Source: Roseburia intestinalis L1-82 | Lineage (GTDB): Bacteria > Bacillota > Clostridia > Lachnospirales > Lachnospiraceae | Direction of reading: 5' to 3' | Length of the DNA stretch: 64,000 nt | Assembly (NCBI RefSeq): GCF_900537995.1 | Contig: NZ_LR027880.1 | Span: forward strand, 1,496,001 to 1,560,000 | Shown: piece after piece, positions 1 through 64,000 of the stretch | Numbering within the stretch: position 1 is the first letter of the stretch | Layout of the letters: the number at the start of each line of letters is the position of its first letter | Translations under genes and position numbers: made by a program | The notes under the pieces: model-generated | The model's input: the letters and a program-made list of their open reading frames with translations, nothing else | What the model was told of the DNA's origin: nothing | Database searches by the model: none

Positions 1-1
1 T

Positions 2-3000
2 GTATTTGATTCTAAGGATACAGCTTACAAATCAGTATACGGTGCGGTGGCAACCGGAGAGGAAGTTACCTACTCCATCGATACCGGAGATGATGTTACT
101 GCAGTCAAACTGGTTGTAAAAGGTGTGGAAAAGAAAACACTTTCCATGAAAAAAACAGCGGGTGCGGAAGATGGAAAACAGAGATGGTCTGTTACTACAA
201 GCTATGACAGACTTGGAGAATACCAGTATTTCTTTGCAGTATATAATGAGACGGCAGTGGTAATGTATGGCGATGATGACGGATATTACGGAACCGGTAT
301 GGCAACAGATTTATTAAGCCTGTTACCGTATGATCAGATCGTATATCAGTCAGGTTATAAGACACCGGACTGGATGAAAAATGCAGTGATCTACCAGATC
401 TTCCCGGATCGTTTCTATAATGGCAATGTGACAAACGATACCATCACTTCGGATGCAAGAGGTTCGGTGCAGTATGAATATATGAATGACTGGTATATTT
501 TACCGGAGAACCCGGAGCAGATCACATTACATCCGGATACCTATCCGACTTACGCATATAAGGGCGATGGAAACTGGAGCAATGAGATCTATGGTGGAGA
601 TTTAAAGGGTATTACAAAACGGATCGACTACTTAAAAGCACTTGGTGTTACCGTGATCTACTTAAACCCGGTATTTGAGTCCATTTCCAGCCACAGATAC
701 GATACAAGTGATTATAAAAACATTGATCCGATCCTTGGAACCCTCGGAGATTTTGAGGAACTCGTCAGTGTGGCAGAAGCGAATAATATGCATGTTGTAT
801 TGGATGGTGTATTCAATCATGTATCGGATGATTCTGTTTATTTTGACCGTTACTATGAGTATCTGGAAGATGGAACCGATACGATCGGAGCTTATCCTTA
901 CTGGGCATATGTATACGATGCCATGAGCGAGAAAAAGATTTCCAAAGAGGAAGCAGAAAAACAGGCAAAAGAATATTTTACGGCAGAGTATGGAATTACA
1001 AACTATGACTATACAGAATGGTTTGATGTATTTTCCGATACAACTTTAAAAGATGACAATGACGATGAAGTATGTGATTCCGTAGGACTTCGTGCCGGAA
1101 AACCAGTATATGGTTATGATGGATGGTGGGGTTATGACTCCATGCCGATCATCAAGGCAACGAACGGTTCCGAATATCAGACCGGTACCTGGGCAGAAGA
1201 AGTAATCGGAAAAAATGAGACAAGTAAGACCGCAGATAACAGTGTAACACAGTACTGGCTGTCAAAAGGAATGGACGGATGGAGACTCGATGTTGCCAAT
1301 GAAGTATCGGATGAGACCTGGCAGCACTTCCGTAAATCCGTGAAGGCACTTGACAGTGATAACGTGATCATCGGAGAAATCTGGACGGATGCGGTAAAAT
1401 ATCTGATGGGTGACATGTATGATTCCGTTATGAACTATATGTTCCGTGGAGCAGCGATCGCTTATGCAAAGGGCGGGAATTCCGCAGATGCATTAAATAC
1501 TTTAGAGCGTTTGAGAGAGCGTTATCCGAAAGAAGCATTTTATGCAATGATGAACCTTGTTGATTCTCATGATACAACACGTTTGTTATCTTACTTAGAT
1601 GGTATTGATGACGATAGAAAACAGAAAGAAATTGCAGAGGCATTCCCGACTTACGAGAATACTTCAGATGCAGCAAAACAGAAACAGTATTTAGTTGCGT
1701 TAATGCAGTTTACCTATGCAGGTGCACCGACGATCTACTATGGTGATGAGCTTGGCATGGTAGGTGCAGATGATCCAGATGACCGCCGTGCGATGATCTG
1801 GGGCGAAGGAAATGAGAATCTGGTAAAATGGTATGCAAAACTTGCTGCAATAAGAAGCAGTTACAGTGCATTGAGAACAGGCTCCGTAGAGCCGGTATAT
1901 GGCACAGATAAAGAAATTTTAGGCTATGTCAGAAGTGATGATTCGGATATCATGCTTGTTTTGATGAACAACAGTGCAGCAGACAAGTCTGTGACAGTAA
2001 ATGTTGCAGAACTTGGAATTAATGCAGCAGAACTTGCAGATGTGATCGCAGGTAATAGTTACAGTGCTGCAGGAGGCAGCGTGACGGTAACTGTTCCGGC
2101 ATACAATGGTGTGATCTTAACAGACAAGTGTCATGTAAAACAGGTTTCTGTGGATGAAGAAAACTTAAAACCTGGTTTTGATCCTACATATAAGATTAAG
2201 GCAGAAGAACGTGCAGTCAAAGTAACAGGAGTTTCACTGAAAAAGACAGAGATCACCTTACAGAAAGGTAAAACAGCAAAAATTTCTAAAAATGTAGTAG
2301 TAGCACCGCAGAATGCAACAAACACAGCAGTAAAATACAAGACTTCTGACAAAACAGTTGCTTCAGTTGACAAAGATGGTAATGTAACTGCAAATGCCAA
2401 AGGAACTGCAACAATTACCGTGACAACAAAAGACGGACTGTTTACATCAGAATGTAAAGTAACTGTAGGAGATCAGGTACAGGCAGCGAAGATCAAATTA
2501 AACAAGACAAAACTCAGCCTGAAAAAAGGAAAAACATATACCTTAAAGGCAACAGTCACTCCGAAGGATTGTACGGATAAAGCCGTGAAATGGAAATCTT
2601 CCAAATCCTCTGTTGTAAAAGTAGATGCAAACGGAAAAGTAACTGCAAAGAAAGCAGGAACCGCTACAATTACAGCTACCACAAAGAATGGTTTAAAGGC
2701 AACCTGTAAGATCACGGTTACAGATCCGGCAACCAAAGTATATCTGACACCGGCGATGAGTATCAAAAAGGGAAGTTCCGTAAAACTGACAGCATCTGTA
2801 TTTCCGAAGACAGCGACAGATAAACTTACATGGTCTACATCAAACAAAAAGGTAGTGACAGTAACAAAGAGCGGTAAGATCAAAGGAGTCAAAACAGGAA
2901 CAGCTACGATTACAGTTAAAACAACAAGTGGAAAGAAAGCAACCTGTAAAGTGACCGTTGTAAAGAGTAATAAGAAGTCAGCAGGTATTAAACTGAGTGC

Positions 3001-3457
3001 AAAGAAACTGACATTAAAGCAAAATGCAACAAAACAGCTGAAAGCTACTCTTGATAAGAATGCAACGGACAAAGTGACATGGAGCAGTTCTAACAAGAAA
3101 GTAGCTACAGTCGATAAAAATGGTGTTGTAACGGCTGTAAAGAAAGGTACTGTAACGATTACCGCAAAGACATCAGGTGGAAAGAAAGCAACCTGTAAAG
3201 TGACGGTAAAAGTACCGGCAACCAAGGTAAAATTAAACAAAACCAAGGCGACTGTTGCAAAGGGCAGGACTCTGACCTTAAAAGCGACTATGACACCTTC
3301 TTCCTCAACAGATAAACTTACCTGGACGAGTTCCAACAAAAAAGTGGCAACAGTTGATAAGAATGGTAAAGTAAAGGCGCTGAAAAAAGGAACAGCCACG
3401 ATTACTGTAAAAACTGCAAGTGGAAAGAAAGCAACCTGCAAAATTACTGTAAAATAA
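2..3457 (+). CDS. Secreted GH13 alpha-amylase/neopullulanase-type enzyme with five Big_2 repeats (5' end outside window)
   Basis: Starch/alpha-glucan hydrolase, probably cell-surface or secreted. The reading frame is open from base 2, so the true start and any signal peptide lie upstream. An N-terminal beta-rich segment resembles the CBM34-type domain of neopullulanases. The GH13 barrel shows all four family regions: DGVFNH (803-820), WRLDVANE with the nucleophile Asp codon at 1289, IIGEIW with the acid/base Glu codon at 1376, and DSHD with the final Asp at 1571. A C-terminal beta domain follows. From about 2220 to the stop there are five roughly 80-residue bacterial Ig-like (Big_2) repeats with the pattern VTWSSSNKKVATVD...GTATITV. 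The protein ends directly after the fifth repeat, with no LPxTG motif or membrane anchor. Exact substrate specificity within GH13 cannot be read from the motifs. Confidence 0.93.
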   Translation, partial: VFDSKDTAYKSVYGAVATGEEVTYSIDTGDDVTAVKLVVKGVEKKTLSMKKTAGAEDGKQRWSVTTSYDRLGEYQYFFAVYNETAVVMYGDDDGYYGTGMATDLLSLLPYDQIVYQSGYKTPDWMKNAVIYQIFPDRFYNGNVTNDTITSDARGSVQYEYMNDWYILPENPEQITLHPDTYPTYAYKGDGNWSNEIYGGDLKGITKRIDYLKALGVTVIYLNPVFESISSHRYDTSDYKNIDPILGTLGDFEELVSVAEANNMHVVLDGVFNHVSDDSVYFDRYYEYLEDGTDTIGAYPYWAYVYDAMSEKKISKEEAEKQAKEYFTAEYGITNYDYTEWFDVFSDTTLKDDNDDEVCDSVGLRAGKPVYGYDGWWGYDSMPIIKATNGSEYQTGTWAEEVIGKNETSKTADNSVTQYWLSKGMDGWRLDVANEVSDETWQHFRKSVKALDSDNVIIGEIWTDAVKYLMGDMYDSVMNYMFRGAAIAYAKGGNSADALNTLERLRERYPKEAFYAMMNLVDSHDTTRLLSYLDGIDDDRKQKEIAEAFPTYENTSDAAKQKQYLVALMQFTYAGAPTIYYGDELGMVGADDPDDRRAMIWGEGNENLVKWYAKLAAIRSSYSALRTGSVEPVYGTDKEILGYVRSDDSDIMLVLMNNSAADKSVTVNVAELGINAAELADVIAGNSYSAAGGSVTVTVPAYNGVILTDKCHVKQVSVDEENLKPGFDPTYKIKAEERAVKVTGVSLKKTEITLQKGKTAKISKNVVVAPQNATNTAVKYKTSDKTVASVDKDGNVTANAKGTATITVTTKDGLFTSECKVTVGDQVQAAKIKLNKTKLSLKKGKTYTLKATVTPKDCTDKAVKWKSSKSSVVKVDANGKVTAKKAGTATITATTKNGLKATCKITVTDPATKVYLTPAMSIKKGSSVKLTASVFPKTATDKLTWSTSNKKVVTVTKSGKIKGVKTGTATITVKTTSGKKATCKVTVVKSNKKSAGIKLSAKKLTLKQNATKQLKATLDKNATDKVTWSSSNKKVATVDKNGVVTAVKKGTVTITAKTSGGKKATCKVTVKVPATKVKLNKTKATVAKGRTLTLKATMTPSSSTDKLTWTSSNKKVATVDKNGKVKALKKGTATITVKTASGKKATCKITVK
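2220..3457 (+). repeat. Five tandem Ig-like (Big_2) coding repeats
   Basis: Five in-frame copies of an about 240-base unit form the C-terminus of the amylase. Near-identical stretches such as the one encoding SGKKATCKVTV recur in the last three copies. Lys-rich composition and the ATITV...CKVTV rhythm are typical of Big_2 domains that space or attach catalytic domains at the cell surface. The repeats create long spurious ORFs on the opposite strand. Confidence 0.85.
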
Positions 3458-3511
3458 TGTTGGTGCATCAATAAAAATGCAGCATAAAACAAAAAAAGTT
3501 GCAAAAAAATA

Positions 3512-3540
3512 TTGCAAAGAAGAAATCTATGTGGTATAAA
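3512..3540 (+). promoter_or_regulatory. Promoter of the aspS2-gatCAB T-box transcript
   Basis: TTGCAA at 3512-3517 and TATAAA at 3535-3540 with a 17-base spacer, a good housekeeping-sigma promoter. The expected transcription start is near 3547, at the 5' edge of the T-box. Confidence 0.7.
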
Positions 3541-3545
3541 TGTTA

Positions 3546-3863
3546 CAACGTTAAAACAGTAAAGCGATGAAAGAGACTCTGATCTTCAGACGTCGACAGG
3601 AATACAGCGTCACCGACTGAGAGCGCTGTTTGAAAGAGAAGGTCAAGGGAACACTCTGGAGCAGACTGATTGAACAGGAATTTGCACGAGCGGTTGATCT
3701 TAAAAACAGCGGCAGTGGATCGAAAGTAGGTCAGTACGTGGGTGCGCGTTAAGCACAGAGAGCGGAAAGATGATGAGAACGACATCATTTTTCAATGCGG
3801 GTGGTACCGCGGGATACTAAGAGATTTCGCCCCGGAAAAGCATATGCTTTTCCGGGGTTTTTT
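3546..3863 (+). promoter_or_regulatory. T-box riboswitch upstream of the Asp-tRNA/GatCAB operon
   Basis: The leader carries the invariant T-box sequence at 3794-3812 (AATGCGGGTGGTACCGCGG, with the UGGU that pairs with uncharged tRNA acceptor ends), followed by an intrinsic terminator. In stem I, AGAG pairs with CTCT (3654-3657) and ATCTTC pairs with GAAGGT (3637-3642), leaving an internal loop whose 3' side ends in G-A-A-C-A. By the usual position, one purine before the lower helix, the specifier is AAC (Asn, 3650-3652). The overlapping GAA (Glu, 3649-3651) is shifted by one base. This fits control of a pathway that makes Asn-tRNA(Asn) by transamidation. Uncharged tRNA would favour the antiterminator and switch on the operon. 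Confidence 0.92.
3830..3863 (+). terminator. T-box regulated intrinsic terminator
   Basis: Hairpin with arms CCCCGGAAAAGC / GCTTTTCCGGGG followed by a run of T. It is mutually exclusive with the antiterminator formed by the T-box sequence just upstream. Confidence 0.88.
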
Positions 3864-3872
3864 GTATTCATG

Positions 3873-3907
3873 ATAATAGAATGTTCGCGGAGCGTGCATT
3901 CTATTAT
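3873..3907 (+). repeat. 11-bp perfect inverted repeat in the aspS leader
   Basis: ATAATAGAATG (3873-3883) and CATTCTATTAT (3897-3907) are perfectly complementary around a 13-base loop. It lies between the T-box terminator and the aspS start in an unusually long leader segment (3864-3992). Function unknown; it has no U-tract, so it is unlikely to be a terminator. Confidence 0.5.
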
Positions 3908-3992
3908 TTGTTGAAAATCTGAAAGACAGAGTTTTGTTTTTCAAAAAGGTTCCCGTCCCGCACCTTATCATATCTAAAGGAGTGTACAGAAT

Positions 3993-5324
3993 ATGGAATT
4001 CATGACAGGTGTAAACAAAAAGGAAACCTTAGAGATCGGTGATTTACTGACCGGCAGCTATGAGGGAAAAAGTGTAAAAGTAAACGGAGCAGTGCATACC
4101 ATCCGTGATATGGGTGAAGTTGCATTTATCGTCTTAAGAAAGAGAGAAGGACTGCTCCAGTGTGTTTACGAAGAAGGAAAAACACAGTTTGACTTAAAAG
4201 ATTTAAAAGAGGCAGCAACGATTGAGGTGGAGGGAACCGTAAAACCGGAGGAACGTGCACCACACGGATTTGAGATCCGTCTGGATAAAATCAAGGTATT
4301 GTCCGAACCGGCTGCACCGATGCCGCTTGCAATCTCAAAATGGAAATTAAATACCTCCTTGGAGGCGAATTTAAACAACCGTGCGATCGCCCTTCGAAAT
4401 ATCAGGGAGCGTGCAAAATTCCGTATTCAGGAAGGTGTGGTACGGGGATTTCGTGATTTCTTATACAGTCAGGGGTTTACAGAGATCCATACACCAAAGA
4501 TCGGTGCAAAAAGTGCAGAGGGCGGGGCAAACCTGTTCCGGTTGGAATATTTTCACAGACCGGCAGTTTTACAGCAGAGTCCTCAGTTTTACAAACAGAT
4601 GATGGTCGGCGTATTTGACCGGGTATTTGAGACGGCGCCGGTATTCCGTGCAGAAAAACATAATACCAAACGTCACTTGAACGAGTACACCAGCCTTGAT
4701 TTTGAGATGGGATATATTGATGGATTTGAAGATATCATGGCGATGGAGACCGGATTTTTGCAGTATATGATCGCACTGCTCAAAAAAGATTATGCAGAGG
4801 AACTTCGGTTATTAGGCGTCACACTGCCGAACGTCGACAAAATTCCGACCGTGCGTTTCGATGAAGCAAAAGAAAAAGTGGCAGAAAAATATCACCGCCA
4901 GATCAGAAACCCATACGATCTTGAGCCGGAGGAGGAAGCACTCATCGGACAGTATTTCAAAGAAGAGTATGATGCGGATTTCGTATTTGTTACACATTAT
5001 CCATCCAAGAAACGTCCGTTTTACGCGATGGACGATCCGGCAGATCCGACTTATACCTTAAGTTTTGACCTCTTATATCAGGGACTTGAGATCACGACCG
5101 GTGGACAGCGTATCCACGATTACAACAAACTGATGGAAAAAATCGAAAAGCGTGGTATGGAGTCTGAGGGAATGGAACAGTATTTATCCGTATTCAAACA
5201 TGGCATGCCGCCACATGGTGGACTTGGAATCGGTTTAGAGCGTCTGACCATGAAATTAGTCGGTGAGGACAATGTTCGTGAAACCACTTTATTCCCTCGT
5301 GATTTAAGCAGATTAGAGCCGTAA
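3993..5324 (+). CDS. aspS2: Archaeal-type (probably non-discriminating) aspartyl-tRNA synthetase
   Basis: Charges tRNA with aspartate in the cytoplasm. At 443 residues it lacks the GAD insertion of the roughly 590-residue bacterial AspRS, so it is the archaeal/eukaryal-type enzyme (AspRS2). An OB-fold anticodon-binding domain covers about residues 15-105 and the class II catalytic core about 135-443. Motif 2 is around residues 218-241 (FRAEKHNTKRHLNEYTS) and motif 3 near the C-terminus (GGLGIGLERLTMKL). The ATG at 3993 has AAAGGAG ten bases upstream. It sits behind an Asn/Glu-type T-box and before gatC, gatA and gatB. From this I infer that it makes Asp-tRNA(Asn) as the substrate for GatCAB, with a standard AspRS elsewhere in the genome. 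tRNA(Asn) recognition itself is not demonstrated by the sequence. Confidence 0.93.
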   Translation: MEFMTGVNKKETLEIGDLLTGSYEGKSVKVNGAVHTIRDMGEVAFIVLRKREGLLQCVYEEGKTQFDLKDLKEAATIEVEGTVKPEERAPHGFEIRLDKIKVLSEPAAPMPLAISKWKLNTSLEANLNNRAIALRNIRERAKFRIQEGVVRGFRDFLYSQGFTEIHTPKIGAKSAEGGANLFRLEYFHRPAVLQQSPQFYKQMMVGVFDRVFETAPVFRAEKHNTKRHLNEYTSLDFEMGYIDGFEDIMAMETGFLQYMIALLKKDYAEELRLLGVTLPNVDKIPTVRFDEAKEKVAEKYHRQIRNPYDLEPEEEALIGQYFKEEYDADFVFVTHYPSKKRPFYAMDDPADPTYTLSFDLLYQGLEITTGGQRIHDYNKLMEKIEKRGMESEGMEQYLSVFKHGMPPHGGLGIGLERLTMKLVGEDNVRETTLFPRDLSRLEP

Positions 5325-5446
5325 TCAGGTTAGAACAGATGCAAAGAATCCAAAACAAAATAATTTTAGATCCATATCAGGTTCAAAATTGAATGTAAAT
5401 TGAGTTTTGCAAACAGGGATCATATGAATGAAAAAGGAGAACAGCC

Positions 5447-6361
5447 GTGAAACATTTGGGAACAAAAACAATCGAAACAAGACGTCTTGTTTTAAGACGA
5501 TTTACACTTTCCGATGCAGAACCGATGTACCGCAACTGGGCATCGGATCCGGAAGTGACAAGATATCTGCTGTGGCCGGCACACGAGAGCGAAGAGGAGA
5601 CAAAAGGTATTTTGAAAGGCTGGATTGCCGCCTATGAGAAACCGGAAAAATATGAATGGTGTATCGAATTAAAAGAGATCGGTGAGGCAATCGGCAGCAT
5701 CGGTGTGGTGATGGTCAATGAAAAAGTACAGTCCATGGAAGTCGGCTATTGTTTAAGCTGCGATTACTGGCATAAGGGAATCATGTCCGAGGCGCTTTCA
5801 GCCGTTGTGGAATACCTGACCAATGAAGTCGGCGCACGCAGGATCCAGGCGAGATGTGATACCAGAAATCCATACTCTGCGAAAGTGATGGAAAAATGTG
5901 GATTAAAATATGAAGGAACTGCGATCCAGGCAGAGTGGAACAACTCCGGGGCAGGGGATGTTGCCTGCTATGGTCTGGTTGTTGGACCGGTTGTTGTTGA
6001 AGAGCCGGAGGAAACCCTAGAACCGGAGATCGAAGAGGAAGAACCGAAAGTCATTAAAACAGGACGCAAAAATGAGATCTCAGACGAGACGATCGAGTAT
6101 GTCGGAATCCTTGCAAAATTAGAGCTGAATGAGGAAGAGAAAGAGCATGCAAAGAAAGATATGGAAGAAATGCTCAACTATATTGATAAATTAAATGAAC
6201 TTGACACCACAGGAGTGGAGCCGATGTCACATGTGTTCCCGGTAAACAATGTATTCCGGGAAGATGTAGTGACAAACGGAGACGGCAGCAAAGAGACGCT
6301 TTCGAATGCACCGGCACAGAAAGACGGTGGATTTAAAGTGCCAAAGACAATTGGAGATTAA
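5447..6361 (+). CDS. gatC: GNAT acetyltransferase-GatC fusion protein
   Basis: Two-domain protein of 304 residues. Residues about 10-178 are a GNAT N-acetyltransferase of the RimJ/RimL type ([19 protein letters not shown] at the start, [10 protein letters not shown] around 108-117 in the acetyl-CoA loop, [14 protein letters not shown] near 140). An acidic linker (residues 182-209, rich in Glu and Pro) leads to a complete GatC (210-304). GatC shows the usual [17 protein letters not shown] opening and the [17 protein letters not shown] ending. GatC stabilises the GatA-GatB amidotransferase. Start is GTG with AAAAGGAGAACAGCC upstream. GatC alone is normally about 95 residues, so the 205-residue extension is the odd feature. 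The substrate of the acetyltransferase is unknown; I see no stop or frameshift between the domains. Confidence 0.92.
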
Positions 6362-6441
6362 TCAGATTGCTCAAAGAACATTTTGTGCAGCAGGCAAAGA
6401 AAATGTTCGGATAAAAAGCAGGAGCAGGAATGGAGATTTAT

Positions 6442-7899
6442 ATGAATATTATGAGTTTGACTGCCGTGGAACTCGGCAAAAGAATAAAAGCAAAAGAAAT
6501 CTCAGTAGAGGAAGCTGTTACGGCGGCGCTTGACGCGATTGAGAAAAAAGAAAAACTCGTAAACAGCTTTGTGACAGTAGATAGAGAGGGAGCACTGAAA
6601 CGCGCAAAGGAAGTACAGAAACAGATTGATGACGGCACACTGACGGGGCCGCTTGCAGGTGTACCGGTTGCCATCAAAGACAATATGTGTACGAAAGATC
6701 TGCTTACCACCTGTTCTTCTAAGATTTTATATAACTTTATTCCGACCTACACGGCGGAGGCAGTTTTAAATCTGGAAAAAGCAGGGGCAGTTATTTTAGG
6801 AAAGACCAACATGGATGAGTTTGCCATGGGAAGCACGACAGAGACATCCGCTTATGGCGAGACAAAAAATCCGTGGAACACAGAGCATGTGCCGGGAGGT
6901 TCTTCGGGTGGCTCCTGTGCGGCGGTTGCAGCAGAGGAATGTGTCTTTGCACTTGGATCAGATACCGGCGGTTCCATCCGTCAGCCGAGTTCCTTCTGCG
7001 GCGTGACCGGAATCAAGCCGACCTACGGAACGGTATCACGTTACGGACTGATCGCTTACGGTTCATCCTTAGACCAGATCGGACCGGTCGCAAAAGATGT
7101 GACAGACTGTGCCACGATATTAGAGGCGATCGCTTCTTATGATACGAAGGACTCCACTTCTGTAAAAAGAGAAGATTACGATTTTACCAGTGCACTGGTG
7201 GATGATGTTGCAGGAATGAAGATCGGTATTCCGCGTGATTATTTCGGGGAGGGTTTAGATCCGGAAGTAAAAGCAGCAGTTTTACAGGCAGCAGAGGAAT
7301 TAAAGAAAAAGGGCGCCATCGTGGAAGAGTTTGACTTAAGTCTGGTAGAATATGCGATCCCTGCATATTATGTTATCGCCTGTGCAGAGGCAAGTTCCAA
7401 CCTGGCAAGATTTGACGGTGTCAAATATGGTTACCGCACCAAAGAATATGAGGGACTTCACAACATGTACAAAAAATCCCGTTCTGAAGGATTCGGGTCG
7501 GAGGTAAAACGCCGTATCATGCTTGGCTCTTTCGTGCTGAGCAGCGGTTATTATGATGCATATTATCTGAAAGCACTCCGCACCAAGGCGTTGATCAAAC
7601 AGGCATTTGATAAGGCATTTGAAAAATATGATGTCATTTTAGGACCGGCGGCACCGACCACTGCACCAAAACTGGGACAGTCCTTAAGTGATCCAATCAA
7701 GATGTATTTAGGAGATATTTACACGATTTCCGTAAATCTTGCCGGCTTACCGGGAATTTCACTGCCGTGCGGCAAAGATAAAAACGGTCTGCCGATCGGG
7801 TTACAGCTTATTGGAAACTGTTTTGAAGAGAAGAAGATCATCCGCGCGGCATATGCATTTGAACAGACAAGAACCTATGAGCACAGCCCGCTTGCATAG
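6442..7899 (+). CDS. gatA: Asp-tRNA(Asn)/Glu-tRNA(Gln) amidotransferase subunit A
   Basis: Glutaminase subunit of GatCAB; it releases ammonia from glutamine for transfer to the misacylated tRNA. Amidase-signature family with the Ser-cisSer-Lys triad: Lys79 in VAIKDN, Ser154 in GGSSGGS and nucleophile Ser178 in DTGGSIR. Numbering from the ATG at 6442 reproduces the triad numbers known for the S. aureus enzyme, and GGAG sits six bases upstream, so I prefer this start to the ATG at 6430. Length 485 residues, normal for GatA. It follows the GNAT-GatC fusion after 80 bases and precedes gatB by 21 bases; clearly one operon. Confidence 0.96.
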   Translation: MNIMSLTAVELGKRIKAKEISVEEAVTAALDAIEKKEKLVNSFVTVDREGALKRAKEVQKQIDDGTLTGPLAGVPVAIKDNMCTKDLLTTCSSKILYNFIPTYTAEAVLNLEKAGAVILGKTNMDEFAMGSTTETSAYGETKNPWNTEHVPGGSSGGSCAAVAAEECVFALGSDTGGSIRQPSSFCGVTGIKPTYGTVSRYGLIAYGSSLDQIGPVAKDVTDCATILEAIASYDTKDSTSVKREDYDFTSALVDDVAGMKIGIPRDYFGEGLDPEVKAAVLQAAEELKKKGAIVEEFDLSLVEYAIPAYYVIACAEASSNLARFDGVKYGYRTKEYEGLHNMYKKSRSEGFGSEVKRRIMLGSFVLSSGYYDAYYLKALRTKALIKQAFDKAFEKYDVILGPAAPTTAPKLGQSLSDPIKMYLGDIYTISVNLAGLPGISLPCGKDKNGLPIGLQLIGNCFEEKKIIRAAYAFEQTRTYEHSPLA

Positions 7900-7920
7900 T
7901 CCGAAAATGGAGGAATAGAC

Positions 7921-9351
7921 ATGAGTAAAATATATGAAACTGTCATTGGACTTGAGGTCCATGTTGAGTTAGCAACGAAAACAAAAATCTTCTGCGGCTG
8001 TTCCACGGCATTCGGCGGTGCACCAAACACACATACCTGTCCGGTCTGTACCGGTATGCCGGGTTCCCTTCCGGTGTTGAACCGTCAGGTGGTGGAATAT
8101 GCGATGGCAGTGGGAATTGCCACAAACTGCAGTATTACCCAGTACTGTAAATTTGACCGTAAAAACTATTTTTACCCGGATAACCCGCAGAACTACCAGA
8201 TCTCCCAGTTATATCTGCCCATCTGCAGAAACGGTGGTGTCGAGATCGAGACAGCAGCCGGAAAGAAGATTATTGGTATCCATGAGATCCATATGGAAGA
8301 GGATGCCGGAAAACTGGTGCATGACGAGTGGGAGGATGTCTCCATCGTAGATTACAACCGTTCCGGTGTACCGCTGATTGAGATCGTATCCGAGCCTGAT
8401 ATGCGTTCCGCGGAGGAGGTTATCGCATATCTTGAAAAGCTGCGCATGATCATCCAGTATCTGGGAGCATCTGACTGTAAATTAAACGAAGGTTCCATGC
8501 GTGCCGATGTCAACCTGTCCGTCCGTGAAGCCGGCGCAAAGAAGTTTGGAACCCGTACCGAGATGAAAAACTTAAACTCCTTTAAAGCGATCGCAAGAGC
8601 TATCGAGGGAGAGCGTGCACGTCAGATCGAACTGCTTGAAGCCGGAAAGAAGATCGTGCAGGAGACACGCCGCTGGGATGACAATAAGGAATCTTCCCAT
8701 GCAATGCGTTCCAAAGAGGATGCACAGGATTACCGTTATTTCCCGGAGCCGGATCTCGTCCCGATCGTGATCAGCGATGAGTGGATCGCAAAAGTAAAGG
8801 CAAACCAGCCGGAACTGCGCACGGAAAAATTAGAGCGTTACCAGAGAGAGTTTGATCTTCCAAAATACGATGCCGAGATCATCACAGGACACAAAAAATT
8901 TGCAGACCTGTTTGAGGCGGCAACCGAGCTTTGCGGCAAACCGAAAAAAGTGTCCAACTGGATCATGGTCGAAACTATGCGTCTGTTAAAGGAAAACAAC
9001 ATGGATCCGGAAGACATCCGTTTTTCTCCGGTCAATCTTGCAAAACTGATCAATCTTGCCGATTCCGGTTCCATTACAAACACGGTCGCAAAGGAAGTAT
9101 TCGAACTGATCTTTAAAGATGACATTGATCCGGAAAAATATGTTGAAGAGAAAGGCTTAAAGACAGTCAACGACGAGGGTGCACTCCGTGAGACAGTACA
9201 GAAAATATTAGCAGAAAATCCACAGTCGGTTGAGGATTACCATAACGGCAAAGAAAAGGCAATCGGATTCTTAGTCGGACAGACCATGAAAGCCATGAAA
9301 GGAAAAGCAAACCCGGCGCTTGTGAACCAGATATTAAAAGAGTTACTGTAA
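7921..9351 (+). CDS. gatB: Asp-tRNA(Asn)/Glu-tRNA(Gln) amidotransferase subunit B
   Basis: tRNA-binding and amidating subunit of GatCAB. It phosphorylates or activates the misacylated aminoacyl-tRNA and transfers ammonia to give Asn-tRNA or Gln-tRNA. The N-terminal catalytic cradle starts YETVIGLEVHVEL and has the zinc-type cysteines CGCS and CPVC. The DNPQNYQISQ and MEEDAGKL motifs follow, then a YqeY-like tail domain at the C-terminus. At 476 residues the length is standard. The ATG at 7921 is preceded by GGAGGAATAGAC. Last gene of the T-box operon; a strong terminator follows. Confidence 0.97.
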   Translation: MSKIYETVIGLEVHVELATKTKIFCGCSTAFGGAPNTHTCPVCTGMPGSLPVLNRQVVEYAMAVGIATNCSITQYCKFDRKNYFYPDNPQNYQISQLYLPICRNGGVEIETAAGKKIIGIHEIHMEEDAGKLVHDEWEDVSIVDYNRSGVPLIEIVSEPDMRSAEEVIAYLEKLRMIIQYLGASDCKLNEGSMRADVNLSVREAGAKKFGTRTEMKNLNSFKAIARAIEGERARQIELLEAGKKIVQETRRWDDNKESSHAMRSKEDAQDYRYFPEPDLVPIVISDEWIAKVKANQPELRTEKLERYQREFDLPKYDAEIITGHKKFADLFEAATELCGKPKKVSNWIMVETMRLLKENNMDPEDIRFSPVNLAKLINLADSGSITNTVAKEVFELIFKDDIDPEKYVEEKGLKTVNDEGALRETVQKILAENPQSVEDYHNGKEKAIGFLVGQTMKAMKGKANPALVNQILKELL

Positions 9352-9383
9352 GGTATTATATTTGATACCAACATCATGTGTAT

Positions 9384-9420
9384 AAAAATATGAGGACTGA
9401 AAAAAAGTCCTCATATTTTT
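9384..9420 (+). terminator. Terminator after gatB
   Basis: Fifteen-base perfect arms AAAAATATGAGGACT (9384-9398) and AGTCCTCATATTTTT (9406-9420) with a short A-rich loop. Ends the aspS2-gatCAB operon. Confidence 0.9.
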
Positions 9421-9428
9421 GCGATAGC

Positions 9429-9458
9429 TTGACAATCTTGTTTATGCGTGCATATACT
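9429..9458 (+). promoter_or_regulatory. Promoter for the HD-domain gene
   Basis: TTGACA (9429-9434) and TATACT (9453-9458) with an 18-base spacer. A start near 9465 gives a leader of about 240 bases that contains the large inverted repeat at 9485-9643. Confidence 0.65.
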
Positions 9459-9484
9459 AAGATAATTGCGAAACTCATTCATGA

Positions 9485-9643
9485 ACTGGCGATGTTGTGG
9501 AAAATTGACAGATGAAAAAGAAAGTGCTGGGGAGCCGTCGGTACTTAGTGACTGTATTTTGGTCACTTAGTATCCGCTACGAGCGACACGCAGCGAGAGC
9601 GTGCTTTCGTTTCAGCTGTCAATTTCCCACAACGTTCACAGCC
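9485..9643 (+). repeat. Large imperfect inverted repeat with inner hairpin
   Basis: The left arm around 9491-9526 (TTGTGGAAAATTGACAG...) is an imperfect reverse complement of the right arm around 9600-9637 (...CTGTCAATTTCCCACAA), about 38 bases each. Between them a second hairpin pairs TACTTAGTGAC (9542-9552) with GTCACTTAGTA with one mismatch. Together with its position after a promoter this could be a structured 5' leader or a MITE-like interspersed palindrome. The rest of the gap 9352-9702 shows no coding evidence. Confidence 0.65.
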
Positions 9644-9702
9644 TAAAGCAGAGTTTCGCCCAGGTAACTGTTTTATTGAATAGCATGGAAAGAAGGAGCA
9701 AA

Positions 9703-10218
9703 ATGACCTATCATTTATCCGACGAGCAGGAAAAATACTTTTATGACACCTTAGAGGAACTCTGCAGGCAGTCCCGTCTGTTAGAGTCACACCGCTATAT
9801 GCAGCACGGTGACACCAGCGTGTTCCGCCACAGTGTGTCGGTTGCATATTTCAGCTATTATCTGGCACTGAAAATGAATGCGCCGGTGGATATCCATTCG
9901 CTGGTTCGCGGTGCGCTGTTACATGATTATTTTTTGTATGACTGGCATGAGAAAGATGCATCACATAAATGGCATGGATTTCATCATGCAAAAAAGGCGT
10001 GTGAGAATGCAGCCCGTGATATCCCGGATTTGAACGAGATAGAGAAGGATATGATAAAATGTCATATGTTTCCATTAAATATCGTTCCGCCAAAATACAT
10101 GGAAGGCTGGATCTTATGCTGTGCAGATAAGATCTGTTCCGGGGCAGAAACCGTGAAAGGACGCCTGCCGGAGCATATCGTTCTGCCGTGGAGGAAACAG
10201 ATTCGTTCAGAATTATAG
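9703..10218 (+). CDS. HD-domain phosphohydrolase-like protein
   Basis: Predicted metal-dependent phosphohydrolase of 171 residues. HD-superfamily ligands are visible as His in FRHSVSVAYFS, the His-Asp pair in GALLHDYFLYDWH, downstream His residues in WHGFHHAKKA, and the final Asp in LCCADKICS. I chose the ATG at 9703 because AGAAGGAGC precedes it; earlier starts would run into the inverted repeat. Monocistronic, between the gatB terminator and the shared terminator at 10251. The substrate is unknown; this compact HD type is widespread in Clostridia without an assigned role. Confidence 0.85.
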   Translation: MTYHLSDEQEKYFYDTLEELCRQSRLLESHRYMQHGDTSVFRHSVSVAYFSYYLALKMNAPVDIHSLVRGALLHDYFLYDWHEKDASHKWHGFHHAKKACENAARDIPDLNEIEKDMIKCHMFPLNIVPPKYMEGWILCCADKICSGAETVKGRLPEHIVLPWRKQIRSEL

Positions 10219-10250
10219 AATGTTTGTGAGTTTGACCAAAAATGGAGACT

Positions 10251-10295
10251 AAAACGGGCATATATAAAGTTTTCACTTTATATATGCCCGTTTTT
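10251..10295. terminator. Bidirectional terminator
   Basis: Nineteen-base near-perfect arms starting AAAACGGGCATATATAAAG at 10251 and ending in CCCGTTTTT. It serves the HD gene on the plus strand and the ABC exporter operon on the minus strand. Confidence 0.88.
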
Positions 10296-10306
10296 CATGC
10301 AAAATG

Positions 10307-12235
10307 TTAGCCTTCCGCAAGATTTCCCGTGTAAAGCTGATAGTATTTTCCTTTTTCTTCCATGAGTTTGTCATGGTTACCGCGCTCAATGACGCGTCCC
10401 TGCTCTAATACGATGATACAGTCACTGTTTTTAACGGTGGAGAGGCGGTGGGCGATCACGAATGTGGTGCGTCCTGCCATCAGTTTATCCATACCGTCCT
10501 GAACGATCTTTTCGGTTCTGGTATCGATCGAACTGGTCGCCTCATCGAGGATCAGTACCGGCGGATCTGCAATCGCAGCACGCGCAATGGCAAGAAGCTG
10601 TCTTTGTCCCTGACTTAAGTTGGCACCGTCACCGGTTAAAAGTGTGTTGTAACCGTCCGGAAGCTGATGGATAAAGGTGTCGGCGTTGGCAAGTTTTGCC
10701 GCTGCAATGACTTCTTCATCGGTGGCGTCAAGTTTTCCGTAACGGATGTTTTCCATCACGGTTGCGGTAAACAGGTGTGTATCCTGCAGTACGATACCGA
10801 GAGAGTGGCGCAGGTCATCTTTTTTGATCTTGTTGATGTTGATGCCATCGTAACGGATCTTACCATCCTGGATATCGTAGAAACGGTTGATCAGGTTTGT
10901 GATCGTGGTCTTTCCGGCACCGGTACTTCCGACAAATGCGATCTTCTGACCCGGTGTTGCATAGAGGTCTACATTGTGGAGCACGATCTTATCCGGGTTA
11001 TAACCGAAATTGACATCATCAAAGACTACGTCACCTTTCAGCTCGATATAATCCACACTGCCGTCTGCCTGATGGGTATGTTTCCATGCCCACATACCGG
11101 TGCGCTCTTTGGATTCGACGATCTGCCCGTTTTCTTTTCTGGCGCGGACGAGTGTAACATAACCGTTATCTACTTCCGGCTCTTCGTCGAGCAGTTTAAA
11201 GATTCGCTCAGAACCGGCAAGCGCCATGACAATATTGTTGAGCTGCATACTAAGCTGGTTGACCGGCTGGCTGAAGCTCTTATTATAGGTAAGGAAACTT
11301 GCAAGTTTTCCAAGAGTAAAGCCACCTACACCGTTTAAGGCGAGCACACCGCCGACTAAAGCACAGAGCACATAGCTGATATTACCGATCTGTGCATTGA
11401 CCGGCATTAAAATATTACCAAATTTGTTGGCGTTATCTGCGCTATGGAAGAGCTGGTCATTTAATCTGTTAAAGTTTTCAATACTTTCTTCCTCGTGAGT
11501 AAAGACTTTAACAACCTTCTGGCCATTCATCATTTCTTCGATATAACCATTGACCGTTGCAATGTCTTTCTGCTGTGCGATAAAGTATTTGGCACTGAGT
11601 GCGCCGATCTTTTTAGTCGCAAACAGTGTGACACCGATCATCAGGAGTGTTACAATCGTCAGGGGAACATTTAAGAGCAGCATGCTGACAAATACGCTGA
11701 CAATGGTGATGATGCTGTTTAAAAACTGCGGCATACTCTGGCTGATCATCTGGCGGAGTGTATCGATATCGTTCGTATAAGTGGACATGATATCTCCGTG
11801 ATAGTGCGTGTCAAAGTAGCGGATCGGAAGTTCTTCCATATGGGTGAACATGTCATCACGCAGATTCTTTAAGGTACCCTGGGAAACATTTACCATGATG
11901 CGTGTGTATATATAGGAAGCAAGTGCTCCGATCAGGTAGAAAATGGAAACGCGCATGATAGCGTGCAGCAGACCGGAAAAGTCAGGATCTGCCTGACCGA
12001 TGAGCGGCAGGATATAGCCGTCGATCAGAGTCTGCATAAACCAGGTACCCTGTACACTGGCGAGTACGGTAATGAAGATGCAGATCACGACGAGAATACA
12101 GTGCACTGCATAATTTTTCATGATATAGGCGAGCAGACGCATAAATAATTTTCCCGGATTTTCAACTTTCGGGCGCGGACCTTTTGGACCTCTGCCGCCC
12201 GGTCCCTGAACCGGTTTGGTATTCTTTTCTGCCAT
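10307..12235 (-). CDS. ABC exporter half-transporter, canonical ATPase site (BmrD/LmrD type)
   Basis: Second subunit of a predicted heterodimeric multidrug-type ABC exporter in the cytoplasmic membrane (642 residues). A Pro/Gly-rich N-terminal tail leads to six membrane helices and then a nucleotide-binding domain. The latter has Walker A GSTGAGKTT, signature NLSQGQRQLL and Walker B plus catalytic Glu LILDEATSSID. It overlaps the upstream subunit by one base (TAATG), implying translational coupling. Its ATP site has the catalytic Glu, while the partner's Walker B is followed by Asp, the standard asymmetric arrangement of BmrCD or TM287/288. Divergent MarR gene nearby suggests drug or stress induction. 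Transported substrate unknown. Confidence 0.92.
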   Translation of the reverse strand: MAEKNTKPVQGPGGRGPKGPRPKVENPGKLFMRLLAYIMKNYAVHCILVVICIFITVLASVQGTWFMQTLIDGYILPLIGQADPDFSGLLHAIMRVSIFYLIGALASYIYTRIMVNVSQGTLKNLRDDMFTHMEELPIRYFDTHYHGDIMSTYTNDIDTLRQMISQSMPQFLNSIITIVSVFVSMLLLNVPLTIVTLLMIGVTLFATKKIGALSAKYFIAQQKDIATVNGYIEEMMNGQKVVKVFTHEEESIENFNRLNDQLFHSADNANKFGNILMPVNAQIGNISYVLCALVGGVLALNGVGGFTLGKLASFLTYNKSFSQPVNQLSMQLNNIVMALAGSERIFKLLDEEPEVDNGYVTLVRARKENGQIVESKERTGMWAWKHTHQADGSVDYIELKGDVVFDDVNFGYNPDKIVLHNVDLYATPGQKIAFVGSTGAGKTTITNLINRFYDIQDGKIRYDGININKIKKDDLRHSLGIVLQDTHLFTATVMENIRYGKLDATDEEVIAAAKLANADTFIHQLPDGYNTLLTGDGANLSQGQRQLLAIARAAIADPPVLILDEATSSIDTRTEKIVQDGMDKLMAGRTTFVIAHRLSTVKNSDCIIVLEQGRVIERGNHDKLMEEKGKYYQLYTGNLAEG

Positions 12236-13983
12236 TATGCAGCACCTCCTTCATCAAAATCACCGCTTCCGCTGGTCTGTGATTCGTAGACGTCGCGGTA
12301 GATATCATTGGACGCTAACAATTCTTCGTGGGTTCCAAAACCGTTTACAACACCGTTATCTAAAACGATGATGCGGTCTGCATTCTGGACGGAGGAGATT
12401 CGCTGCGCAATGATAAATTTTGTCGTATCCGGGATCTCCTCGGCAAAAGCCTTGCGGATCTTAGCATCGGTTGCAGTGTCGACAGCACTGGTACTGTCGT
12501 CTAAAATAAGTATTTTCGGTTTCTTTAACAGGGCTCTCGCGATACATAAACGCTGTTTCTGACCGCCGGATACGTTGGTTCCGCCCTGTTCAATGTAAGT
12601 GTTGTAGCCGTCCGGGAAACGGTCGATAAATTCATCTGCGCATGCAAGGCGGCATGCGTGGCGGCATTCTTCGTCGGTCGCATTTTTATCACCCCAGCGC
12701 AGATTTTCGTAAATGGTTCCCGAGAAGAGCACGTTGTTCTGCAGTACCACGGAAACCTCGTCGCGCAGCGTATCCAGGTCGTAGGAGCGGACGTCTTTGC
12801 CGCCGACAAGGACTGCGCCCTCTGAGACGTCATAGAGACGGCTGATTAAGTTGACGAGCGAGGATTTCGAACTTCCCGTGCCGCCGATGACACCGATCGT
12901 TTCCCCGGAGCGGATGGAAAGATTGACATCATCAAGGATCGGTTTATCCGAAGTCTTGTTGTAACGGAAGGTCACATGGTCGAAGGTAACACTGCCGTCG
13001 GCAACCTCATAGACCGGATTTTCCGGGTTTGTGATATCACTCTTTTCATTTAAGACTTCACAGATACGCTCGGCACTTGCGATACTCATGGCTAACATGA
13101 CGAAAACCATGGAGAGCATCATCAGACTCATCATGATGTTCATACAATAGGTAAGAAGGCTCATCAGCTCTCCGGTGGTAAGGGAACCTGCGACGATCAT
13201 TTTGGCACCCAGCCAGCTTAATGCAATGATGCAGCTGTATACAACGATCTGCATGACCGGAGAGTTAAAGGCAAGTACGCCTTCCGCTTTGACAAACATG
13301 TTGTAAATATTTTTGCTTGCCTGTGTAAATTTCTTCTTCTCGTAATCCTCGCGGACATAGGCTTTGACTACGCGGATTGCGGAGACATTTTCCTGCACGG
13401 ATGCGTTTAAGTCATCGTATTTTGGAAATACTTCCATAAAATAATGATGTGCACGCACAGTGATAATTGCGAGGATCATACCAAGTACGATAACGGCGAT
13501 CAGATAAACCGAAGCAAGTCTTGCATTGATGAAAAATGCCATGATCATTGCGCAGATCAAAGAGATCGGTGCGCGGACGCACATGCGCAAAAGCATCTGA
13601 TATGCGTTCTGCAGGTTGGTCACGTCGGTGGTAAGACGGGTGACAAGACCTGCGGTGCTGAATTTGTCAATGTTGGAAAAAGAAAAAGTCTGTATATTTT
13701 CATACATTGCTTTTCGTAAGTTGCGCGCAAATCCTGCGGAAGCGCGGGCACCGTATTTTCCACCCATCGTTCCTGCAAACAGGGAAATGCATGCGACAAT
13801 GACCATACATCCGCCCATGACGTAAATATGGTGGATATCCCCGGCCTCTACGCCGTTATCGATGATCGATGCCATCATCAGTGGGATGATCGTTTCCATG
13901 AGCACTTCTAAGATCATGAAAACAGGAGTGAGGAAAGAATCCTTTTTAAATTCTTTGATCTGGGCTCCCAGAGTTTTTAACAT
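12235..13983 (-). CDS. ABC exporter half-transporter, degenerate ATPase site (BmrC/LmrC type)
   Basis: First subunit of the heterodimeric exporter, 582 residues. Six membrane helices are followed by a nucleotide-binding domain with Walker A GGTGSSKSS (Ser in place of the last Gly), signature NVSGGQKQRL and Walker B LILDDSTSAVD. Here Asp replaces the catalytic Glu, marking the non-hydrolytic half-site. It is first in the two-gene operon transcribed from the promoter at 14043-14071, away from marR. ATG at 13983 follows AAAGGATGTG on the minus strand. Function is inferred from family architecture and from the partner at 10307-12235. Confidence 0.92.
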   Translation of the reverse strand: MLKTLGAQIKEFKKDSFLTPVFMILEVLMETIIPLMMASIIDNGVEAGDIHHIYVMGGCMVIVACISLFAGTMGGKYGARASAGFARNLRKAMYENIQTFSFSNIDKFSTAGLVTRLTTDVTNLQNAYQMLLRMCVRAPISLICAMIMAFFINARLASVYLIAVIVLGMILAIITVRAHHYFMEVFPKYDDLNASVQENVSAIRVVKAYVREDYEKKKFTQASKNIYNMFVKAEGVLAFNSPVMQIVVYSCIIALSWLGAKMIVAGSLTTGELMSLLTYCMNIMMSLMMLSMVFVMLAMSIASAERICEVLNEKSDITNPENPVYEVADGSVTFDHVTFRYNKTSDKPILDDVNLSIRSGETIGVIGGTGSSKSSLVNLISRLYDVSEGAVLVGGKDVRSYDLDTLRDEVSVVLQNNVLFSGTIYENLRWGDKNATDEECRHACRLACADEFIDRFPDGYNTYIEQGGTNVSGGQKQRLCIARALLKKPKILILDDSTSAVDTATDAKIRKAFAEEIPDTTKFIIAQRISSVQNADRIIVLDNGVVNGFGTHEELLASNDIYRDVYESQTSGSGDFDEGGAA

Positions 13984-14020
13984 AACATCACATCCTTTTC
14001 AAAAAATAATTGATTTTTAT

Positions 14021-14038
14021 TTGTTAGTGTGCTAACAA
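14021..14038. promoter_or_regulatory. Palindromic MarR-type operator
   Basis: TTGTTAG-TGTG-CTAACAA, perfect 7-base arms. It covers the predicted transcription start of the ABC operon and the -35 region of a possible marR promoter (TTGTTA at 14021-14026, 17 bases, TTATAA at 14044-14049). The length and TTAGNNNNCTAA core match typical MarR operators, so autoregulation plus exporter repression is likely. Confidence 0.65.
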
Positions 14039-14042
14039 TATA

Positions 14043-14071
14043 GTTATAAGGCATAGAAAAACGAATGTCAA
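14043..14071 (-). promoter_or_regulatory. Promoter of the ABC exporter operon
   Basis: On the minus strand TTGACA (14071-14066), 17-base spacer, TATAAC (14048-14043). Transcription would begin inside the palindrome at 14021-14038. Confidence 0.7.
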
Positions 14072-14106
14072 TGAAAAAATAATTTTATTTCAGCAGGAGA
14101 AAAACG

Positions 14107-14607
14107 ATGCATACAGACACGATCGGATATAAAATACGGCTGCTTCACAACCAGATCCACAAGCGGATGGAGGCAAAAAGGCAGGAAAATGAAAAAGAAC
14201 CGCTGACGGGAATGCAGCGCTGGACGCTTGGCTTTTTGAGGGATCATGACGGGAAAGATATTTATCAGAAGGATATCGAAACAGAGTTTTCCGTATCGAG
14301 GGCAACTGCATCAAATATGCTTGCAGTCATGGAGAGGAAAGGGCTTGTGCGCCGTGAGGCGGTGGAGCATGATGCGAGATTAAAAAAGCTGGTGCTGACA
14401 GAGAAAGCACGCGCTTTAGTGGACAGATCAGAGCAGGATATGCGGGATATGGAAGCACTTTTAGCGAAAGGACTGAGTGAAGGGGAGATACGGGATCTGA
14501 AGAGATATTTAGACCAGATGCTTTCTAATTTAGACGTGGATGTCGAGTGTCCGAAGAATTCTTTTTGTGGCGGCATGAAAAACAGAAACACTAGATGTTG
14601 TGGTTAA
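14107..14607 (+). CDS. MarR-family transcriptional regulator
   Basis: DNA-binding winged-helix protein of 166 residues. The MarR wHTH is seen in IYQKDIETEFSVSRATASNM followed by LAVMERKGLVRRE and the wing VEHDARLKKLVLTEKA. A Cys-containing tail (CPKNSFCGG...RCCG) closes the protein and could be redox-sensitive, although this is only a suggestion. It is divergent from the ABC exporter genes with a palindromic operator between them, the usual layout for a ligand-responsive repressor of a drug exporter. AGCAGGAG precedes the ATG. Confidence 0.9.
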   Translation: MHTDTIGYKIRLLHNQIHKRMEAKRQENEKEPLTGMQRWTLGFLRDHDGKDIYQKDIETEFSVSRATASNMLAVMERKGLVRREAVEHDARLKKLVLTEKARALVDRSEQDMRDMEALLAKGLSEGEIRDLKRYLDQMLSNLDVDVECPKNSFCGGMKNRNTRCCG

Positions 14608-14706
14608 TAAAAAACCAGATACAAGTGAAAAAAATGACGAAGAAATCAACTTAAATTTGGTAATAGTGAATAAATACCGCATATTTACTGGGGTTGAGGC
14701 ATCTGC

Positions 14707-14752
14707 TTTTGCCAAAGTGCCCATAAAATGGGACTTTTGACCGTTGGCAAAA
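14707..14752 (+). repeat. Nested inverted repeat upstream of nrdD
   Basis: Outer arms TTTTGCCAA (14707-14715) and TTGGCAAAA (14744-14752) enclose a second hairpin, CCCAT-AAA-ATGGG. It lies just before the nrdD promoter and may be the marR terminator or a regulatory element. There is no clear U-tract. Confidence 0.5.
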
Positions 14753-14756
14753 CGCA

Positions 14757-14784
14757 TTGACAAAGACACAATATATTGTATAAT
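14757..14784 (+). promoter_or_regulatory. nrdD promoter with NrdR-box-like palindrome
   Basis: TTGACA (14757-14762), 16-base spacer, TATAAT (14779-14784). The spacer holds ACACAATATATTGTAT (14766-14781), which fits the ACACWATATATWGTGT consensus of NrdR boxes. NrdR represses ribonucleotide reductase genes, so this placement would block RNA polymerase. I see only one clear box; NrdR sites often come in pairs. Confidence 0.68.
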
Positions 14785-14860
14785 AAATACTCGTAGGTTA
14801 TGCGGCCGTATGGGTATGGCAGGCAGCCATCAGTCAGAACAGAAAGGGATTTGATCGGAA

Positions 14861-17050
14861 ATGAAAATTATTAAAAGAAGCGGTATGGAGGATACCTTTG
14901 ATATTAAAAAAATCGAGGCGGCGATCCGCAGAGCGAACAACAGCGTTATTGATTATGAGAAGCTGACGGACAAGCAGATTGACGAGATATCAAAAAATGT
15001 GGAAGTTGCCTGTGAAAATATGAAGCGTTCCCCAAGTGTAGAGGAAATTCAGGATATGGTGGAGAACCAGATCATGAATCAGCGTGCATTTAATGTGGCG
15101 CGCAACTATATTACATATCGTTACAAACAGGAACTGGTGCGCAAGTCCAACTCAACGGATGAACAGATCTTAAGTTTGTTAGAGTGTAATAATGAGGAAG
15201 TAAAACAGGAAAATTCAAATAAAAACCCGACCGTAAACAGTGTACAGAGGGATTACATGGCAGGTGAGGTCAGCAAGGATATCACAAAGAGATTTTTGCT
15301 GCCGCCGGATATTGTGGAGGCGCATGAGCAGGGAATCATTCATTTTCATGATGCGGATTATTTTGCACAGCATATGCACAACTGCTGTCTGGTCAACTTA
15401 GAGGATATGCTCCAGAACGGAACCGTCATCAGTGAGACGATGATCGACCGTCCGAAGAGCTTTTCAACAGCATGTAACATTGCAACACAGGCAATCGCCC
15501 AGATCGCAAGTTCACAGTATGGCGGACAGAGTATTTCACTTTCCCATCTGGCACCGTTCGTACAGGTCAGCCGTGAAAAATACCGCAAGCAGGTCCGTAC
15601 GGAACTGGAAGCAATCGGAGTGACACCGACTGAGGATAAAGTCAATAAAATTGCGGAGATCCGTGTGAAAGAAGAGATCAACCGTGGTGTGCAGATGATC
15701 CAGTATCAGGTGATCACACTGATGACGACAAACGGACAGGCACCGTTTATCACGGTATTTATGTATTTGGATGAGGTACCGGAAGGCCAGCTTCGCGATG
15801 ATCTTGCCGCAGTGATCGAGGAGATGCTCCATCAGAGAATCCTTGGTGTAAAGAATGAGCAGGGCGTATACATTACACCTGCATTCCCAAAACTGATCTA
15901 TGTGTTAGAGGCAGATAATATCCGTGAGGGTACCAAATACTGGTATCTGACAAAACTTGCAGCGGAATGTACGGCAAAGAGAATGGTTCCGGACTATATT
16001 TCAGAGAAGATCATGAAAAAGTTAAAAGACGGCAACTGTTATACCTGTATGGGATGCAGATCTTTCCTGACTGTTGACCGCACAAAAGGAAATTATGCAA
16101 ATGCAAAAAATTACGTTCCGGGTAAGAAGTATTACGGCAGATTTAACCAGGGAGTTGTCACTTTAAATCTCGTGGATGTCGCATGCTCTTCCGGAAAAGA
16201 TATGGATAAATTCTGGGAACTTTTGGATGAAAGGTTAGATCTTTGTTACAGGGCTCTGATTATCCGTCATAAGAGACTGCTCGGTACACCTTCTGATGTG
16301 GCACCGATTCTCTGGCAGAACGGTGCACTGGCACGTCTGAAAAAAGGTGAGACGATCGATAAACTTTTATATGACGGTTATTCCACGATTTCTCTTGGCT
16401 ATGCCGGACTTTGTGAGTGTACCAGATACATGAAGGGGGTTTCCCACACCGAGCCGGAAGGAACAGAGTTTGCATTAAAAGTAATGCGCCGTTTAAATGA
16501 TGCATGTACGGAATGGAAAGAAAAACACAATATCGATTTCAGCCTGTACGGAACACCACTGGAATCAACGACTTATAAGTTCGCGAAATGTCTTCAGAAG
16601 CGTTTTGGCATTATTCCGGGAGTGACGGATAAGAACTACATCACAAACAGCTATCATGTCCATGTGACAGAGGAAATCAGTGCATTCGATAAGTTGAAGT
16701 TTGAGTCACAGTTCCAGGAGCTTTCTCCGGGAGGTGCGATCAGCTATGTGGAAGTGCCGAATATGCAGAATAATCTTGACGCTGTACTTGCAGTGATGCA
16801 GTATATTTATGACAATATTATGTACGCAGAGCTGAATACCAAGAGCGATTACTGTATGGAATGCGGTTATTCCGGAGAGATCAAGATCGTCAATGACAAG
16901 GACGGCAAACTTGTCTGGGAGTGCCCGAACTGCGGTAACCGTGACCAGAACAAGATGAGCGTGGCGCGCAGAACCTGCGGCTACATTGGAACACAGTTCT
17001 GGAATCAGGGCAGAACACAGGAAATTAAAGAGAGAGTGCTTCATTTATAA
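14861..17050 (+). CDS. nrdD: Anaerobic (class III) ribonucleoside-triphosphate reductase
   Basis: Reduces NTPs to dNTPs under anaerobic conditions using a glycyl radical. The N-terminal ATP-cone (residues about 1-90, IKRSGMEDTFDIKKIEAAIRR) provides allosteric control. The catalytic barrel includes CLVNLEDML, CNIATQAIAQI and YTCMGCRSFL. A zinc site CxxC...CxxC (CMECGYSG and CPNCGNRD) precedes the glycyl-radical motif RRTCGYIG close to the C-terminus. Length 729 residues fits the family. Activase NrdG is encoded downstream at 21329-21847, separated by a terminator and seven genes, which is unusual. An NrdR-like box overlaps the promoter. GGAAATG provides a weak ribosome site at the ATG 14861. 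Confidence 0.97.
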   Translation: MKIIKRSGMEDTFDIKKIEAAIRRANNSVIDYEKLTDKQIDEISKNVEVACENMKRSPSVEEIQDMVENQIMNQRAFNVARNYITYRYKQELVRKSNSTDEQILSLLECNNEEVKQENSNKNPTVNSVQRDYMAGEVSKDITKRFLLPPDIVEAHEQGIIHFHDADYFAQHMHNCCLVNLEDMLQNGTVISETMIDRPKSFSTACNIATQAIAQIASSQYGGQSISLSHLAPFVQVSREKYRKQVRTELEAIGVTPTEDKVNKIAEIRVKEEINRGVQMIQYQVITLMTTNGQAPFITVFMYLDEVPEGQLRDDLAAVIEEMLHQRILGVKNEQGVYITPAFPKLIYVLEADNIREGTKYWYLTKLAAECTAKRMVPDYISEKIMKKLKDGNCYTCMGCRSFLTVDRTKGNYANAKNYVPGKKYYGRFNQGVVTLNLVDVACSSGKDMDKFWELLDERLDLCYRALIIRHKRLLGTPSDVAPILWQNGALARLKKGETIDKLLYDGYSTISLGYAGLCECTRYMKGVSHTEPEGTEFALKVMRRLNDACTEWKEKHNIDFSLYGTPLESTTYKFAKCLQKRFGIIPGVTDKNYITNSYHVHVTEEISAFDKLKFESQFQELSPGGAISYVEVPNMQNNLDAVLAVMQYIYDNIMYAELNTKSDYCMECGYSGEIKIVNDKDGKLVWECPNCGNRDQNKMSVARRTCGYIGTQFWNQGRTQEIKERVLHL

Positions 17051-17063
17051 AATTCATATTGTG

Positions 17064-17103
17064 AAAAAGAACCGTATATCAACATTGATGTGCGGTTCTT
17101 TTT
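17064..17103 (+). terminator. Terminator after nrdD
   Basis: AAAAAGAACCG and CGGTTCTTTTT arms around a loop with an internal ATCAACATTGAT palindrome, T-tail to 17103. Confidence 0.85.
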
Positions 17104-17161
17104 ATGATAAACTGTAATGGTACTAAATCACTAAAATAAAAATTTAACTTTGGAGGATAAA

Positions 17162-17551
17162 ATGTTAGAAGCAGGAATCAAAGGACAGCATACCATTATA
17201 GTAGAGAAAGAAAATACAGCAGCAGTGATGAAAAGCGGTACGTTAGCAGTATTCGCAACACCGGCAATGATCGCCCTGATCGAGGAGACCGCATGGAAGA
17301 GTGTTGCAGATGAACTTGAAGAAGGATGTGTGACTGTGGGAACGAGCCTTAATGTAAAACATCTTGCCGCATCACCGGTGGGAATGAAGGTGACCTGCAA
17401 TACCACTTTAGTGGAAGTGGATAAAAGACGTCTTGTATTTTCCGTAGAAGTAGAGGATGAGACCGGAAAAGTCGGAGAAGGAACGCATGAGCGTTTTATT
17501 GTACAGGCGGAAAAATTTCAGAATAAGGCGGATGCCAAGTTAAATAGATAG
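17162..17551 (+). CDS. Hotdog-fold thioesterase, FlK-like
   Basis: Predicted acyl-CoA thioesterase of 129 residues, cytoplasmic. The segment SGTLAVFATPAMIALIEETA resembles the active-site helix of fluoroacetyl-CoA thioesterase (FlK) relatives, followed by GTSLNVKHLAASPVGMKV and a final beta segment with ERFIV. The physiological substrate is not evident. The ATG at 17162 is chosen because GGAGG lies 5-6 bases upstream; the alternative TTG at 17150 overlaps the ribosome site. First gene of a tightly spaced run that leads to nrdG. Confidence 0.83.
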   Translation: MLEAGIKGQHTIIVEKENTAAVMKSGTLAVFATPAMIALIEETAWKSVADELEEGCVTVGTSLNVKHLAASPVGMKVTCNTTLVEVDKRRLVFSVEVEDETGKVGEGTHERFIVQAEKFQNKADAKLNR

Positions 17552-17560
17552 GAGGAAACA

Positions 17561-18337
17561 TTGAATTTAGTTATCGGGTTACTGGTCCCGTTTCTGGGAA
17601 CTTCGTTGGGGGCAGCATGTGTTTTCTTTATGAAAAACGGGTTGAACCGTCTGGTACAGAAAGCACTGCTTGGTTTTGCATCCGGCGTTATGGTGGCGGC
17701 ATCTGTGTGGTCGCTGCTGATACCATCCATCGACATGTCAGAGGGAATGGGAAAATTTGCATTTTTACCGGCAGCAATCGGATTTATATTTGGAATCCTG
17801 TTTTTACTGCTGATGGACAAAATCATTCCGCATCTTCATATGAATGAAGACAAACCGGAAGGATTGCCAAGTCACCTAAAAAAAACAACCATGCTGGTAC
17901 TGGCTGTTACTCTTCATAATATACCGGAGGGAATGGCAGTCGGTGTTGTGTTCGCCGGACTTTTATCAGGAAACAACGGAATTACACTGGCGGGAGCATT
18001 TTCATTGTCCATAGGAATTGCAATTCAGAATTTTCCGGAAGGTGCAATTATATCGCTTCCGCTGAAAAGTGAAGGCGGCAGTACAAAAAAAGCCTTCTGG
18101 TATGGCGTGGCATCCGGTGTGGTAGAACCGATCGCGGCGGGAATTACGATTATTTTAGCCGGAATCATCACACATATGCTGCCATATCTGCTTGCATTTG
18201 CAGCAGGGGCAATGATCTATGTGGTCGTGGAAGAGCTTCTTCCGGAAGCATCAGAAGGAGAACATTCCAATATTAATACGATTGGATTTGCGGCAGGTTT
18301 TCTGATCATGATGATATTAGATGTCGCATTGGGATAA
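17561..18337 (+). CDS. ZIP-family metal ion transporter
   Basis: Inner-membrane importer of zinc or other divalent metals, 258 residues with about eight hydrophobic segments. The two diagnostic metal-pathway helices are present: HNIPEGMAVGV and QNFPEGAIISLP, with a variable cytoplasmic loop containing HLHMNED. Start is TTG at 17561 with GGAGG five bases upstream, nine bases after the thioesterase stop. Metal specificity cannot be inferred; ZupT/GufA-like is the closest description. Confidence 0.92.
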   Translation: MNLVIGLLVPFLGTSLGAACVFFMKNGLNRLVQKALLGFASGVMVAASVWSLLIPSIDMSEGMGKFAFLPAAIGFIFGILFLLLMDKIIPHLHMNEDKPEGLPSHLKKTTMLVLAVTLHNIPEGMAVGVVFAGLLSGNNGITLAGAFSLSIGIAIQNFPEGAIISLPLKSEGGSTKKAFWYGVASGVVEPIAAGITIILAGIITHMLPYLLAFAAGAMIYVVVEELLPEASEGEHSNINTIGFAAGFLIMMILDVALG

Positions 18338-18351
18338 AGGAGGAAATAAAT

Positions 18352-18702
18352 ATGCAGGACGATATAAGAGAACAGCTGATCAAACAGTTTCCATCAGATG
18401 TGGTAGAGATACTGGATCAGAGTGGTAAACCATACTATGGCTGTCCGACCTGTAAGAGGGCAGTTACAGTAGGAACTGATAAATGTCCGGGATGCGGACA
18501 GGTGCTTGCCTGGGATCATATCCGCAAGGAAAACCAAAAAAAGGGGACGATGACAGCAGTGTTGAAATTTGAGGTGGCAGGCGATTTTACAAAGGGAGAC
18601 TGCAGAAAATGTCCGCTTTCCTATATTGCGAAAGAAAAAAATGAAAATGTTTATGAATGTCCGTTGAAAATGCGTGCAAACTGTAAACTTGAGCTTATGT
18701 AG
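18352..18702 (+). CDS. Small cysteine-rich zinc-ribbon-like protein
   Basis: 116 residues of unknown function. Two CxxC knuckles (CPTCKRA and CPGCGQV) form a likely zinc ribbon, and a second Cys set (CRKCPLSY, ECPLKMRANC) lies in the C-terminal half. There is no signal peptide or membrane segment. AAAGGAGG precedes the ATG, and the gene is fourteen bases after the ZIP transporter, suggesting co-expression. I do not recognise the family. Confidence 0.75.
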   Translation: MQDDIREQLIKQFPSDVVEILDQSGKPYYGCPTCKRAVTVGTDKCPGCGQVLAWDHIRKENQKKGTMTAVLKFEVAGDFTKGDCRKCPLSYIAKEKNENVYECPLKMRANCKLELM

Positions 18703-18713
18703 AAAGGAAATTC

Positions 18714-19484
18714 ATGCGCGGTGTACAGATGGTCATTATAGCGGTCGGAGGCATTTTATTATTCTGGTTCTTCGCGCCGCTGTTATGCAAAGGAATTTTT
18801 AATATAGGAACGGCGACCGGGATTCTGATCTCGTTATTCCTGTTATGTTATGGAATTTTTTTCGGGCGTATGAACAGGAGAGCTTTGATATTGTGGAATG
18901 GCAGGAAAACACACTGGATATGTGTTTTCCTGCTTGTCCTTGTACTTATAATGATCATGACAGTGTTGGCAGAGACATTTCTGATGATCCACTCAGCATT
19001 ACACACTCCGCCGCAAAATACGACAGCTGTTGTTTTAGGATGCAGTGTAAAAGGTACAAAACCAAGCAGAATATTAGAGGAACGTATTGATGCTGCATAT
19101 GATTATCTGAGTGTAAATAAAGATGCAGTATGTATTTTGTCCGGTGGCAGAGGACCGGGTGAAGATATCACGGAAGCACAGTGCATGTATGAAGTGCTGA
19201 CAAAACGGGGAATCAGTGAAAATCGTCTGATTTTAGAAGAACGATCTACAACGACGGAAGAAAATTTAAAATATACCGGAGAAATTTTAAAAGACCGTGG
19301 ACTTGATATGACTGTGACACTGGTTACCAGTGAATTTCATGAATATCGGGCGAATCAGATGGCAGCCAGGCTGGGAATGAAAAGTTACAGTACCCCGGCA
19401 CATACATTTTTTGTATATTTTCCCACCTATTATGTGAGGGAACTGTATGGCATTTTATATTATGAATTGCGTCATTGGGATTAG
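18714..19484 (+). CDS. YdcF/SanA-like DUF218 membrane protein
   Basis: 256 residues with three or so N-terminal hydrophobic segments (residues about 5-25, 33-50, 68-92) followed by a DUF218 domain. The domain shows the fold's typical AVVLGCSVKGTKPSRILEERIDAA segment split by SGGRGPGED, then EERSTTTEEN and VTSEFHEYRA. YdcF/SanA proteins are linked to envelope integrity and bind nucleotide-like ligands, but the reaction here is unknown. Twelve bases after the zinc-ribbon gene, with GAAAGGAAATTC before the ATG. Confidence 0.88.
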   Translation: MRGVQMVIIAVGGILLFWFFAPLLCKGIFNIGTATGILISLFLLCYGIFFGRMNRRALILWNGRKTHWICVFLLVLVLIMIMTVLAETFLMIHSALHTPPQNTTAVVLGCSVKGTKPSRILEERIDAAYDYLSVNKDAVCILSGGRGPGEDITEAQCMYEVLTKRGISENRLILEERSTTTEENLKYTGEILKDRGLDMTVTLVTSEFHEYRANQMAARLGMKSYSTPAHTFFVYFPTYYVRELYGILYYELRHWD

Positions 19485-19547
19485 TGTGGAAGTATTTTTA
19501 TAAAAACAGTGCAGTAATAAAAAGTGGAATGTCAGAGAGAGGAAAAG

Positions 19548-20198
19548 ATGCCAGGAAAATATTATGCAGTAAAAAAAGGAAGAAAACCGGGAGTGTACCA
19601 GAGCTGGGCAGAATGTAAAGCGATGGTGGACGGCTTTCCTGGAGCAGTATATAAGAGTTTTAAAACAAGAGAAGAAGCAGTGGCTTTTGCCAAAGCTGCG
19701 ACATATACCGGAGCAGATGCTGCGCCAAAGATGCAAAATGCAATGAAGAAAACAATGCAGCAGGAAGATGGGGCAATGCCGTCTGTCTATGCGTTTGTGG
19801 ATGGTTCTTACAATGTGGCAACGCATGTCTACGGATATGGTGGCTTTCTGATTCATGATGGCATAAAAGAAGTGCTGCAGGGGAGTGATAAGGATGCAGA
19901 GATGGCAGCGATGCGCAATGTCGCAGGGGAAATCTGCGGCAGTATGGCTGCGATCAGAAAAGCGGTCGAATTAGGATTGCCGGAAGTAACGATTTATTAT
20001 GATTACATGGGAATCGAAATGTGGGCAACCGGTGCGTGGAAGTGCAATAAAAAAGGGACAGCAGCATACCGTGATTATGTGGCATCGGTGAGAAATGTGA
20101 TTGTGATCCGTTTTGTAAAGGTAAAAGGACATTCCGGTATCGATGGCAATGAGGAAGCAGATATGTTAGCAAAGCAGGCAGTGGGGAATGAGATATAA
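19548..20198 (+). CDS. rnhA: Ribonuclease H1 with hybrid-binding (viroplasmin) domain
   Basis: Cleaves RNA in RNA-DNA hybrids. The N-terminal hybrid-binding domain (residues about 1-45: KYYAVKKGRKPGVYQSWAEC, then FKTREEAVAFAK) is followed by a linker and the RNase HI catalytic domain. Acidic catalytic residues are visible in FVDGSYN, AEMAAMRNVAGEI, YYDYMGIEMW and GNEEADMLAKQA, with VKGHSGIDG before the last. 216 residues from the ATG at 19548, which has GAGAGAGGAAAAG upstream; the earlier ATG at 19524 lacks a ribosome site. Confidence 0.94.
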   Translation: MPGKYYAVKKGRKPGVYQSWAECKAMVDGFPGAVYKSFKTREEAVAFAKAATYTGADAAPKMQNAMKKTMQQEDGAMPSVYAFVDGSYNVATHVYGYGGFLIHDGIKEVLQGSDKDAEMAAMRNVAGEICGSMAAIRKAVELGLPEVTIYYDYMGIEMWATGAWKCNKKGTAAYRDYVASVRNVIVIRFVKVKGHSGIDGNEEADMLAKQAVGNEI

Positions 20199-20221
20199 AA
20201 CCGGAATCCGGGAGCAGATAT

Positions 20222-21325
20222 ATGGATAAAAAGTTAAAATATTATGATCTGATGGAGGACTTAAGAAAACAGATCGTTTCAGGAAAAATAAAGCCGGGAG
20301 AAAAACTGCCATCGGAAAATGAACTTTCCGGGACATATCAGGTAAGCAGACAGACTGTACGGAAAGCTCTGCAGATTCTTCAGAACGAGGGATATATTTA
20401 TGCGGAACATGGACGTGGAACGTTTTGTTCGGAGATGGCGAGACGCACGGGTGAAACAAAAAATATAGCAGTGGTCACGACATATCTGTCTGATTATATT
20501 TTCCCGAGAGTGATCCAGGGAATTGATAAAGTCCTTACGGAAAATGGATATAGTATTCTTTTAAAGAATACAAGAAATTCCAGAAATATGGAAGCAAAAT
20601 GTTTAGAAGAATTATTGCAGAAGGGAATTGATGGGCTGATCATAGAACCAAGCAAAAGTCAGATCTTCTGCAAACATATTAATTTATACCAGACGCTGGA
20701 TGAATATCGGATTCCATATGTATTTATTCAGGGCAGTTATGCGCAGCTTGCAGAAAAGCCCCATATCCTTTTAGATGACTGCCTTGGAGGATATCTGGTT
20801 ACAAGATATCTGATCTCACTGGGGCACCATCACATCATAGGGATATTTAAAGCGGATGATACGCAGGGACAGCAGCGGCACAAAGGGTATGTGCAGGCTT
20901 TACAGGAAGCAGGGATTGCGTATGACCCGGATAAAGTGGTATGGTTTTATACGGAAGACCGGAAAACGCATCCATATGAACAGATGTGTCATATGGCTAA
21001 GATGAGATGTGAGCATTTCTTTGACAGTGTGGTATCGTATAATGACCAGATTGCACTAGAGGTCATCCGGGCATTAGAGGATGAAGGACTTAAAGTGCCG
21101 GATGATGTTTCAGTGACAGGATATGATGATTCCTATCTTGCGTCAAGTGGAAAAGTGCCGCTTACCACGGTGGCGCATCCGCAGGAAAAATTAGGTGAAA
21201 TGGCTGCAGAACTTCTTCTTGGACTGCTGAAAGAGGGAAACATCCCGGAGTCAGAAAGACAGATCCTTGTAAAGCCGGAGTTAGTGATCCGGGAATCCTG
21301 CAGATCCCGGAAAAAGGAGGAATAA
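20222..21325 (+). CDS. AraR-like regulator (GntR wHTH plus LacI-type sensor)
   Basis: Transcription factor of 367 residues. The N-terminal GntR winged helix (residues about 5-75) shows LPSENELSGTYQVSRQTVRK and GRGTFCSE. The C-terminal half is a periplasmic-binding-protein fold as in LacI/AraR (VTTYLSDYIFPRVIQGI, DGLIIEPSKS, VSVTGYDDSYLASS). AraR proteins answer to arabinose, but no arabinose genes are nearby, so the ligand is open. The stop is three bases before nrdG, whose ribosome site lies inside this gene's end, so the two are probably co-translated. Confidence 0.9.
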   Translation: MDKKLKYYDLMEDLRKQIVSGKIKPGEKLPSENELSGTYQVSRQTVRKALQILQNEGYIYAEHGRGTFCSEMARRTGETKNIAVVTTYLSDYIFPRVIQGIDKVLTENGYSILLKNTRNSRNMEAKCLEELLQKGIDGLIIEPSKSQIFCKHINLYQTLDEYRIPYVFIQGSYAQLAEKPHILLDDCLGGYLVTRYLISLGHHHIIGIFKADDTQGQQRHKGYVQALQEAGIAYDPDKVVWFYTEDRKTHPYEQMCHMAKMRCEHFFDSVVSYNDQIALEVIRALEDEGLKVPDDVSVTGYDDSYLASSGKVPLTTVAHPQEKLGEMAAELLLGLLKEGNIPESERQILVKPELVIRESCRSRKKEE

Positions 21326-21328
21326 AAG

Positions 21329-21847
21329 ATGAACTATGCGCAGATCAAACCCTGTTCTATTGAGAATGGCACGGGCGTGAGGGTGTCTTTGTTTGTGTCC
21401 GGATGCAGACATCACTGCAAAGAGTGTTTTAATGAGGAAACATGGGATTTTTCTTATGGTAAGCCTTTTACAAAAACGACGGAGGATGAGATCGTGCAGG
21501 CGTTAGCGCCGTCCTATATTGCAGGGCTGACGCTGCTTGGCGGAGATCCGGGTGAGCCGGAGAATCAGCAGGGACTGCTTCCTCTGTTACAGAGAATAAA
21601 AAAAGAATTGCCGGATAAAAATATCTGGGCATACAGTGGATATCTGTATGAGGATTTCCTTCCGGGAGGAAAGGTGTATTGTGAGGCGTCAGAGCCCTTC
21701 CTGTCAATGATCGATGTTATGGTGGATGGACCTTTTATTTTAGAAAAAAAGGATATTTCCCTGAATTTCAGAGGATCTTCGAACCAGAGAATCATTGATG
21801 TACCCGAAACGCGAAAGAACCAGGAAATCGTATTACTGATGGAATAA
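21329..21847 (+). CDS. nrdG: Anaerobic ribonucleotide reductase activase
   Basis: Radical SAM enzyme of 172 residues that installs the glycyl radical on NrdD. The [4Fe-4S] cluster motif is SGCRHHCKECFNEETW, CxxxCxxC as in the family, followed by LLGGDPGEPEN (GGEP-like SAM loop). Start at 21329 is preceded by AAGGAGGAATAAAAG. Genetically separated from nrdD (14861-17050) by about 4.3 kb. Confidence 0.96.
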   Translation: MNYAQIKPCSIENGTGVRVSLFVSGCRHHCKECFNEETWDFSYGKPFTKTTEDEIVQALAPSYIAGLTLLGGDPGEPENQQGLLPLLQRIKKELPDKNIWAYSGYLYEDFLPGGKVYCEASEPFLSMIDVMVDGPFILEKKDISLNFRGSSNQRIIDVPETRKNQEIVLLME

Positions 21848-21867
21848 AGAAAATGAAATGGAGAGTA

Positions 21868-21916
21868 GTGTGAAAAATAAGATTTTTCACACACAAGATT
21901 TGTGCTTGCGCACAAA
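21868..21916 (+). repeat. Two consecutive perfect hairpins
   Basis: GTGTGAAAAAT-AAG-ATTTTTCACAC (21868-21892) is directly followed by TTTGTGC-TTGC-GCACAAA (21899-21916). Both are perfect palindromes between nrdG and the small membrane protein gene. Neither ends in a clear T-tract. Confidence 0.6.
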
Positions 21917-21957
21917 CTTGAGATGCCCTGAGGAACGGGCTAGAAATGGAGAGTAAA

Positions 21958-22206
21958 ATGAAGTTTTCATGGAGAATGATTGCTGCGGCTTTTAGTTATG
22001 CATTAGGTGTATTAGGCTGGTGTTATGTAGGTGGCTATAAGATCCTGACCGGTCCGGTGAGAGGACTGATCCTTGCACAGATGGCGGGAAGTATGTCTTT
22101 GGGACGACTGGTGGCGGCCCTGATCGAGGGATTTATATATCTTTCGCTGGCAGGCGGAGTCTGGTGCATTGGGTATATGTTAAGTAGTCATTTCAGGGAA
22201 GATTGA
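21958..22206 (+). CDS. Small two-helix membrane protein
   Basis: 82 residues with two predicted membrane helices (about residues 7-25 and 55-75). No recognised family. The ATG at 21958 has GGAG six bases upstream and is preferred to the ATG at 21946. It sits between nrdG and fliB, in the same direction. Confidence 0.65.
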   Translation: MKFSWRMIAAAFSYALGVLGWCYVGGYKILTGPVRGLILAQMAGSMSLGRLVAALIEGFIYLSLAGGVWCIGYMLSSHFRED

Positions 22207-22235
22207 TAAATACATAGAGAGGAACAAAAAGAAAA

Positions 22236-23309
22236 ATGGTTTTTAGAGTGCCTTCATATTATAAGAATTTTCGGTGTATTGCGGACAAATGTCCGGATAA
22301 TTGCTGCAGAGGATGGGAAATTGATATTGACGAAGATACCCTGGATTATTATAAAGATCTGAAAGGACCGATGGCAGAAAAAATCCGTGCGTCGATCAGC
22401 GAGGATGGAAGTTTTGTATTGAATGAAGAGGGATGGTGCCCGCTTCTGAATGAGAAAGGACTCTGTGAGGTGTGTCTGACTTTAGGGGAGGATTCGCTTT
22501 CAGAAGTATGCACAGAGTATCCGAGGTTTACAACGGAGTATCCGAAAACAAGAGAAAAAGTTTTATGTCTATCCTGTGGAGAGGTTGGAAGAATTGTCTT
22601 TTCAGATACAGAACAGATCGGATTTGATGAGCAGATCCTCTCGGAGGACTATGATGAATATGAGTGGGAAGATGGCGATGATGAGCTTGCAGAAAAACTC
22701 GAATCAGTAAGGTCGCATGCAATCGGACTGCTTCAGGATCGCAGCCGCCCGATTGCAGAGCGTATCGCGGTGTATCTGAATTACTGCTGTCAGATGCAGA
22801 AAGAATTATTTGAGACAGTACCCAAAGAGGAGGAACCGGAAAAAATCAGCCTGTATGAGGCATTTCTACAGCGGCTGTCCCAATACGAGGAGCTTGAATC
22901 CATCGGTGATGCATGGTCTGGGATGGAAGAAGAGCTGAAAGCTTTTTATCATGAAGAAAATTATGAAAAGACACATCGTGCTTTCATGGAAGCGCAGATG
23001 GAAAATGAATATCAGTATGAACATCTGATGGTATATTATACTTTCCGCTATTTTATGAGGGCATTCTACGATAATAATCTGCTTGAAAAAGCTCAGTTTG
23101 CAGTTGCCTCATTTTTGATGGTGCGTGATATGGATGTTATGGTCTGGATGAAAAACGGACAGAAATTTGATTTACAGGATCGCATAGAAACAACGAAAGT
23201 TTACGCAAAAGAAGTGGAACATTCGGAAGAAAATATTGAAATGTTAGGGGAATCATTTTTGTTTGAAGATGTATTTTCCGTAAAAGGTCTGCTTGCACAG
23301 ATTATGTAA
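22236..23309 (+). CDS. fliB: Flagellin lysine-N-methylase family protein (FliB)
   Basis: Predicted to methylate lysines on flagellin or a similar surface protein using SAM. The N-terminus carries the family's cysteine signature (residues about 8-25: FRCIADKCPDNCCRGWEIDI). More conserved cysteines follow in GWCPLLNEKGLCEVC, SEVCTEYPRF and VLCLSCGE, which are proposed cluster or metal ligands. 357 residues, typical length. No flagellar gene is present in the window, so the flagellin target is inferred from family only. The ribosome site is a distant GAGAGG. The region after the stop contains a shared terminator. Confidence 0.85.
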   Translation: MVFRVPSYYKNFRCIADKCPDNCCRGWEIDIDEDTLDYYKDLKGPMAEKIRASISEDGSFVLNEEGWCPLLNEKGLCEVCLTLGEDSLSEVCTEYPRFTTEYPKTREKVLCLSCGEVGRIVFSDTEQIGFDEQILSEDYDEYEWEDGDDELAEKLESVRSHAIGLLQDRSRPIAERIAVYLNYCCQMQKELFETVPKEEEPEKISLYEAFLQRLSQYEELESIGDAWSGMEEELKAFYHEENYEKTHRAFMEAQMENEYQYEHLMVYYTFRYFMRAFYDNNLLEKAQFAVASFLMVRDMDVMVWMKNGQKFDLQDRIETTKVYAKEVEHSEENIEMLGESFLFEDVFSVKGLLAQIM

Positions 23310-23376
23310 AAAATAAGCCGGGTGACAGGGCACCTGACAGCTTTCATAAGCTGACGGCCTGATCAACCGGCTTTTA
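23309..23376. terminator. Bidirectional hairpin after fliB and the 43-residue ORF
   Basis: AAGCCGG (about 23316-23322) pairs with CCGGCTT (23368-23374), enclosing an inner AGCTTTC/ATAAGCT stem. A T-run follows on the minus strand, so termination of the small minus-strand ORF is clearest; plus-strand termination of fliB is weaker. Confidence 0.65.
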
Positions 23377-23505
23377 GTATCTGCCTGTGAGAAAATGCAG
23401 GAAAGATACAGGTTTTTTTCCAGCGGCTTTTGTCTCGTCGATATATTTCTCATAGAAAGAAATAACTTCGCAAAAAGACATTGCCGGATCGATTGCATAT
23501 GTCAT
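23374..23505 (-). CDS. 43-residue small protein
   Basis: A short ORF, MTYAIDPAMSFCEVIS... to ...FLHFLTGRY, with a near-perfect ribosome site AAGGAGGTGT five bases before the ATG (23505) and a terminator directly after its stop. These translation and termination signals make it more likely real than chance. No membrane segment or known motif; one cysteine. It is the only minus-strand gene in the stretch and faces fliB. Function unknown. Confidence 0.6.
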   Translation of the reverse strand: MTYAIDPAMSFCEVISFYEKYIDETKAAGKKPVSFLHFLTGRY

Positions 23506-23785
23506 ACAATACACCTCCTTATTTGTTTTCTATAATATAGCACAATGCATCGGGAAAAACGACAAAAAATAATATGAAAGATTGTACAATATATACAAAA
23601 ATGGAATGAGTGAATGAAAAATTCACAAAAACAGAAAAACAACAAGTGGGTATTTTTACTGATTTTTACAGAATGAAATTGTATAATATTACTTAAGAAA
23701 TAAAAAATGAACATTTTTTTTCATAAGGAACAGGTAAAATAAAAAAATTATACAAAATATTTCTGACCTGGGAAAAGGGGAGAAT

Positions 23786-24541
23786 ATGGAACAGGGAGAA
23801 GCAGTCCGCAGACGTGAAGCGGAAAAGAGGAAAAACGAAGCGAGAAGAAGAAGACAGAAAAAGCGGAAAAGGCAGCAGATGTTTGCGCGCAGTGTGATGG
23901 TTCTGACAGGAGCTGTATTTGTGGGCGTTATTTTGTATGGGGGATGGCGTCTGTCCCACAGGACGGCACAGGCGCAGGAAGAGATCGTGGCAGAGGAAAC
24001 GAAATATATTGCAGACCGCCCGGATTTTTCTGTGGAGCTTTTAGACTACAATGAATATTCAAGACCGGGAACGGCACTGGAAAAAGTAAACGGGATCGTC
24101 GTGCATTATACGGCAAATCCGGGAACAACGGCACAGCAGAACCGGGATTATTTTGAAGGACTGGCACAATCCGGGGAGACACATGCAAGCAGCCATTTTG
24201 TCATCGGAATCAGTGGGGAGATCATCCAATGCATTCCATGCAATGAAATCGCATATGCTTCGAATGAGAGAAATGCCGATACGATTTCCATAGAGTGCTG
24301 TATTCCGGATGATACGGGGAAATTTACGGATGCGACTTATGGATCGCTGGTTCATCTGGTGACATGGCTGATGGGACGTTATGATCTGACTACGGATAAT
24401 GTGATAAGACATTATGATGTAACAGGAAAGGCATGTCCGAAATATTATGTGGAAAATGAGGCTGCATGGGAGCAGTTTAAGTCGGATCTTGTCGATTACA
24501 TAGAGACCAACGGTATTGCAAAAACAGAGGAAATACAGTAA
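23786..24541 (+). CDS. Membrane-anchored N-acetylmuramoyl-L-alanine amidase (Amidase_2)
   Basis: Peptidoglycan hydrolase of 251 residues. A strongly basic N-terminus (residues 1-31, RRRRQKKRKR) precedes one signal-anchor helix (residues about 34-55), placing the domain outside. The Amidase_2/PGRP domain (about 85-240) has the zinc ligand His in GIVVHYTANPG, SSHFVIGISGEI, and the second His and Cys in IRHYDVTGKACPKYY. Cuts the bond between MurNAc and L-Ala of stem peptides. GGGGAGAAT precedes the ATG. The upstream gap 23506-23785 is AT-rich and shows no further gene. Confidence 0.9.
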   Translation: MEQGEAVRRREAEKRKNEARRRRQKKRKRQQMFARSVMVLTGAVFVGVILYGGWRLSHRTAQAQEEIVAEETKYIADRPDFSVELLDYNEYSRPGTALEKVNGIVVHYTANPGTTAQQNRDYFEGLAQSGETHASSHFVIGISGEIIQCIPCNEIAYASNERNADTISIECCIPDDTGKFTDATYGSLVHLVTWLMGRYDLTTDNVIRHYDVTGKACPKYYVENEAAWEQFKSDLVDYIETNGIAKTEEIQ

Positions 24542-24574
24542 AATGAGAGTATCAATTATGTCGAAGGAAGCAGT

Positions 24575-26071
24575 ATGATAGAGAAATATTACGAAGCATT
24601 ACAAAAAAGAGAAAACCTCCGCGAAAACCTTGTTGGGCTGCGTGCCCAGATCAAAGATGAGGCGGCAAAAGAGCAATTTGTATCGATGATCGGGGATGGC
24701 GGATTGCTGTTAGAATTATTAGAGGAAGAAGATCCAAAGGTGCGCAAAAATGTGGCGATGATCCTTGGGGAACTGGAATGGATGGGGGCTGCAGATGCAC
24801 TTGTTACGGCATATGAAAGGGAGCAGACTCTTTTTGTAAAAAGCACGTATTTAAAGGCACTTGCTTATCTTGACATTACGGCATATCAGGAACGGTTCAA
24901 AACGAGAATGGAAGAACTTCTTTCTTATACCCCGGCAGCAGAAGAAAAAAAGCATATTGATGAGGAAGTCCGCGCACTTAGCAGACTGTTGGAAAAGGCA
25001 GAAGAAAGCACAGGCCACACTTTTACGGGATTTAAAAACCCGCATGAGATGCTGCTGCTGACGGGACATGCGCGTACGGATGTGACATTAAAGGAAATCG
25101 GGGTACTTCCGGCGGATATCCGGAGAAAAACGGCGAAACATCCGCTTGGAGTGGCAGTGTATACAAAGGATGTACGCGCTATGGCGAACCTTAGAACTTA
25201 CCGTGAACTATTGTTTCCAATTCGTTTAAAACAGGAAGCAGAACAGGCAGAAGTGCTGGCGGATGAGGTGTGGCAGAGCGGTATTGGGGATTTCTTAAAG
25301 GAGTGTCATAAGCAGGGTACGCCGTTTCGGTTCCGCGTGGAGATCCGGGCTGATATGGAGAATGACAAAAGAGCTTCTTTTGCGAAAAAGTTTGCGATAC
25401 AGTTAGAGCGTGTGTCGGCGAGATGGCTGATCAATTCGACCGGTGATTATGAGACAGAGATTCGTCTGATAAAGAAAAAAGATGGAAGTTTTGCACCATT
25501 TTTAAAATTGTATACCATTCCGATGCGACGTTTTTCCTACCGGAAAAATGTGGTGGCGGCATCTATCCATCCATCACTTGCAGCGATGCTTGTATCGCTG
25601 GCAAAACCCTATCTGAAAGAGAACGCACAGATTTTAGATCCGTTTTGCGGAGTCGGCACGATGCTTATTGAGAGGGACATTGCACAACCGGCAAGAGAAA
25701 AGTACGGAATCGATATTTTTGGACCGGCGATCGAAGGCGCAAGGGAGAATGCCTCATTAGCAGGGGAAAAGATCAATTTTATCCATAGAGATTATTTTGA
25801 TTTTAAACACGATTATCTGTTTGATGAGATTATTACCAATATGCCGGTGAGGGGCAGACAGTCGCGCGGTGAGATGGATGCACTTTATGCTTCCTTTTTC
25901 GAAAAATCAAAAGAAATCTTAACACCGGGTGGAGTAATGATTTTTTATTCGAATGAAGAAGGCATGGTAAAGAAACATCTTCGTTTACATTCAGAATACA
26001 GGCTGATACAGGAATTTGTGATTTCGGAAAAGCGTCATTTTAGTCTGTATATCGTTGGAATAAAGGGGTAG
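24575..26071 (+). CDS. HEAT-like repeat/UPF0020-type RNA methyltransferase fusion
   Basis: 498 residues. The N-terminal about 150 residues are helical with HEAT-like pairs (LLEEEDPKVRKNVAMILGEL and the segment after it). A middle region (about 155-340) resembles substrate-binding parts of THUMP/TRM11-like proteins. The C-terminal SAM-methyltransferase core shows motif I DPFCGVGTMLIERDI, GIDIFGPAIEGARENA and the catalytic-type loop ITNMPVRGRQ in place of the NPPY/DPPY motif. A nucleic acid, most likely tRNA or rRNA, is the probable substrate. GAAGGAAGC precedes the ATG; 34 bases after the amidase. Confidence 0.8.
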   Translation: MIEKYYEALQKRENLRENLVGLRAQIKDEAAKEQFVSMIGDGGLLLELLEEEDPKVRKNVAMILGELEWMGAADALVTAYEREQTLFVKSTYLKALAYLDITAYQERFKTRMEELLSYTPAAEEKKHIDEEVRALSRLLEKAEESTGHTFTGFKNPHEMLLLTGHARTDVTLKEIGVLPADIRRKTAKHPLGVAVYTKDVRAMANLRTYRELLFPIRLKQEAEQAEVLADEVWQSGIGDFLKECHKQGTPFRFRVEIRADMENDKRASFAKKFAIQLERVSARWLINSTGDYETEIRLIKKKDGSFAPFLKLYTIPMRRFSYRKNVVAASIHPSLAAMLVSLAKPYLKENAQILDPFCGVGTMLIERDIAQPAREKYGIDIFGPAIEGARENASLAGEKINFIHRDYFDFKHDYLFDEIITNMPVRGRQSRGEMDALYASFFEKSKEILTPGGVMIFYSNEEGMVKKHLRLHSEYRLIQEFVISEKRHFSLYIVGIKG

Positions 26072-26077
26072 AGGGAA

Positions 26078-28729
26078 ATGGCATTTTTGAGCAGGAAGAA
26101 GGAAGAGGATGCTTTGAAATCAGAACAGATACTTTTGGATGCAACACTGATGCAGAATCTGCAGGATCGGTTTTGCGACGCAAATAACCTGTATTTAAGA
26201 TGTCTTGACAAAAATCGCACGGAAGTAACGAAGACATATGGTTCAAAGGAAGAACTTGAGTATCTGGGCAGTGTGATCGACATGGACAGACATATCGGAC
26301 TGTTAGAGAGGCTGTTAAACAGCAGGATCGAAAGTGTGATCGAAGAGGATTGTGGGGCAGACGGGATCCGGATGTGTGGAGTGGCAGTAAAGGTAAGTGG
26401 AGAGGTGTCTGCGATCTGGATCGTGACCGGCGTTATGGAAGATGCCGGCTGCGATGTGCCGGATTATATTATGCGGACAACACCGGAACGCTATTATAAG
26501 TCGATCGAGTTTTTAGAGACGCTGTCAAAGCAGATGTTTGCCGTCAAATTAGAAGAACTTTTGGCGCAGGAGGCATTTTTAAAGAGCCGGGAGTCGGAAA
26601 TACAGATGGAGACGGAATTAAAACGCAATGAGGCGATGACGGCAATCGTCCGTATGCTCGAGTCGGAGGAGGGTTTTGATAAGATTGTTCATGATATCTT
26701 AAAAGAAGCATGTGAGTATCTTGGAATTTCAGCGGCTGTTTTATTCCGGGAAAATATAGACGGCACGACGGTCAACATGATCAGCGAGTATTGTTCTGCG
26801 GGAAGAGAATCACGGATGGAGGCATCACAGAACATTTCAAAAGAAGAACTGCCATTTTTTAATGGAAAACCATATATGATTTCGGCAGATTCAATGATGC
26901 CGGAAGCGTTCCGCAGAATGTTTGAAGTACAGAAGATGAAAGCCGGGTTATTCCTTCCAATCGACGTCAGCGGGAAAACGGGAATGTACGTCTGCTTTTG
27001 CGAGGATGAAAAAGAGCGCATCTGGGACGGCGGAGAAATCAAGTTTGTCAATGATGTCCGAAGAATCATACAGACGATTCTGGTAAAACGCATTGCAAAA
27101 AATTCACTTGCCAGTTCGTATGCATCGTTAGAAGCAATCCTTGAAAATGTGGGATGTGGGATCTATGTGATGGATACACAGGAAAATACGATCCTGTATA
27201 CAAACCAGCACTTTCGTAAAGCATTTGGGGAAGATGTGCGAAGTGCAGGTATTGAGGAATGTTTAAGACAGGGAGCGCAATCGGAGGACAGCCTGTATTT
27301 CAGGGAGGTTTATTCGAAAGAAGAAAACCGCTGGTTTGATCTGCACAGTACAAGGATTAACTGGGTGGATGGAAGAAAGGTCCTTTTGTGTACCATTTAT
27401 GATGTGACAGACAAAAAGCTGTATCAGCAGAAGATTGAGCGTCAGGCAAACAATGATTTCCTGACCGGATTGTATAACCGGATGCGCTGTGAACAGGATT
27501 TAGAGCGTTATATCCGTCAGACGAAGGAGTTTGGCGGTGAGGGAGCGCTGCTTTACATCGATCTGGATGATTTTAAACATATCAATGACGGACTCGGTCA
27601 TCAGTATGGAGATGTGCTGCTTAAGAATATTTCCGGCAGTCTGCAGAGAATTCCCGGTGTGGAGAATAACTGTTACCGTATGGGTGGTGATGAGTTCATT
27701 ATCATATTGGCGCATCATCATATGGCGATGCTCCAGCAGATCTTAGATGAGATCAAGGCGCTGTTCACGAAACCGTGGATGCTAAAAGGGACGGATTATT
27801 ACTGTACGATGAGTATGGGAGTCGTTCGCTTCCCGGCAGACGGGGATACGGTGGAAGAATTGATCAAGAAAGCCGATATTGCACTTTATTCTGCAAAATG
27901 TGCAGGAAAGAACCGTATCGAGTTTTATGATGACAACGTGGAGTCCACCTCTTACAAACGGCTTGACCTTGAAAAAAACATGCGCAATGCCACACGAAAT
28001 GCTTTCAGTGAATTTGAGGTATATTTCCAGCCGATTGTAAATATTACAAAAGAGGGAAATCCATGTGCCGGTGCGGAGGCACTGATCCGCTGGAATTCCG
28101 GCGAACTCGGTCTGATCCCGCCGGCAGATTTCATTCCGCTTGCAGAGTATTTAGGCCTGATCAATCCGATCGGAGAATTCGTCCTGCGGGAGGCATGTAT
28201 CCACTGCAAATACTGGAATGATATGGGACACCCGGAGTATAAGGTGAATGTCAATCTGTCTGTCGTACAGCTTTTACAGAACGATATTGTGGAGCGGATT
28301 GCGCATGTGATCGAGGAGACGAGGATCACCCCACAGAATCTGACTCTGGAAGTGACGGAAAGTCTTGCAGTCAACGATATGAGCCGCATGAAACGGATCC
28401 TTGCGGATATCAGGCATCTTGGTGTGCGTGTTGCTCTCGATGATTTCGGTACGGGATATTCATCTTTAAACCATATCAGGGAGATGCCGATCGATGTCAT
28501 AAAAATCGACCGCTGCTTTATCATTGATATCGGAAAAGATGATTTCTCCAATGCATTTGTAAAAATGGTCGGAGAACTTGCAACAGCGATCCATGTGAAT
28601 GTCTGCGTGGAAGGTGTGGAAACAAAAGAACAGTTAGATGCACTGGTGGGGTCAAAGGTTCAGCTGATCCAGGGGTTTTATTTTGGAAAGCCGATGAAGG
28701 CGGAGATGTTTGAAAGACAGTACCTGTAA
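26078..28729 (+). CDS. GAF-PAS-GGDEF-EAL cyclic-di-GMP protein
   Basis: Bifunctional-type signalling protein of 883 residues without membrane helices. After an N-terminal region of unknown fold come a GAF-like domain (about 190-330), a PAS-like domain (about 345-455), a GGDEF domain (455-620) and an EAL domain (630-880). The GGDEF motif at 536-540 is intact. The EAL signature (EALIRW near 667) and its catalytic set are complete: NVNLSVVQL, LEVTES, DDFGTGYSSL, DVIKIDR, EGVET, QGFYFG. Both cyclase and phosphodiesterase activity are therefore possible. It may tune the motility/attachment switch; fliB is nearby, but no direct link is shown. Six bases after the methyltransferase gene. Confidence 0.94.
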   Translation: MAFLSRKKEEDALKSEQILLDATLMQNLQDRFCDANNLYLRCLDKNRTEVTKTYGSKEELEYLGSVIDMDRHIGLLERLLNSRIESVIEEDCGADGIRMCGVAVKVSGEVSAIWIVTGVMEDAGCDVPDYIMRTTPERYYKSIEFLETLSKQMFAVKLEELLAQEAFLKSRESEIQMETELKRNEAMTAIVRMLESEEGFDKIVHDILKEACEYLGISAAVLFRENIDGTTVNMISEYCSAGRESRMEASQNISKEELPFFNGKPYMISADSMMPEAFRRMFEVQKMKAGLFLPIDVSGKTGMYVCFCEDEKERIWDGGEIKFVNDVRRIIQTILVKRIAKNSLASSYASLEAILENVGCGIYVMDTQENTILYTNQHFRKAFGEDVRSAGIEECLRQGAQSEDSLYFREVYSKEENRWFDLHSTRINWVDGRKVLLCTIYDVTDKKLYQQKIERQANNDFLTGLYNRMRCEQDLERYIRQTKEFGGEGALLYIDLDDFKHINDGLGHQYGDVLLKNISGSLQRIPGVENNCYRMGGDEFIIILAHHHMAMLQQILDEIKALFTKPWMLKGTDYYCTMSMGVVRFPADGDTVEELIKKADIALYSAKCAGKNRIEFYDDNVESTSYKRLDLEKNMRNATRNAFSEFEVYFQPIVNITKEGNPCAGAEALIRWNSGELGLIPPADFIPLAEYLGLINPIGEFVLREACIHCKYWNDMGHPEYKVNVNLSVVQLLQNDIVERIAHVIEETRITPQNLTLEVTESLAVNDMSRMKRILADIRHLGVRVALDDFGTGYSSLNHIREMPIDVIKIDRCFIIDIGKDDFSNAFVKMVGELATAIHVNVCVEGVETKEQLDALVGSKVQLIQGFYFGKPMKAEMFERQYL

Positions 28730-28744
28730 GGGTACTGTCTTTTA
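28714..28744 (+). terminator. Terminator overlapping the stop of the GGDEF-EAL gene
   Basis: AGACAGTACC and GGTACTGTCT arms followed by TTTT; the stop codon TAA lies in the loop. Confidence 0.85.
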
Positions 28745-28814
28745 ATGTTAAAACAATTAAAACAGTTCCAAAAATTAAAAAAATAAATAAAATTAAAAAA
28801 ATATCAAAAAACTG

Positions 28815-28843
28815 TTGACATATTTATTTTTATCTGTTATTAT
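28815..28843 (+). promoter_or_regulatory. Promoter of the tRNA-Leu pair
   Basis: TTGACA (28815-28820), 17 bases, TATTAT (28838-28843), about 30 bases before the first tRNA. The AT-rich DNA before it (28745-28814) carries no gene. Confidence 0.8.
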
Positions 28844-28874
28844 GAATGAGTCGTCGCGAGAGAGTGATTGATAC

Positions 28875-28959
28875 GCGGAAGTGTCGGAATTGGCAGACGA
28901 GCAAGACTAAGGATCTTGTGTTCATTGCGAACGTGTGGGTTCAAGTCCCATCTTCCGCA
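28875..28959 (+). tRNA. tRNA-Leu (anticodon AAG)
   Basis: Class II tRNA with acceptor arms GCGGAAG/CTTCCGC, discriminator A, D-loop AATTGGCAGA, and a long variable arm. The anticodon stem is CAAGA/TCTTG with loop CTAAGGA, so the anticodon is AAG (decodes CUU and, after deamination of A34, other CUN). T-arm TGGGTTCAAGTCCCA. CCA is not encoded. Confidence 0.93.
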
Positions 28960-28986
28960 TCAAAAGATTTCTTTGAATGACGGTTC

Positions 28987-29070
28987 GCAGGAGTGGCGGA
29001 ATTGGCAGACGCGCAGGCTTCAGGTGCCTGTGGTAGCAATATCGTGTGGGTTCAAGTCCCATCTCCTGCA
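28987..29070 (+). tRNA. tRNA-Leu (anticodon CAG)
   Basis: Class II tRNA with acceptor arms GCAGGAG/CTCCTGC, discriminator A, anticodon stem CAGGC/GCCTG and loop TTCAGGT, giving anticodon CAG (CUG). T-arm TGGGTTCAAGTCCCA, long variable arm. CCA is not encoded. Co-transcribed with the preceding tRNA-Leu gene, 27 bases away. Confidence 0.95.
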
Positions 29071-29091
29071 TTTTATATGTTGAGATGAGAG

Positions 29092-29118
29092 AAGCACTGA
29101 AGATTCGGTGCTTTTTTT
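29092..29118 (+). terminator. Terminator of the tRNA operon
   Basis: AAGCACTGAA and TTCGGTGCTT arms (one G-U pair) with two-base loop and a seven-T tail. Confidence 0.85.
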
Positions 29119-29127
29119 GCTTTATAG

Positions 29128-29172
29128 GATTCGGGTGCCAAAAATTGAAAGCCACCTTTTGGCACCCGAATC
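29128..29172 (+). repeat. 16-bp perfect inverted repeat after the tRNA operon
   Basis: GATTCGGGTGCCAAAA (29128-29143) and its exact reverse complement (29157-29172) around a 13-base loop. No T-tract follows, so it is not a standard terminator; it could be a back-up stem-loop or a leader structure of the downstream gene. Confidence 0.6.
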
Positions 29173-29324
29173 TTTAGTAGGAAATTTCTCATCTGAGAAA
29201 ATTAAAATCCGTGAAAATAGTATCCAAGCGCGGCAGAAAAAATGCTGCGCTGTTTGCATTTATGAGGAAATCATTTATAATAGATAGCAATGCGGTGCAG
29301 AATGCAAAAACAAAGGATAAAAAA

Positions 29325-30305
29325 ATGATTACGTTAAATGATTATCTTTATTCCGGAGATACGGTATTCCGGATTTTAAAAAAATATTCAGAAGATCTAA
29401 AACGTGCGGCAGAGGAAAATCAGAGTGAAGTGGATTTGTTACATTATTATTTTCTGCTGCAGATCATGGAGTTGTTAGAGCATAATGATTTCCTGACAGC
29501 ACAATCACAGAAAATCCGGGAGTTTTATCAGTATATGGCAAAACAGTATCCGTATCTTTCTTTTACATTTAAAGGGCGGATCAAATCGCTGATCCGTGCG
29601 GAGGCAAAATTTAACGGCTATATTGTGGCGTATGTGTATGATTATTATCTGAAAAATCACGCATATCCGCCCGTGGACGAATTAAAAGAGCGGCTGACCC
29701 GTTTCAGGGATCTGATCGCTTACCGCATTGTGATATCCATGCCCAAATGTCATGTGAGAGATGAAAGGGAAAGAGAACAGGAAGAAATCAGGCATTTATA
29801 TGAAATTGCAAACAAACTGAAGGTGTTTTTGGAGGAGCGGGGGTTTACAGTGGAACCGGCAGGAGGCGTAAAACTGAGTGATTCCCCGTTACTGAATGAA
29901 GATGTGCGGCCATATTACAGAGATTATATCGTGAACGAAGAATCCGATGGATACCGGTCACTGCATATTACCTTTTTTGATAACAGTGCACATTGTTATG
30001 TGGAGATGCAGCTTCGGACAAAAACGATGGATGATATCGCGGAGATCGGGCCTGCGAACCATCTGGGATATGAGAAAAAGCAGGAGCGTGAGCGTGCAAG
30101 ACGTGATGTTATTCCGGTGGGAGAATGCATTTATTTTGATGAGGCATATGAAAGAGGAATGAAACTGCAGCAGCTTGAACTGTCAAAGCTGGATGTGAAT
30201 ATGTTCGCAGCGATTGACAACAGTCTGATCAATGATGGCTGTGGGCTTTATCGTGGCAGACTGATCCTGCCGTACGAGCACTTATCACGTTTTCAGAATG
30301 ATTAA
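29325..30305 (+). CDS. RelA/SpoT synthetase-domain protein without HD domain
   Basis: Likely (p)ppGpp-synthetase-related protein of 326 residues. A helical N-terminus is followed by a RelA_SpoT domain: GRIKSLIRAEAKF (about residue 85), RFRDLIAYRIV, SDGYRSLHITFF (about 208) and VEMQLRTKTMDDIAEIG ending NHLGYEK. These are closer to the long-Rel synthetase motifs (RTKxMHxxAExGxAAH) than to small alarmone synthetases. No HD hydrolase, TGS or ACT domains are present. I take the ATG at 29325 (AAGGATAAAAAA before it); the longer ORF from 29211 overlaps unstructured AT-rich DNA. Catalytic activity is not certain. Confidence 0.82.
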   Translation: MITLNDYLYSGDTVFRILKKYSEDLKRAAEENQSEVDLLHYYFLLQIMELLEHNDFLTAQSQKIREFYQYMAKQYPYLSFTFKGRIKSLIRAEAKFNGYIVAYVYDYYLKNHAYPPVDELKERLTRFRDLIAYRIVISMPKCHVRDEREREQEEIRHLYEIANKLKVFLEERGFTVEPAGGVKLSDSPLLNEDVRPYYRDYIVNEESDGYRSLHITFFDNSAHCYVEMQLRTKTMDDIAEIGPANHLGYEKKQERERARRDVIPVGECIYFDEAYERGMKLQQLELSKLDVNMFAAIDNSLINDGCGLYRGRLILPYEHLSRFQND

Positions 30306-30422
30306 TGAAAAAATAACAAAAATTTGTCAGTAATTTGTAATAAAAAAAGGAAATCGGAAAAGAACGCGGAATATATATATTGTAATTACTGTGTGGCAGG
30401 TTATCCAAAGAGGAGGAACAAC

Positions 30423-31436
30423 ATGTCGATACGGGAAGATATTGAACGAATGGAATGTGAGACTTTAAGTCCGTATGCTACGCTCAGTATACATTCAAGA
30501 GGACGTGATGATCCGGAGGAGCAGTGTGATATAAGACCTGTATTCCAGCGTGACAGAGACCGGATTTTACACTGTAAGGCATTTCGCCGGTTGAAAAATA
30601 AAACACAGGTGTTTCTGACACCCAAAGGGGATCATTACAGAACCAGGCTTTCCCATACATTAGAGGTGTCACAGAATGCGCGCACGATCGCAAAGGCACT
30701 GCGGCTCAATGAAGATCTTGTTGAGGCGATCGCCTTAGGGCACGATCTGGGGCATACACCGTTTGGGCATGCGGGAGAGTTTGTGTTAAACGGACTTTGT
30801 GATGAGAGCTTCCATCACAATGAACAGAGCGTGAGAATTGTGGAGAAGTTAGAAAAAGACGGTAAGGGACTGAACCTGACCTGGGAGGTAAGAGACGGTA
30901 TCTTAAACCACCAGACAAGGCTGATGCCGCATACCTTAGAGGGAAAGATCGTCCGCCTGTCGGATAAGATCGCCTATATCAACCACGATATTGACGATGC
31001 GATCAGGGCACAGATACTGACAGAGGAAAACATCCCATTAGAGCTTCGAAAAACACTGGGATTTTCGACAAGACAGCGTTTAAACACCCTGATACATAAC
31101 ATCATCAGCAACAGCGTTGGAAAAGATGATATCATCATGTCAGAGGAAGTGGAACAGGCGATGATCGAACTGCGCAAATTCATGTTCGATCATGTCTACA
31201 AAAATCCTGTGGCAAAAGGGGAAGAGACAAAGGCAAAAGCAATGATCGAGCAGTTGTTCTTCTATTATATGGAACATATCGAGCTTCTCCCTGAGAAATA
31301 TCTGCGCATGCGTGATGCCGGTGAAACAGACCAGCGTATCATCTGCGATTACATTTCAGGCATGACAGATCAGTACGCGATCACGAAATTCAGTGAATAT
31401 TTTATGCCGCAGGCATGGCAGGTAGATGGTTATTAG
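30423..31436 (+). CDS. dgt: dGTP triphosphohydrolase-like HD protein
   Basis: Predicted deoxynucleoside triphosphate triphosphohydrolase, 337 residues. N-terminal FQRDRDRILHCKAFRRLKNK with TQVFLTPKGDHYRTRLSHTL is the family hallmark. HD metal ligands are seen in RLSHTLEVS, ALGHDLGHTPFGH and the later YINHDIDDA. The ATG at 30423 follows AAGAGGAGGAACAAC. It precedes dnaG and rpoD, as in many Firmicutes, so it links nucleotide pools with replication. The end of the gene is partly duplicated in the following gap. Confidence 0.93.
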   Translation: MSIREDIERMECETLSPYATLSIHSRGRDDPEEQCDIRPVFQRDRDRILHCKAFRRLKNKTQVFLTPKGDHYRTRLSHTLEVSQNARTIAKALRLNEDLVEAIALGHDLGHTPFGHAGEFVLNGLCDESFHHNEQSVRIVEKLEKDGKGLNLTWEVRDGILNHQTRLMPHTLEGKIVRLSDKIAYINHDIDDAIRAQILTEENIPLELRKTLGFSTRQRLNTLIHNIISNSVGKDDIIMSEEVEQAMIELRKFMFDHVYKNPVAKGEETKAKAMIEQLFFYYMEHIELLPEKYLRMRDAGETDQRIICDYISGMTDQYAITKFSEYFMPQAWQVDGY

Positions 31437-31488
31437 AAAGTAAAAAGTCTGCGGCATGCCGCATGGCATGGCAAGTAGATGGTTATTA
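31404..31488 (+). repeat. Direct duplication of the dgt 3' end
   Basis: The last 24 bases of dgt including the stop (31412-31435) recur with one substitution at 31465-31488, offset 53 bases. The flanking ATGCCGCA also recurs. The second copy lies in the gap before dnaG and is not translated as part of dgt. Confidence 0.75.
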
Positions 31489-31506
31489 ATACGAAAGGAG
31501 AAAAAG

Positions 31507-33339
31507 ATGCCGTATTATTCTGATGACATCATAGAAGAAGTGCGTTCCAGGAATGACATTGTTGATGTGATTTCCCAATATGTGCGTCTTTCAAAAAAGG
31601 GCAGTACCTATTTTGGACTCTGCCCGTTCCATAATGAAAAAACAGGCTCCTTTTCCGTGTCGCCGAACAAGCAGATGTATTACTGCTTCGGATGCGGCGC
31701 GGGTGGAAATGTATTTACGTTTCTGATGGAGTATGAAAACTTTACATTCGGCGAGGCGATGGAAGCGTTAGCCGACCGTGCCGGTGTGGAATTGCCGAAA
31801 CAGGAATACACCAGCGCACAGAGGCAGGAAGCAGACAAACGAGCAAGACTGCTTGAAATTAATAAAGAAGCAGCAAAGTATTTTTACATGCTGCTGCGTG
31901 GGGAGAGAGGTGCGCGTGCGCTTTCCTATTTCCGAAAACGGGAACTGTCAGATGAGACCATGCAGAAATTCGGTCTCGGCTATTCCGATCAGTACAGCGA
32001 TGATCTTTACCGGTATCTTCGGAAAAAAGGATATGAGGATGACATCTTAAAAGAATCCGGTTTGGTCAGCATCGATGAGAGGCGCGGCGGGTACGATAAA
32101 TTCTGGAACCGGGCGATGTTCCCGATCATGGATGTCCACAACAAAGTCATCGGTTTTGGAGGACGTGTCATGGGGGATGGCGAGCCGAAATATCTGAACT
32201 CACCGGAGACAAAGATCTTTGATAAGAGCCGGAATCTCTATGGATTAAATTTTGCAAGGAGCACCAAGAAACCACAGCTTCTTCTGTGTGAGGGTTATAT
32301 GGATGTGATCGCCCTGCATCAGGCAGGGTTTGACAACGCGGTTGCATCTTTAGGAACGGCGCTCACAAGTGGACATGCCAACCTGTTAAAGCGGTACACA
32401 AAGAATGTTTATCTGACCTATGACAGTGATGGTGCAGGTGTGAAGGCGGCACTTCGTGCAATTCCGATTTTAAAAGAAGTAGGAATCACCACGAAGGTCA
32501 TCAATATGAAGCCTTATAAGGATCCGGATGAGTTTATCAAGGCGCTCGGTGCAGAGGAATACCAGAAACGGATCGATACGGCGGAAAACAGTTTTATGTT
32601 TGAGATCCGTATCTTAGAGCAGCAGTATGATATGCATGATCCCGAGAGCAAGACAAAGTTTTACAATGCAGTTGCAGAAAAACTCTGCACGTTCGGAGAA
32701 AAATTAGAGCGTGATAATTATATTGCTGCGGTAGCAGATAAGTATATGATCGGTATCGAAGATCTGCGCAGGCTGGTCAACCAGTATGGTGCAAAGATCG
32801 GCATGGCGGCAGGCGGAGCACCTCCTGTGCGTGAAAGATCGGAACTCCGGAGAGAACAGGGCAGCGAAAAGAAAAAAGAAAACGGTATGATACAGTCACA
32901 GAAGCTGCTTTTGACCTGGCTGATCGAACATACCGGACTGTTCCCTAAGATTGAGAAATATATTTCGCCGGAAGATTTCACAGAAGAAATTTATCACAAA
33001 GCGGCGGAAATATTATATGAACAGTATCGGAATACCGGTACTGTCAACCCGGCAAAAATTGTCAGTATGTTTCAAAATGAAGAAGAACAGCGCGAGATCG
33101 CAGGTCTTTTTCATGCCACGATCCGCGGCGTAGAGACAGAAGGAGACAAAGAAAATGGTGGGTATTCCAAAGAAACGTTTGAAAAAGCATTAAAAGAAAC
33201 TATTGTCCGGGTAAAACAAAACAGCATTGAGTATCACCTGAAGAACATGGCACCGACCGATATGGCGGCGCTGCAACGGTCAGTGGCGGATAAGAAGGCA
33301 CTTGAAGAATTAGAGAAAGTGCATATTTCCATTGATTAA
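31507..33339 (+). CDS. dnaG: DNA primase
   Basis: Makes RNA primers for replication; 610 residues. N-terminal CHC2 zinc finger (CPFHNEKTGSFSVSP ... YYCFGCGAGG), catalytic RNAP-like core, TOPRIM with LLLCEGYMDVIALHQAG and DSDGAG, then a helicase-interaction C-terminus with low-complexity linker. I place the start at ATG 31507 (AAAGGAGAAAAAG upstream) rather than at 31456, where the ORF opens inside the duplicated dgt tail. Operon with dgt and rpoD. Confidence 0.97.
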   Translation: MPYYSDDIIEEVRSRNDIVDVISQYVRLSKKGSTYFGLCPFHNEKTGSFSVSPNKQMYYCFGCGAGGNVFTFLMEYENFTFGEAMEALADRAGVELPKQEYTSAQRQEADKRARLLEINKEAAKYFYMLLRGERGARALSYFRKRELSDETMQKFGLGYSDQYSDDLYRYLRKKGYEDDILKESGLVSIDERRGGYDKFWNRAMFPIMDVHNKVIGFGGRVMGDGEPKYLNSPETKIFDKSRNLYGLNFARSTKKPQLLLCEGYMDVIALHQAGFDNAVASLGTALTSGHANLLKRYTKNVYLTYDSDGAGVKAALRAIPILKEVGITTKVINMKPYKDPDEFIKALGAEEYQKRIDTAENSFMFEIRILEQQYDMHDPESKTKFYNAVAEKLCTFGEKLERDNYIAAVADKYMIGIEDLRRLVNQYGAKIGMAAGGAPPVRERSELRREQGSEKKKENGMIQSQKLLLTWLIEHTGLFPKIEKYISPEDFTEEIYHKAAEILYEQYRNTGTVNPAKIVSMFQNEEEQREIAGLFHATIRGVETEGDKENGGYSKETFEKALKETIVRVKQNSIEYHLKNMAPTDMAALQRSVADKKALEELEKVHISID

Positions 33340-33376
33340 GGACAAAATAGTAGAAAACCTGAGAGGATGAAACAAA

Positions 33377-34570
33377 ATGGCAACAAAAAAGAAAGAAAAC
33401 AACGAAAATACGAAGGTTTCCGGAAAAAAAGCGGAGGCATCTGCAGTAAATAATGCGGAAGCAGAAGCAGCAAGAGAAAAATTTCAGGAAAAATTAAAAG
33501 AGCTGTTAAGTCTCGCAAAAAAGAAAAAAAATATGTTAGAGTATCAGGAAATCAGTGATTTCTTTGCAGATATGCAGCTTGACTCTGATAAATTTGAGAA
33601 AATTCTTGATTTCCTTGAGGCAAATAATATCGATGTTTTAAGAATCACAGATGATGATGCGGATGATGACATTCTGCTTGAAGTGGATGATGATGACGAG
33701 ATCGAGGTGGAGAAGATCGACCTTTCTGTTCCGGACGGTGTATCCATTGAAGATCCGGTGCGTATGTACTTAAAGGAGATCGGTAAAGTGCCGCTGCTTT
33801 CTGCAGAGGAGGAGATCGAGCTTGCGAAGCGTATGGAACTTGGTGATCAGGAGGCAAAAAAACGTCTTGCAGAGGCAAACTTACGTCTGGTAGTCAGCAT
33901 TGCAAAACGTTATGTGGGACGTGGTATGTTATTCCTTGACCTGATCCAGGAGGGAAATCTTGGTCTGATCAAGGCAGTTGAGAAGTTTGATTACCGCAAG
34001 GGATATAAATTCTCAACTTATGCGACATGGTGGATCCGTCAGGCAATCACAAGAGCGATTGCTGATCAGGCGCGTACGATCCGTATCCCGGTACACATGG
34101 TTGAGACAATCAACAAACTGATCCGTGTGAGCAGACAGTTACTGCAGGAGTTAGGACGTGAACCGACCCCGGAGGAGATCGCAGCAGAGATGAACATGCC
34201 GGTGGAACGTGTGCGTGAGATTTTAAAGATTTCACAGGAACCGGTTTCCTTAGAGACACCGATTGGTGAGGAGGAGGACAGCCATCTTGGAGATTTTATC
34301 CAGGATGATAATGTACCTGTTCCGGCAGATGCCGCTGCATTTACGTTATTAAAAGAACAGTTAGAAGAGGTTCTTGGCACACTGACAGAGCGTGAGCAGA
34401 AGGTACTTACACTTCGTTTTGGCCTTGAAGATGGACGCGCAAGAACACTCGAAGAAGTTGGAAGAGAATTTAATGTCACCCGTGAACGTATTCGTCAGAT
34501 TGAGGCGAAGGCACTGCGTAAGCTGCGTCATCCAAGCAGAAGCCGCAAGTTAAAGGATTATCTGGAGTAA
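33377..34570 (+). CDS. rpoD: Primary RNA polymerase sigma factor
   Basis: Housekeeping sigma factor (SigA/RpoD), 397 residues. A Lys/Glu-rich N-terminus and an acidic region 1.1-like stretch (about 85-115) are followed by region 1.2 ([15 protein letters not shown]), regions 2.1-2.4 with the classic [20 protein letters not shown], region 3 and region 4 ([36 protein letters not shown]). ATG after AGAGGATGAAACAAA. Downstream of dnaG as in the classical macromolecular synthesis operon. Confidence 0.98.
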
Positions 34571-34571
34571 G

Positions 34572-35330
34572 ATGGTAAAGATATCAGACAGATTAAAAAC
34601 GGCGGCTTCGTTGATTCGGGAAGGTGCGGTGCTTGCAGACGTGGGGACAGATCATGGTTATGTTCCAATCTACCTGTTAGAGCAAAAGAAGATCAAGAGC
34701 GCGATCGCAATGGATATCAATAAGGGACCACTGGAACGCGCAAGGGAACATATTCATTTATATGGTATGGATGCATACATACAGACCAGGCTTTCGGATG
34801 GAGTCGCAGCACTGGAAAAGGGCGAGGCGGACTCCATACTGATTGCCGGTATGGGTGGCGGGCTTGTGATGCATATCTTAGAAGAAGGAAAAGATATCTG
34901 TCAGGCGGCGGGAGAACTGATCCTGCAGCCCCAATCGGAACTGTGCAGTGTCAGGGAGTATCTTGCCGAAAATGGATATGTGACGGAAGCAGAGCGCATG
35001 GTATTTGAGGATGGCAAATATTATCCGATGATGCGTGTACACTATCAGGCAGAGAAAAACGAAGATGCAGATAAAACAATAAAAGATATGGAAAACAGTA
35101 AAGAGCAGAAAAAAAGCAGATATAAGGTCGAATGTTTATACGGCAGATATCTGCTTATGGAAAAAAATCCGGTACTGCATCAATATCTGGTGAAAGAACG
35201 CCAGGTGTTTGAAAACATTCTGGACAATCTTTTTAAACAGCCTGAATCAGAAAAAATAGCCGTGCGCATGGAAGAGGTAAAAGAAGCGCTTGGTTATAAT
35301 GAAGCTGCGCTTGCATATTATAGAACGTGA
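34572..35330 (+). CDS. trmK: tRNA (adenine(22)-N1)-methyltransferase
   Basis: Methylates A22 of tRNA using SAM; 252 residues. It begins with the TrmK pattern (SLIREGAVLADVGTDHGYVP), motif IV-like IAGMGGGLVMHILEEG and LILQPQSELCSVREYL. The C-terminal part is a helical coiled-coil-like extension (KKSRYKVECLYGRYLL). It starts one base after the rpoD stop, consistent with the usual rpoD-trmK linkage. GGAG inside the rpoD end acts as ribosome site. Confidence 0.93.
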   Translation: MVKISDRLKTAASLIREGAVLADVGTDHGYVPIYLLEQKKIKSAIAMDINKGPLERAREHIHLYGMDAYIQTRLSDGVAALEKGEADSILIAGMGGGLVMHILEEGKDICQAAGELILQPQSELCSVREYLAENGYVTEAERMVFEDGKYYPMMRVHYQAEKNEDADKTIKDMENSKEQKKSRYKVECLYGRYLLMEKNPVLHQYLVKERQVFENILDNLFKQPESEKIAVRMEEVKEALGYNEAALAYYRT

Positions 35331-35416
35331 GCTGTCATTGATGGAAACGAGGCTGCGTAGAAAAGCCGGTTTCTGTCAGAAGGGGCGGACAGGAAAAATG
35401 ACAGCAGGCGAAGAGA

Positions 35417-37102
35417 ATGGAGACCTTGTATATGGGAGAAGAACAGATCGTTGTAAAAATCGGGGAGAAAGAAAAAACATATCCGGCAGGAGTCAGTTTC
35501 TTAAGTATAGCACAGGAATATCAGGATCAGTATGAGGATGATATCGTGCTTGCACTGTATAATAACAGACTGCGCGAATTAAAAAAGACCGTAAAAAAAG
35601 ACGGCGAATTGTCTTTTCTTACAACGTCTGATAAGACCGGAAAGCGTGCATACCGCAGAAGTGTTACGCTGCTGATGCAAAAAGCAGTTTACAATCTGTG
35701 GGGCAGAGAGCATATTGGCGTTTATGTCAGATATGCCATCGGTCAGGGATATTACTGTGAACTGATGAAAGACGGGGAAAGCTGTAAGATCACGGAGACA
35801 ATGATCGGGGCATTGAAAAAAGAAATGTACCGTCTTGTGATGGCGGACCTGCCAATCGAAAAATACAGTATGAATACGGATGAGGCAGTAGCTTTGTTCC
35901 ATGAACTTGGAATGAAAGATAAAGAAAAACTGTTTCGTTACCGCCGCAGTTCCAGGGTAAATATTTACGAACTGGATCATTATAAGGATTATTTTTACGG
36001 GTTTATGGTACCGTCGACCGGATATTTGAGATATTACGATGTGACAGCATATCAGGATGGTTTTGTACTTTTATTTCCGGGAAAAGAGGCGAAAAAAGTT
36101 TCTGAATTTGTGCCGTCGGATAAATTATTTTTCACGTTAAAACGTTCAAGAGACTGGGGAAAACTGCAGCAGATTGATACGATCGGTGCACTCAATGATG
36201 CCATTGCAGCGGGAAAAACGCAGGAGATGATCTTGACACAGGAAGCATTGTTTGAAGAGCGTATCGGTGCACTTGCGGAAATGATCGTTAAGGAAGAGGG
36301 AAAGAAATTTATCATGATCGCGGGACCTTCTTCATCCGGAAAAACGACTTTTTCACACCGCCTGTCCATACAGCTTGCAGCAAAGGGATTAAAACCGCAT
36401 CCGTTTCCGCTTGATGACTATTATGTGGATCGTGATAAATGTCCGCGTGATGAAAATGGTGAACTTGATTTTGAATGCCTGGAATCACTGGATGTAGAGC
36501 TTTTCAACCATGACATGAATGAACTTCTGGCAGGAAAAGCAGTCAATCTGCCGATCTTTAATTTTAAGACCGGAAAAAGAGAATACAAAGATAAGATCAT
36601 GCAGTTAGGAAAAGATGATGTGTTAGTCATTGAGGGGATCCATGGACTGAATGATAAATTGTCCTATTCCCTTCCGGTGGAGAGCAAATTTAAGATCTAT
36701 ATCAGCGCACTAACACAGCTAAATATCGACGAGCACAACTATCTGCCGACCACGGATGGAAGGATGATCCGCCGTATTGTGCGCGATGCAAGAACAAGAG
36801 GTACCTCAGCGAAAGAAACGATCGCTATGTGGGATTCCGTGCGCCGCGGTGAGGAGAAGAATATTTTCCCATTTCAGGAGGGAGCGGATGTGATGTTTAA
36901 TTCCGCATTGATCTATGAACTGGCAGTATTAAAGATATATGCCGAACCGCTGCTTTTTGCGATCGATAAGGACTGTCCGGAGTACCTTGAGGCAAAGCGT
37001 CTCTTAAAGTTCCTGGATTATTTCCTTCCGATGTCTCCGGATGGAATCGGGCAGAATTCCATTATCCGTGAATTTATCGGCGGTTCGTGTTTTAATGTGT
37101 AA
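35417..37102 (+). CDS. TGS/ThrRS-like nucleoside (uridine-type) kinase
   Basis: 561 residues. The N-terminal segment is TGS-like (VVKIGEKEKTYPAGVSFLSI) and is followed by a threonyl-tRNA synthetase editing-like region (about 60-190, with MKDGESCKITE and RSSRVNIYELDHYK). The C-terminal half is a uridine kinase/phosphoribulokinase-type P-loop domain (MIAGPSSSGKTTFSHRL at about 293; DDYYVDRD; IEGIHGLND). This multidomain form is frequent in Clostridia and usually called nucleoside kinase; substrate is not proven. The ATG at 35432 (GGAGACC upstream) is an equally good start. Between this gene and trmK lie 86 bases with no other feature. Confidence 0.85.
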   Translation: METLYMGEEQIVVKIGEKEKTYPAGVSFLSIAQEYQDQYEDDIVLALYNNRLRELKKTVKKDGELSFLTTSDKTGKRAYRRSVTLLMQKAVYNLWGREHIGVYVRYAIGQGYYCELMKDGESCKITETMIGALKKEMYRLVMADLPIEKYSMNTDEAVALFHELGMKDKEKLFRYRRSSRVNIYELDHYKDYFYGFMVPSTGYLRYYDVTAYQDGFVLLFPGKEAKKVSEFVPSDKLFFTLKRSRDWGKLQQIDTIGALNDAIAAGKTQEMILTQEALFEERIGALAEMIVKEEGKKFIMIAGPSSSGKTTFSHRLSIQLAAKGLKPHPFPLDDYYVDRDKCPRDENGELDFECLESLDVELFNHDMNELLAGKAVNLPIFNFKTGKREYKDKIMQLGKDDVLVIEGIHGLNDKLSYSLPVESKFKIYISALTQLNIDEHNYLPTTDGRMIRRIVRDARTRGTSAKETIAMWDSVRRGEEKNIFPFQEGADVMFNSALIYELAVLKIYAEPLLFAIDKDCPEYLEAKRLLKFLDYFLPMSPDGIGQNSIIREFIGGSCFNV

Positions 37103-37156
37103 AACATGGAAAAAACCTTGTCTCGGCAGGTCTAAGAGAAAATAAGAAAATCAGGC

Positions 37157-37185
37157 TTGCACAAATAAGAAAAAAAGTGTATAGT
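37157..37185 (+). promoter_or_regulatory. rnpB promoter
   Basis: TTGCAC (37157-37162), 17-base spacer, TATAGT (37180-37185). Predicted start near 37192, which implies about 40 bases of 5' leader or a longer mature RNA than given for rnpB. Confidence 0.7.
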
Positions 37186-37230
37186 TAATCGGGTGTCATG
37201 CTGGCAGAATGTGCCGGAAGACAAATGATG

Positions 37231-37594
37231 GATTTAAGTAGGACAAATGATCGCGGCCCGTTTATCGGGGTGAGGAAAGTCCGGGCTTCACAGGGCAGGA
37301 TGCCGGATAACGTCCGGTAGAGGCGACTCTAAGGATAGTGCAACAGAAATATACCGCCCGGTATATGCCGGGTAAGGGTGGAAGGGCAGTGTAAGAGACT
37401 ACCGCCTCTCTGGTAACAGAGGGGGCATATGTAAACCCCATCCGAAGCAAGACCGAACAAAAGCGTTGACGTGGCCCGCCAGCTTTAGGTAGGTTGCTTG
37501 AGGCGGCTGGTAACAGTCGTCCTAGATAGATGATCATTCCGACTGTGGCTTGCTGCAGTTTAGACATAACCCGGCTTATCGTCCTGCTTAAATC
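37231..37594 (+). ncRNA. rnpB: RNase P RNA, bacterial type A
   Basis: Catalytic RNA that removes 5' leaders from pre-tRNAs. Conserved region I GAGGAAAGTCCGGGCTTCAC (37271-37290) and ACAGAAATATACCGCC are present, as are GGTAAGGGTGGAAGGG and the 3' signature AGACATAACCCGGCTTAT. P1 is formed by GATTTAAGTAGGAC at 37231-37244 and GTCCTGCTTAAATC at 37581-37594, which sets the borders. The remaining gap to the next gene contains only a terminator and a short hairpin (ACATGCAG at 37778-37785 with CTGCATGT). Confidence 0.96.
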
Positions 37595-37714
37595 AGATAT
37601 CAATAGATAAGAAGATATCCATATGTGGAAATATAACCAAAATCTAAAATGTTTCTTAAAAGACAATAGGAATGTTGACGTTTGTGAGTATTGGGTTTAC
37701 CATAGCGTCATGGA

Positions 37715-37746
37715 CAAAAAACGGTGCCAGAAAGGTGCCGTTTTTC
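37715..37746 (+). terminator. Terminator downstream of rnpB
   Basis: AAAAACGGTGCC and GGTGCCGTTTTT (8 perfect pairs plus wobble pairs) with a T-tail, about 120 bases after the P1 end of rnpB. Confidence 0.75.
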
Positions 37747-37844
37747 CGTACATAAATAAAAATGCGATTGACGGGATACATGCAGTTATATAAGGCTGCA
37801 TGTGATTACACGCGGTTGTATCTGGGTAGAAAGGGATGTCATAG

Positions 37845-38252
37845 ATGAAAGAAAAATTACGACAGTTTATGATCGGCAGATATGGAGTGGACGATCTTTC
37901 ACGGGCACAGATTATCGTGTCGATGGTTCTGTTACTTGTATCCACATTTTTATCTGCATTTTTCCGGGTAAATATTTTATACTGGCTTGGCCTCGCATTG
38001 TTAATTTATTCCTATTTCAGAATACTCTCACGGAATGTGTCAAAGCGTTACGAAGAGAACCAGAGATATTTAAATGCGAAATACCGGGCAGTGGTAAAGA
38101 AAAACAATCTGAAAAAACGCTGGGCACAGCGCAGTACTTACCGTTTCTTTAAATGTCCGCAGTGTAAGCAGACAGTCAGGGTGCCGAAGGGAAGAGGAAA
38201 GATCTGCATTACCTGTCCAAAATGTAAAACAGAATTTATTAAAAAAAGCTGA
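37845..38252 (+). CDS. Membrane protein with C-terminal zinc ribbon
   Basis: 135 residues. Two adjacent hydrophobic helices (about residues 22-60) are followed by a basic stretch and a zinc ribbon at the C-terminus (KCPQCKQTVRVPKG and CPKCKTEF, CxxC twice). No known enzymatic motif. It is followed closely by the DUF5685 and DnaJ-like genes, which form a plausible operon. AAAGGGATGTCATAG upstream is a weak ribosome site. Confidence 0.75.
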   Translation: MKEKLRQFMIGRYGVDDLSRAQIIVSMVLLLVSTFLSAFFRVNILYWLGLALLIYSYFRILSRNVSKRYEENQRYLNAKYRAVVKKNNLKKRWAQRSTYRFFKCPQCKQTVRVPKGRGKICITCPKCKTEFIKKS

Positions 38253-38269
38253 CAAAGGAGAAAGGCCTT

Positions 38270-39136
38270 GTGTTTGGTTATATCAATATCAATCAAAAAG
38301 AGCTGACGGAAGAAGGCAAAAAAGCATATCAGGCATATTACTGTGGGCTTTGCAGACAACTGAAATCAAATTGTGGAACCAAGGGACAGATGCTGCTTGC
38401 ATATGATATGACGTTTCTGATTGTTCTGCTGACCGGTTTGTATGAACTTCCGAATGAAAAAACAAAGTTTACATGTGCGCTGCATCCGACGCAGAAGCGT
38501 ATTGCATGGATCAATGACGCCACAAAATATGCGGCGGATATGAATCTGATCTTAGCGTACCACAATCTGATTGACGACTGGAATGATGACAGGTCGTATA
38601 CCAAGAAGGCATTTGCAAAAATGCTGGATAAGGATTATACTCGTATCATGTCAAAATATCCGAGACAGGTAGGTGCCATTGAGGAATATATGAAAAAGAC
38701 TGGGGATGTTGAGAAACACCAGGAGACAAATCTTGATCTCGTTGCCGGTCTGACCGGAGAGATGGTTGCGGAGGTGTTTTGCTGGAAGGAAGACGAATGG
38801 GCAGAGGAACTCCGCACGATGGGATTTTACATGGGAAAGTTTATCTACCTGATGGATGCGTACGAGGATTATGACAGGGATAAGAAGAAAAACTGCTATA
38901 ATCCGCTCACATTTGTTCAGGAAGAACAGGCGCAGGATCTTGATACCTGGTGCCGGCTGCTTTTGACAAGTATGATGTCAGAGTGTGCGAAATCGTTTGA
39001 GCGTCTGCCGATTCTTTTGCATGCGGATATTCTGCGCAATATCCTGTATTCGGGTGTGTGGTCGAAATATGAATATCTGCAGATCAAAAAACGCAGGATT
39101 GAGGAAAAAGCAAAGAAAAAAGAGCATAAACAATGA
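38270..39136 (+). CDS. DUF5685-family protein
   Basis: 288 residues, start GTG at 38270 with AAAGGAGAAAGGCCTT upstream. The beginning (MFGYININQKELTEEGKKAY then YYCGLCRQLK) and the central DDWNDDRS match the DUF5685 family, which is all-helical and widespread in Clostridia with unknown function. The conserved Cys (CGLC) and Asp-rich patches suggest a metal site. Next to a J-domain gene, so a chaperone or assembly role is possible but unproven. Confidence 0.8.
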   Translation: MFGYININQKELTEEGKKAYQAYYCGLCRQLKSNCGTKGQMLLAYDMTFLIVLLTGLYELPNEKTKFTCALHPTQKRIAWINDATKYAADMNLILAYHNLIDDWNDDRSYTKKAFAKMLDKDYTRIMSKYPRQVGAIEEYMKKTGDVEKHQETNLDLVAGLTGEMVAEVFCWKEDEWAEELRTMGFYMGKFIYLMDAYEDYDRDKKKNCYNPLTFVQEEQAQDLDTWCRLLLTSMMSECAKSFERLPILLHADILRNILYSGVWSKYEYLQIKKRRIEEKAKKKEHKQ

Positions 39137-39146
39137 GGTTTGATTT

Positions 39147-39779
39147 ATGATGGATCCATATCAGGTACTTGGTGTGTCACGAAGTGCCTCCGATGAAGAA
39201 ATAAAAAAAGCATATCGTTCCCTAAGCCGCAAGTATCATCCGGATGCCAATGTCAATAATCCGAACAAGGCACAGGCGGAGGAAAAGTTCAAAGAAGTAC
39301 AGCAGGCGTATGACCAGATTATGAAAGAAAAGCAGCAGGGAAGCGGCTATGGATATAATTCAGGAAACAGTTACGGATATGGGGGCGGACAGAGTTACCA
39401 TTATAATCAGAGTACTGAAAATCCGAAGCTGCAGGCTGCTGCAAATTACATAGCAAACCGCTGTTATGCAGAGGCACTTAATGTTTTAAACGGAATTCCT
39501 TTCTCTGAGAGAAGTGCACGCTGGTATTATTACAGTGCCATGGCAAATCAGGGGGCAGGAAATAATATCATCGCAAAAGAGCATGCCGCGCGTGCAGTGG
39601 AGATGGAACCAAGCAATTTTGAATACCGGCAGTTCCTGCAGCATTTAGAGTATGGCGGAACATGGTATACGAATATGGGAAGCAGCTATGACAGACCTTA
39701 TTCGAGTGCGGGTAACTGGTGTCTTAGCATGCTGTTTTTAAATATGCTCTGTAACTGCTGTTGTTTAAGGCCGTTTTAG
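39147..39779 (+). CDS. DnaJ-domain protein with TPR-like and hydrophobic tail
   Basis: 210 residues. J-domain at 4-60 with the HPD motif in [10 protein letters not shown]; it should recruit Hsp70 (DnaK). A Gly/Tyr/Ser-rich linker (about 75-100) leads to a TPR-like helical part ([19 protein letters not shown]) and a short hydrophobic Cys-rich end ([16 protein letters not shown]) that could act as a tail anchor. Eleven bases after the DUF5685 gene. Confidence 0.85.
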
Positions 39780-39811
39780 AAGCGGGATAAAGTCTTGCCA
39801 CGGAAAAACAT

Positions 39812-39850
39812 AAAATACTGCCGGATTGATGGATCCGGCAGTATTTTTTA
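39812..39850. terminator. Bidirectional terminator between DnaJ-like gene and pyrI
   Basis: AAAATACTGCCGGAT and ATCCGGCAGTATTTT arms with a six-base loop and T-tails on both strands. Confidence 0.9.
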
Positions 39851-39866
39851 TTCCAGTATTTTATTG

Positions 39867-40304
39867 TTAACGGCGGTTTGGATTTGTATATTTCTCCTCA
39901 CAGTATTTGCAGCGGTATATTTCTTTTTCAGGGTCAGTCAGAATGAAAATCTGATCTAGTTCCTGTTCGATTGAAGTGATGCAGCGTGGATTTTTACATT
40001 TGATCACGTTTTTGACCTGCTTTGGAAGACGAAGTTCTTTTTTGGAGACGATCTTGTCATTCTGGATCACATTGACGGTAATATTATGGTCAATAAAGCC
40101 TAAAATATCAAAGTCGAGTGCATCGATCGGACATTCTACCTTTAAGATGTCTTTTTTTCCCATTTTGCTGCTCTTGGCATTTTTGATGATCGCAACCGGG
40201 CAGTCGAGCTGGTCTAATTTCAAATCATGATAAATCTGCAGGCTCATGCCTGCCTGAATATGATCAAGGACAAATCCCTCATGGATTCCACTGATATTTA
40301 ACAT
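39867..40304 (-). CDS. pyrI: Aspartate carbamoyltransferase regulatory chain
   Basis: Regulatory subunit of ATCase in pyrimidine synthesis, 145 residues. Allosteric N-terminal domain plus a C-terminal zinc domain with the four Cys as CKNPRC and CKYCEE. It follows pyrB by 11 bases on the minus strand. Its presence means this ATCase is of the nucleotide-regulated class. AAGGAGGAGAAC precedes the ATG. Confidence 0.95.
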   Translation of the reverse strand: MLNISGIHEGFVLDHIQAGMSLQIYHDLKLDQLDCPVAIIKNAKSSKMGKKDILKVECPIDALDFDILGFIDHNITVNVIQNDKIVSKKELRLPKQVKNVIKCKNPRCITSIEQELDQIFILTDPEKEIYRCKYCEEKYTNPNRR

Positions 40305-40315
40305 TGTTCTCCTCC

Positions 40316-41236
40316 TTATTCAACCTTAATTTCAAGCAGCGTTAAGATCAGCGCCATGCGCACATAGACAGCATACTGTGCCTGTTTGAAATAAACAGCT
40401 CTCGGATCGTCATCTACTTCTACGGAAATTTCGTTGACACGTGGCAGCGGATGTAATACGATCATGTCTTCTGGAGCAAGCTCCATTTTTGCTTTGGTTA
40501 AGATATAGAAATCTTTTAAGCGGACGTAATCCTCCTCATTGAAGAAACGTTCCTTCTGGACTCTGGTCATGTAGAGGACATCAAGCTGTGGGATGGCATC
40601 CTCTAAACGCTCAACCTCGGTAAAAGGAATATTATTTGCACGCAGGACATCTTCGCGGATATAGCTTGGAATACGCAGTTCTTCCGGTGAGATCAGTACA
40701 AATTTAATGCCAGGATAACGGATCAGGGCGCTGATCAGAGAATGGACGGTACGGCCAAATTTTAAATCACCGCAGAGTCCGATCGTCATATTGTCAAGAC
40801 GTCCTTTTAAGGAACGGATGGTAAGTAAATCGGCTAATGTCTGGGTTGGATGCTGATGACCGCCGTCACCGGCATTGATAACTGGAATTCTTGATTTCTG
40901 GGAAGCTACGAGAGGTGCACCTTCTTTTGGATGACGCATTGCGCAGATGTCTGCGTAACAGGAGATAACTCGGATTGTATCGGAAACACTTTCGCCTTTG
41001 GATGCGGAACTGGAATCAGCACTGGCGAAACCTAAAACAGAACCGCCAAGATTTAACATGGCAGCTTCAAAACTTAACCGGGTTCGTGTACTTGGTTCAT
41101 AAAAACAGGTGGCTAATTTTTTGCCTTCACATGCGTGTGCATATTTGTTCGGGTACTTCTCGATATCATTGGCAAGGTCTAAAAGCCTGTCTAATTCATC
41201 GACGGAGAAGTCCAATGGGCTCATTAAATGACGCAT
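40316..41236 (-). CDS. pyrB: Aspartate carbamoyltransferase catalytic chain
   Basis: Condenses carbamoyl phosphate with aspartate, the first committed pyrimidine step; 306 residues. Carbamoyl phosphate site [15 protein letters not shown], plus [14 protein letters not shown] and the aspartate-binding HPLPRVNEI. Start ATG at 41236 with AAGGAGG. Forms a catalytic-regulatory pair with pyrI. Rest of the pyr pathway is not in the window. Confidence 0.97.
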
Positions 41237-41254
41237 ATAAATCCTCCTTATGTG

Positions 41255-41274
41255 ATGCTGACTTTTTTCAGCAT
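41255..41274 (-). promoter_or_regulatory. 5' stem-loop in the pyrBI leader
   Basis: ATGCTGA and TCAGCAT arms lie close after the promoter (41282-41310), so the transcript starts with a small stem-loop preceded by an A-run. Read on the plus strand it looks like a terminator with a T-tract, but no plus-strand gene ends here. Possible mRNA stabiliser or attenuator element. Confidence 0.45.
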
Positions 41275-41281
41275 TTTTTCT

Positions 41282-41310
41282 ATCATATAATAATCACCAT
41301 CTGATTTCAA
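41282..41310 (-). promoter_or_regulatory. pyrBI promoter
   Basis: Minus-strand TTGAAA (41310-41305), 17-base spacer, TATGAT (41287-41282). Confidence 0.65.
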
Positions 41311-41407
41311 GAAGAAAAAAATTTACGTTATATTGATAAAATATGCGTCCGTTTTCAGATATTTTCAGACAGGGAAGGTTATATATCAGTAATTGAAAAT
41401 AAAAATT

Positions 41408-41812
41408 TCAGGGGGATTCCGAGGTGTTACACCGGATGAGAATGCGCTCAAATAAAAGTCCGGCAGCCATCCACAAGGGAGCATAATCGAGTCGTATGAC
41501 CCCGTCTATGTTTGTTTTGGCATGACTGTAATCCCAGGGGCACATGCCGTGGCGTTTTAAAAATGTGCCGCTGATGTATTCAAAAGAAAAAATGCCAACG
41601 GAATAGATACAGCCGCGAAGAAGTGCCGGAAGATTTTTGATACTGTGGTACAACGGTGCAATTACGGCAGCAGTCCCGTAGATGGGAAACATCCATACGG
41701 ATGTCCGCCCAATCAGACGTTTATCCTGTTTCAAAAAAGAGCCTGTGGAGGTAAAAAGAATCTCCATGCACCAGCCGGTCAGTCCGCAGACAAAGAAGTT
41801 TTTTGTAATCAT
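41408..41812 (-). CDS. CmpB-like putative membrane permease
   Basis: 134 residues, mostly hydrophobic with four predicted helices. Motifs GWCMEILFTS, GRTSVWMFPIYG and CPWDYSHAKTNIDGVIRLDYAP match the ABC_trans_CmpB family of putative ABC permeases. No ATP-binding partner is adjacent. GGGACATGCAAAT precedes the ATG at 41812. Divergent from murE. Confidence 0.82.
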   Translation of the reverse strand: MITKNFFVCGLTGWCMEILFTSTGSFLKQDKRLIGRTSVWMFPIYGTAAVIAPLYHSIKNLPALLRGCIYSVGIFSFEYISGTFLKRHGMCPWDYSHAKTNIDGVIRLDYAPLWMAAGLLFERILIRCNTSESP

Positions 41813-41905
41813 ATTTGCATGTCCCTTTTATATAAAATCATGGTATCAGTATGTCACACGGAATTTAAAAATATGTAACATTTTTCTAAAATAAAAGCGG
41901 AAAAC

Positions 41906-41934
41906 TTGTAAAAACAGGCGTTCTGTCATATAAT
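41906..41934 (+). promoter_or_regulatory. murE promoter
   Basis: TTGTAA (41906-41911), 17-base spacer, TATAAT (41929-41934), about 28 bases before the murE start. Probably drives murE-priA and beyond. Confidence 0.75.
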
Positions 41935-41962
41935 AAAAAAAGTGTATTCTTGAGGAAAGAGA

Positions 41963-43513
41963 ATGCGGTTAGATCAATTACTCAAACATTTTTCATACGA
42001 AAGCGTGCAGGGGAGCCACGACCTTATCATTACGGATATCTGTTATCATTCCGGAAAAGTAAAGCGGGGGTCCCTGTTTGTCTGTATAAAGGGGCAGTAC
42101 ACGGATGGACATGATTATATTATGGATGCGGTAAAAGCGGGGGCATTTGCAGTGGTGGTGGATGAAAGCTGTATGGTAAATGTCCGCTGGGAATGTTTCA
42201 TTTACACAGAACATGGAAAAGTGCGCGTGCATGAACTCGTGCGCAATTACGGTATGGCTGTGATAGGTGTGAAGGATACCAGGCAGGCTCTTGCGCAGAT
42301 TTCGGCTGCATTTTACGATTACCCGGCAAAAAAGCTTAAGATCATCGGGATCACCGGAACAAAAGGAAAGACGACGACGGCGTTTCTTACGGCAGGAATT
42401 TTAAAAGAAGCGGGATACAAGACCGGCATGGTAGGTACGATATGGACATATAACGGGAAAGATGTAAAAAAGGCCGGACATACGACACCGGAATCTAGCG
42501 ACCTGCAAAGAGAATTAGCGCAGATGGTAAGCAACGGATGTGTGTGCTGTGTGATGGAGGTATCCTCACAGGGAATCAAGATGCAGCGTGTGGAAGGGAT
42601 TTTTTTTGATATCGGGGTGTTTTTAAACATTGAACCGGATCATATCGGACCGGGAGAACACGCATCATTTGCAGAGTATCTGTACTGTAAAAGCCGGCTG
42701 CTTCGGCAGTGTCAGGCAGGAATTGTCAACCGTGATGACCGGAATACGGAAAAAATACTGTTTGGTCATACCTGTGACATAGAAACTTTTTCCGTGCTGG
42801 GAGAAAACGGTGTGGATGCCCCGGGACAAAAGGCGGATATCGTGGCAGAAAGGATCACTTTTTCCATGAAAGAAGGAAGGTTATACAGCCACTTTTTTAC
42901 GGATGGAAAAGAAGAATTCCTATTGCAGATGCCCGGAATTTTTAATGTTTCCAATGCGTTAGCTGCGATCCTTGTGGCACGTCATTTTAAAATAGCACAG
43001 GATGTGGTAAAGGATGCACTGCAAAGACAGACTGTGCCGGGGCGGTGTGAAAACGTCAGGATATCAGATAAATTTGTATTTCTGGTCGATTATGCACACA
43101 ATGAGATGAGCCTGCGCAATCTGCTTGGAACATTGCGGGGCTTTGATCCGGGGCGGCTTGTTGTGATCTTTGGCTGTGGGGGCAACCGCTCAAAATTAAG
43201 GAGAGGCAGGATGGGTGAGACAGCGGGAAGACTCGCGGATTTTACGATCCTGACATCCGATAATCCAAGGTGGGAAGATCCGGAACTGATCTTAGATGAC
43301 ATTGAGAGCGGGATAAAGGGTACGAGCGGGGCATACATACGCATTGCTGACCGGAGAGCAGCGGTGGCATATGCATTCGATCATGCCAGGGAGGGCGATA
43401 TTATCGTCCTCGCAGGAAAAGGGCATGAGGACTATCAGGAGATCGGTGGTGTCCGTTATCCGATGGAGGACAAAGAACTGGTAAAGAAAGCAGCAGAAGG
43501 ACGTGGCAGATAG
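41963..43513 (+). CDS. murE: UDP-MurNAc-tripeptide (meso-DAP) ligase, MurE-like
   Basis: Adds the third stem-peptide residue in peptidoglycan synthesis; 516 residues in three Mur-ligase domains. P-loop GITGTKGKTTT, MEVSSQGIKM, VDYAHNEMSLRNLL and the amino-acid specificity motif DNPR in SDNPRWEDP, which indicates meso-diaminopimelate. The N-terminal domain contains an extra stretch (residues about 72-92) not usual in short MurE proteins. Since it stands alone rather than in a dcw cluster, it could be a second MurE copy. The last 11 bases overlap the priA reading frame. Confidence 0.9.
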   Translation: MRLDQLLKHFSYESVQGSHDLIITDICYHSGKVKRGSLFVCIKGQYTDGHDYIMDAVKAGAFAVVVDESCMVNVRWECFIYTEHGKVRVHELVRNYGMAVIGVKDTRQALAQISAAFYDYPAKKLKIIGITGTKGKTTTAFLTAGILKEAGYKTGMVGTIWTYNGKDVKKAGHTTPESSDLQRELAQMVSNGCVCCVMEVSSQGIKMQRVEGIFFDIGVFLNIEPDHIGPGEHASFAEYLYCKSRLLRQCQAGIVNRDDRNTEKILFGHTCDIETFSVLGENGVDAPGQKADIVAERITFSMKEGRLYSHFFTDGKEEFLLQMPGIFNVSNALAAILVARHFKIAQDVVKDALQRQTVPGRCENVRISDKFVFLVDYAHNEMSLRNLLGTLRGFDPGRLVVIFGCGGNRSKLRRGRMGETAGRLADFTILTSDNPRWEDPELILDDIESGIKGTSGAYIRIADRRAAVAYAFDHAREGDIIVLAGKGHEDYQEIGGVRYPMEDKELVKKAAEGRGR

Positions 43514-43535
43514 AAAGAAAGGCATGGAAATTGGA

Positions 43536-45779
43536 ATGGCAGAATATGCAAATATCATTGTGGATATTTATCAGGGAAAATTAGATAAGACGTTTCAATA
43601 CCGGGTGCCGGAGAGACTAAAGAGTACAATCGCAGTTGGTATGCTGGTAGCAGTTCCGTTTGGATCAAGAAAAATGCAGGGTTATGTGATCGAGCTGACG
43701 GATGTCTGCGAGTATGAGGAAGATAAGATCAAAGAGATCCTTTCGATTGTAAAGGGCGGTGTCCTGATCGAGTCGCAGATGATCGCCCTTGCAGGATGGA
43801 TGAGGGAAAACTATGGCGGCACCATGAATCATGCCTTAAAGACAGTACTGCCGGTCAAAGAAAAAAAGAAGGCAAAAGAACAGAAAACGATAAGACTTGC
43901 ACTGCATCCGGTCGAAGCGAAAAATGAGCTTGCGGAATGCGAGAGAAAGCATAAAACGGCAAGGGCAAAACTTCTTGTGGCATTGTTAGAACAGCGGGAG
44001 TTAGAGTGGGAGACGGCAACGCAGCAGATGTCTGTTTCCGCGTCCGTGATTCGTGCGATGGAGGAAGCCGGTATCGTAAAAGTGGTGAGTAAGACCGCAT
44101 ACCGCAATCCGGTCGGCGGTCTTGATCCGGGCGGGGAACAAAAGAAGCTGAATGAGGAGCAGCAGAATGTCGTCTCGAAAATTACGATGGAGTACGATGC
44201 AGGCGAGCGGAAAACTTACCTGATCAAGGGTGTCACCGGAAGCGGAAAGACGGAAGTCTACATGGAACTGATTGCACATGTGCTTGCGCAGGGAAAACAG
44301 GCAATCGTTCTGATCCCGGAGATTGCGCTGACCTATCAGACGGTGCGGCGTTTTTACAACCGTTTTGGTGCACAGGTATCCATCATCAATTCAAAACTTT
44401 CGGCCGGGGAGCGGTATGACCAGTTTGAACGCGCAAAAAACGGAGAAATTTCTGTGATGATCGGACCACGTTCGGCACTTTTTACACCATTTCCGGCGCT
44501 GGGGATCATCATCATAGACGAGGAGCATGAGGCTTCCTATAAGAGTGAGACCGTGCCAAGATATCACGCGAGAGAAACCGCAATACAGCGGGCAAAAATG
44601 ACAGATGCGGTCGTGGTGCTAGGCTCCGCGACGCCTTCCCTTGAGAGTTATTATAAGGCAGAAAATGACGAGTACTGCCTGTTGGAATTAAAACACAGGG
44701 TACAAAAGCGCCCCATGCCTTTGTGTGAGATCATCGACCTGCGCGAGGAGTTAAGGAGGGGCAACCGCTCGATCTTAAGTGACCGTCTGAGTGAGCTGAT
44801 GGAGGACCGTCTGAAAAAGGGAGAACAGACGATGCTTTTTATCAACCGGCGCGGTATGGCAGGCTTTGTCTCTTGCAGAGCCTGCGGTCATGTGATAAAA
44901 TGTCCGCATTGCGATGTTTCACTGAGCCAGCATGGAAGCGGCGCGGCGACACGTCTAGTCTGCCATTACTGCGGATATACGACGATACAGCCCGGTTTGT
45001 GTCCGGTCTGTGGCTCTAAGTATATCAGTGGTTTTAAGGCGGGCACGCAGAAAATAGAACAGGTGGTAAAGGCGCGTTTTCCACAGGCGCGTGTGCTCCG
45101 GATGGATATGGATACCACCAGAACCAAAGATGGGTATGAGCAGATATTATCTGCATTTTCAAATCACGAGGCAGATATACTGATCGGTACACAGATGATC
45201 GTAAAGGGACATGATTTTCCGGGGGTTACGTTAGTGGGTGTGCTTGCGGCAGACCTTTCACTTTATATCAGTGACTATCGTGCGTCAGAGCGGACTTTCC
45301 AGCTCCTGACGCAGGCGGCAGGACGTGCCGGCAGAGGTGACATTCCCGGCAATGTCATCATACAGACGTATGATCCGGATCATTACAGTATCACGACTGC
45401 AAAAGAGCAGAACTATGAGGCTTTTTACGGGCAGGAGATCGAGTACCGCAAAATGATGCGGTATCCGCCGGTGTGGAACATGCTTTATATTTTGTGCGCG
45501 TCGAAAAACGAGGCGGAAGCAAGTGAGGCGGCGGTGGCATTGATGGGGAAAATCGATCAGATAGTGAGAGAAAACAGTGAAAAGATTTTTCCAATCGGGC
45601 CGTCAGATGCACCGGTTGCAAAAATTTCCGATGTCTACCGCAAAGTGATCTATGTGAAAACCCGAGAGTATCAGACACTTGTCATATTGAAAGATGGTCT
45701 GGAAGCTTTTATAAAAGACAACCGTCTGTATCAGAATGTAGCAGTAGGATTTGACTTTAACCCGGTCAACGGATTTTAA
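43536..45779 (+). CDS. priA: Primosomal replication restart helicase
   Basis: Restarts stalled forks by loading DnaB. About 747 residues from the ATG at 43536. N-terminal 3'-DNA-binding domain (ANIIVDIYQGKLDKTFQYRV), Walker A GVTGSGKTEVYM, DEEHEASYK (Walker B), GSATPSLESY. The zinc-binding array CRACGHVIKCPHC ... CHYCGY ... CPVCG and the conserved QAAGRAGRG helicase motif follow. Alternative starts exist at 43503 and 43524; 43536 gives the typical MAEYANIIVDI N-terminus. Confidence 0.95.
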   Translation: MAEYANIIVDIYQGKLDKTFQYRVPERLKSTIAVGMLVAVPFGSRKMQGYVIELTDVCEYEEDKIKEILSIVKGGVLIESQMIALAGWMRENYGGTMNHALKTVLPVKEKKKAKEQKTIRLALHPVEAKNELAECERKHKTARAKLLVALLEQRELEWETATQQMSVSASVIRAMEEAGIVKVVSKTAYRNPVGGLDPGGEQKKLNEEQQNVVSKITMEYDAGERKTYLIKGVTGSGKTEVYMELIAHVLAQGKQAIVLIPEIALTYQTVRRFYNRFGAQVSIINSKLSAGERYDQFERAKNGEISVMIGPRSALFTPFPALGIIIIDEEHEASYKSETVPRYHARETAIQRAKMTDAVVVLGSATPSLESYYKAENDEYCLLELKHRVQKRPMPLCEIIDLREELRRGNRSILSDRLSELMEDRLKKGEQTMLFINRRGMAGFVSCRACGHVIKCPHCDVSLSQHGSGAATRLVCHYCGYTTIQPGLCPVCGSKYISGFKAGTQKIEQVVKARFPQARVLRMDMDTTRTKDGYEQILSAFSNHEADILIGTQMIVKGHDFPGVTLVGVLAADLSLYISDYRASERTFQLLTQAAGRAGRGDIPGNVIIQTYDPDHYSITTAKEQNYEAFYGQEIEYRKMMRYPPVWNMLYILCASKNEAEASEAAVALMGKIDQIVRENSEKIFPIGPSDAPVAKISDVYRKVIYVKTREYQTLVILKDGLEAFIKDNRLYQNVAVGFDFNPVNGF

Positions 45780-45810
45780 AATTGTAAAATACAAAATGGA
45801 GGATAAAAAA

Positions 45811-46287
45811 ATGGCACTTAGAACAATCAGAATACAGGGAGATCCTGTACTTACCAAAAAATGCAGAGAAATCACCGAAATGACACCAAAGATCAAAGAA
45901 CTGATCGACGATATGCTTGATACCATGTATGAGGCAAACGGAGTCGGACTTGCAGGACCACAGGTCGGTGTTTTAAAAAGAATCGTAGTCATCGATATCG
46001 GGGAAGGCCCGGTTGTTATGATCAATCCGGTGATTCTGGAAAAGTCAGGCGAGCAGACCGGGGATGAGGGCTGTTTAAGTCTTCCGGGAAAAGCAGGTAC
46101 CGTTACAAGACCGAATTATGTGAAGGCACACGCGTTTGATGAAAATATGGAAGAATATGAGATCGAGGGGACCGAGCTTATGGCACGTGCAATCTGTCAT
46201 GAGTTAGACCACCTTGACGGACATATGTACACGGAGATCGTAGAAGGACCGTTACATGATGTAACTTATGATGATCCGGAGGAATAA
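45811..46287 (+). CDS. def: Peptide deformylase
   Basis: Removes the formyl group from nascent proteins; 158 residues. Three family motifs are intact: GVGLAGPQ, EGCLSLPG (metal Cys) and CHELDHLDG (HExxH metal site). ATG at 45811 follows GGAGGATAAAAAA. Next gene fmt begins three bases after the stop, so the two are coupled. Confidence 0.97.
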   Translation: MALRTIRIQGDPVLTKKCREITEMTPKIKELIDDMLDTMYEANGVGLAGPQVGVLKRIVVIDIGEGPVVMINPVILEKSGEQTGDEGCLSLPGKAGTVTRPNYVKAHAFDENMEEYEIEGTELMARAICHELDHLDGHMYTEIVEGPLHDVTYDDPEE

Positions 46288-46290
46288 ACA

Positions 46291-47226
46291 ATGAGAGTAA
46301 TTTTCATGGGAACACCGGATTTTTCGGTGGGGACATTAGAAGAGATTATAAAAGCCGGTCATGAGGTTGTGCTGGTTGTCTCACAGCCGGATAAAGCGGT
46401 GGGAAGAAGTAAGGCATTAAAATATACGCCGGTGAAGGAATGTGCCATCGCACACGGCATTGAGGTCTATCAGCCGGAGCGTGTCAGGGACAGCGCATGT
46501 ATCGAGTATCTGAAATCGTTCCATGCGGATATTATGATCGTGGTGGCTTTTGGACAGATTATACCAAAGGCAGTGTTAGACATGCCAAAATATGGCTGTG
46601 TGAATGTACATGCATCGCTACTGCCAAAATATCGTGGCGCAGCACCGATCCAGTGGGCTGTCATCAACGGCGATCCGTATACCGGAGTGTCCACACAGCG
46701 CATGGACGAAGGTGTTGATACGGGAGATATCATTTTAGAAGAAAAAGTGGAGATCCGGCCGGATGAGACAGGTGGAAGTTTATTTGACCGCCTTGCAGAG
46801 GTTGGAGCAGAACTCTGCGTAAAGACGATCGAAGCAATCGAAAATGGAACGGCTGTTTACACACCACAGGATAACAGTAAAGCCACACATACAGCAAAGA
46901 TCCATAAAGAGTTGGGAAGTATTGACTGGACGAAGAGTGCGAAAGAGATCGAATGTCTGATCCGCGGTTTAAATCCGTGGCCAAGTGCATATACGAGACT
47001 TGACGGAAAGACACTTAAGATATGGAGGGCAAATGTGCTGCCGGATGAAAAGAAAGCGGCTCCGGGATGCATCATAAAAGCGGAAAAGGGAAGTTTTCTG
47101 GTACAGACAGGAGACGGTGTCTTAGAGCTTCTTGAGGTACAGTTAGAAGGAAAAAAACGTATGACCACGGATGCATTTTTAAATGGCTATACGGTGGAAG
47201 AGGGAACTTATTTTACACGTGGTTAA
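46291..47226 (+). CDS. fmt: Methionyl-tRNA formyltransferase
   Basis: Formylates initiator Met-tRNA; 311 residues. The 10-formyl-THF-binding core shows FMGTPDFSVGTL, the HASLLPKYRGAAPIQ active-site loop and DEGVDTGDI, with a C-terminal OB-like domain. GGAGGAATAAACA precedes the ATG. Classical def-fmt pairing after priA. Confidence 0.97.
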   Translation: MRVIFMGTPDFSVGTLEEIIKAGHEVVLVVSQPDKAVGRSKALKYTPVKECAIAHGIEVYQPERVRDSACIEYLKSFHADIMIVVAFGQIIPKAVLDMPKYGCVNVHASLLPKYRGAAPIQWAVINGDPYTGVSTQRMDEGVDTGDIILEEKVEIRPDETGGSLFDRLAEVGAELCVKTIEAIENGTAVYTPQDNSKATHTAKIHKELGSIDWTKSAKEIECLIRGLNPWPSAYTRLDGKTLKIWRANVLPDEKKAAPGCIIKAEKGSFLVQTGDGVLELLEVQLEGKKRMTTDAFLNGYTVEEGTYFTRG

Positions 47227-47245
47227 TGAATGGAGGTAACCTGAT

Positions 47246-47956
47246 ATGCCTTATTACTATTATGGTTTTGATCCGACTTATGTTTTGGTTCTGATCGGCG
47301 CAGTGATCTGCCTGATCGCATCTGCAAGAGTAAAGAGTACTTTCAATAAATATTCCCAGTACCGCAGTATGAGCGGTATGACCGGGGCACAGGCGGCGGA
47401 ACGTATTTTAAATTCAGCCGGTATCTATGATGTGACGGTCTGCCATATATCGGGAAGTCTGACCGATCACTACAATCCGTCAAAAAAGACACTGAATCTG
47501 TCTGACTCCGTATACGGAAGCAATTCTGTCGCAGCGATCGGTGTTGCAGCGCACGAGTGTGGACATGCGATCCAGCATCAGAAAAACTATGTGCCGCTGA
47601 CACTCCGCACGGCGATCGTTCCGGTTGCAAACATTGGATCTACACTTGCATGGCCGTTAATTCTGATCGGTCTGTTTTTTAACCGCTCAACCGGTGCAAT
47701 GCTGATCAATCTTGGAATCTTATGTTTTTCATTTGCAGTATTATTCCAGCTTGTCACTCTTCCGGTAGAGTTTAATGCTTCACGCCGGGCACTCCATATT
47801 TTAGGTGAGCAGGGAATTTTATCAGACAGTGAACTGCCTTATACCAGAAAAGTATTGAAGGCTGCGGCATTGACCTATGTTGCAAGTGCTGCGGCAGCAA
47901 TCTTACAGCTGTTAAGGCTGGTTCTTTTATTTGGAGGACGTAATCGTGATGACTGA
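47246..47956 (+). CDS. YugP-family membrane zinc metallopeptidase
   Basis: 236 residues with several membrane helices and the zinc-protease motif HECGH in VAAHECGHAIQHQ. PF04298-type (YugP) architecture. The substrate is unknown. The 3' end overlaps rsmB by eight bases. AATGGAGG precedes the ATG. Confidence 0.93.
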   Translation: MPYYYYGFDPTYVLVLIGAVICLIASARVKSTFNKYSQYRSMSGMTGAQAAERILNSAGIYDVTVCHISGSLTDHYNPSKKTLNLSDSVYGSNSVAAIGVAAHECGHAIQHQKNYVPLTLRTAIVPVANIGSTLAWPLILIGLFFNRSTGAMLINLGILCFSFAVLFQLVTLPVEFNASRRALHILGEQGILSDSELPYTRKVLKAAALTYVASAAAAILQLLRLVLLFGGRNRDD

Positions 47957-49289
47957 TACCGTAAATACAAGAAGACTTGCACTTGATGTTCTGCTTGAGG
48001 TGACGGAACATGGGGCATACAGCAATCAGGTGCTCCGTGCCGTGCTCGAAAAATATCAGTATATGGAAAAATATGAGCGGGCGTTTCTGACAAGACTGGT
48101 GGAGGGAACGATCCAGCACATGATCGAACTTGATTATGTGATCGACCAGTTCTCAAAAGTGAAAGTGAAAAAAATGAAACCGGTCATCCGCAATATTTTA
48201 AGAATGGGTGTGTATCAGATACAGTATATGGATTCCGTACCGGATTCGGCAGCCTGCAATGAGGCGGTAAAACTGGCAAGAAAAAGCGGTTTTTCCACAC
48301 TGAGCGGTTTTGTGAACGGAGTGCTTCGAAATATTGCAAGAAACAGTGGTTCCATCCGGTATCCGGATGAAGAAAAGGAGCCGGTTCTGGCGTTAAGTGT
48401 GCGTTATTCCATGCCGGAGTGGATTGTGGAAGAATGGCTTAACGCCTATGGCATGGAGCAGACAAAGGCAATTTTAGATGCTTTTTCAAAGGAAACACCG
48501 ATTACGATCCGTACCAATGTGACCAAAATTACGCCGGATGCGTTAAAGGAACAGTTAAAAGCCGAAGGCGTGACGGTGCAGACGTTAGAAGAACTTTCTT
48601 ATGCCGGACTGCCATATACGGATGCATATCACTATGCATTTGCAATTTCAGGTTTTGATCATCTGATGGCACTTCCATCATTTCAGGACGGTCTTTTTTA
48701 TGTGCAGGATATCAGTTCCATGATGGTGGCTGAGGCCGCAGCACCGGAGAAAGGCGCACATGTGATCGATGTCTGTGCGGCTCCCGGAGGCAAGAGCATT
48801 CATCTTGCTGAGATGCTGGACGGCACCGGAAGTGTGGAATCGCGTGACCTGACAGGGTATAAGACCGGACTGATCGAGGAAAATATCAGCCGTTACCAGA
48901 TAAAAAATATGACGACAAAAGTGTGGGATGCCACGGTGCCGGACGAGAGTGCAGAAGATACAGCGGACGTGCTGGTCGCAGATCTGCCATGCTCCGGTCT
49001 GGGGGTTCTGCGCAAAAAGACAGACATCCGCTATAAAATGAGCCGGGGGCAGCAGGAAGAGTTAGAAGCACTTCAGCGTCGGATTCTAGATACGGTCTGT
49101 TCTTATGTCAAAAAGGACGGGATCATGGTATATTCTACCTGTACGATCAACCCGGGAGAAAATCAGGAGAATGTCGCGTGGTTTTTAGGAAAACATCCTG
49201 AATTTGAACTGCTTGATATGGAACAGATTTATCCGGGAACACAGGTGGGAGATGGATTTTTCTACGCCAGATTAAGACGTATCTCATAG
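47949..49289 (+). CDS. rsmB: 16S rRNA (cytosine(967)-C5)-methyltransferase
   Basis: Methylates C967 of 16S rRNA. An N-terminal NusB-like domain precedes the Rossmann methyltransferase with SAM loop DVCAAPGGKS, first catalytic Cys in ADLPCSGLGVLRKK and second in MVYSTCTINPGENQ. 446 residues from ATG 47949; GTG at 47946 has better spacing to GGAGG and may be the start. Overlaps the YugP gene. Confidence 0.94.
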   Translation: MTDTVNTRRLALDVLLEVTEHGAYSNQVLRAVLEKYQYMEKYERAFLTRLVEGTIQHMIELDYVIDQFSKVKVKKMKPVIRNILRMGVYQIQYMDSVPDSAACNEAVKLARKSGFSTLSGFVNGVLRNIARNSGSIRYPDEEKEPVLALSVRYSMPEWIVEEWLNAYGMEQTKAILDAFSKETPITIRTNVTKITPDALKEQLKAEGVTVQTLEELSYAGLPYTDAYHYAFAISGFDHLMALPSFQDGLFYVQDISSMMVAEAAAPEKGAHVIDVCAAPGGKSIHLAEMLDGTGSVESRDLTGYKTGLIEENISRYQIKNMTTKVWDATVPDESAEDTADVLVADLPCSGLGVLRKKTDIRYKMSRGQQEELEALQRRILDTVCSYVKKDGIMVYSTCTINPGENQENVAWFLGKHPEFELLDMEQIYPGTQVGDGFFYARLRRIS

Positions 49290-49321
49290 CCACCCGGAAA
49301 GAAAATGGAAAAGAGGAAATT

Positions 49322-50371
49322 ATGCAGCAGGAAAAAACAGATATCAAATCCATGAATCTGGAAGAACTAAAATCATATATGGAATCTATCGGGGAAAAAC
49401 CGTTTCGTGCAAAACAGCTGTATCAGTGGATGCATGAAAAACAGGCAGCATCTTTCGATGAAATGACAAATCTGTCAAAATCCCTTCAGGAAAAACTTAA
49501 GAAGGAATGTCATTTTGTAAGTTTAAAGCAGGAGGCGGTACAGGTATCAAAGATAGACGGTACCAGAAAATATCTGTTTGCATTAGATGACGGAAACGTG
49601 ATCGAGAGCGTTCTGATGCGATATAAACATGGCAATTCAGTCTGCATTTCCTCGCAGGTCGGCTGCCGGATGGGCTGCCGGTTCTGTGCATCCACGTTAG
49701 ACGGACTGGTGCGGGGACTGACGCCGTCAGAGATGTTAGACCAGATATACCGGATCACAAGAGATACCGGGGAGAGGGTTGCAAATGTTGTTGTGATGGG
49801 AACCGGAGAACCGATGGATAATTTTGACAATCTGCTCAAATTCATCGAACTTCTGACAGATGAAAACGGACTGAACATCAGCCAGCGGAATGTGACGGTG
49901 TCGACCTGCGGTATTGTTCCGAAAATGCGGGAACTGGCGGATAAAAAACTGCAGATCACGCTGGCACTTTCGCTGCATGCATCTTCGCAGGAAAAGAGAC
50001 TTGAACTGATGCCGATTGCCAATAAATATGAGATACATGAAGTAATTGAGGCATGTCGTTATTATTTTGAACAGACAGGAAGGCGTGTCACATTTGAATA
50101 TAGTTTAGTCGGTGGTGTCAATGATACCGATGAGGATGTAAGAAGGCTTGCAGACCTGATCCATGGCATGAATTGTCATGTAAACCTGATTCCGGTCAAT
50201 CCGATCAAAGAGCGTTCTTATGTGCAGCCGGATCATGAAGCAATTCTTAATTTTAAAAATAGGCTTGAAAAAAATGCGATTAACGTTACAATTAGAAGGG
50301 AAATGGGCAGGGATATAGACGGTGCATGCGGACAGCTGCGCAAACGTTATATCAGCCATGCAGAAAGGTAG
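49322..50371 (+). CDS. rlmN: 23S rRNA/tRNA adenine C2-methyltransferase
   Basis: Radical SAM methyltransferase acting on A2503 of 23S rRNA and A37 of some tRNAs; 349 residues. Cluster motif CRMGCRFC in SSQVGCRMGCRFCAST, family GTGEPMDNFDN, and a C-terminal catalytic Cys in DIDGACGQL. GAGGAAATT before the ATG. Follows rsmB as usual in Clostridia. Confidence 0.96.
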   Translation: MQQEKTDIKSMNLEELKSYMESIGEKPFRAKQLYQWMHEKQAASFDEMTNLSKSLQEKLKKECHFVSLKQEAVQVSKIDGTRKYLFALDDGNVIESVLMRYKHGNSVCISSQVGCRMGCRFCASTLDGLVRGLTPSEMLDQIYRITRDTGERVANVVVMGTGEPMDNFDNLLKFIELLTDENGLNISQRNVTVSTCGIVPKMRELADKKLQITLALSLHASSQEKRLELMPIANKYEIHEVIEACRYYFEQTGRRVTFEYSLVGGVNDTDEDVRRLADLIHGMNCHVNLIPVNPIKERSYVQPDHEAILNFKNRLEKNAINVTIRREMGRDIDGACGQLRKRYISHAER

Positions 50372-50383
50372 GAAGTAGAGAAG

Positions 50384-51130
50384 ATGAAGACGTTTTCCAT
50401 GACGCACATCGGGCAGCGACGGGAAATGAATCAGGATTATATGTTTACATCAGAGACCGCTGTGGGAAATCTGCCGAATCTTTTTTTAGTAGCGGATGGA
50501 ATGGGTGGTCACGCTGCAGGTGATTATGCTTCCAGATTTACAGTTGAGAAACTTGTGGAACTGATTGGTAAATCGGGTGAAAAAGAACCGGTGGCGATTA
50601 TGAAGAGTGCTGTTTCCATGACGAACAGTCTGCTTTTGACAGAGGCACAGGCAGATCCGGCCAAAAATGGAATGGGTACAACGATCGTTGCTGCAACGGT
50701 GATCGGGAATACACTCTATGCCGCAAATGTTGGAGACAGCAGGCTGTATGTGATCAATCAGGAAGATATTACACAGATTACAAGGGATCATTCTCTGGTT
50801 GAGGAAATGGTTCGTTTAGGTGAAGTGAGAAAAGAAGATGCGAAAGATCATCCGGATAAAAATATCATTACACGGGCAGTCGGTGTATTGCCGGAGGTGA
50901 CAGCTGATTTCTTTGAGATCAGTTTAAAACCTGGGGATGAGATTTTGATGTGTTCCGACGGACTGACAAATATGATTGAAGATGATGAGATCCGGCATAT
51001 TGTGTTGGGACAGAGGGACATTGTTGAGAAAGCAGAGAAACTGATTGAGACTGCCAATCGAAATGGTGGTAAGGATAATATTACGGTTGTATTGATAGAA
51101 CCATTTTCTGATGAGGTGAAAGAATGTTGA
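50384..51130 (+). CDS. prpC: PP2C-type serine/threonine phosphatase
   Basis: Metal-dependent phosphatase of 248 residues that reverses PrkC phosphorylation. PPM motifs: IGQRREMNQDY, LVADGMGGHAAGD, NVGDSRLYV, MCSDGLTNMI and GGKDNITVV. Seven-base overlap with prkC shows translational coupling. Confidence 0.96.
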   Translation: MKTFSMTHIGQRREMNQDYMFTSETAVGNLPNLFLVADGMGGHAAGDYASRFTVEKLVELIGKSGEKEPVAIMKSAVSMTNSLLLTEAQADPAKNGMGTTIVAATVIGNTLYAANVGDSRLYVINQEDITQITRDHSLVEEMVRLGEVRKEDAKDHPDKNIITRAVGVLPEVTADFFEISLKPGDEILMCSDGLTNMIEDDEIRHIVLGQRDIVEKAEKLIETANRNGGKDNITVVLIEPFSDEVKEC

Positions 51131-53235
51131 CAGAAGGTATGTACATAGCAGACCGCTATGAAATTTTAGGTAAAGTTGGCGCTGGCGGAATGTCAGATGT
51201 ATATAAAGCAAAAGATCTTACACTGGGAAGATTTGTAGCAATCAAGGTATTAAAGGCAGAATTTTCCGAGGATATTAATTTCGTAACGAAATTCCGTTCC
51301 GAGGCACAGGCAGCTGCAGGGTTAGAGCACCCGAATATTGTAAATATTTATGATGTCGGCAGTGAGAATGGCCTGCATTATATCGTGATGGAATATGTGG
51401 AAGGAATCACATTAAAGACCTACATTGAGAAAAAAGGACAGCTTTCTTTTAAGGAGGCAGTCAGCATCGCAATTCAGGTGGGCAGAGGTATTGAAGCCGC
51501 CCATAATAAAAATATCGTGCATCGTGATATCAAACCGCAGAATATCATGATCTCCACAGAGGGAAAAGTAAAAGTAACAGATTTTGGTATTGCGCGGGCA
51601 GCAACATCAAATACGATCAGTTCGGATGTGATGGGATCCGTACATTATTCTTCTCCGGAACAGGCGAGAAATGGATTTGTGGATGGCAAGAGTGATATCT
51701 ATTCACTGGGTATCGTGATGTATGAGATGGTAACAGGCCGTGTTCCGTTTGACGGGGATACGACGGTCGCAGTTGCAATCCAGCATCTGCAGGAAGAGAT
51801 AGTACCGCCAAGTGTTTATGCACCAAATCTTCCAATCAGTATGGAAAAGATCATCTTAAAATGTACACAGAAAAACCCTGACAGAAGATATGCTTCCATG
51901 ACAGCGCTTCTGGCCGATCTTAGAAAAGCACTGATCAGCCCGAACGAGGATTTTGTTGTGATGGTACCTCTTGCAAATCAGGATAAGACGAGGGTGATCG
52001 GAGCAGATGATTTAAATCAGATCAAGAAACAGACTGCAAACGTCTATATAGATCCGGCGTCGATCAAAATACAGGAGCCGGTGATCGATGATGATGACGA
52101 GGACGACGATGATGATATTGAGGACGAGGATGGCGATATCAATCCGAAGATGGAAAAGGCAATCACGATCATGGGAATCGCAGCAGGTGTAGTGATCATT
52201 ATCATCATTATTTACCTGTGCATCACGTTAGCCGGGGGTATGAAGTCTAACAAGAACAATTCTTCGAATACAGAAACAACAAAAACGGAAACACAGACGG
52301 GAGACAGTCAGAGTACCCAGATCAAGGACGGTGTAGTAGTACCTTCCCTGACAGGAAAAACCATGGATCAGGCAAAACAGGAGTTAAACGGAACCGGACT
52401 CGGCATCAGACAGGCTGGAACCGCATCCTCTGATACCGTAGAAAAGGGACAGATCATAAGCCAGGATCCGGCAGATGGTAAGACTGTTGAAAAGAATACA
52501 ACGATCGAAGTTATCATCAGCAGCGGATCTGCCGCCGGAACCAGTGAGAATACGGTCGAAATACCAAACGTTGTGGGACAGAGTGAAACTGATGCCAGTG
52601 CGGCATTGACGGCAAAGGGATTTCAGGTCACAAAGACAACTTCCTACAGTTCCTCCGTTGCGGAAGGATATGTAATTTCCCAGACACCAAATGGGGATAC
52701 CCAGGGAAAAGAGGGCGATACGATCACACTTGAGATCAGCCTTGGCTCAGAGAAGATTACAGTACCTGATGTATCGACAAGCTATAAGTCAGAGGAACAG
52801 GCGAAAGAACTTTTATCACAGTTTAATGTTTCAACGGTCACAAAATACAGTGATACGGATGCCGGAATCGTAATCGGACAGTCACTTGCGGTGGGAACAC
52901 AGGCAGATCCGGGAGCATCCATCACGATCACAGTCAGTCTTGGACCGGAACCGGCACAGCAGATCACCACAAAGACTTATAAGCTGAATGTCAGCCTGCA
53001 GCTTCCATCAGATACATCGAATATCTCCGGTGCAGACATTGTTTTATATGATGATCAGGGCAATGTTTTACAGACCTGGTACGGCAAAACGATTGCAGAT
53101 TTTGGTACTGGCGGACTGATTCTGACAAAGACCGGTATTCTTTCGGACAGTGGTAAAATCGTAGTTACCTGGCTGGACTTAAATGGAAATGATTTAAAAG
53201 ACCAGACGATTGATGTACAGTTCCAGGAAGAATAA
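51124..53235 (+). CDS. prkC: PASTA-domain serine/threonine kinase
   Basis: Cell-wall-sensing kinase of 703 residues. Kinase domain 10-270: ATP Lys in FVAIKVLKAEF, catalytic VHRDIKPQNIM, TDFGIARA. A highly acidic juxtamembrane stretch (about 320-345) precedes one transmembrane helix (about 348-372). Outside lie three PASTA domains (VPSLTGKTMDQAKQEL, IPNVVGQSETDASAAL, VPDVSTSYKSEEQAKEL) and a final beta-rich domain of about 85 residues. The acidic stretch and extra C-terminal domain are notable. Binds muropeptides/lipid II by analogy. Confidence 0.96.
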   Translation: MLTEGMYIADRYEILGKVGAGGMSDVYKAKDLTLGRFVAIKVLKAEFSEDINFVTKFRSEAQAAAGLEHPNIVNIYDVGSENGLHYIVMEYVEGITLKTYIEKKGQLSFKEAVSIAIQVGRGIEAAHNKNIVHRDIKPQNIMISTEGKVKVTDFGIARAATSNTISSDVMGSVHYSSPEQARNGFVDGKSDIYSLGIVMYEMVTGRVPFDGDTTVAVAIQHLQEEIVPPSVYAPNLPISMEKIILKCTQKNPDRRYASMTALLADLRKALISPNEDFVVMVPLANQDKTRVIGADDLNQIKKQTANVYIDPASIKIQEPVIDDDDEDDDDDIEDEDGDINPKMEKAITIMGIAAGVVIIIIIIYLCITLAGGMKSNKNNSSNTETTKTETQTGDSQSTQIKDGVVVPSLTGKTMDQAKQELNGTGLGIRQAGTASSDTVEKGQIISQDPADGKTVEKNTTIEVIISSGSAAGTSENTVEIPNVVGQSETDASAALTAKGFQVTKTTSYSSSVAEGYVISQTPNGDTQGKEGDTITLEISLGSEKITVPDVSTSYKSEEQAKELLSQFNVSTVTKYSDTDAGIVIGQSLAVGTQADPGASITITVSLGPEPAQQITTKTYKLNVSLQLPSDTSNISGADIVLYDDQGNVLQTWYGKTIADFGTGGLILTKTGILSDSGKIVVTWLDLNGNDLKDQTIDVQFQEE

Positions 53236-53252
53236 AGACAATAGGAAGATTT

Positions 53253-54131
53253 ATGCAGGGAAAAATTATCAAGGGAATTTCCGGATTCTACTACATTCAT
53301 GCAGCGGGATCCGGAATTTATGAGTGCAAGGCAAAAGGCGTATTCCGAAACCAGAACATCAAGCCACTGGTGGGGGACAATGTCGAGATTGCTGTGTTAG
53401 ATGAGGAACATAAAAAAGGAAATATTGAAAAGATCCTGCCGAGGGAAAATGAGCTGATTCGTCCTGCGGTTGCAAATATCGATCTTGCGCTGATCATTTT
53501 TGCGGCGGCAAAACCACAGCCTAATTTTAATCTGTTAGACCGTTTCCTTGTTATGATGGAATATCAGAATGTACCGGTTGCAATCTGTTTTAACAAAACA
53601 GATCTGGTTACGGAGGAGGAACTGCATGCGTTTGCGGATATTTATGCAGCTTGTGGTTATCGGACTCTTTTTGCCAGTGCAAAAGAGGAAAAGGGTGTGG
53701 ACGCGCTGTTAGAACTTTTGAAAGGAAAAACAGCGGCGGTGGCAGGACCATCGGGAGTTGGCAAATCTTCTCTTGTGAACCGCCTGCAGCCGAACATCAC
53801 CATGCAGACAGGGGAAGTCAGCCGCAAGATCGAGCGCGGAAGACATACCACACGTCATTCTGAAATCATACCGATCGGCGGGGATACTTATATTATGGAT
53901 ACACCGGGATTCTCCACACTTTACATTCCGGGAATGGAAAAAGAAGACTTAAAAGGGTTTTATCCGGAATTCCGGAAATGGGAACCATATTGCAGATTTC
54001 AGGGATGTAATCATATCAGTGAGCCGGACTGCGGTGTAAGACAGGGGTTAGAAGAAGGAAGTATCAGTTTGCTGCGGTATGAAAACTATAAATTGCTGTA
54101 TGAGGAATTAAAGGCTGTCCGAAAGTATTAA
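53253..54131 (+). CDS. rsgA: Ribosome small subunit-dependent GTPase A
   Basis: 30S maturation GTPase, 292 residues. N-terminal OB-fold, then circularly permuted G-motifs in the order NKTD (G4), GPSGVGKSSL (G1), DTPGFS (G3), and a C-terminal zinc site CRFQGCNHISEPDC. AATAGGAAGATTT before the ATG. Confidence 0.97.
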   Translation: MQGKIIKGISGFYYIHAAGSGIYECKAKGVFRNQNIKPLVGDNVEIAVLDEEHKKGNIEKILPRENELIRPAVANIDLALIIFAAAKPQPNFNLLDRFLVMMEYQNVPVAICFNKTDLVTEEELHAFADIYAACGYRTLFASAKEEKGVDALLELLKGKTAAVAGPSGVGKSSLVNRLQPNITMQTGEVSRKIERGRHTTRHSEIIPIGGDTYIMDTPGFSTLYIPGMEKEDLKGFYPEFRKWEPYCRFQGCNHISEPDCGVRQGLEEGSISLLRYENYKLLYEELKAVRKY

Positions 54132-54160
54132 AATAAATGACTAAGATTACGGAGAAAAAA

Positions 54161-54814
54161 ATGAACTGTTTATCGCCATCTATATTATCGGCTGATTTCA
54201 GCCGTCTTGGAGAACAGATAAAAGAGCTTGATGAAGCCGGGGCACAGTATGTCCATATTGATGTTATGGACGGAATGTTTGTTCCGAGTATTTCATTTGG
54301 AATGCCGGTCATCCGTGCTATAAGAGCATGTACAGACCGTATTTTTGATGTTCATCTGATGATTGAGGAACCGGGACGCTATATTGATGAGTTTGCCGAG
54401 GCTGGTGCAGATCTTATCACTGTTCATGCAGAGAGCTGCAGACATCTTGACCGTACTATTGAAAAAATCAAAGAAAAAGGACTTTTAGCAGGTGTTGCCA
54501 TCAATCCTGCAACACCAGTTTCTGCAATATCCTGTGTCCTTGAAAAAGTGGATATGGTTCTTGTTATGACGGTAAATCCGGGATTCGGAGGACAGAAACT
54601 GATTCCCTATACGGTGGAGAAAGTCCGTGAATTAAGAAAAATCGTGGATGAGAAGGGATTAAAAACGGACATTGAAGTAGATGGCGGCGTAAATCTGTCA
54701 AACGTGGAAGAATTGATGGATGCAGGAGCAAATATTATTGTTGCTGGCAGTGCAATTTTTTCCGGGGATGTGACCGAGAATACGATTCGTTTCTTAAATA
54801 TTATTAATGAATGA
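54161..54814 (+). CDS. rpe: Ribulose-phosphate 3-epimerase
   Basis: Pentose phosphate pathway enzyme, 217 residues. SPSILSADFSRLGEQ at the start, metal/catalytic HIDVMDGMFVPSISFG, DVHLMI, MTVNPGFGGQ and EVDGGVN. The ATG at 54161 has GGAG six bases ahead and gives the typical length. Confidence 0.96.
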   Translation: MNCLSPSILSADFSRLGEQIKELDEAGAQYVHIDVMDGMFVPSISFGMPVIRAIRACTDRIFDVHLMIEEPGRYIDEFAEAGADLITVHAESCRHLDRTIEKIKEKGLLAGVAINPATPVSAISCVLEKVDMVLVMTVNPGFGGQKLIPYTVEKVRELRKIVDEKGLKTDIEVDGGVNLSNVEELMDAGANIIVAGSAIFSGDVTENTIRFLNIINE

Positions 54815-54827
54815 TGGGAGCCGATGG

Positions 54828-55502
54828 ATGAAACATTTTTTTATCATAGCGGGTGGAAAAATTGAAGATGCATTTGCGATAGAGGTTTTAAAAGGCTTTG
54901 CTGAAAAAACAGTGATCGCTGCAGATTCCGGTATGGAATTTTTGCGGAGAAATGAAATTGTTCCACAGGTCATTATCGGCGATTTTGATTCGGTAAGCAA
55001 AGAGACACTGGAATGGTTTCAGAAAAAAGAAGGGATCGTCTGGCACAGATTGAATCCTCAAAAGGATGACACAGATACAGAATTTGCGCTGCGTCTTGCC
55101 ATTTCCATGGGAGCGGAGTGTATTACGGTACTTGGAGGTACCGGTTCAAGGTTAGATCATGTGCTGGGGAATATTGAACTTCTGGGCATAGGGTTAGAGC
55201 TGGGAGTTGAAATTGAACTGCTGGATGCAAATAACCGTATCCGTATGACAGATCACGGCATGGTACTAAAAAAAGAGGAACAGTTTGGAAAATATGTTTC
55301 CCTGATTCCGTATACCGCGCAGGTAGAGCATCTGTATCTTGCGGGATTTAAATATCCGCTTGCCGATTATTGCTTAAAGGGTTTCTGTTCAATTGGTGTG
55401 AGTAATGAGATAACTGAAGAACAGGCAGAAATTACATTTGAAAATGGAATATTGATCGTCATTGAATCGCGGGATGATGCGGCAATGGCGGATGAATCAT
55501 AG
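54828..55502 (+). CDS. thiN: Thiamine pyrophosphokinase
   Basis: Converts thiamine to thiamine diphosphate; 224 residues. AADSGMEFLRRNEIVPQ, GDFDSVSKETLE, DDTDTEFALRLA and GGTGSRLDHVLGN are the usual motifs, with a C-terminal binding domain. GGGAGCCGATGG precedes the ATG at 54828. Last gene of the core run; a terminator follows. Confidence 0.95.
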   Translation: MKHFFIIAGGKIEDAFAIEVLKGFAEKTVIAADSGMEFLRRNEIVPQVIIGDFDSVSKETLEWFQKKEGIVWHRLNPQKDDTDTEFALRLAISMGAECITVLGGTGSRLDHVLGNIELLGIGLELGVEIELLDANNRIRMTDHGMVLKKEEQFGKYVSLIPYTAQVEHLYLAGFKYPLADYCLKGFCSIGVSNEITEEQAEITFENGILIVIESRDDAAMADES

Positions 55503-55547
55503 AAAAAGACGGAATCAGCCAATTTTTATGGCGGGTTCCGTCTTTTT
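55503..55547 (+). terminator. Terminator after thiN
   Basis: AAAAAGACGGAA (55503-55514) and TTCCGTCTTTTT (55536-55547), the boundary between core genes and accessory DNA. Confidence 0.88.
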
Positions 55548-55609
55548 GCAAAACAGTTATTGTTTTCGGCAGCCAGTGTGGTAGTCAGCGGAGGATTGGT
55601 TCTTCTGCT

Positions 55610-55965
55610 TTACAGGTATATCGGGCTTACAGGTGCAGCAAGGGAAAAACTCTGACGGAGAATGGAGTTCCAGTTGCTTTTCTGATATAGAAATCGTACA
55701 ACAATTACCGTTTGCTTTTCTTTATCAATAGTGTAAAAGGCAAGGTAATTATTGATTATAATAAAACGAATTTCACAACTCGCCAGAACGGGGTCATCTA
55801 CAAGATAATATTTTTCGGGCATATCCGAGAGTGAGTTGATTTGTTTTGTAGCTGCATCAAGCAGATGCTCGGCTGCGGTGGGGTTCTTCAGTGTAAATTC
55901 GATGTAGTCAGCGGCACGCAGGATGAATGTGAGAATATTATATGTCAGTTTTTGTAACTGTATTC
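55610..55965 (-). pseudogene. ParE/RelE-type toxin remnant
   Basis: The minus-strand frame reads YIEFTLKNPTAAEHLLDA, SLSDMPEKYYLVDDP, IRFIIINNYLAFYTID and VIVVRFLYQKSNWNSIL, a clear RelE/ParE-family toxin C-terminal two-thirds. Upstream the frame stays open, but the expected first strand and helix are shortened (YNILTFILRAADYIEF has about six residues fewer than usual). No ATG with a ribosome site is seen before the internal Met. No antitoxin gene is recognisable next to it. Most likely a decayed toxin gene; use of a rare start codon cannot be excluded. Confidence 0.65.
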
Positions 55966-56102
55966 GATTGACTTCCTTTGGGGAGCAAAGTTTTAAAGTA
56001 TCTGTAAGCAGTGAGTCATGTTAAGTTAAGAACATAAAAAATAAGCAACAAAAAGGAATGTTACAATATGAAGCCAATGAATAGACTTATCTGAAAAAAA
56101 TG

Positions 56103-56136
56103 ATGACCCAGAAATATGCTTCTGGGTCATTTCATT
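56103..56136 (+). terminator. Terminator-like hairpin before the integrase remnant
   Basis: ATGACCCAGAA and TTCTGGGTCAT perfect arms (56103-56130) with T-rich tail. The gene it once served is not recognisable: only a short RBS-preceded ORF encoding MKPMNRLI lies just upstream. The rest of 55970-56100 shows nothing else. Confidence 0.65.
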
Positions 56137-56243
56137 TACCCTATGGTGGGGAGGATTTTTCTTGAATATTAGCACTAGCCATGTTAATATACTATTTGTC
56201 ATATGGTGGCTTCCTTTATTTAATGAAGGGAGCAAATAAGAAT

Positions 56244-56738
56244 ATGGGAGTTGATTTAAAAGGAAAAGATTTAGGTCCAAATCTAAGCCAACGAAAAAAA
56301 GATGGTAAATATAGAGCGCGTTTTATAACGGCGAGTGGAAAAAGAGTAGACAGGATATTTGATAATGTAAAAGAAGCCAAACAATGGCTTGCAAATGCAA
56401 AATATGAAGATGCCAATTCTATATTAATCCTTAATAATAAAACATCTGTAGATTGCTGGTATAAACAATGGAATGGATTTAAAGAAAACAACAAGAGACT
56501 TAATACGGTTAGAAATGGAAACTACCCAAAACTAAAAAAAGAAATAGAACCATTTGCAACACGATTTCTGGAAAGTGCATCAGGAGAGTATGCAAAAAGT
56601 TATAAAATGCTATCCCAAATGATGGAACATAGCTCAATAAAAATCACATTAGATTTATATAGTCACTTGACCGAAGAAACAGTGAAAACCGAGATAGATA
56701 AGTTTTCCAATTATATGGATAGAATGGTTTTTGCATAA
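56244..56738 (+). pseudogene. Tyrosine integrase with internal deletion
   Basis: The first about 130 residues match the N-terminal arm-binding and core-binding parts of Tn916/phage-type integrases (MGVDLKGKDLGPNLSQRKKD, GKYRARFITASGKRVDR, EAKQWLANAKYED). The sequence then jumps to the extreme catalytic C-terminus (MLSQMMEHSSIKITLDLYSHL with the Tyr nucleophile). The central part holding the catalytic Arg, Lys and HxxR is missing, so about 200 residues appear deleted in frame. The product cannot recombine by itself. Confidence 0.85.
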
Positions 56739-57134
56739 GTTCATGAAAGGTCATAAATGAAATATATAAAATGGGGGACAAGATGGGGGACAACCACATG
56801 AAAAGTCCTTGAAACACTAGAAAAATAAGAAAGAAGGAAAATAAAATGAAACTTGGAATCGTTGTAAATTAGCCTTTTTTCATAAATCTATATACATCAA
56901 TAAAAGTCCGTAAAACCGCATGGTTACAAAGTTTTTTGAAATTGTAAATTCATAAAACTTCATACAAAATCATATACTTTCATGCCATTTGGGTGTAGAA
57001 ATGGGTGTAAAAAGATAGTCGAAAACCAGAGTCCAACGCATTTTATGTATTGATAAATGGGCATACAGATTTCTACGGATAGAACCATATAGCATGATAG
57101 AACAGAAGTTAAAATATTATAATGTACCGCACAG
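56739..57134. other. Junction region between integrase remnant and Tn1549-like element
   Basis: No full gene. Notable items are the repeated GGGGGACAAGATGGGGGACAA (about 56773-56793) and a well-spaced AAGAAGG ribosome site before an eight-codon ORF (56846-56872, MKLGIVVN then TAG) that looks like the cut-off start of a gene. A direct repeat ATTTGGGTGTAGAAATGGGTGTA (two GGGTGTA units near 56991-57007) follows. Probably contains one or more element ends; the exact att core cannot be fixed without the other junction. Confidence 0.4.
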
Positions 57135-57183
57135 GCGGCGTTACCTTATCCCAACAGGGAAACAAGGAACGCCGCTATTTTTT
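57135..57183 (+). terminator. Intrinsic terminator at the head of the Tn1549-like module
   Basis: GCGGCGTT (57135-57142) and AACGCCGC (57168-57175) with a 25-base loop and long T-tail. Confidence 0.75.
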
Positions 57184-57191
57184 TACCCTCA

Positions 57192-57305
57192 TGTTACGCA
57201 GTAGGGGCAAAAAGAGCTTTGCTACATAAGGCTTTGCGGGTGCGGTTTTCACACAGTAAGGGATTGATACCTAAACCCTCAAAATTGCTGTTCTACTGCG
57301 TAACA
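57192..57305 (+). promoter_or_regulatory. Long-range inverted repeat leader upstream of the DUF6017 gene
   Basis: TGTTACGCAGTAG (57192-57204) and CTACTGCGTAACA (57293-57305) are perfectly complementary over 13 bases and separated by 88 bases. The structure ends about 10 bases before the ribosome site of the first transfer-module gene, so it may form a leader RNA or a protein-binding/replication site. Confidence 0.55.
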
Positions 57306-57333
57306 AATATGAAGCAAAGGAGTTGATGAAGCT

Positions 57334-58245
57334 ATGGCAGTTTTCCGCGTGGAGAGAAACACAGGATATACGGTTATGAGTAACCACCATTTACGCAATA
57401 AGGAGCTTTCCCTAAAAGCAAAAGGGCTGTTATCACAAATGCTGTCCTTGCCGGAGGATTGGGACTATACCCTTGCAGGACTGTCCTATATCAACCGGGA
57501 AAGTATCGACGCTATCCGCACCGCTGTATGGGAGCTTGAAAAAGCCGGATATATCACAAGACGGCAGGGACGCGACGAGAAAGGTAAAATGACCGCTATC
57601 GAGTACACCATTTACGAACAGCCACAGCCCCCGGCATTGGATTGTCCGGTATTGGAAAATCCAACAGCGGATAACCCGATATTGGAAAATCCGACACCGG
57701 ATAACCCGACGTCGGAAAATCCAATGCAATTAAATAAAGATATACAAAAGACTAACTTATCAAAAAAAGAAAAATCAAATACGGATTTATCAAATAACCA
57801 TTCCATTCCTATCCTTTCCCCTAACCCCTCTCCTTTGAGGGAGGAAACGGCAGAGCCGGAACGGAAAGGAACGGAAGCGGCAGACGCATACAGTGTGTAT
57901 GAGGAAATCATCAAGGACAATATCGAGTATGAGCATTTTATCAAGCATACCGACATTGACAGGGAACGCTTGGACGAGATTGTGTCCCTTATCCTTGAAA
58001 CGGTCTGCACCAAACGAAAGACAATCCGTATCGCCGGGGACGATTATCCGGCAGAGCTTGTCAAAGCAAAGTTTATGAAACTCAACAGCAGCCACATTGA
58101 ATTTGTCTTTGACTGCATGAAAGAGAACACCACGAAAATCCGCAACATCAAGCAATATCTGAAAGCGGTACTTTTCAACGCACCCAACACCATTGACAGC
58201 TATTACACCGCCCTTGTCAACCACGATATGTACGGCGGCTATTAA
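57334..58245 (+). CDS. DUF6017/HTH replication-initiator-like protein of Tn1549-type elements
   Basis: 303 residues. The N-terminal winged-helix of RepA_N type (FRVERNTGYTVMSNHHLRNK, KGLLSQMLSLPEDWDYTLAGL) is followed by a short repeat linker (ENPTxDNP, residues about 110-130). A C-terminal DUF6017 domain of helical character follows (FVFDCMKENTTKIRNIKQYL). Found at the start of conjugative modules of Tn1549/CTn elements, where a role in replication or regulation of the excised circle is suspected. AAAGGAGTTGATGAAGCT precedes the ATG. Base composition is richer in G+C than the integrase remnant. Confidence 0.88.
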   Translation: MAVFRVERNTGYTVMSNHHLRNKELSLKAKGLLSQMLSLPEDWDYTLAGLSYINRESIDAIRTAVWELEKAGYITRRQGRDEKGKMTAIEYTIYEQPQPPALDCPVLENPTADNPILENPTPDNPTSENPMQLNKDIQKTNLSKKEKSNTDLSNNHSIPILSPNPSPLREETAEPERKGTEAADAYSVYEEIIKDNIEYEHFIKHTDIDRERLDEIVSLILETVCTKRKTIRIAGDDYPAELVKAKFMKLNSSHIEFVFDCMKENTTKIRNIKQYLKAVLFNAPNTIDSYYTALVNHDMYGGY

Positions 58246-58263
58246 AAACAGGAGGATTTTAAT

Positions 58264-58482
58264 ATGGCACAGAAAACAGGAGCTTTGATTTTTGATGAAA
58301 CGGCAGACCGTTACGACATTCGCTTTGACCTTAACGACTACTACGGAGGATTGCATTGTGGGGATTGCTTTGAAGTATTTGTACGCGGCAAATGGAAGCC
58401 GACCCGCATGGAGTACGGGGACAACTGGTATCTTGTGGGTGTGAGGGCTTCGGATTTGAATGGGCTGCGGGTGCGTATCTAA
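58264..58482 (+). CDS. DUF5348-family small protein
   Basis: 72 residues, acidic, with FDETADRYDIRFDLNDYYGG and CGDCFEVFVRGKWKPTRME, typical of DUF5348 proteins found in this element family. Function unknown. CAGGAGGATTTTAAT before the ATG. Eighteen bases after the DUF6017 gene. Confidence 0.83.
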   Translation: MAQKTGALIFDETADRYDIRFDLNDYYGGLHCGDCFEVFVRGKWKPTRMEYGDNWYLVGVRASDLNGLRVRI

Positions 58483-58564
58483 AGGCGGCATGAAAAATGT
58501 ACGCCTTATTTTTATGCCCCGAAGCGGCATACCACCCTAATAAAACCACGAAAGGAGGGATTTC

Positions 58565-59041
58565 ATGCAAGATGAAGTCAACGAAAAAGTCGTATCTTTA
58601 GCAATCAAAACATCTAAGCTGACCGCCGAAGTGCTGCAAAAGGCTATGAAAGCCCTGCTTGCCAAAGGCAAAGGGCAGATAACCAAAGCCCCGCATGGGA
58701 AAATCACTATGCGGCAGCTTATGAAGCCGGGAGAAAAGGTTTCCAACATTGAGATTACCGACCAGAATATCAAAGCCTTTGACCCTATCGCAAGGAAAAA
58801 CGGGCTTGATTACAACGTCAAGAAGATTGAGAACGGCAAGCCGCCGACCTATCTTGTGTCTTTTCGGGGCAAGGATATTGACGTTATGACCGAAGCGTTT
58901 CGGGAATTTACCGCAAAGAAATTAGGCAGGGATAAAAAGCCCTCTATCCGCAAGCTGCTTTCCACTCTAAAAGACAAGGCGGCAGCTCTGAACGCACAGA
59001 GGGACAAAGTGAAGAAAAAGGACAGGGAGGTATCGCTATGA
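58565..59041 (+). CDS. PcfB/DUF3801 conjugation protein
   Basis: 158 residues, basic, cytoplasmic. Motifs APHGKITMRQLMKPGEKVSN and VSFRGKDIDVMTEAF match the DUF3801/PcfB family, which in conjugative systems works with the coupling protein and relaxosome. Its stop overlaps the coupling-protein start by four bases (ATGA), showing translational coupling. GAAAGGAGGGATTTC before the ATG. Confidence 0.88.
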   Translation: MQDEVNEKVVSLAIKTSKLTAEVLQKAMKALLAKGKGQITKAPHGKITMRQLMKPGEKVSNIEITDQNIKAFDPIARKNGLDYNVKKIENGKPPTYLVSFRGKDIDVMTEAFREFTAKKLGRDKKPSIRKLLSTLKDKAAALNAQRDKVKKKDREVSL

Positions 59042-60825
59042 AGCCGGAACTTAAAAAGCTGCTTATCCTAAATGCCCCCTATCTGCTCTTTGTCTATCTC
59101 TTTGACAAAATCGGACAGGCGGTGCGGCTCTCTCCGGGAACTGACCTTTCCGGCAAGGTGCTTTCCCTTGCAGACGGCTTTTCTGCTGCCTTTACAAACC
59201 CGCTTCCGAGCCTTGCCCCTATGGATTTGCTTATCGGTATTGTGGGGGCTGTCCTTATCCGGCTTATGGTGTACTTCAAAGGTAAGAACGCGAAGAAATA
59301 CCGAAAAGGTATCGAATACGGTTCTGCCCGTTGGGGCAACGCCGAAGATATAAAGCCCTACACCGACCCGGTATTTCAGAATAACGTGCTGCTGACGCAG
59401 ACGGAACGGCTTACCATGAACAGCCGCCCGAAGCAGCCGAAGTATGCAAGGAATAAAAATATCCTTGTTATCGGGGGAAGCGGCAGCGGCAAGACGAGAT
59501 TTTTTGTGAAGCCCAACTTAATGCAGATGCACTCAAGCTACGTTGTAACCGACCCGAAAGGTACGGTTTTAGTCGAGTGTGGGAAGCTCTTACAGCGCGG
59601 CGGGTATCGGATAAAGGTGCTGAACGCGATAAATTTTAAGAAATCCATGCGTTACAATCCATTTGCCTATATCCGCAGCGAAAAAGACATTTTGAAACTG
59701 GTAAATACCTTGATTGCCAACACCAAAGGGGACGGGGAAAAAGCCGGGGAGGATTTTTGGGTAAAATCGGAACGGCTCTTTTACTGCGCCCTTATCGGCT
59801 ACATTTGGTACGAAGCCCCGGAGGAAGAAAAGAACTTCACGACGCTGCTTGAAATGATAAATGCCAGTGAAGCCCGCGAGGACGACCCGGAATTTCAGTC
59901 CCCCGTTGACCTCATGTTTGAACGGTTGGAGGAAAAAGACCCGGAACACTTTGCCGTCCGGCAGTATAAGAAATTCCTGCTGTCTGCGGGAAAGACACGA
60001 AGCTCTATCCTCATTTCCTGCGGTGCGCGGCTTGCTCCTTTTGACATTAAGGAACTGCGCGACCTTATGGAAACCGACGAAATGGAGCTTGACACCATAG
60101 GCGACCGCAAGACCGCCCTGTTTGTTATCATCAGCGACACCGACGATACTTTTAACTTTGTCGTGAGTATTCTTTACACGCAGCTTTTCAATCTCCTTTG
60201 CGACAAGGCAGATGATGAATACGGCGGTAGGCTGCCCGTCCATGTGCGCTGTCTGTTAGACGAGTTTGCAAATATCGGGCAGATACCGAAGTTTGAAAAG
60301 CTCATAGCCACCATACGAAGCCGGGAAATCTCCGCGTCGATTATCTTACAGTCGCAAAGCCAGTTAAAGGCAATCTATAAGGACAACGCCGATACCATAG
60401 TCGGCAACTGCGACACCACCCTTTTCTTGGGCGGCAAGGAGAAAACCACCCTCAAAGAAATGTCGGAAATCTTGGGGAAAGAAACCATTGACAGCTTCAA
60501 CACTTCCGAGAACCGGGGGCGCGAGGTATCGCATGGGCTGAACTATCAGAAGTTAGGTAAGCAGCTTATGACGGAAGATGAAATAGCGGTCATGGACGGC
60601 GGGAAATGTATTTTACAGCTACGAGGGGTGCGCCCGTTTTTCTCTGACAAGTACGACATTACAAAGCACCCCAACTATAAATATCTTTCCGACTATGACA
60701 AGAAAAATACTTTTGATATAGAAAAGCATTTAAGGCGCAGACCCGCCCTTGTAAAGTCGGACGAAATATTTGACTACTACGAAATCAGCGAAAGCGATTT
60801 GCAGGAGGACACCGACCATGAATAA
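59038..60825 (+). CDS. VirD4/TraG-type conjugative coupling protein
   Basis: T4SS coupling ATPase of 595 residues that brings the relaxosome to the secretion channel. Two N-terminal membrane segments (residues about 8-25 and 62-82) precede GSARWGNAEDIKPYTD. Walker A lies in IGGSGSGKTRFFVKP, VVTDPKGTVLVECG follows, and Walker B is CLLDEFANIGQIPKFEKL. The rest matches the CD1115 family of Tn1549-like elements. Intact over its length. Its usual channel partners (VirB4, VirB6, VirD1-like genes) are not found downstream. Confidence 0.96.
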   Translation: MKPELKKLLILNAPYLLFVYLFDKIGQAVRLSPGTDLSGKVLSLADGFSAAFTNPLPSLAPMDLLIGIVGAVLIRLMVYFKGKNAKKYRKGIEYGSARWGNAEDIKPYTDPVFQNNVLLTQTERLTMNSRPKQPKYARNKNILVIGGSGSGKTRFFVKPNLMQMHSSYVVTDPKGTVLVECGKLLQRGGYRIKVLNAINFKKSMRYNPFAYIRSEKDILKLVNTLIANTKGDGEKAGEDFWVKSERLFYCALIGYIWYEAPEEEKNFTTLLEMINASEAREDDPEFQSPVDLMFERLEEKDPEHFAVRQYKKFLLSAGKTRSSILISCGARLAPFDIKELRDLMETDEMELDTIGDRKTALFVIISDTDDTFNFVVSILYTQLFNLLCDKADDEYGGRLPVHVRCLLDEFANIGQIPKFEKLIATIRSREISASIILQSQSQLKAIYKDNADTIVGNCDTTLFLGGKEKTTLKEMSEILGKETIDSFNTSENRGREVSHGLNYQKLGKQLMTEDEIAVMDGGKCILQLRGVRPFFSDKYDITKHPNYKYLSDYDKKNTFDIEKHLRRRPALVKSDEIFDYYEISESDLQEDTDHE

Positions 60826-61006
60826 ACGTATCAGAAAGAAAAAGCAGAAACAGCAGGAACAGATTGAACAGGCGATTGCCGGGCTTTTAGAAGTAGTTGA
60901 GGAAGCACAGCGGAAACACTGGCAGCTATGGGTGGAGAAAAGCACAAAGCAGTTTGTTGCGGCGGTTATGCGCCACTATGAGCAAAGGGAGGAATACAGC
61001 GTATGA
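60818..61006 (+). CDS. Small basic element protein 1
   Basis: 62 residues starting MNKRIRKKKQKQQEQIEQ; the start overlaps the VirD4 stop by eight bases. Charged, predicted helical, with RKHWQLWVEKSTKQF. Function unknown. It shares its first residues with the next protein, suggesting tandem duplication of a start region. Confidence 0.7.
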   Translation: MNKRIRKKKQKQQEQIEQAIAGLLEVVEEAQRKHWQLWVEKSTKQFVAAVMRHYEQREEYSV

Positions 61007-61164
61007 ATAAACGTATCAAGAAAAAAGTCGCAATCCGAAAATGCCAAAAGAGCTTAGAAAAAATGAAGCAGATTTTTCATGGCGCAGACGAAGAATTTTT
61101 ACAGGGCATGGAAAATATGTACGCACGCCGGATAGCAACTATCCGAAAAGGAGGGCTGAAATAA
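61003..61164 (+). CDS. Small basic element protein 2
   Basis: 53 residues, MNKRIKKKVAIRKCQKSLEK..., overlapping the previous gene by four bases (ATGA). Strongly basic, likely helical, no known domain. Ribosome site AAAGGGAGG is inside the previous gene. The following gap 61165-61364 holds a hairpin GATACGC...GCGTATC and a GACCGC...-rich hairpin, no gene. Confidence 0.7.
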   Translation: MNKRIKKKVAIRKCQKSLEKMKQIFHGADEEFLQGMENMYARRIATIRKGGLK

Positions 61165-61364
61165 TCACAGCACAAAACAAAGGCTGCATGATACGCGCCC
61201 CTTGCGTATCAAAGCCGCAGCACATATTTTTTTACAACTGAATACCGTCGCGCGGCAGACACTTACGCAGCGCGGGGATTTATGACCGCGGCAGTTTGAA
61301 AACTGACCGCCGTTTTTTATACCCTTTTACGGGGCAAGCCGCATTTGCGGCAGAAAGGAGTTTT

Positions 61365-61505
61365 ATGGAATTTTTCAACAGCGCAATCGGCGTATTACAG
61401 ACTTTGGTTATCGCTCTTGGAGCAGGACTTGGCATTTGGGGCGTTATCAATCTCTTAGAGGGATATGGAAACGACAATCCGGGCGCAAATGCTCATGTGC
61501 GGTAA
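61365..61505 (+). pseudogene. Truncated Maff2-family element protein
   Basis: Begins MEFFNSAIGVLQTLVIALG, the hydrophobic helix typical of Maff2 mobile-element proteins, and reaches GYGNDNPGA before it changes into NAHVR and a stop, 46 residues. From memory, family members are near 70 residues with a second membrane helix, missing here. The break at about 61485-61490 probably marks a deletion or insertion junction. AGAAAGGAGTTTT precedes the ATG. Confidence 0.78.
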
Positions 61506-61668
61506 AGTAATAAAAAGATTTAGGTAGCCGCCTTAACTATTCCTAAATAAGATAATATGCACAGTATTTTCTCGTAAATAGAAAATAAATTATTGCATTT
61601 TACCAATTATTATGTTAAAATGACAATGTAACAAAGAGCTATGTATTTTTAAGGAAAGGGAGGAACTT

Positions 61669-61974
61669 ATGAATTTAAGAAAATCTATTTTAGCACTTTC
61701 AGTAGTAGCTGGAATTGTAGCTGCTCCAATGACTGTATTTGCCGCTCATACTCATAGTTGGGGTTCTCCCCAGTACTATGGATATGAAGATGAAATGCCT
61801 GGTATATATGATGACTGGGATAAATGTGCGACACGTCATGTATATAATTACAAACAATGTTTAATTTGTGGAGAAGTAAGCATTTATGAAGTTGAGACGA
61901 TTGAAATGTCTCACAAATGGGTGAATGGTGCATGTGTATATTGCAACAAAGGTTACGCGAAAGAGATAAATTAA
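61669..61974 (+). CDS. Small secreted cysteine-containing protein
   Basis: 101 residues with a good signal peptide (MNLRKSILALSVVAGIVAAP, cleavage likely after VFA-A around residue 25). The mature part has four clustered cysteines (DKCATRH, QCLICGE, ACVYCNKG) in CxxC pairs and several His, suggesting a metal or disulfide site. AAGGAAAGGGAGGAACTT before the ATG. AT-rich and unlike the surrounding element genes. No family recognised. Confidence 0.75.
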   Translation: MNLRKSILALSVVAGIVAAPMTVFAAHTHSWGSPQYYGYEDEMPGIYDDWDKCATRHVYNYKQCLICGEVSIYEVETIEMSHKWVNGACVYCNKGYAKEIN

Positions 61975-62012
61975 CATAGTATCATTACCGGCAAGTTTAT
62001 AATCAAAAAATA

Positions 62013-62067
62013 GAAAGCATTGAGAATATTTCAAAATTTCTTGAAAGTACTCTCAGTGCTTTCTTTG
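62013..62067 (+). terminator. Terminator between the two cargo genes
   Basis: GAAAGCATTGAGA (62013-62025) and TCTCAGTGCTTTC (62051-62063), followed by TTTG. Near-perfect stem with one mismatch. Confidence 0.7.
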
Positions 62068-62088
62068 ATAATATGAAAGGAGAAATAA

Positions 62089-62577
62089 ATGCAAAAAAAA
62101 CAACTTTCTGTATTAGTACTAATTATTTTATGCTTTTTATTAGGATGTAACAGAGAAACACCAAAAGATGAATCTCAACAAAATTATGAAGATGAATCTA
62201 ATATTTCTAAAACAAATGGAGAAGAACTTGTAAATATAAACAGTGAATTGTTAGGTTCGACTCCTTTTGATATCCAAATCGATAAAACAGCATTGCAGAC
62301 TAGAAAAGAAACAGAAACAGAAGTTACAATAAAGACAAATTTAACAGACTGGGGTTATACTGTTTCTTCTGAAAAAGGGAAAATATCTGATATAAATAAA
62401 AATTCATTCATATATATAGCACCTAAAGATGAGAGGGATGATACTATAAAAATACAATTATCGGACTATGAAAATGGCATATCATATGAATATACAATTC
62501 CACTTATTTTTGCGGGAAACAATGAACATTCTTTAGATAAATTCAAGGAAAATCTTTCAAGATTACCTAATAGTTAG
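62089..62577 (+). CDS. Predicted lipoprotein
   Basis: 162 residues with a lipoprotein signal: basic start, hydrophobic stretch, and lipobox LLGC (Cys at residue 20). The rest is hydrophilic, Thr/Lys/Glu-rich with likely beta structure, suggesting an extracellular anchored domain. AT-rich with AAAGGAG before the ATG. No known family. Together with the previous gene it is cargo of foreign character within the element. Confidence 0.75.
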   Translation: MQKKQLSVLVLIILCFLLGCNRETPKDESQQNYEDESNISKTNGEELVNINSELLGSTPFDIQIDKTALQTRKETETEVTIKTNLTDWGYTVSSEKGKISDINKNSFIYIAPKDERDDTIKIQLSDYENGISYEYTIPLIFAGNNEHSLDKFKENLSRLPNS

Positions 62578-63204
62578 TAAAGAGTCGATAGACTAAAGTA
62601 CCACCATCCTCTTTTATTTCAACTGAATATCCATCCCGCCGCACCGCAGCGGCACATGAAGCAGTAAATCCGAAAAAGATTTGCTGCTTTTTTTGCGTCC
62701 ATTTTTGGCAAATTTCCAAAAGTTCCGTATTAGACAGTGAAACCAAAAAAGGCTGCCATTTTTTTCAGACAGCGGGCAAAACGCAGCTTCCGAAACGCCT
62801 TATTGTCGGGAAAGACCGAGCCGCCGGAAAAGTTCTTGCCGGAAAGTCCGTCCATTCTGCTCTTTTGTGGTTTGTAGGGAGTAAGGGAAAAACGCCAGCC
62901 CGCAGCCTTTTATAAAAAAAGCTGGTTATAGATTTTCTGAAAAAGTGGCAGTAGCAAGTGAACGGCAGGCCGGCAGTTTCTTAGAGCAAGATTCTACCGA
63001 GGTGCCAAAATTCGCTTATCGCTCATTTTGCCCCTGCGGGAATCTTGTTGGGGAGTGCCTTCCCCAAACCCTGCTTATGCGGCTTGCGCCGCTGAAAAAT
63101 CCCTCAAAATATTTTTCGGATTTTTCAAAAACAGTTCCGCTTCACACCCTGTTTTTCTCCTATTAGTGAGAGGACACCACGCACAGAAAGGAGGTCAACC
63201 ACCT
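62578..63204. other. Non-coding region before mobC, candidate oriT
   Basis: 627 bases without a supported gene. Contains hairpins TTGGGGA-GTGCCT-TCCCCAA (63048-63067) and GCGGC-TTGC-GCCGC (63079-63092) directly upstream of the mobC ribosome site. Relaxase/MobC operons normally have oriT just upstream, so the nick site is likely here; I cannot name the nick sequence. Short ORFs here lack ribosome sites. Confidence 0.45.
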
Positions 63205-63600
63205 ATGAAACGATACAACACGCCGCACCGCAGCCGGGTAGTCAAAACACGCATGACCGAGGAAGAATACGCCGAGTTTGCCCAGCGGCTTTCTGCTTAC
63301 CACATGAGCCAAGCCGAGTTTATCCGGCAAGCCATAACCGGGGCAGCCATACGCCCCATCATAACCGTTTCCCCCATCAATGACGAGCTGCTTGCCGCTG
63401 TCGGGAAGCTGACCGCCGAATACGGGAGGATCGGCGGCAACTTAAACCAGATAGCCCGGACGCTGAACGAGTGGCACAGTCCCTATCCGCAGCTTGCCGG
63501 GGAGGTACGGGCGGCGGTTTCCGACCTTGCTGCCCTAAAGTTTGAAGTCTTGCAGAAAGTGGGTGACGCTGTTGGCAACATTCAAACATATCAGCTCTAA
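63205..63600 (+). CDS. mobC: MobC-family relaxosome accessory protein
   Basis: 131 residues. Ribbon-helix-helix-like start (RVVKTRMTEEEYAEFAQRL, SQAEFIRQAITG) and MobC C-terminal pattern GRIGGNLNQIARTLNEW. Binds oriT and assists the relaxase. ATG at 63205 follows GAAAGGAGGTCAACCACCT. The relaxase gene overlaps its end by 38 bases in another frame. Confidence 0.93.
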   Translation: MKRYNTPHRSRVVKTRMTEEEYAEFAQRLSAYHMSQAEFIRQAITGAAIRPIITVSPINDELLAAVGKLTAEYGRIGGNLNQIARTLNEWHSPYPQLAGEVRAAVSDLAALKFEVLQKVGDAVGNIQTYQL

Positions 63601-64000
63601 AAACGCCGACTATGGCGCAGCGGAAGCCTATCTCACATTTGAGCATGACGAGTTTACCATGAAAGCCACCCTTGATGAAAACGGGCGGCTGATACCGAGG
63701 GAGGATTACCGCATTTCTTCCCTCAACTGCGGGGGCGAGGATTTCGCTGTTGCCTGTATGCGAGCCAATCTCCGCTATGAGAAAAACCAAAAACGGGAAG
63801 ATGTGAAAAGCCACCACTATATCATCAGCTTTGACCCACGGGACGGGACAGACAACGGCTTGACCGTAGACCGGGCGCAGGAGCTGGGCGAGCAGTTCTG
63901 CAAGGAGCATTTCCCCGGACACCAAGCCCTAATCTGCACCCACCCGGACGGGCATAACCACAGCGGGAATATCCATGTGCATATCGTCATCAACTCCCTG
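63563..64000 (+). CDS. Relaxase (MOBP type), 3' end outside window
   Basis: Nicks oriT and leads the strand into the recipient. The 146 codons available begin VTLLATFKHISSKNADYGAA and include the histidine-triad region HPDGHNHSGNIHVHIVIN, preceded by SHHYIISFDPRD. The frame stays open to the last base. Start is uncertain: GTG at 63563 or TTG at 63572. Overlap with mobC indicates coupled translation. Confidence 0.92.
   Translation, partial: MTLLATFKHISSKNADYGAAEAYLTFEHDEFTMKATLDENGRLIPREDYRISSLNCGGEDFAVACMRANLRYEKNQKREDVKSHHYIISFDPRDGTDNGLTVDRAQELGEQFCKEHFPGHQALICTHPDGHNHSGNIHVHIVINSL

Follow-up and report, generated by a model that had tools for sequence, protein, structure and literature searches.

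Saad et al. reportedly described, in 2013, a two-codon T-box on the aspS-gatC-gatA-gatB operon of Clostridium acetobutylicum. The comparison genome used here, which we take to be that of C. acetobutylicum because it has a 100% match to a thiolase sequence of that species, encodes an archaeal-type aspS, gatC, gatA and gatB behind a T-box that carries GAA-G-AAC-A and UGGC. Its tRNA(Glu) has A73 and thus forms a C-A mismatch with UGGC, and its tRNA(Asn) was not found in the genome stretches retrieved. The G that precedes AAC is predicted to be free with a probability of 0.98, although the same model pairs part of the AAC itself. Binding of both tRNAs, the Asn and the Glu species, has been reported for this T-box in vitro as well as in vivo (PMC4052509, in the part of the text available), so the precedent to which the original prediction appealed is a sound one, both the leader and its operon having been retrieved here.

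The portion of PMC2494555 at hand places one of the three aspS genes of C. acetobutylicum under T-box control, and states that the genomes analysed there, that of C. acetobutylicum included, lack GlnRS, with the exception of C. perfringens. It also holds that T-box specifiers in front of ligase genes always correspond to the amino acid of the ligase; the Asn specifiers that we counted in front of aspS do not follow this statement, and would suit an AspRS with tRNA(Asn) among its substrates. A T-box may also answer to a tRNA other than its main one, since lower charging of tRNA(Asn) is described as a partial inducer of the lysK T-box of B. cereus (PMC2916919, in the text accessible to us). Here we analyse a leader of Roseburia intestinalis L1-82 in which a Glu and an Asn codon overlap, within a window of 64,000 nucleotides (the whole stretch of DNA that was analysed, to which positions refer unless stated otherwise).

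The leader, its operon and the tRNAs of the genome

The leader was detected on the forward strand at positions 3558-3837 as a match along the full length of the T-box model RF00230 (model positions 1-219, 71.9 bits, E 1.1e-15, cmscan) and was recovered in a whole-genome search with the same model, which returned 16 matches, 9 of them above the cut-off. Because 71.9 bits falls short of the RF00230 gathering score of 93, the leader is missed by a default Rfam scan. It shares with the model a T-box sequence, with the UGGU of the antiterminator bulge at 3802-3805 inside GGGUGGUACCGCGG (3799-3812), and a competing intrinsic terminator at 3829-3863, a hairpin of 13 pairs (8 GC) followed by a T run. 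Together with the covariance match, these features bear out that the leader is a T-box. The U of UGGU is found in 25 of 26 relatives and replaced by C in one. The specifier AAC (3650-3652) is followed by the purine A3653 and suits the tRNA(Asn) charging operon that follows.

Unlike the model, the leader has no AGUA strand in its specifier loop, and its distal loop UCACCGACUGAGAG (3610-3623), which is strongly conserved among relatives, departs from the GGUG of RF00230. The S-turn formed by AGUA and GAA above the specifier is usual in T-boxes, yet not strictly defining; here ACUCU faces GGG instead. Of this genome's 15 other T-box matches, 12 show AGUA by eye. Two weak matches (L015 and L016, genome positions 125726-126097) overlap each other in front of a gene read by eye as metG, and perhaps constitute a tandem or expanded leader.

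The genes expected behind the leader were confirmed by profile searches, all on the forward strand. They comprise an archaeal-type aspartate--tRNA(Asn) ligase (ND-AspRS, 3993-5324; NF003483 585.5 bits and TIGR00458 429.1 bits, both over cut-off), a 304-aa protein in which a GNAT acetyltransferase-like domain is fused to GatC (5447-6361; residues 211-302 match TIGR00135 over its cut-off, with 91.7 bits), gatA (6430-7899; TIGR00132 634.6 bits) and gatB (7921-9351; NF004012 675.8 bits), the last being the single GatB match of the genome at E <= 0.001. The N-terminal part of the fusion protein matched acetyltransferase models, all below their cut-offs, and among the 28 of 30 family loci with a detected GatC the fusion was seen only in this genome. 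Directly upstream of the leader, positions 47-3457 appear by eye to encode an alpha-amylase-like protein with several Ig-like repeats.

Both overlapping codons correspond to tRNAs encoded in the genome, a tRNA(Asn) with anticodon GUU, U1-A72 and G73, and a tRNA(Glu) with anticodon UUC and A73. It follows from these discriminator bases that UGGU would pair with both acceptor ends, by Watson-Crick pairing for tRNA(Glu) and by wobble for tRNA(Asn), while UGGC fits tRNA(Asn) only. Of 21 genomes examined, the 18 others in which tRNA(Glu) UUC was readable all have A73 in it, and the 12 in which tRNA(Asn) was read all have G73. GlnRS and GluRS are both present in R. intestinalis (profile search, both over cut-offs), as are AsnA and AsnRS, the latter recognised on the strength of residues 1-242. 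The genome also encodes two other synthetases of class II (605 and 651 aa), which their lengths suggest are probably the bacterial-type AspRS and LysRS. By position, AsnRS, AsnA, GluRS and GlnRS all lie away from the 16 T-box matches. Because GlnRS is present, the single GatCAB is not needed for Gln-tRNA(Gln) and no Glu-tRNA(Gln) route is required; the gene content suggests that GatCAB would be needed neither for tRNA(Gln) nor, strictly, for tRNA(Asn).

The specifier loop and the helix abutting it

The site reads G3649 A3650 A3651 C3652 A3653 C3654, so that the predicted overlap of a Glu codon GAA (3649-3651) with an Asn codon AAC (3650-3652) is exact to the letter. The motif GGAACACTC occurs once in the window, where 0.22 occurrences are expected by chance. 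For comparison within the family, 120 genomes were queried with AspRS and the best 30 loci were taken. A leader with GGAAC, a part of GGAACACTC, was present at 27 of these 30 loci, namely in all 26 aligned same-gene leaders and in L065, which has the same GGGAAC and UGGU; no T-box was found with the motifs used at L066, L073 and L074. The AAC specifier is conserved in 26/26 aligned leaders. A purine follows it in every one of them, as it does in 32 of the 33 Asn leaders collected in addition.

The minimum free energy fold of the leader and the RNAalifold consensus of the 26 Stem I sequences gave the same structure for the specifier region. A lower helix pairs 3572-3575 (AGAG) with 3654-3657, and an upper helix pairs 3577-3580 (CUCU) with 3646-3649 through C3577-G3649, U3578-G3648, C3579-G3647 and U3580-A3646. 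This leaves A3650-A3653 as the specifier loop, faced on its 5' side by a lone unpaired A3576 where the usual AGUA strand is absent. The folds left AAC unpaired in the specifier loop but placed G3649 in a helix. They did not bear out the original placing of an open GAAC directly next to the lower helix, from which AAC is in addition separated by A3653.

In the alignment of 26 leaders, all four pairs of the lower helix changed on both sides, with 97.1% of cells paired, and so did pairs 3579-3647 (columns 19-98, both sides changed in 2) and 3580-3646 (columns 20-97, both sides changed in 9, unpaired in 5). The covariation score was reached by none of 500 shuffles; the number of further pair types was not exceptional (159/500 shuffles). 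Column pair 18-99 is UG in 26/26. At C3577-G3649 (columns 17-100) we counted CG in 24 leaders, UG in one and an unpaired combination in one, so that this pair does not itself covary and is supported by its position and conservation.

Folding predictions, which are secondary-structure models that ignore tertiary motifs, gave G3649 an unpaired probability of 0.037 and a cost of about 2.3 kcal/mol to free it, against 0.98-1.0 for the bases of AAC. Over the 26 leaders, the G before the codon (position -1) had a median predicted unpaired probability of 0.16 and was mostly free (>0.5) in 7.

Ten further leaders of the same architecture were found in the class, all with GACU facing GGAAC or GGGAAC, in front of a bacterial-type aspS in eight cases, an archaeal-type aspS in one and hisS in one. 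The 26 aligned and these 10 leaders together have -1 G in 36/36 and a C opposite it in 34/36. The unusual feature is a base-paired helix abutting the codon where an S-turn would be usual. It is not confined to one gene or family, and leaders of both archaeal-type and bacterial-type aspS, in several families, carry a specifier loop of this kind. No description of a paired specifier loop lacking the S-turn was found in the literature searched, of which coverage was partial.

Two other groups of leaders were noted in passing. Five short T-boxes in front of bacterial-type aspS (L115, L118, L285, L290 and L301) carry GACUCGG and GGGAAC(A/G)CU. Judged by eye, the lower part of Stem I seems to be missing from them, and in three TATAAT lies close upstream. 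Three Asp (GAC) leaders of one family (L105, L106 and L284) are also without AGUA by eye; L105 and L106, but not L284, have a -1 base able to pair with the 5' strand, and L106 lies upstream of a hisS-like frame (both by eye).

tRNA specificity of the leader

The leader, its conservation, the covarying helices, the tRNA sequences and the gene set were all computed here, and we consider that they describe a transcriptional T-box which probably answers physiologically to tRNA(Asn) only. What is already established for other T-boxes, from which both the tRNA response and the direction of switching are taken, suggests that uncharged tRNA(Asn) would pair through its GUU anticodon with AAC (3650-3652), and its 3' end (G73, then CCA) would pair with UGGU (3802-3805), a G-U wobble included. 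The antiterminator would then form instead of the terminator at 3829-3858 and aspS-gatCAB would be transcribed, its products making Asp-tRNA(Asn) and then amidating it to Asn-tRNA(Asn). G3649 would end the upper helix, next to the codon, and would not serve as the first letter of another codon that is read. Several findings count against a response to tRNA(Asn) only: UGGU would form a Watson-Crick pair with A73 of tRNA(Glu) and only a wobble with G73 of tRNA(Asn), and the one reported dual leader, that of C. acetobutylicum, matches the acceptor end of tRNA(Glu) worse than the present leader does. The 7 of 26 leaders in which the -1 G is predicted to be mostly free, the absence of covariation at C3577-G3649 and, over all leaders taken together, the excess of -1 G in Asn over non-Asn leaders weigh in the same direction.

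The alternative that fares best, although we regard it as unlikely, is a dual-specificity T-box. AAC would be read by tRNA(Asn), and GAA by tRNA(Glu) once C3577-G3649 had opened and the frame had moved by one base; expression would rise with either of the two in its uncharged form. The exact overlap at 3649-3652, the encoded tRNA(Glu) UUC with an A73 that matches UGGU, the invariant -1 G of the 26 aligned leaders and L065, and the dual binding reported for C. acetobutylicum, with the same operon and GAAC (PMC4052509, same part), all speak for it. Against this, G3649 is predicted to be paired, where its C. acetobutylicum counterpart is predicted to be free; the GAA frame is followed by C3652 and not by the usual purine; and GlnRS is present here, while C. 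acetobutylicum is reported to be without it (PMC2494555, portion at hand). Somewhat less likely again is that C3577-G3649 works as a frame switch, the closed pair exposing AAC to tRNA(Asn) and the opened pair GAA to tRNA(Glu), with the operon answering both despite GlnRS.

Further evidence against dual sensing comes from other Asn leaders. We collected 33 of these from Clostridia, preceding asnA (13), bacterial-type aspS (12), archaeal-type aspS (2) and hisS (6), the last group likely having aspS further on. The asnA leaders came from 70 asnA-linked regions (30 loci and 40 selected stretches), of which 14 contained a T-box motif and 13, L224 being the exception, a readable Stem I. With the 26 aligned leaders this gives 59, a count for which gene contexts were picked by eye and which excludes L065 and the C. 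acetobutylicum leader. The base before AAC is G in 54, T in 4 and C in 1; the five leaders without G (1 asnA, 2 aspS, 2 hisS) are unable to offer GAA. The -1 G is equally frequent in asnA leaders (12/13), and it is independent of the base facing the discriminator: UGGN is UGGU in 46 leaders and UGGC in 13, with -1 G in 43/46 and 11/13, respectively (p=0.30), and in six leaders -1 G goes together with UGGC, the tRNA(Glu) UUC of the respective genome having A73. These counts, the predicted pairing of G3649 and the presence of GlnRS speak against reading the overlap as a sign of dual specificity, as the original prediction had done. Because the overlap is real, conserved and common to the reported dual leader, some weak or conditional reading of Glu may nevertheless occur.

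We also rejected UGGU as proof of dual sensing, as all 13 asnA leaders counted have UGGU too. Arguments from UGGN are weak in any case, because the mismatch between UGGC and A73 in C. acetobutylicum did not prevent the Glu binding reported for it (PMC4052509, same part).

A general preference for -1 G in T-box specifier loops, for stacking or geometry beside the codon, would call for neither another tRNA nor a strictly required pairing partner, and we hold it to be improbable. Non-Asn canonical leaders have -1 G in 23 of the 37 that could be parsed out of 48, a baseline that leans towards -1 G because its loci were picked by our own model R1. Among them Phe leaders have it in 13/15, where it would spell an overlapping Val codon. 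S-turn-type Asn leaders also have it (17/21), and in three of the four asnA leaders folded, which are of this type, it is predicted to be free. By contrast, it is found in 0/6 Thr leaders and in just 4/11 leaders of the R. intestinalis genome (11 of the 15 other matches, read by eye), and the facing C is kept in nearly all leaders of the paired-helix architecture. The -1 G is commoner in Asn (54/59) than in non-Asn leaders (23/37; p=0.001, rough owing to kinship within one family), and in S-turn-type Asn leaders alone the difference is p=0.16 against the non-Asn baseline and p=1.0 against Phe, values that kinship makes equally rough.

Finally, a degenerate or chance T-box, to which the sub-threshold score and missing AGUA might point, is very improbable and was rejected, given a covariation score above all 500 shuffles, conservation at 27/30 family loci and an intact terminator and T-box sequence.

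If tRNA(Asn) is the only tRNA that counts, overlapping codons in a specifier loop predict dual sensing poorly. This matters because one database alone lists 2,884 and 3,551 T-boxes with two or three possible frames (PMC7778990, in the part available).

Relation to described T-boxes

The asnA T-boxes of Clostridia resemble the R. intestinalis leader in combining an AAC specifier, preceded by G in 12/13, with UGGU (13/13). They differ from it in that asnA makes free asparagine and in that AGUA is present in those that were read.

The C. acetobutylicum leader shares with that of R. intestinalis the order of the operon, with an archaeal-type AspRS first, and the G before AAC through which GAA overlaps. 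The two are built differently around the codon. C. acetobutylicum has the AGUA...GAA arrangement, a G predicted to lie outside a helix, and UGGC, whereas in R. intestinalis CUC/GGG pairs abut the codon and the T-box sequence has UGGU. They also differ in their gene content, as GlnRS, encoded by the R. intestinalis genome, is reportedly absent from C. acetobutylicum (PMC2494555, portion at hand); sensing of tRNA(Glu) therefore has a rationale in C. acetobutylicum that is missing in R. intestinalis.
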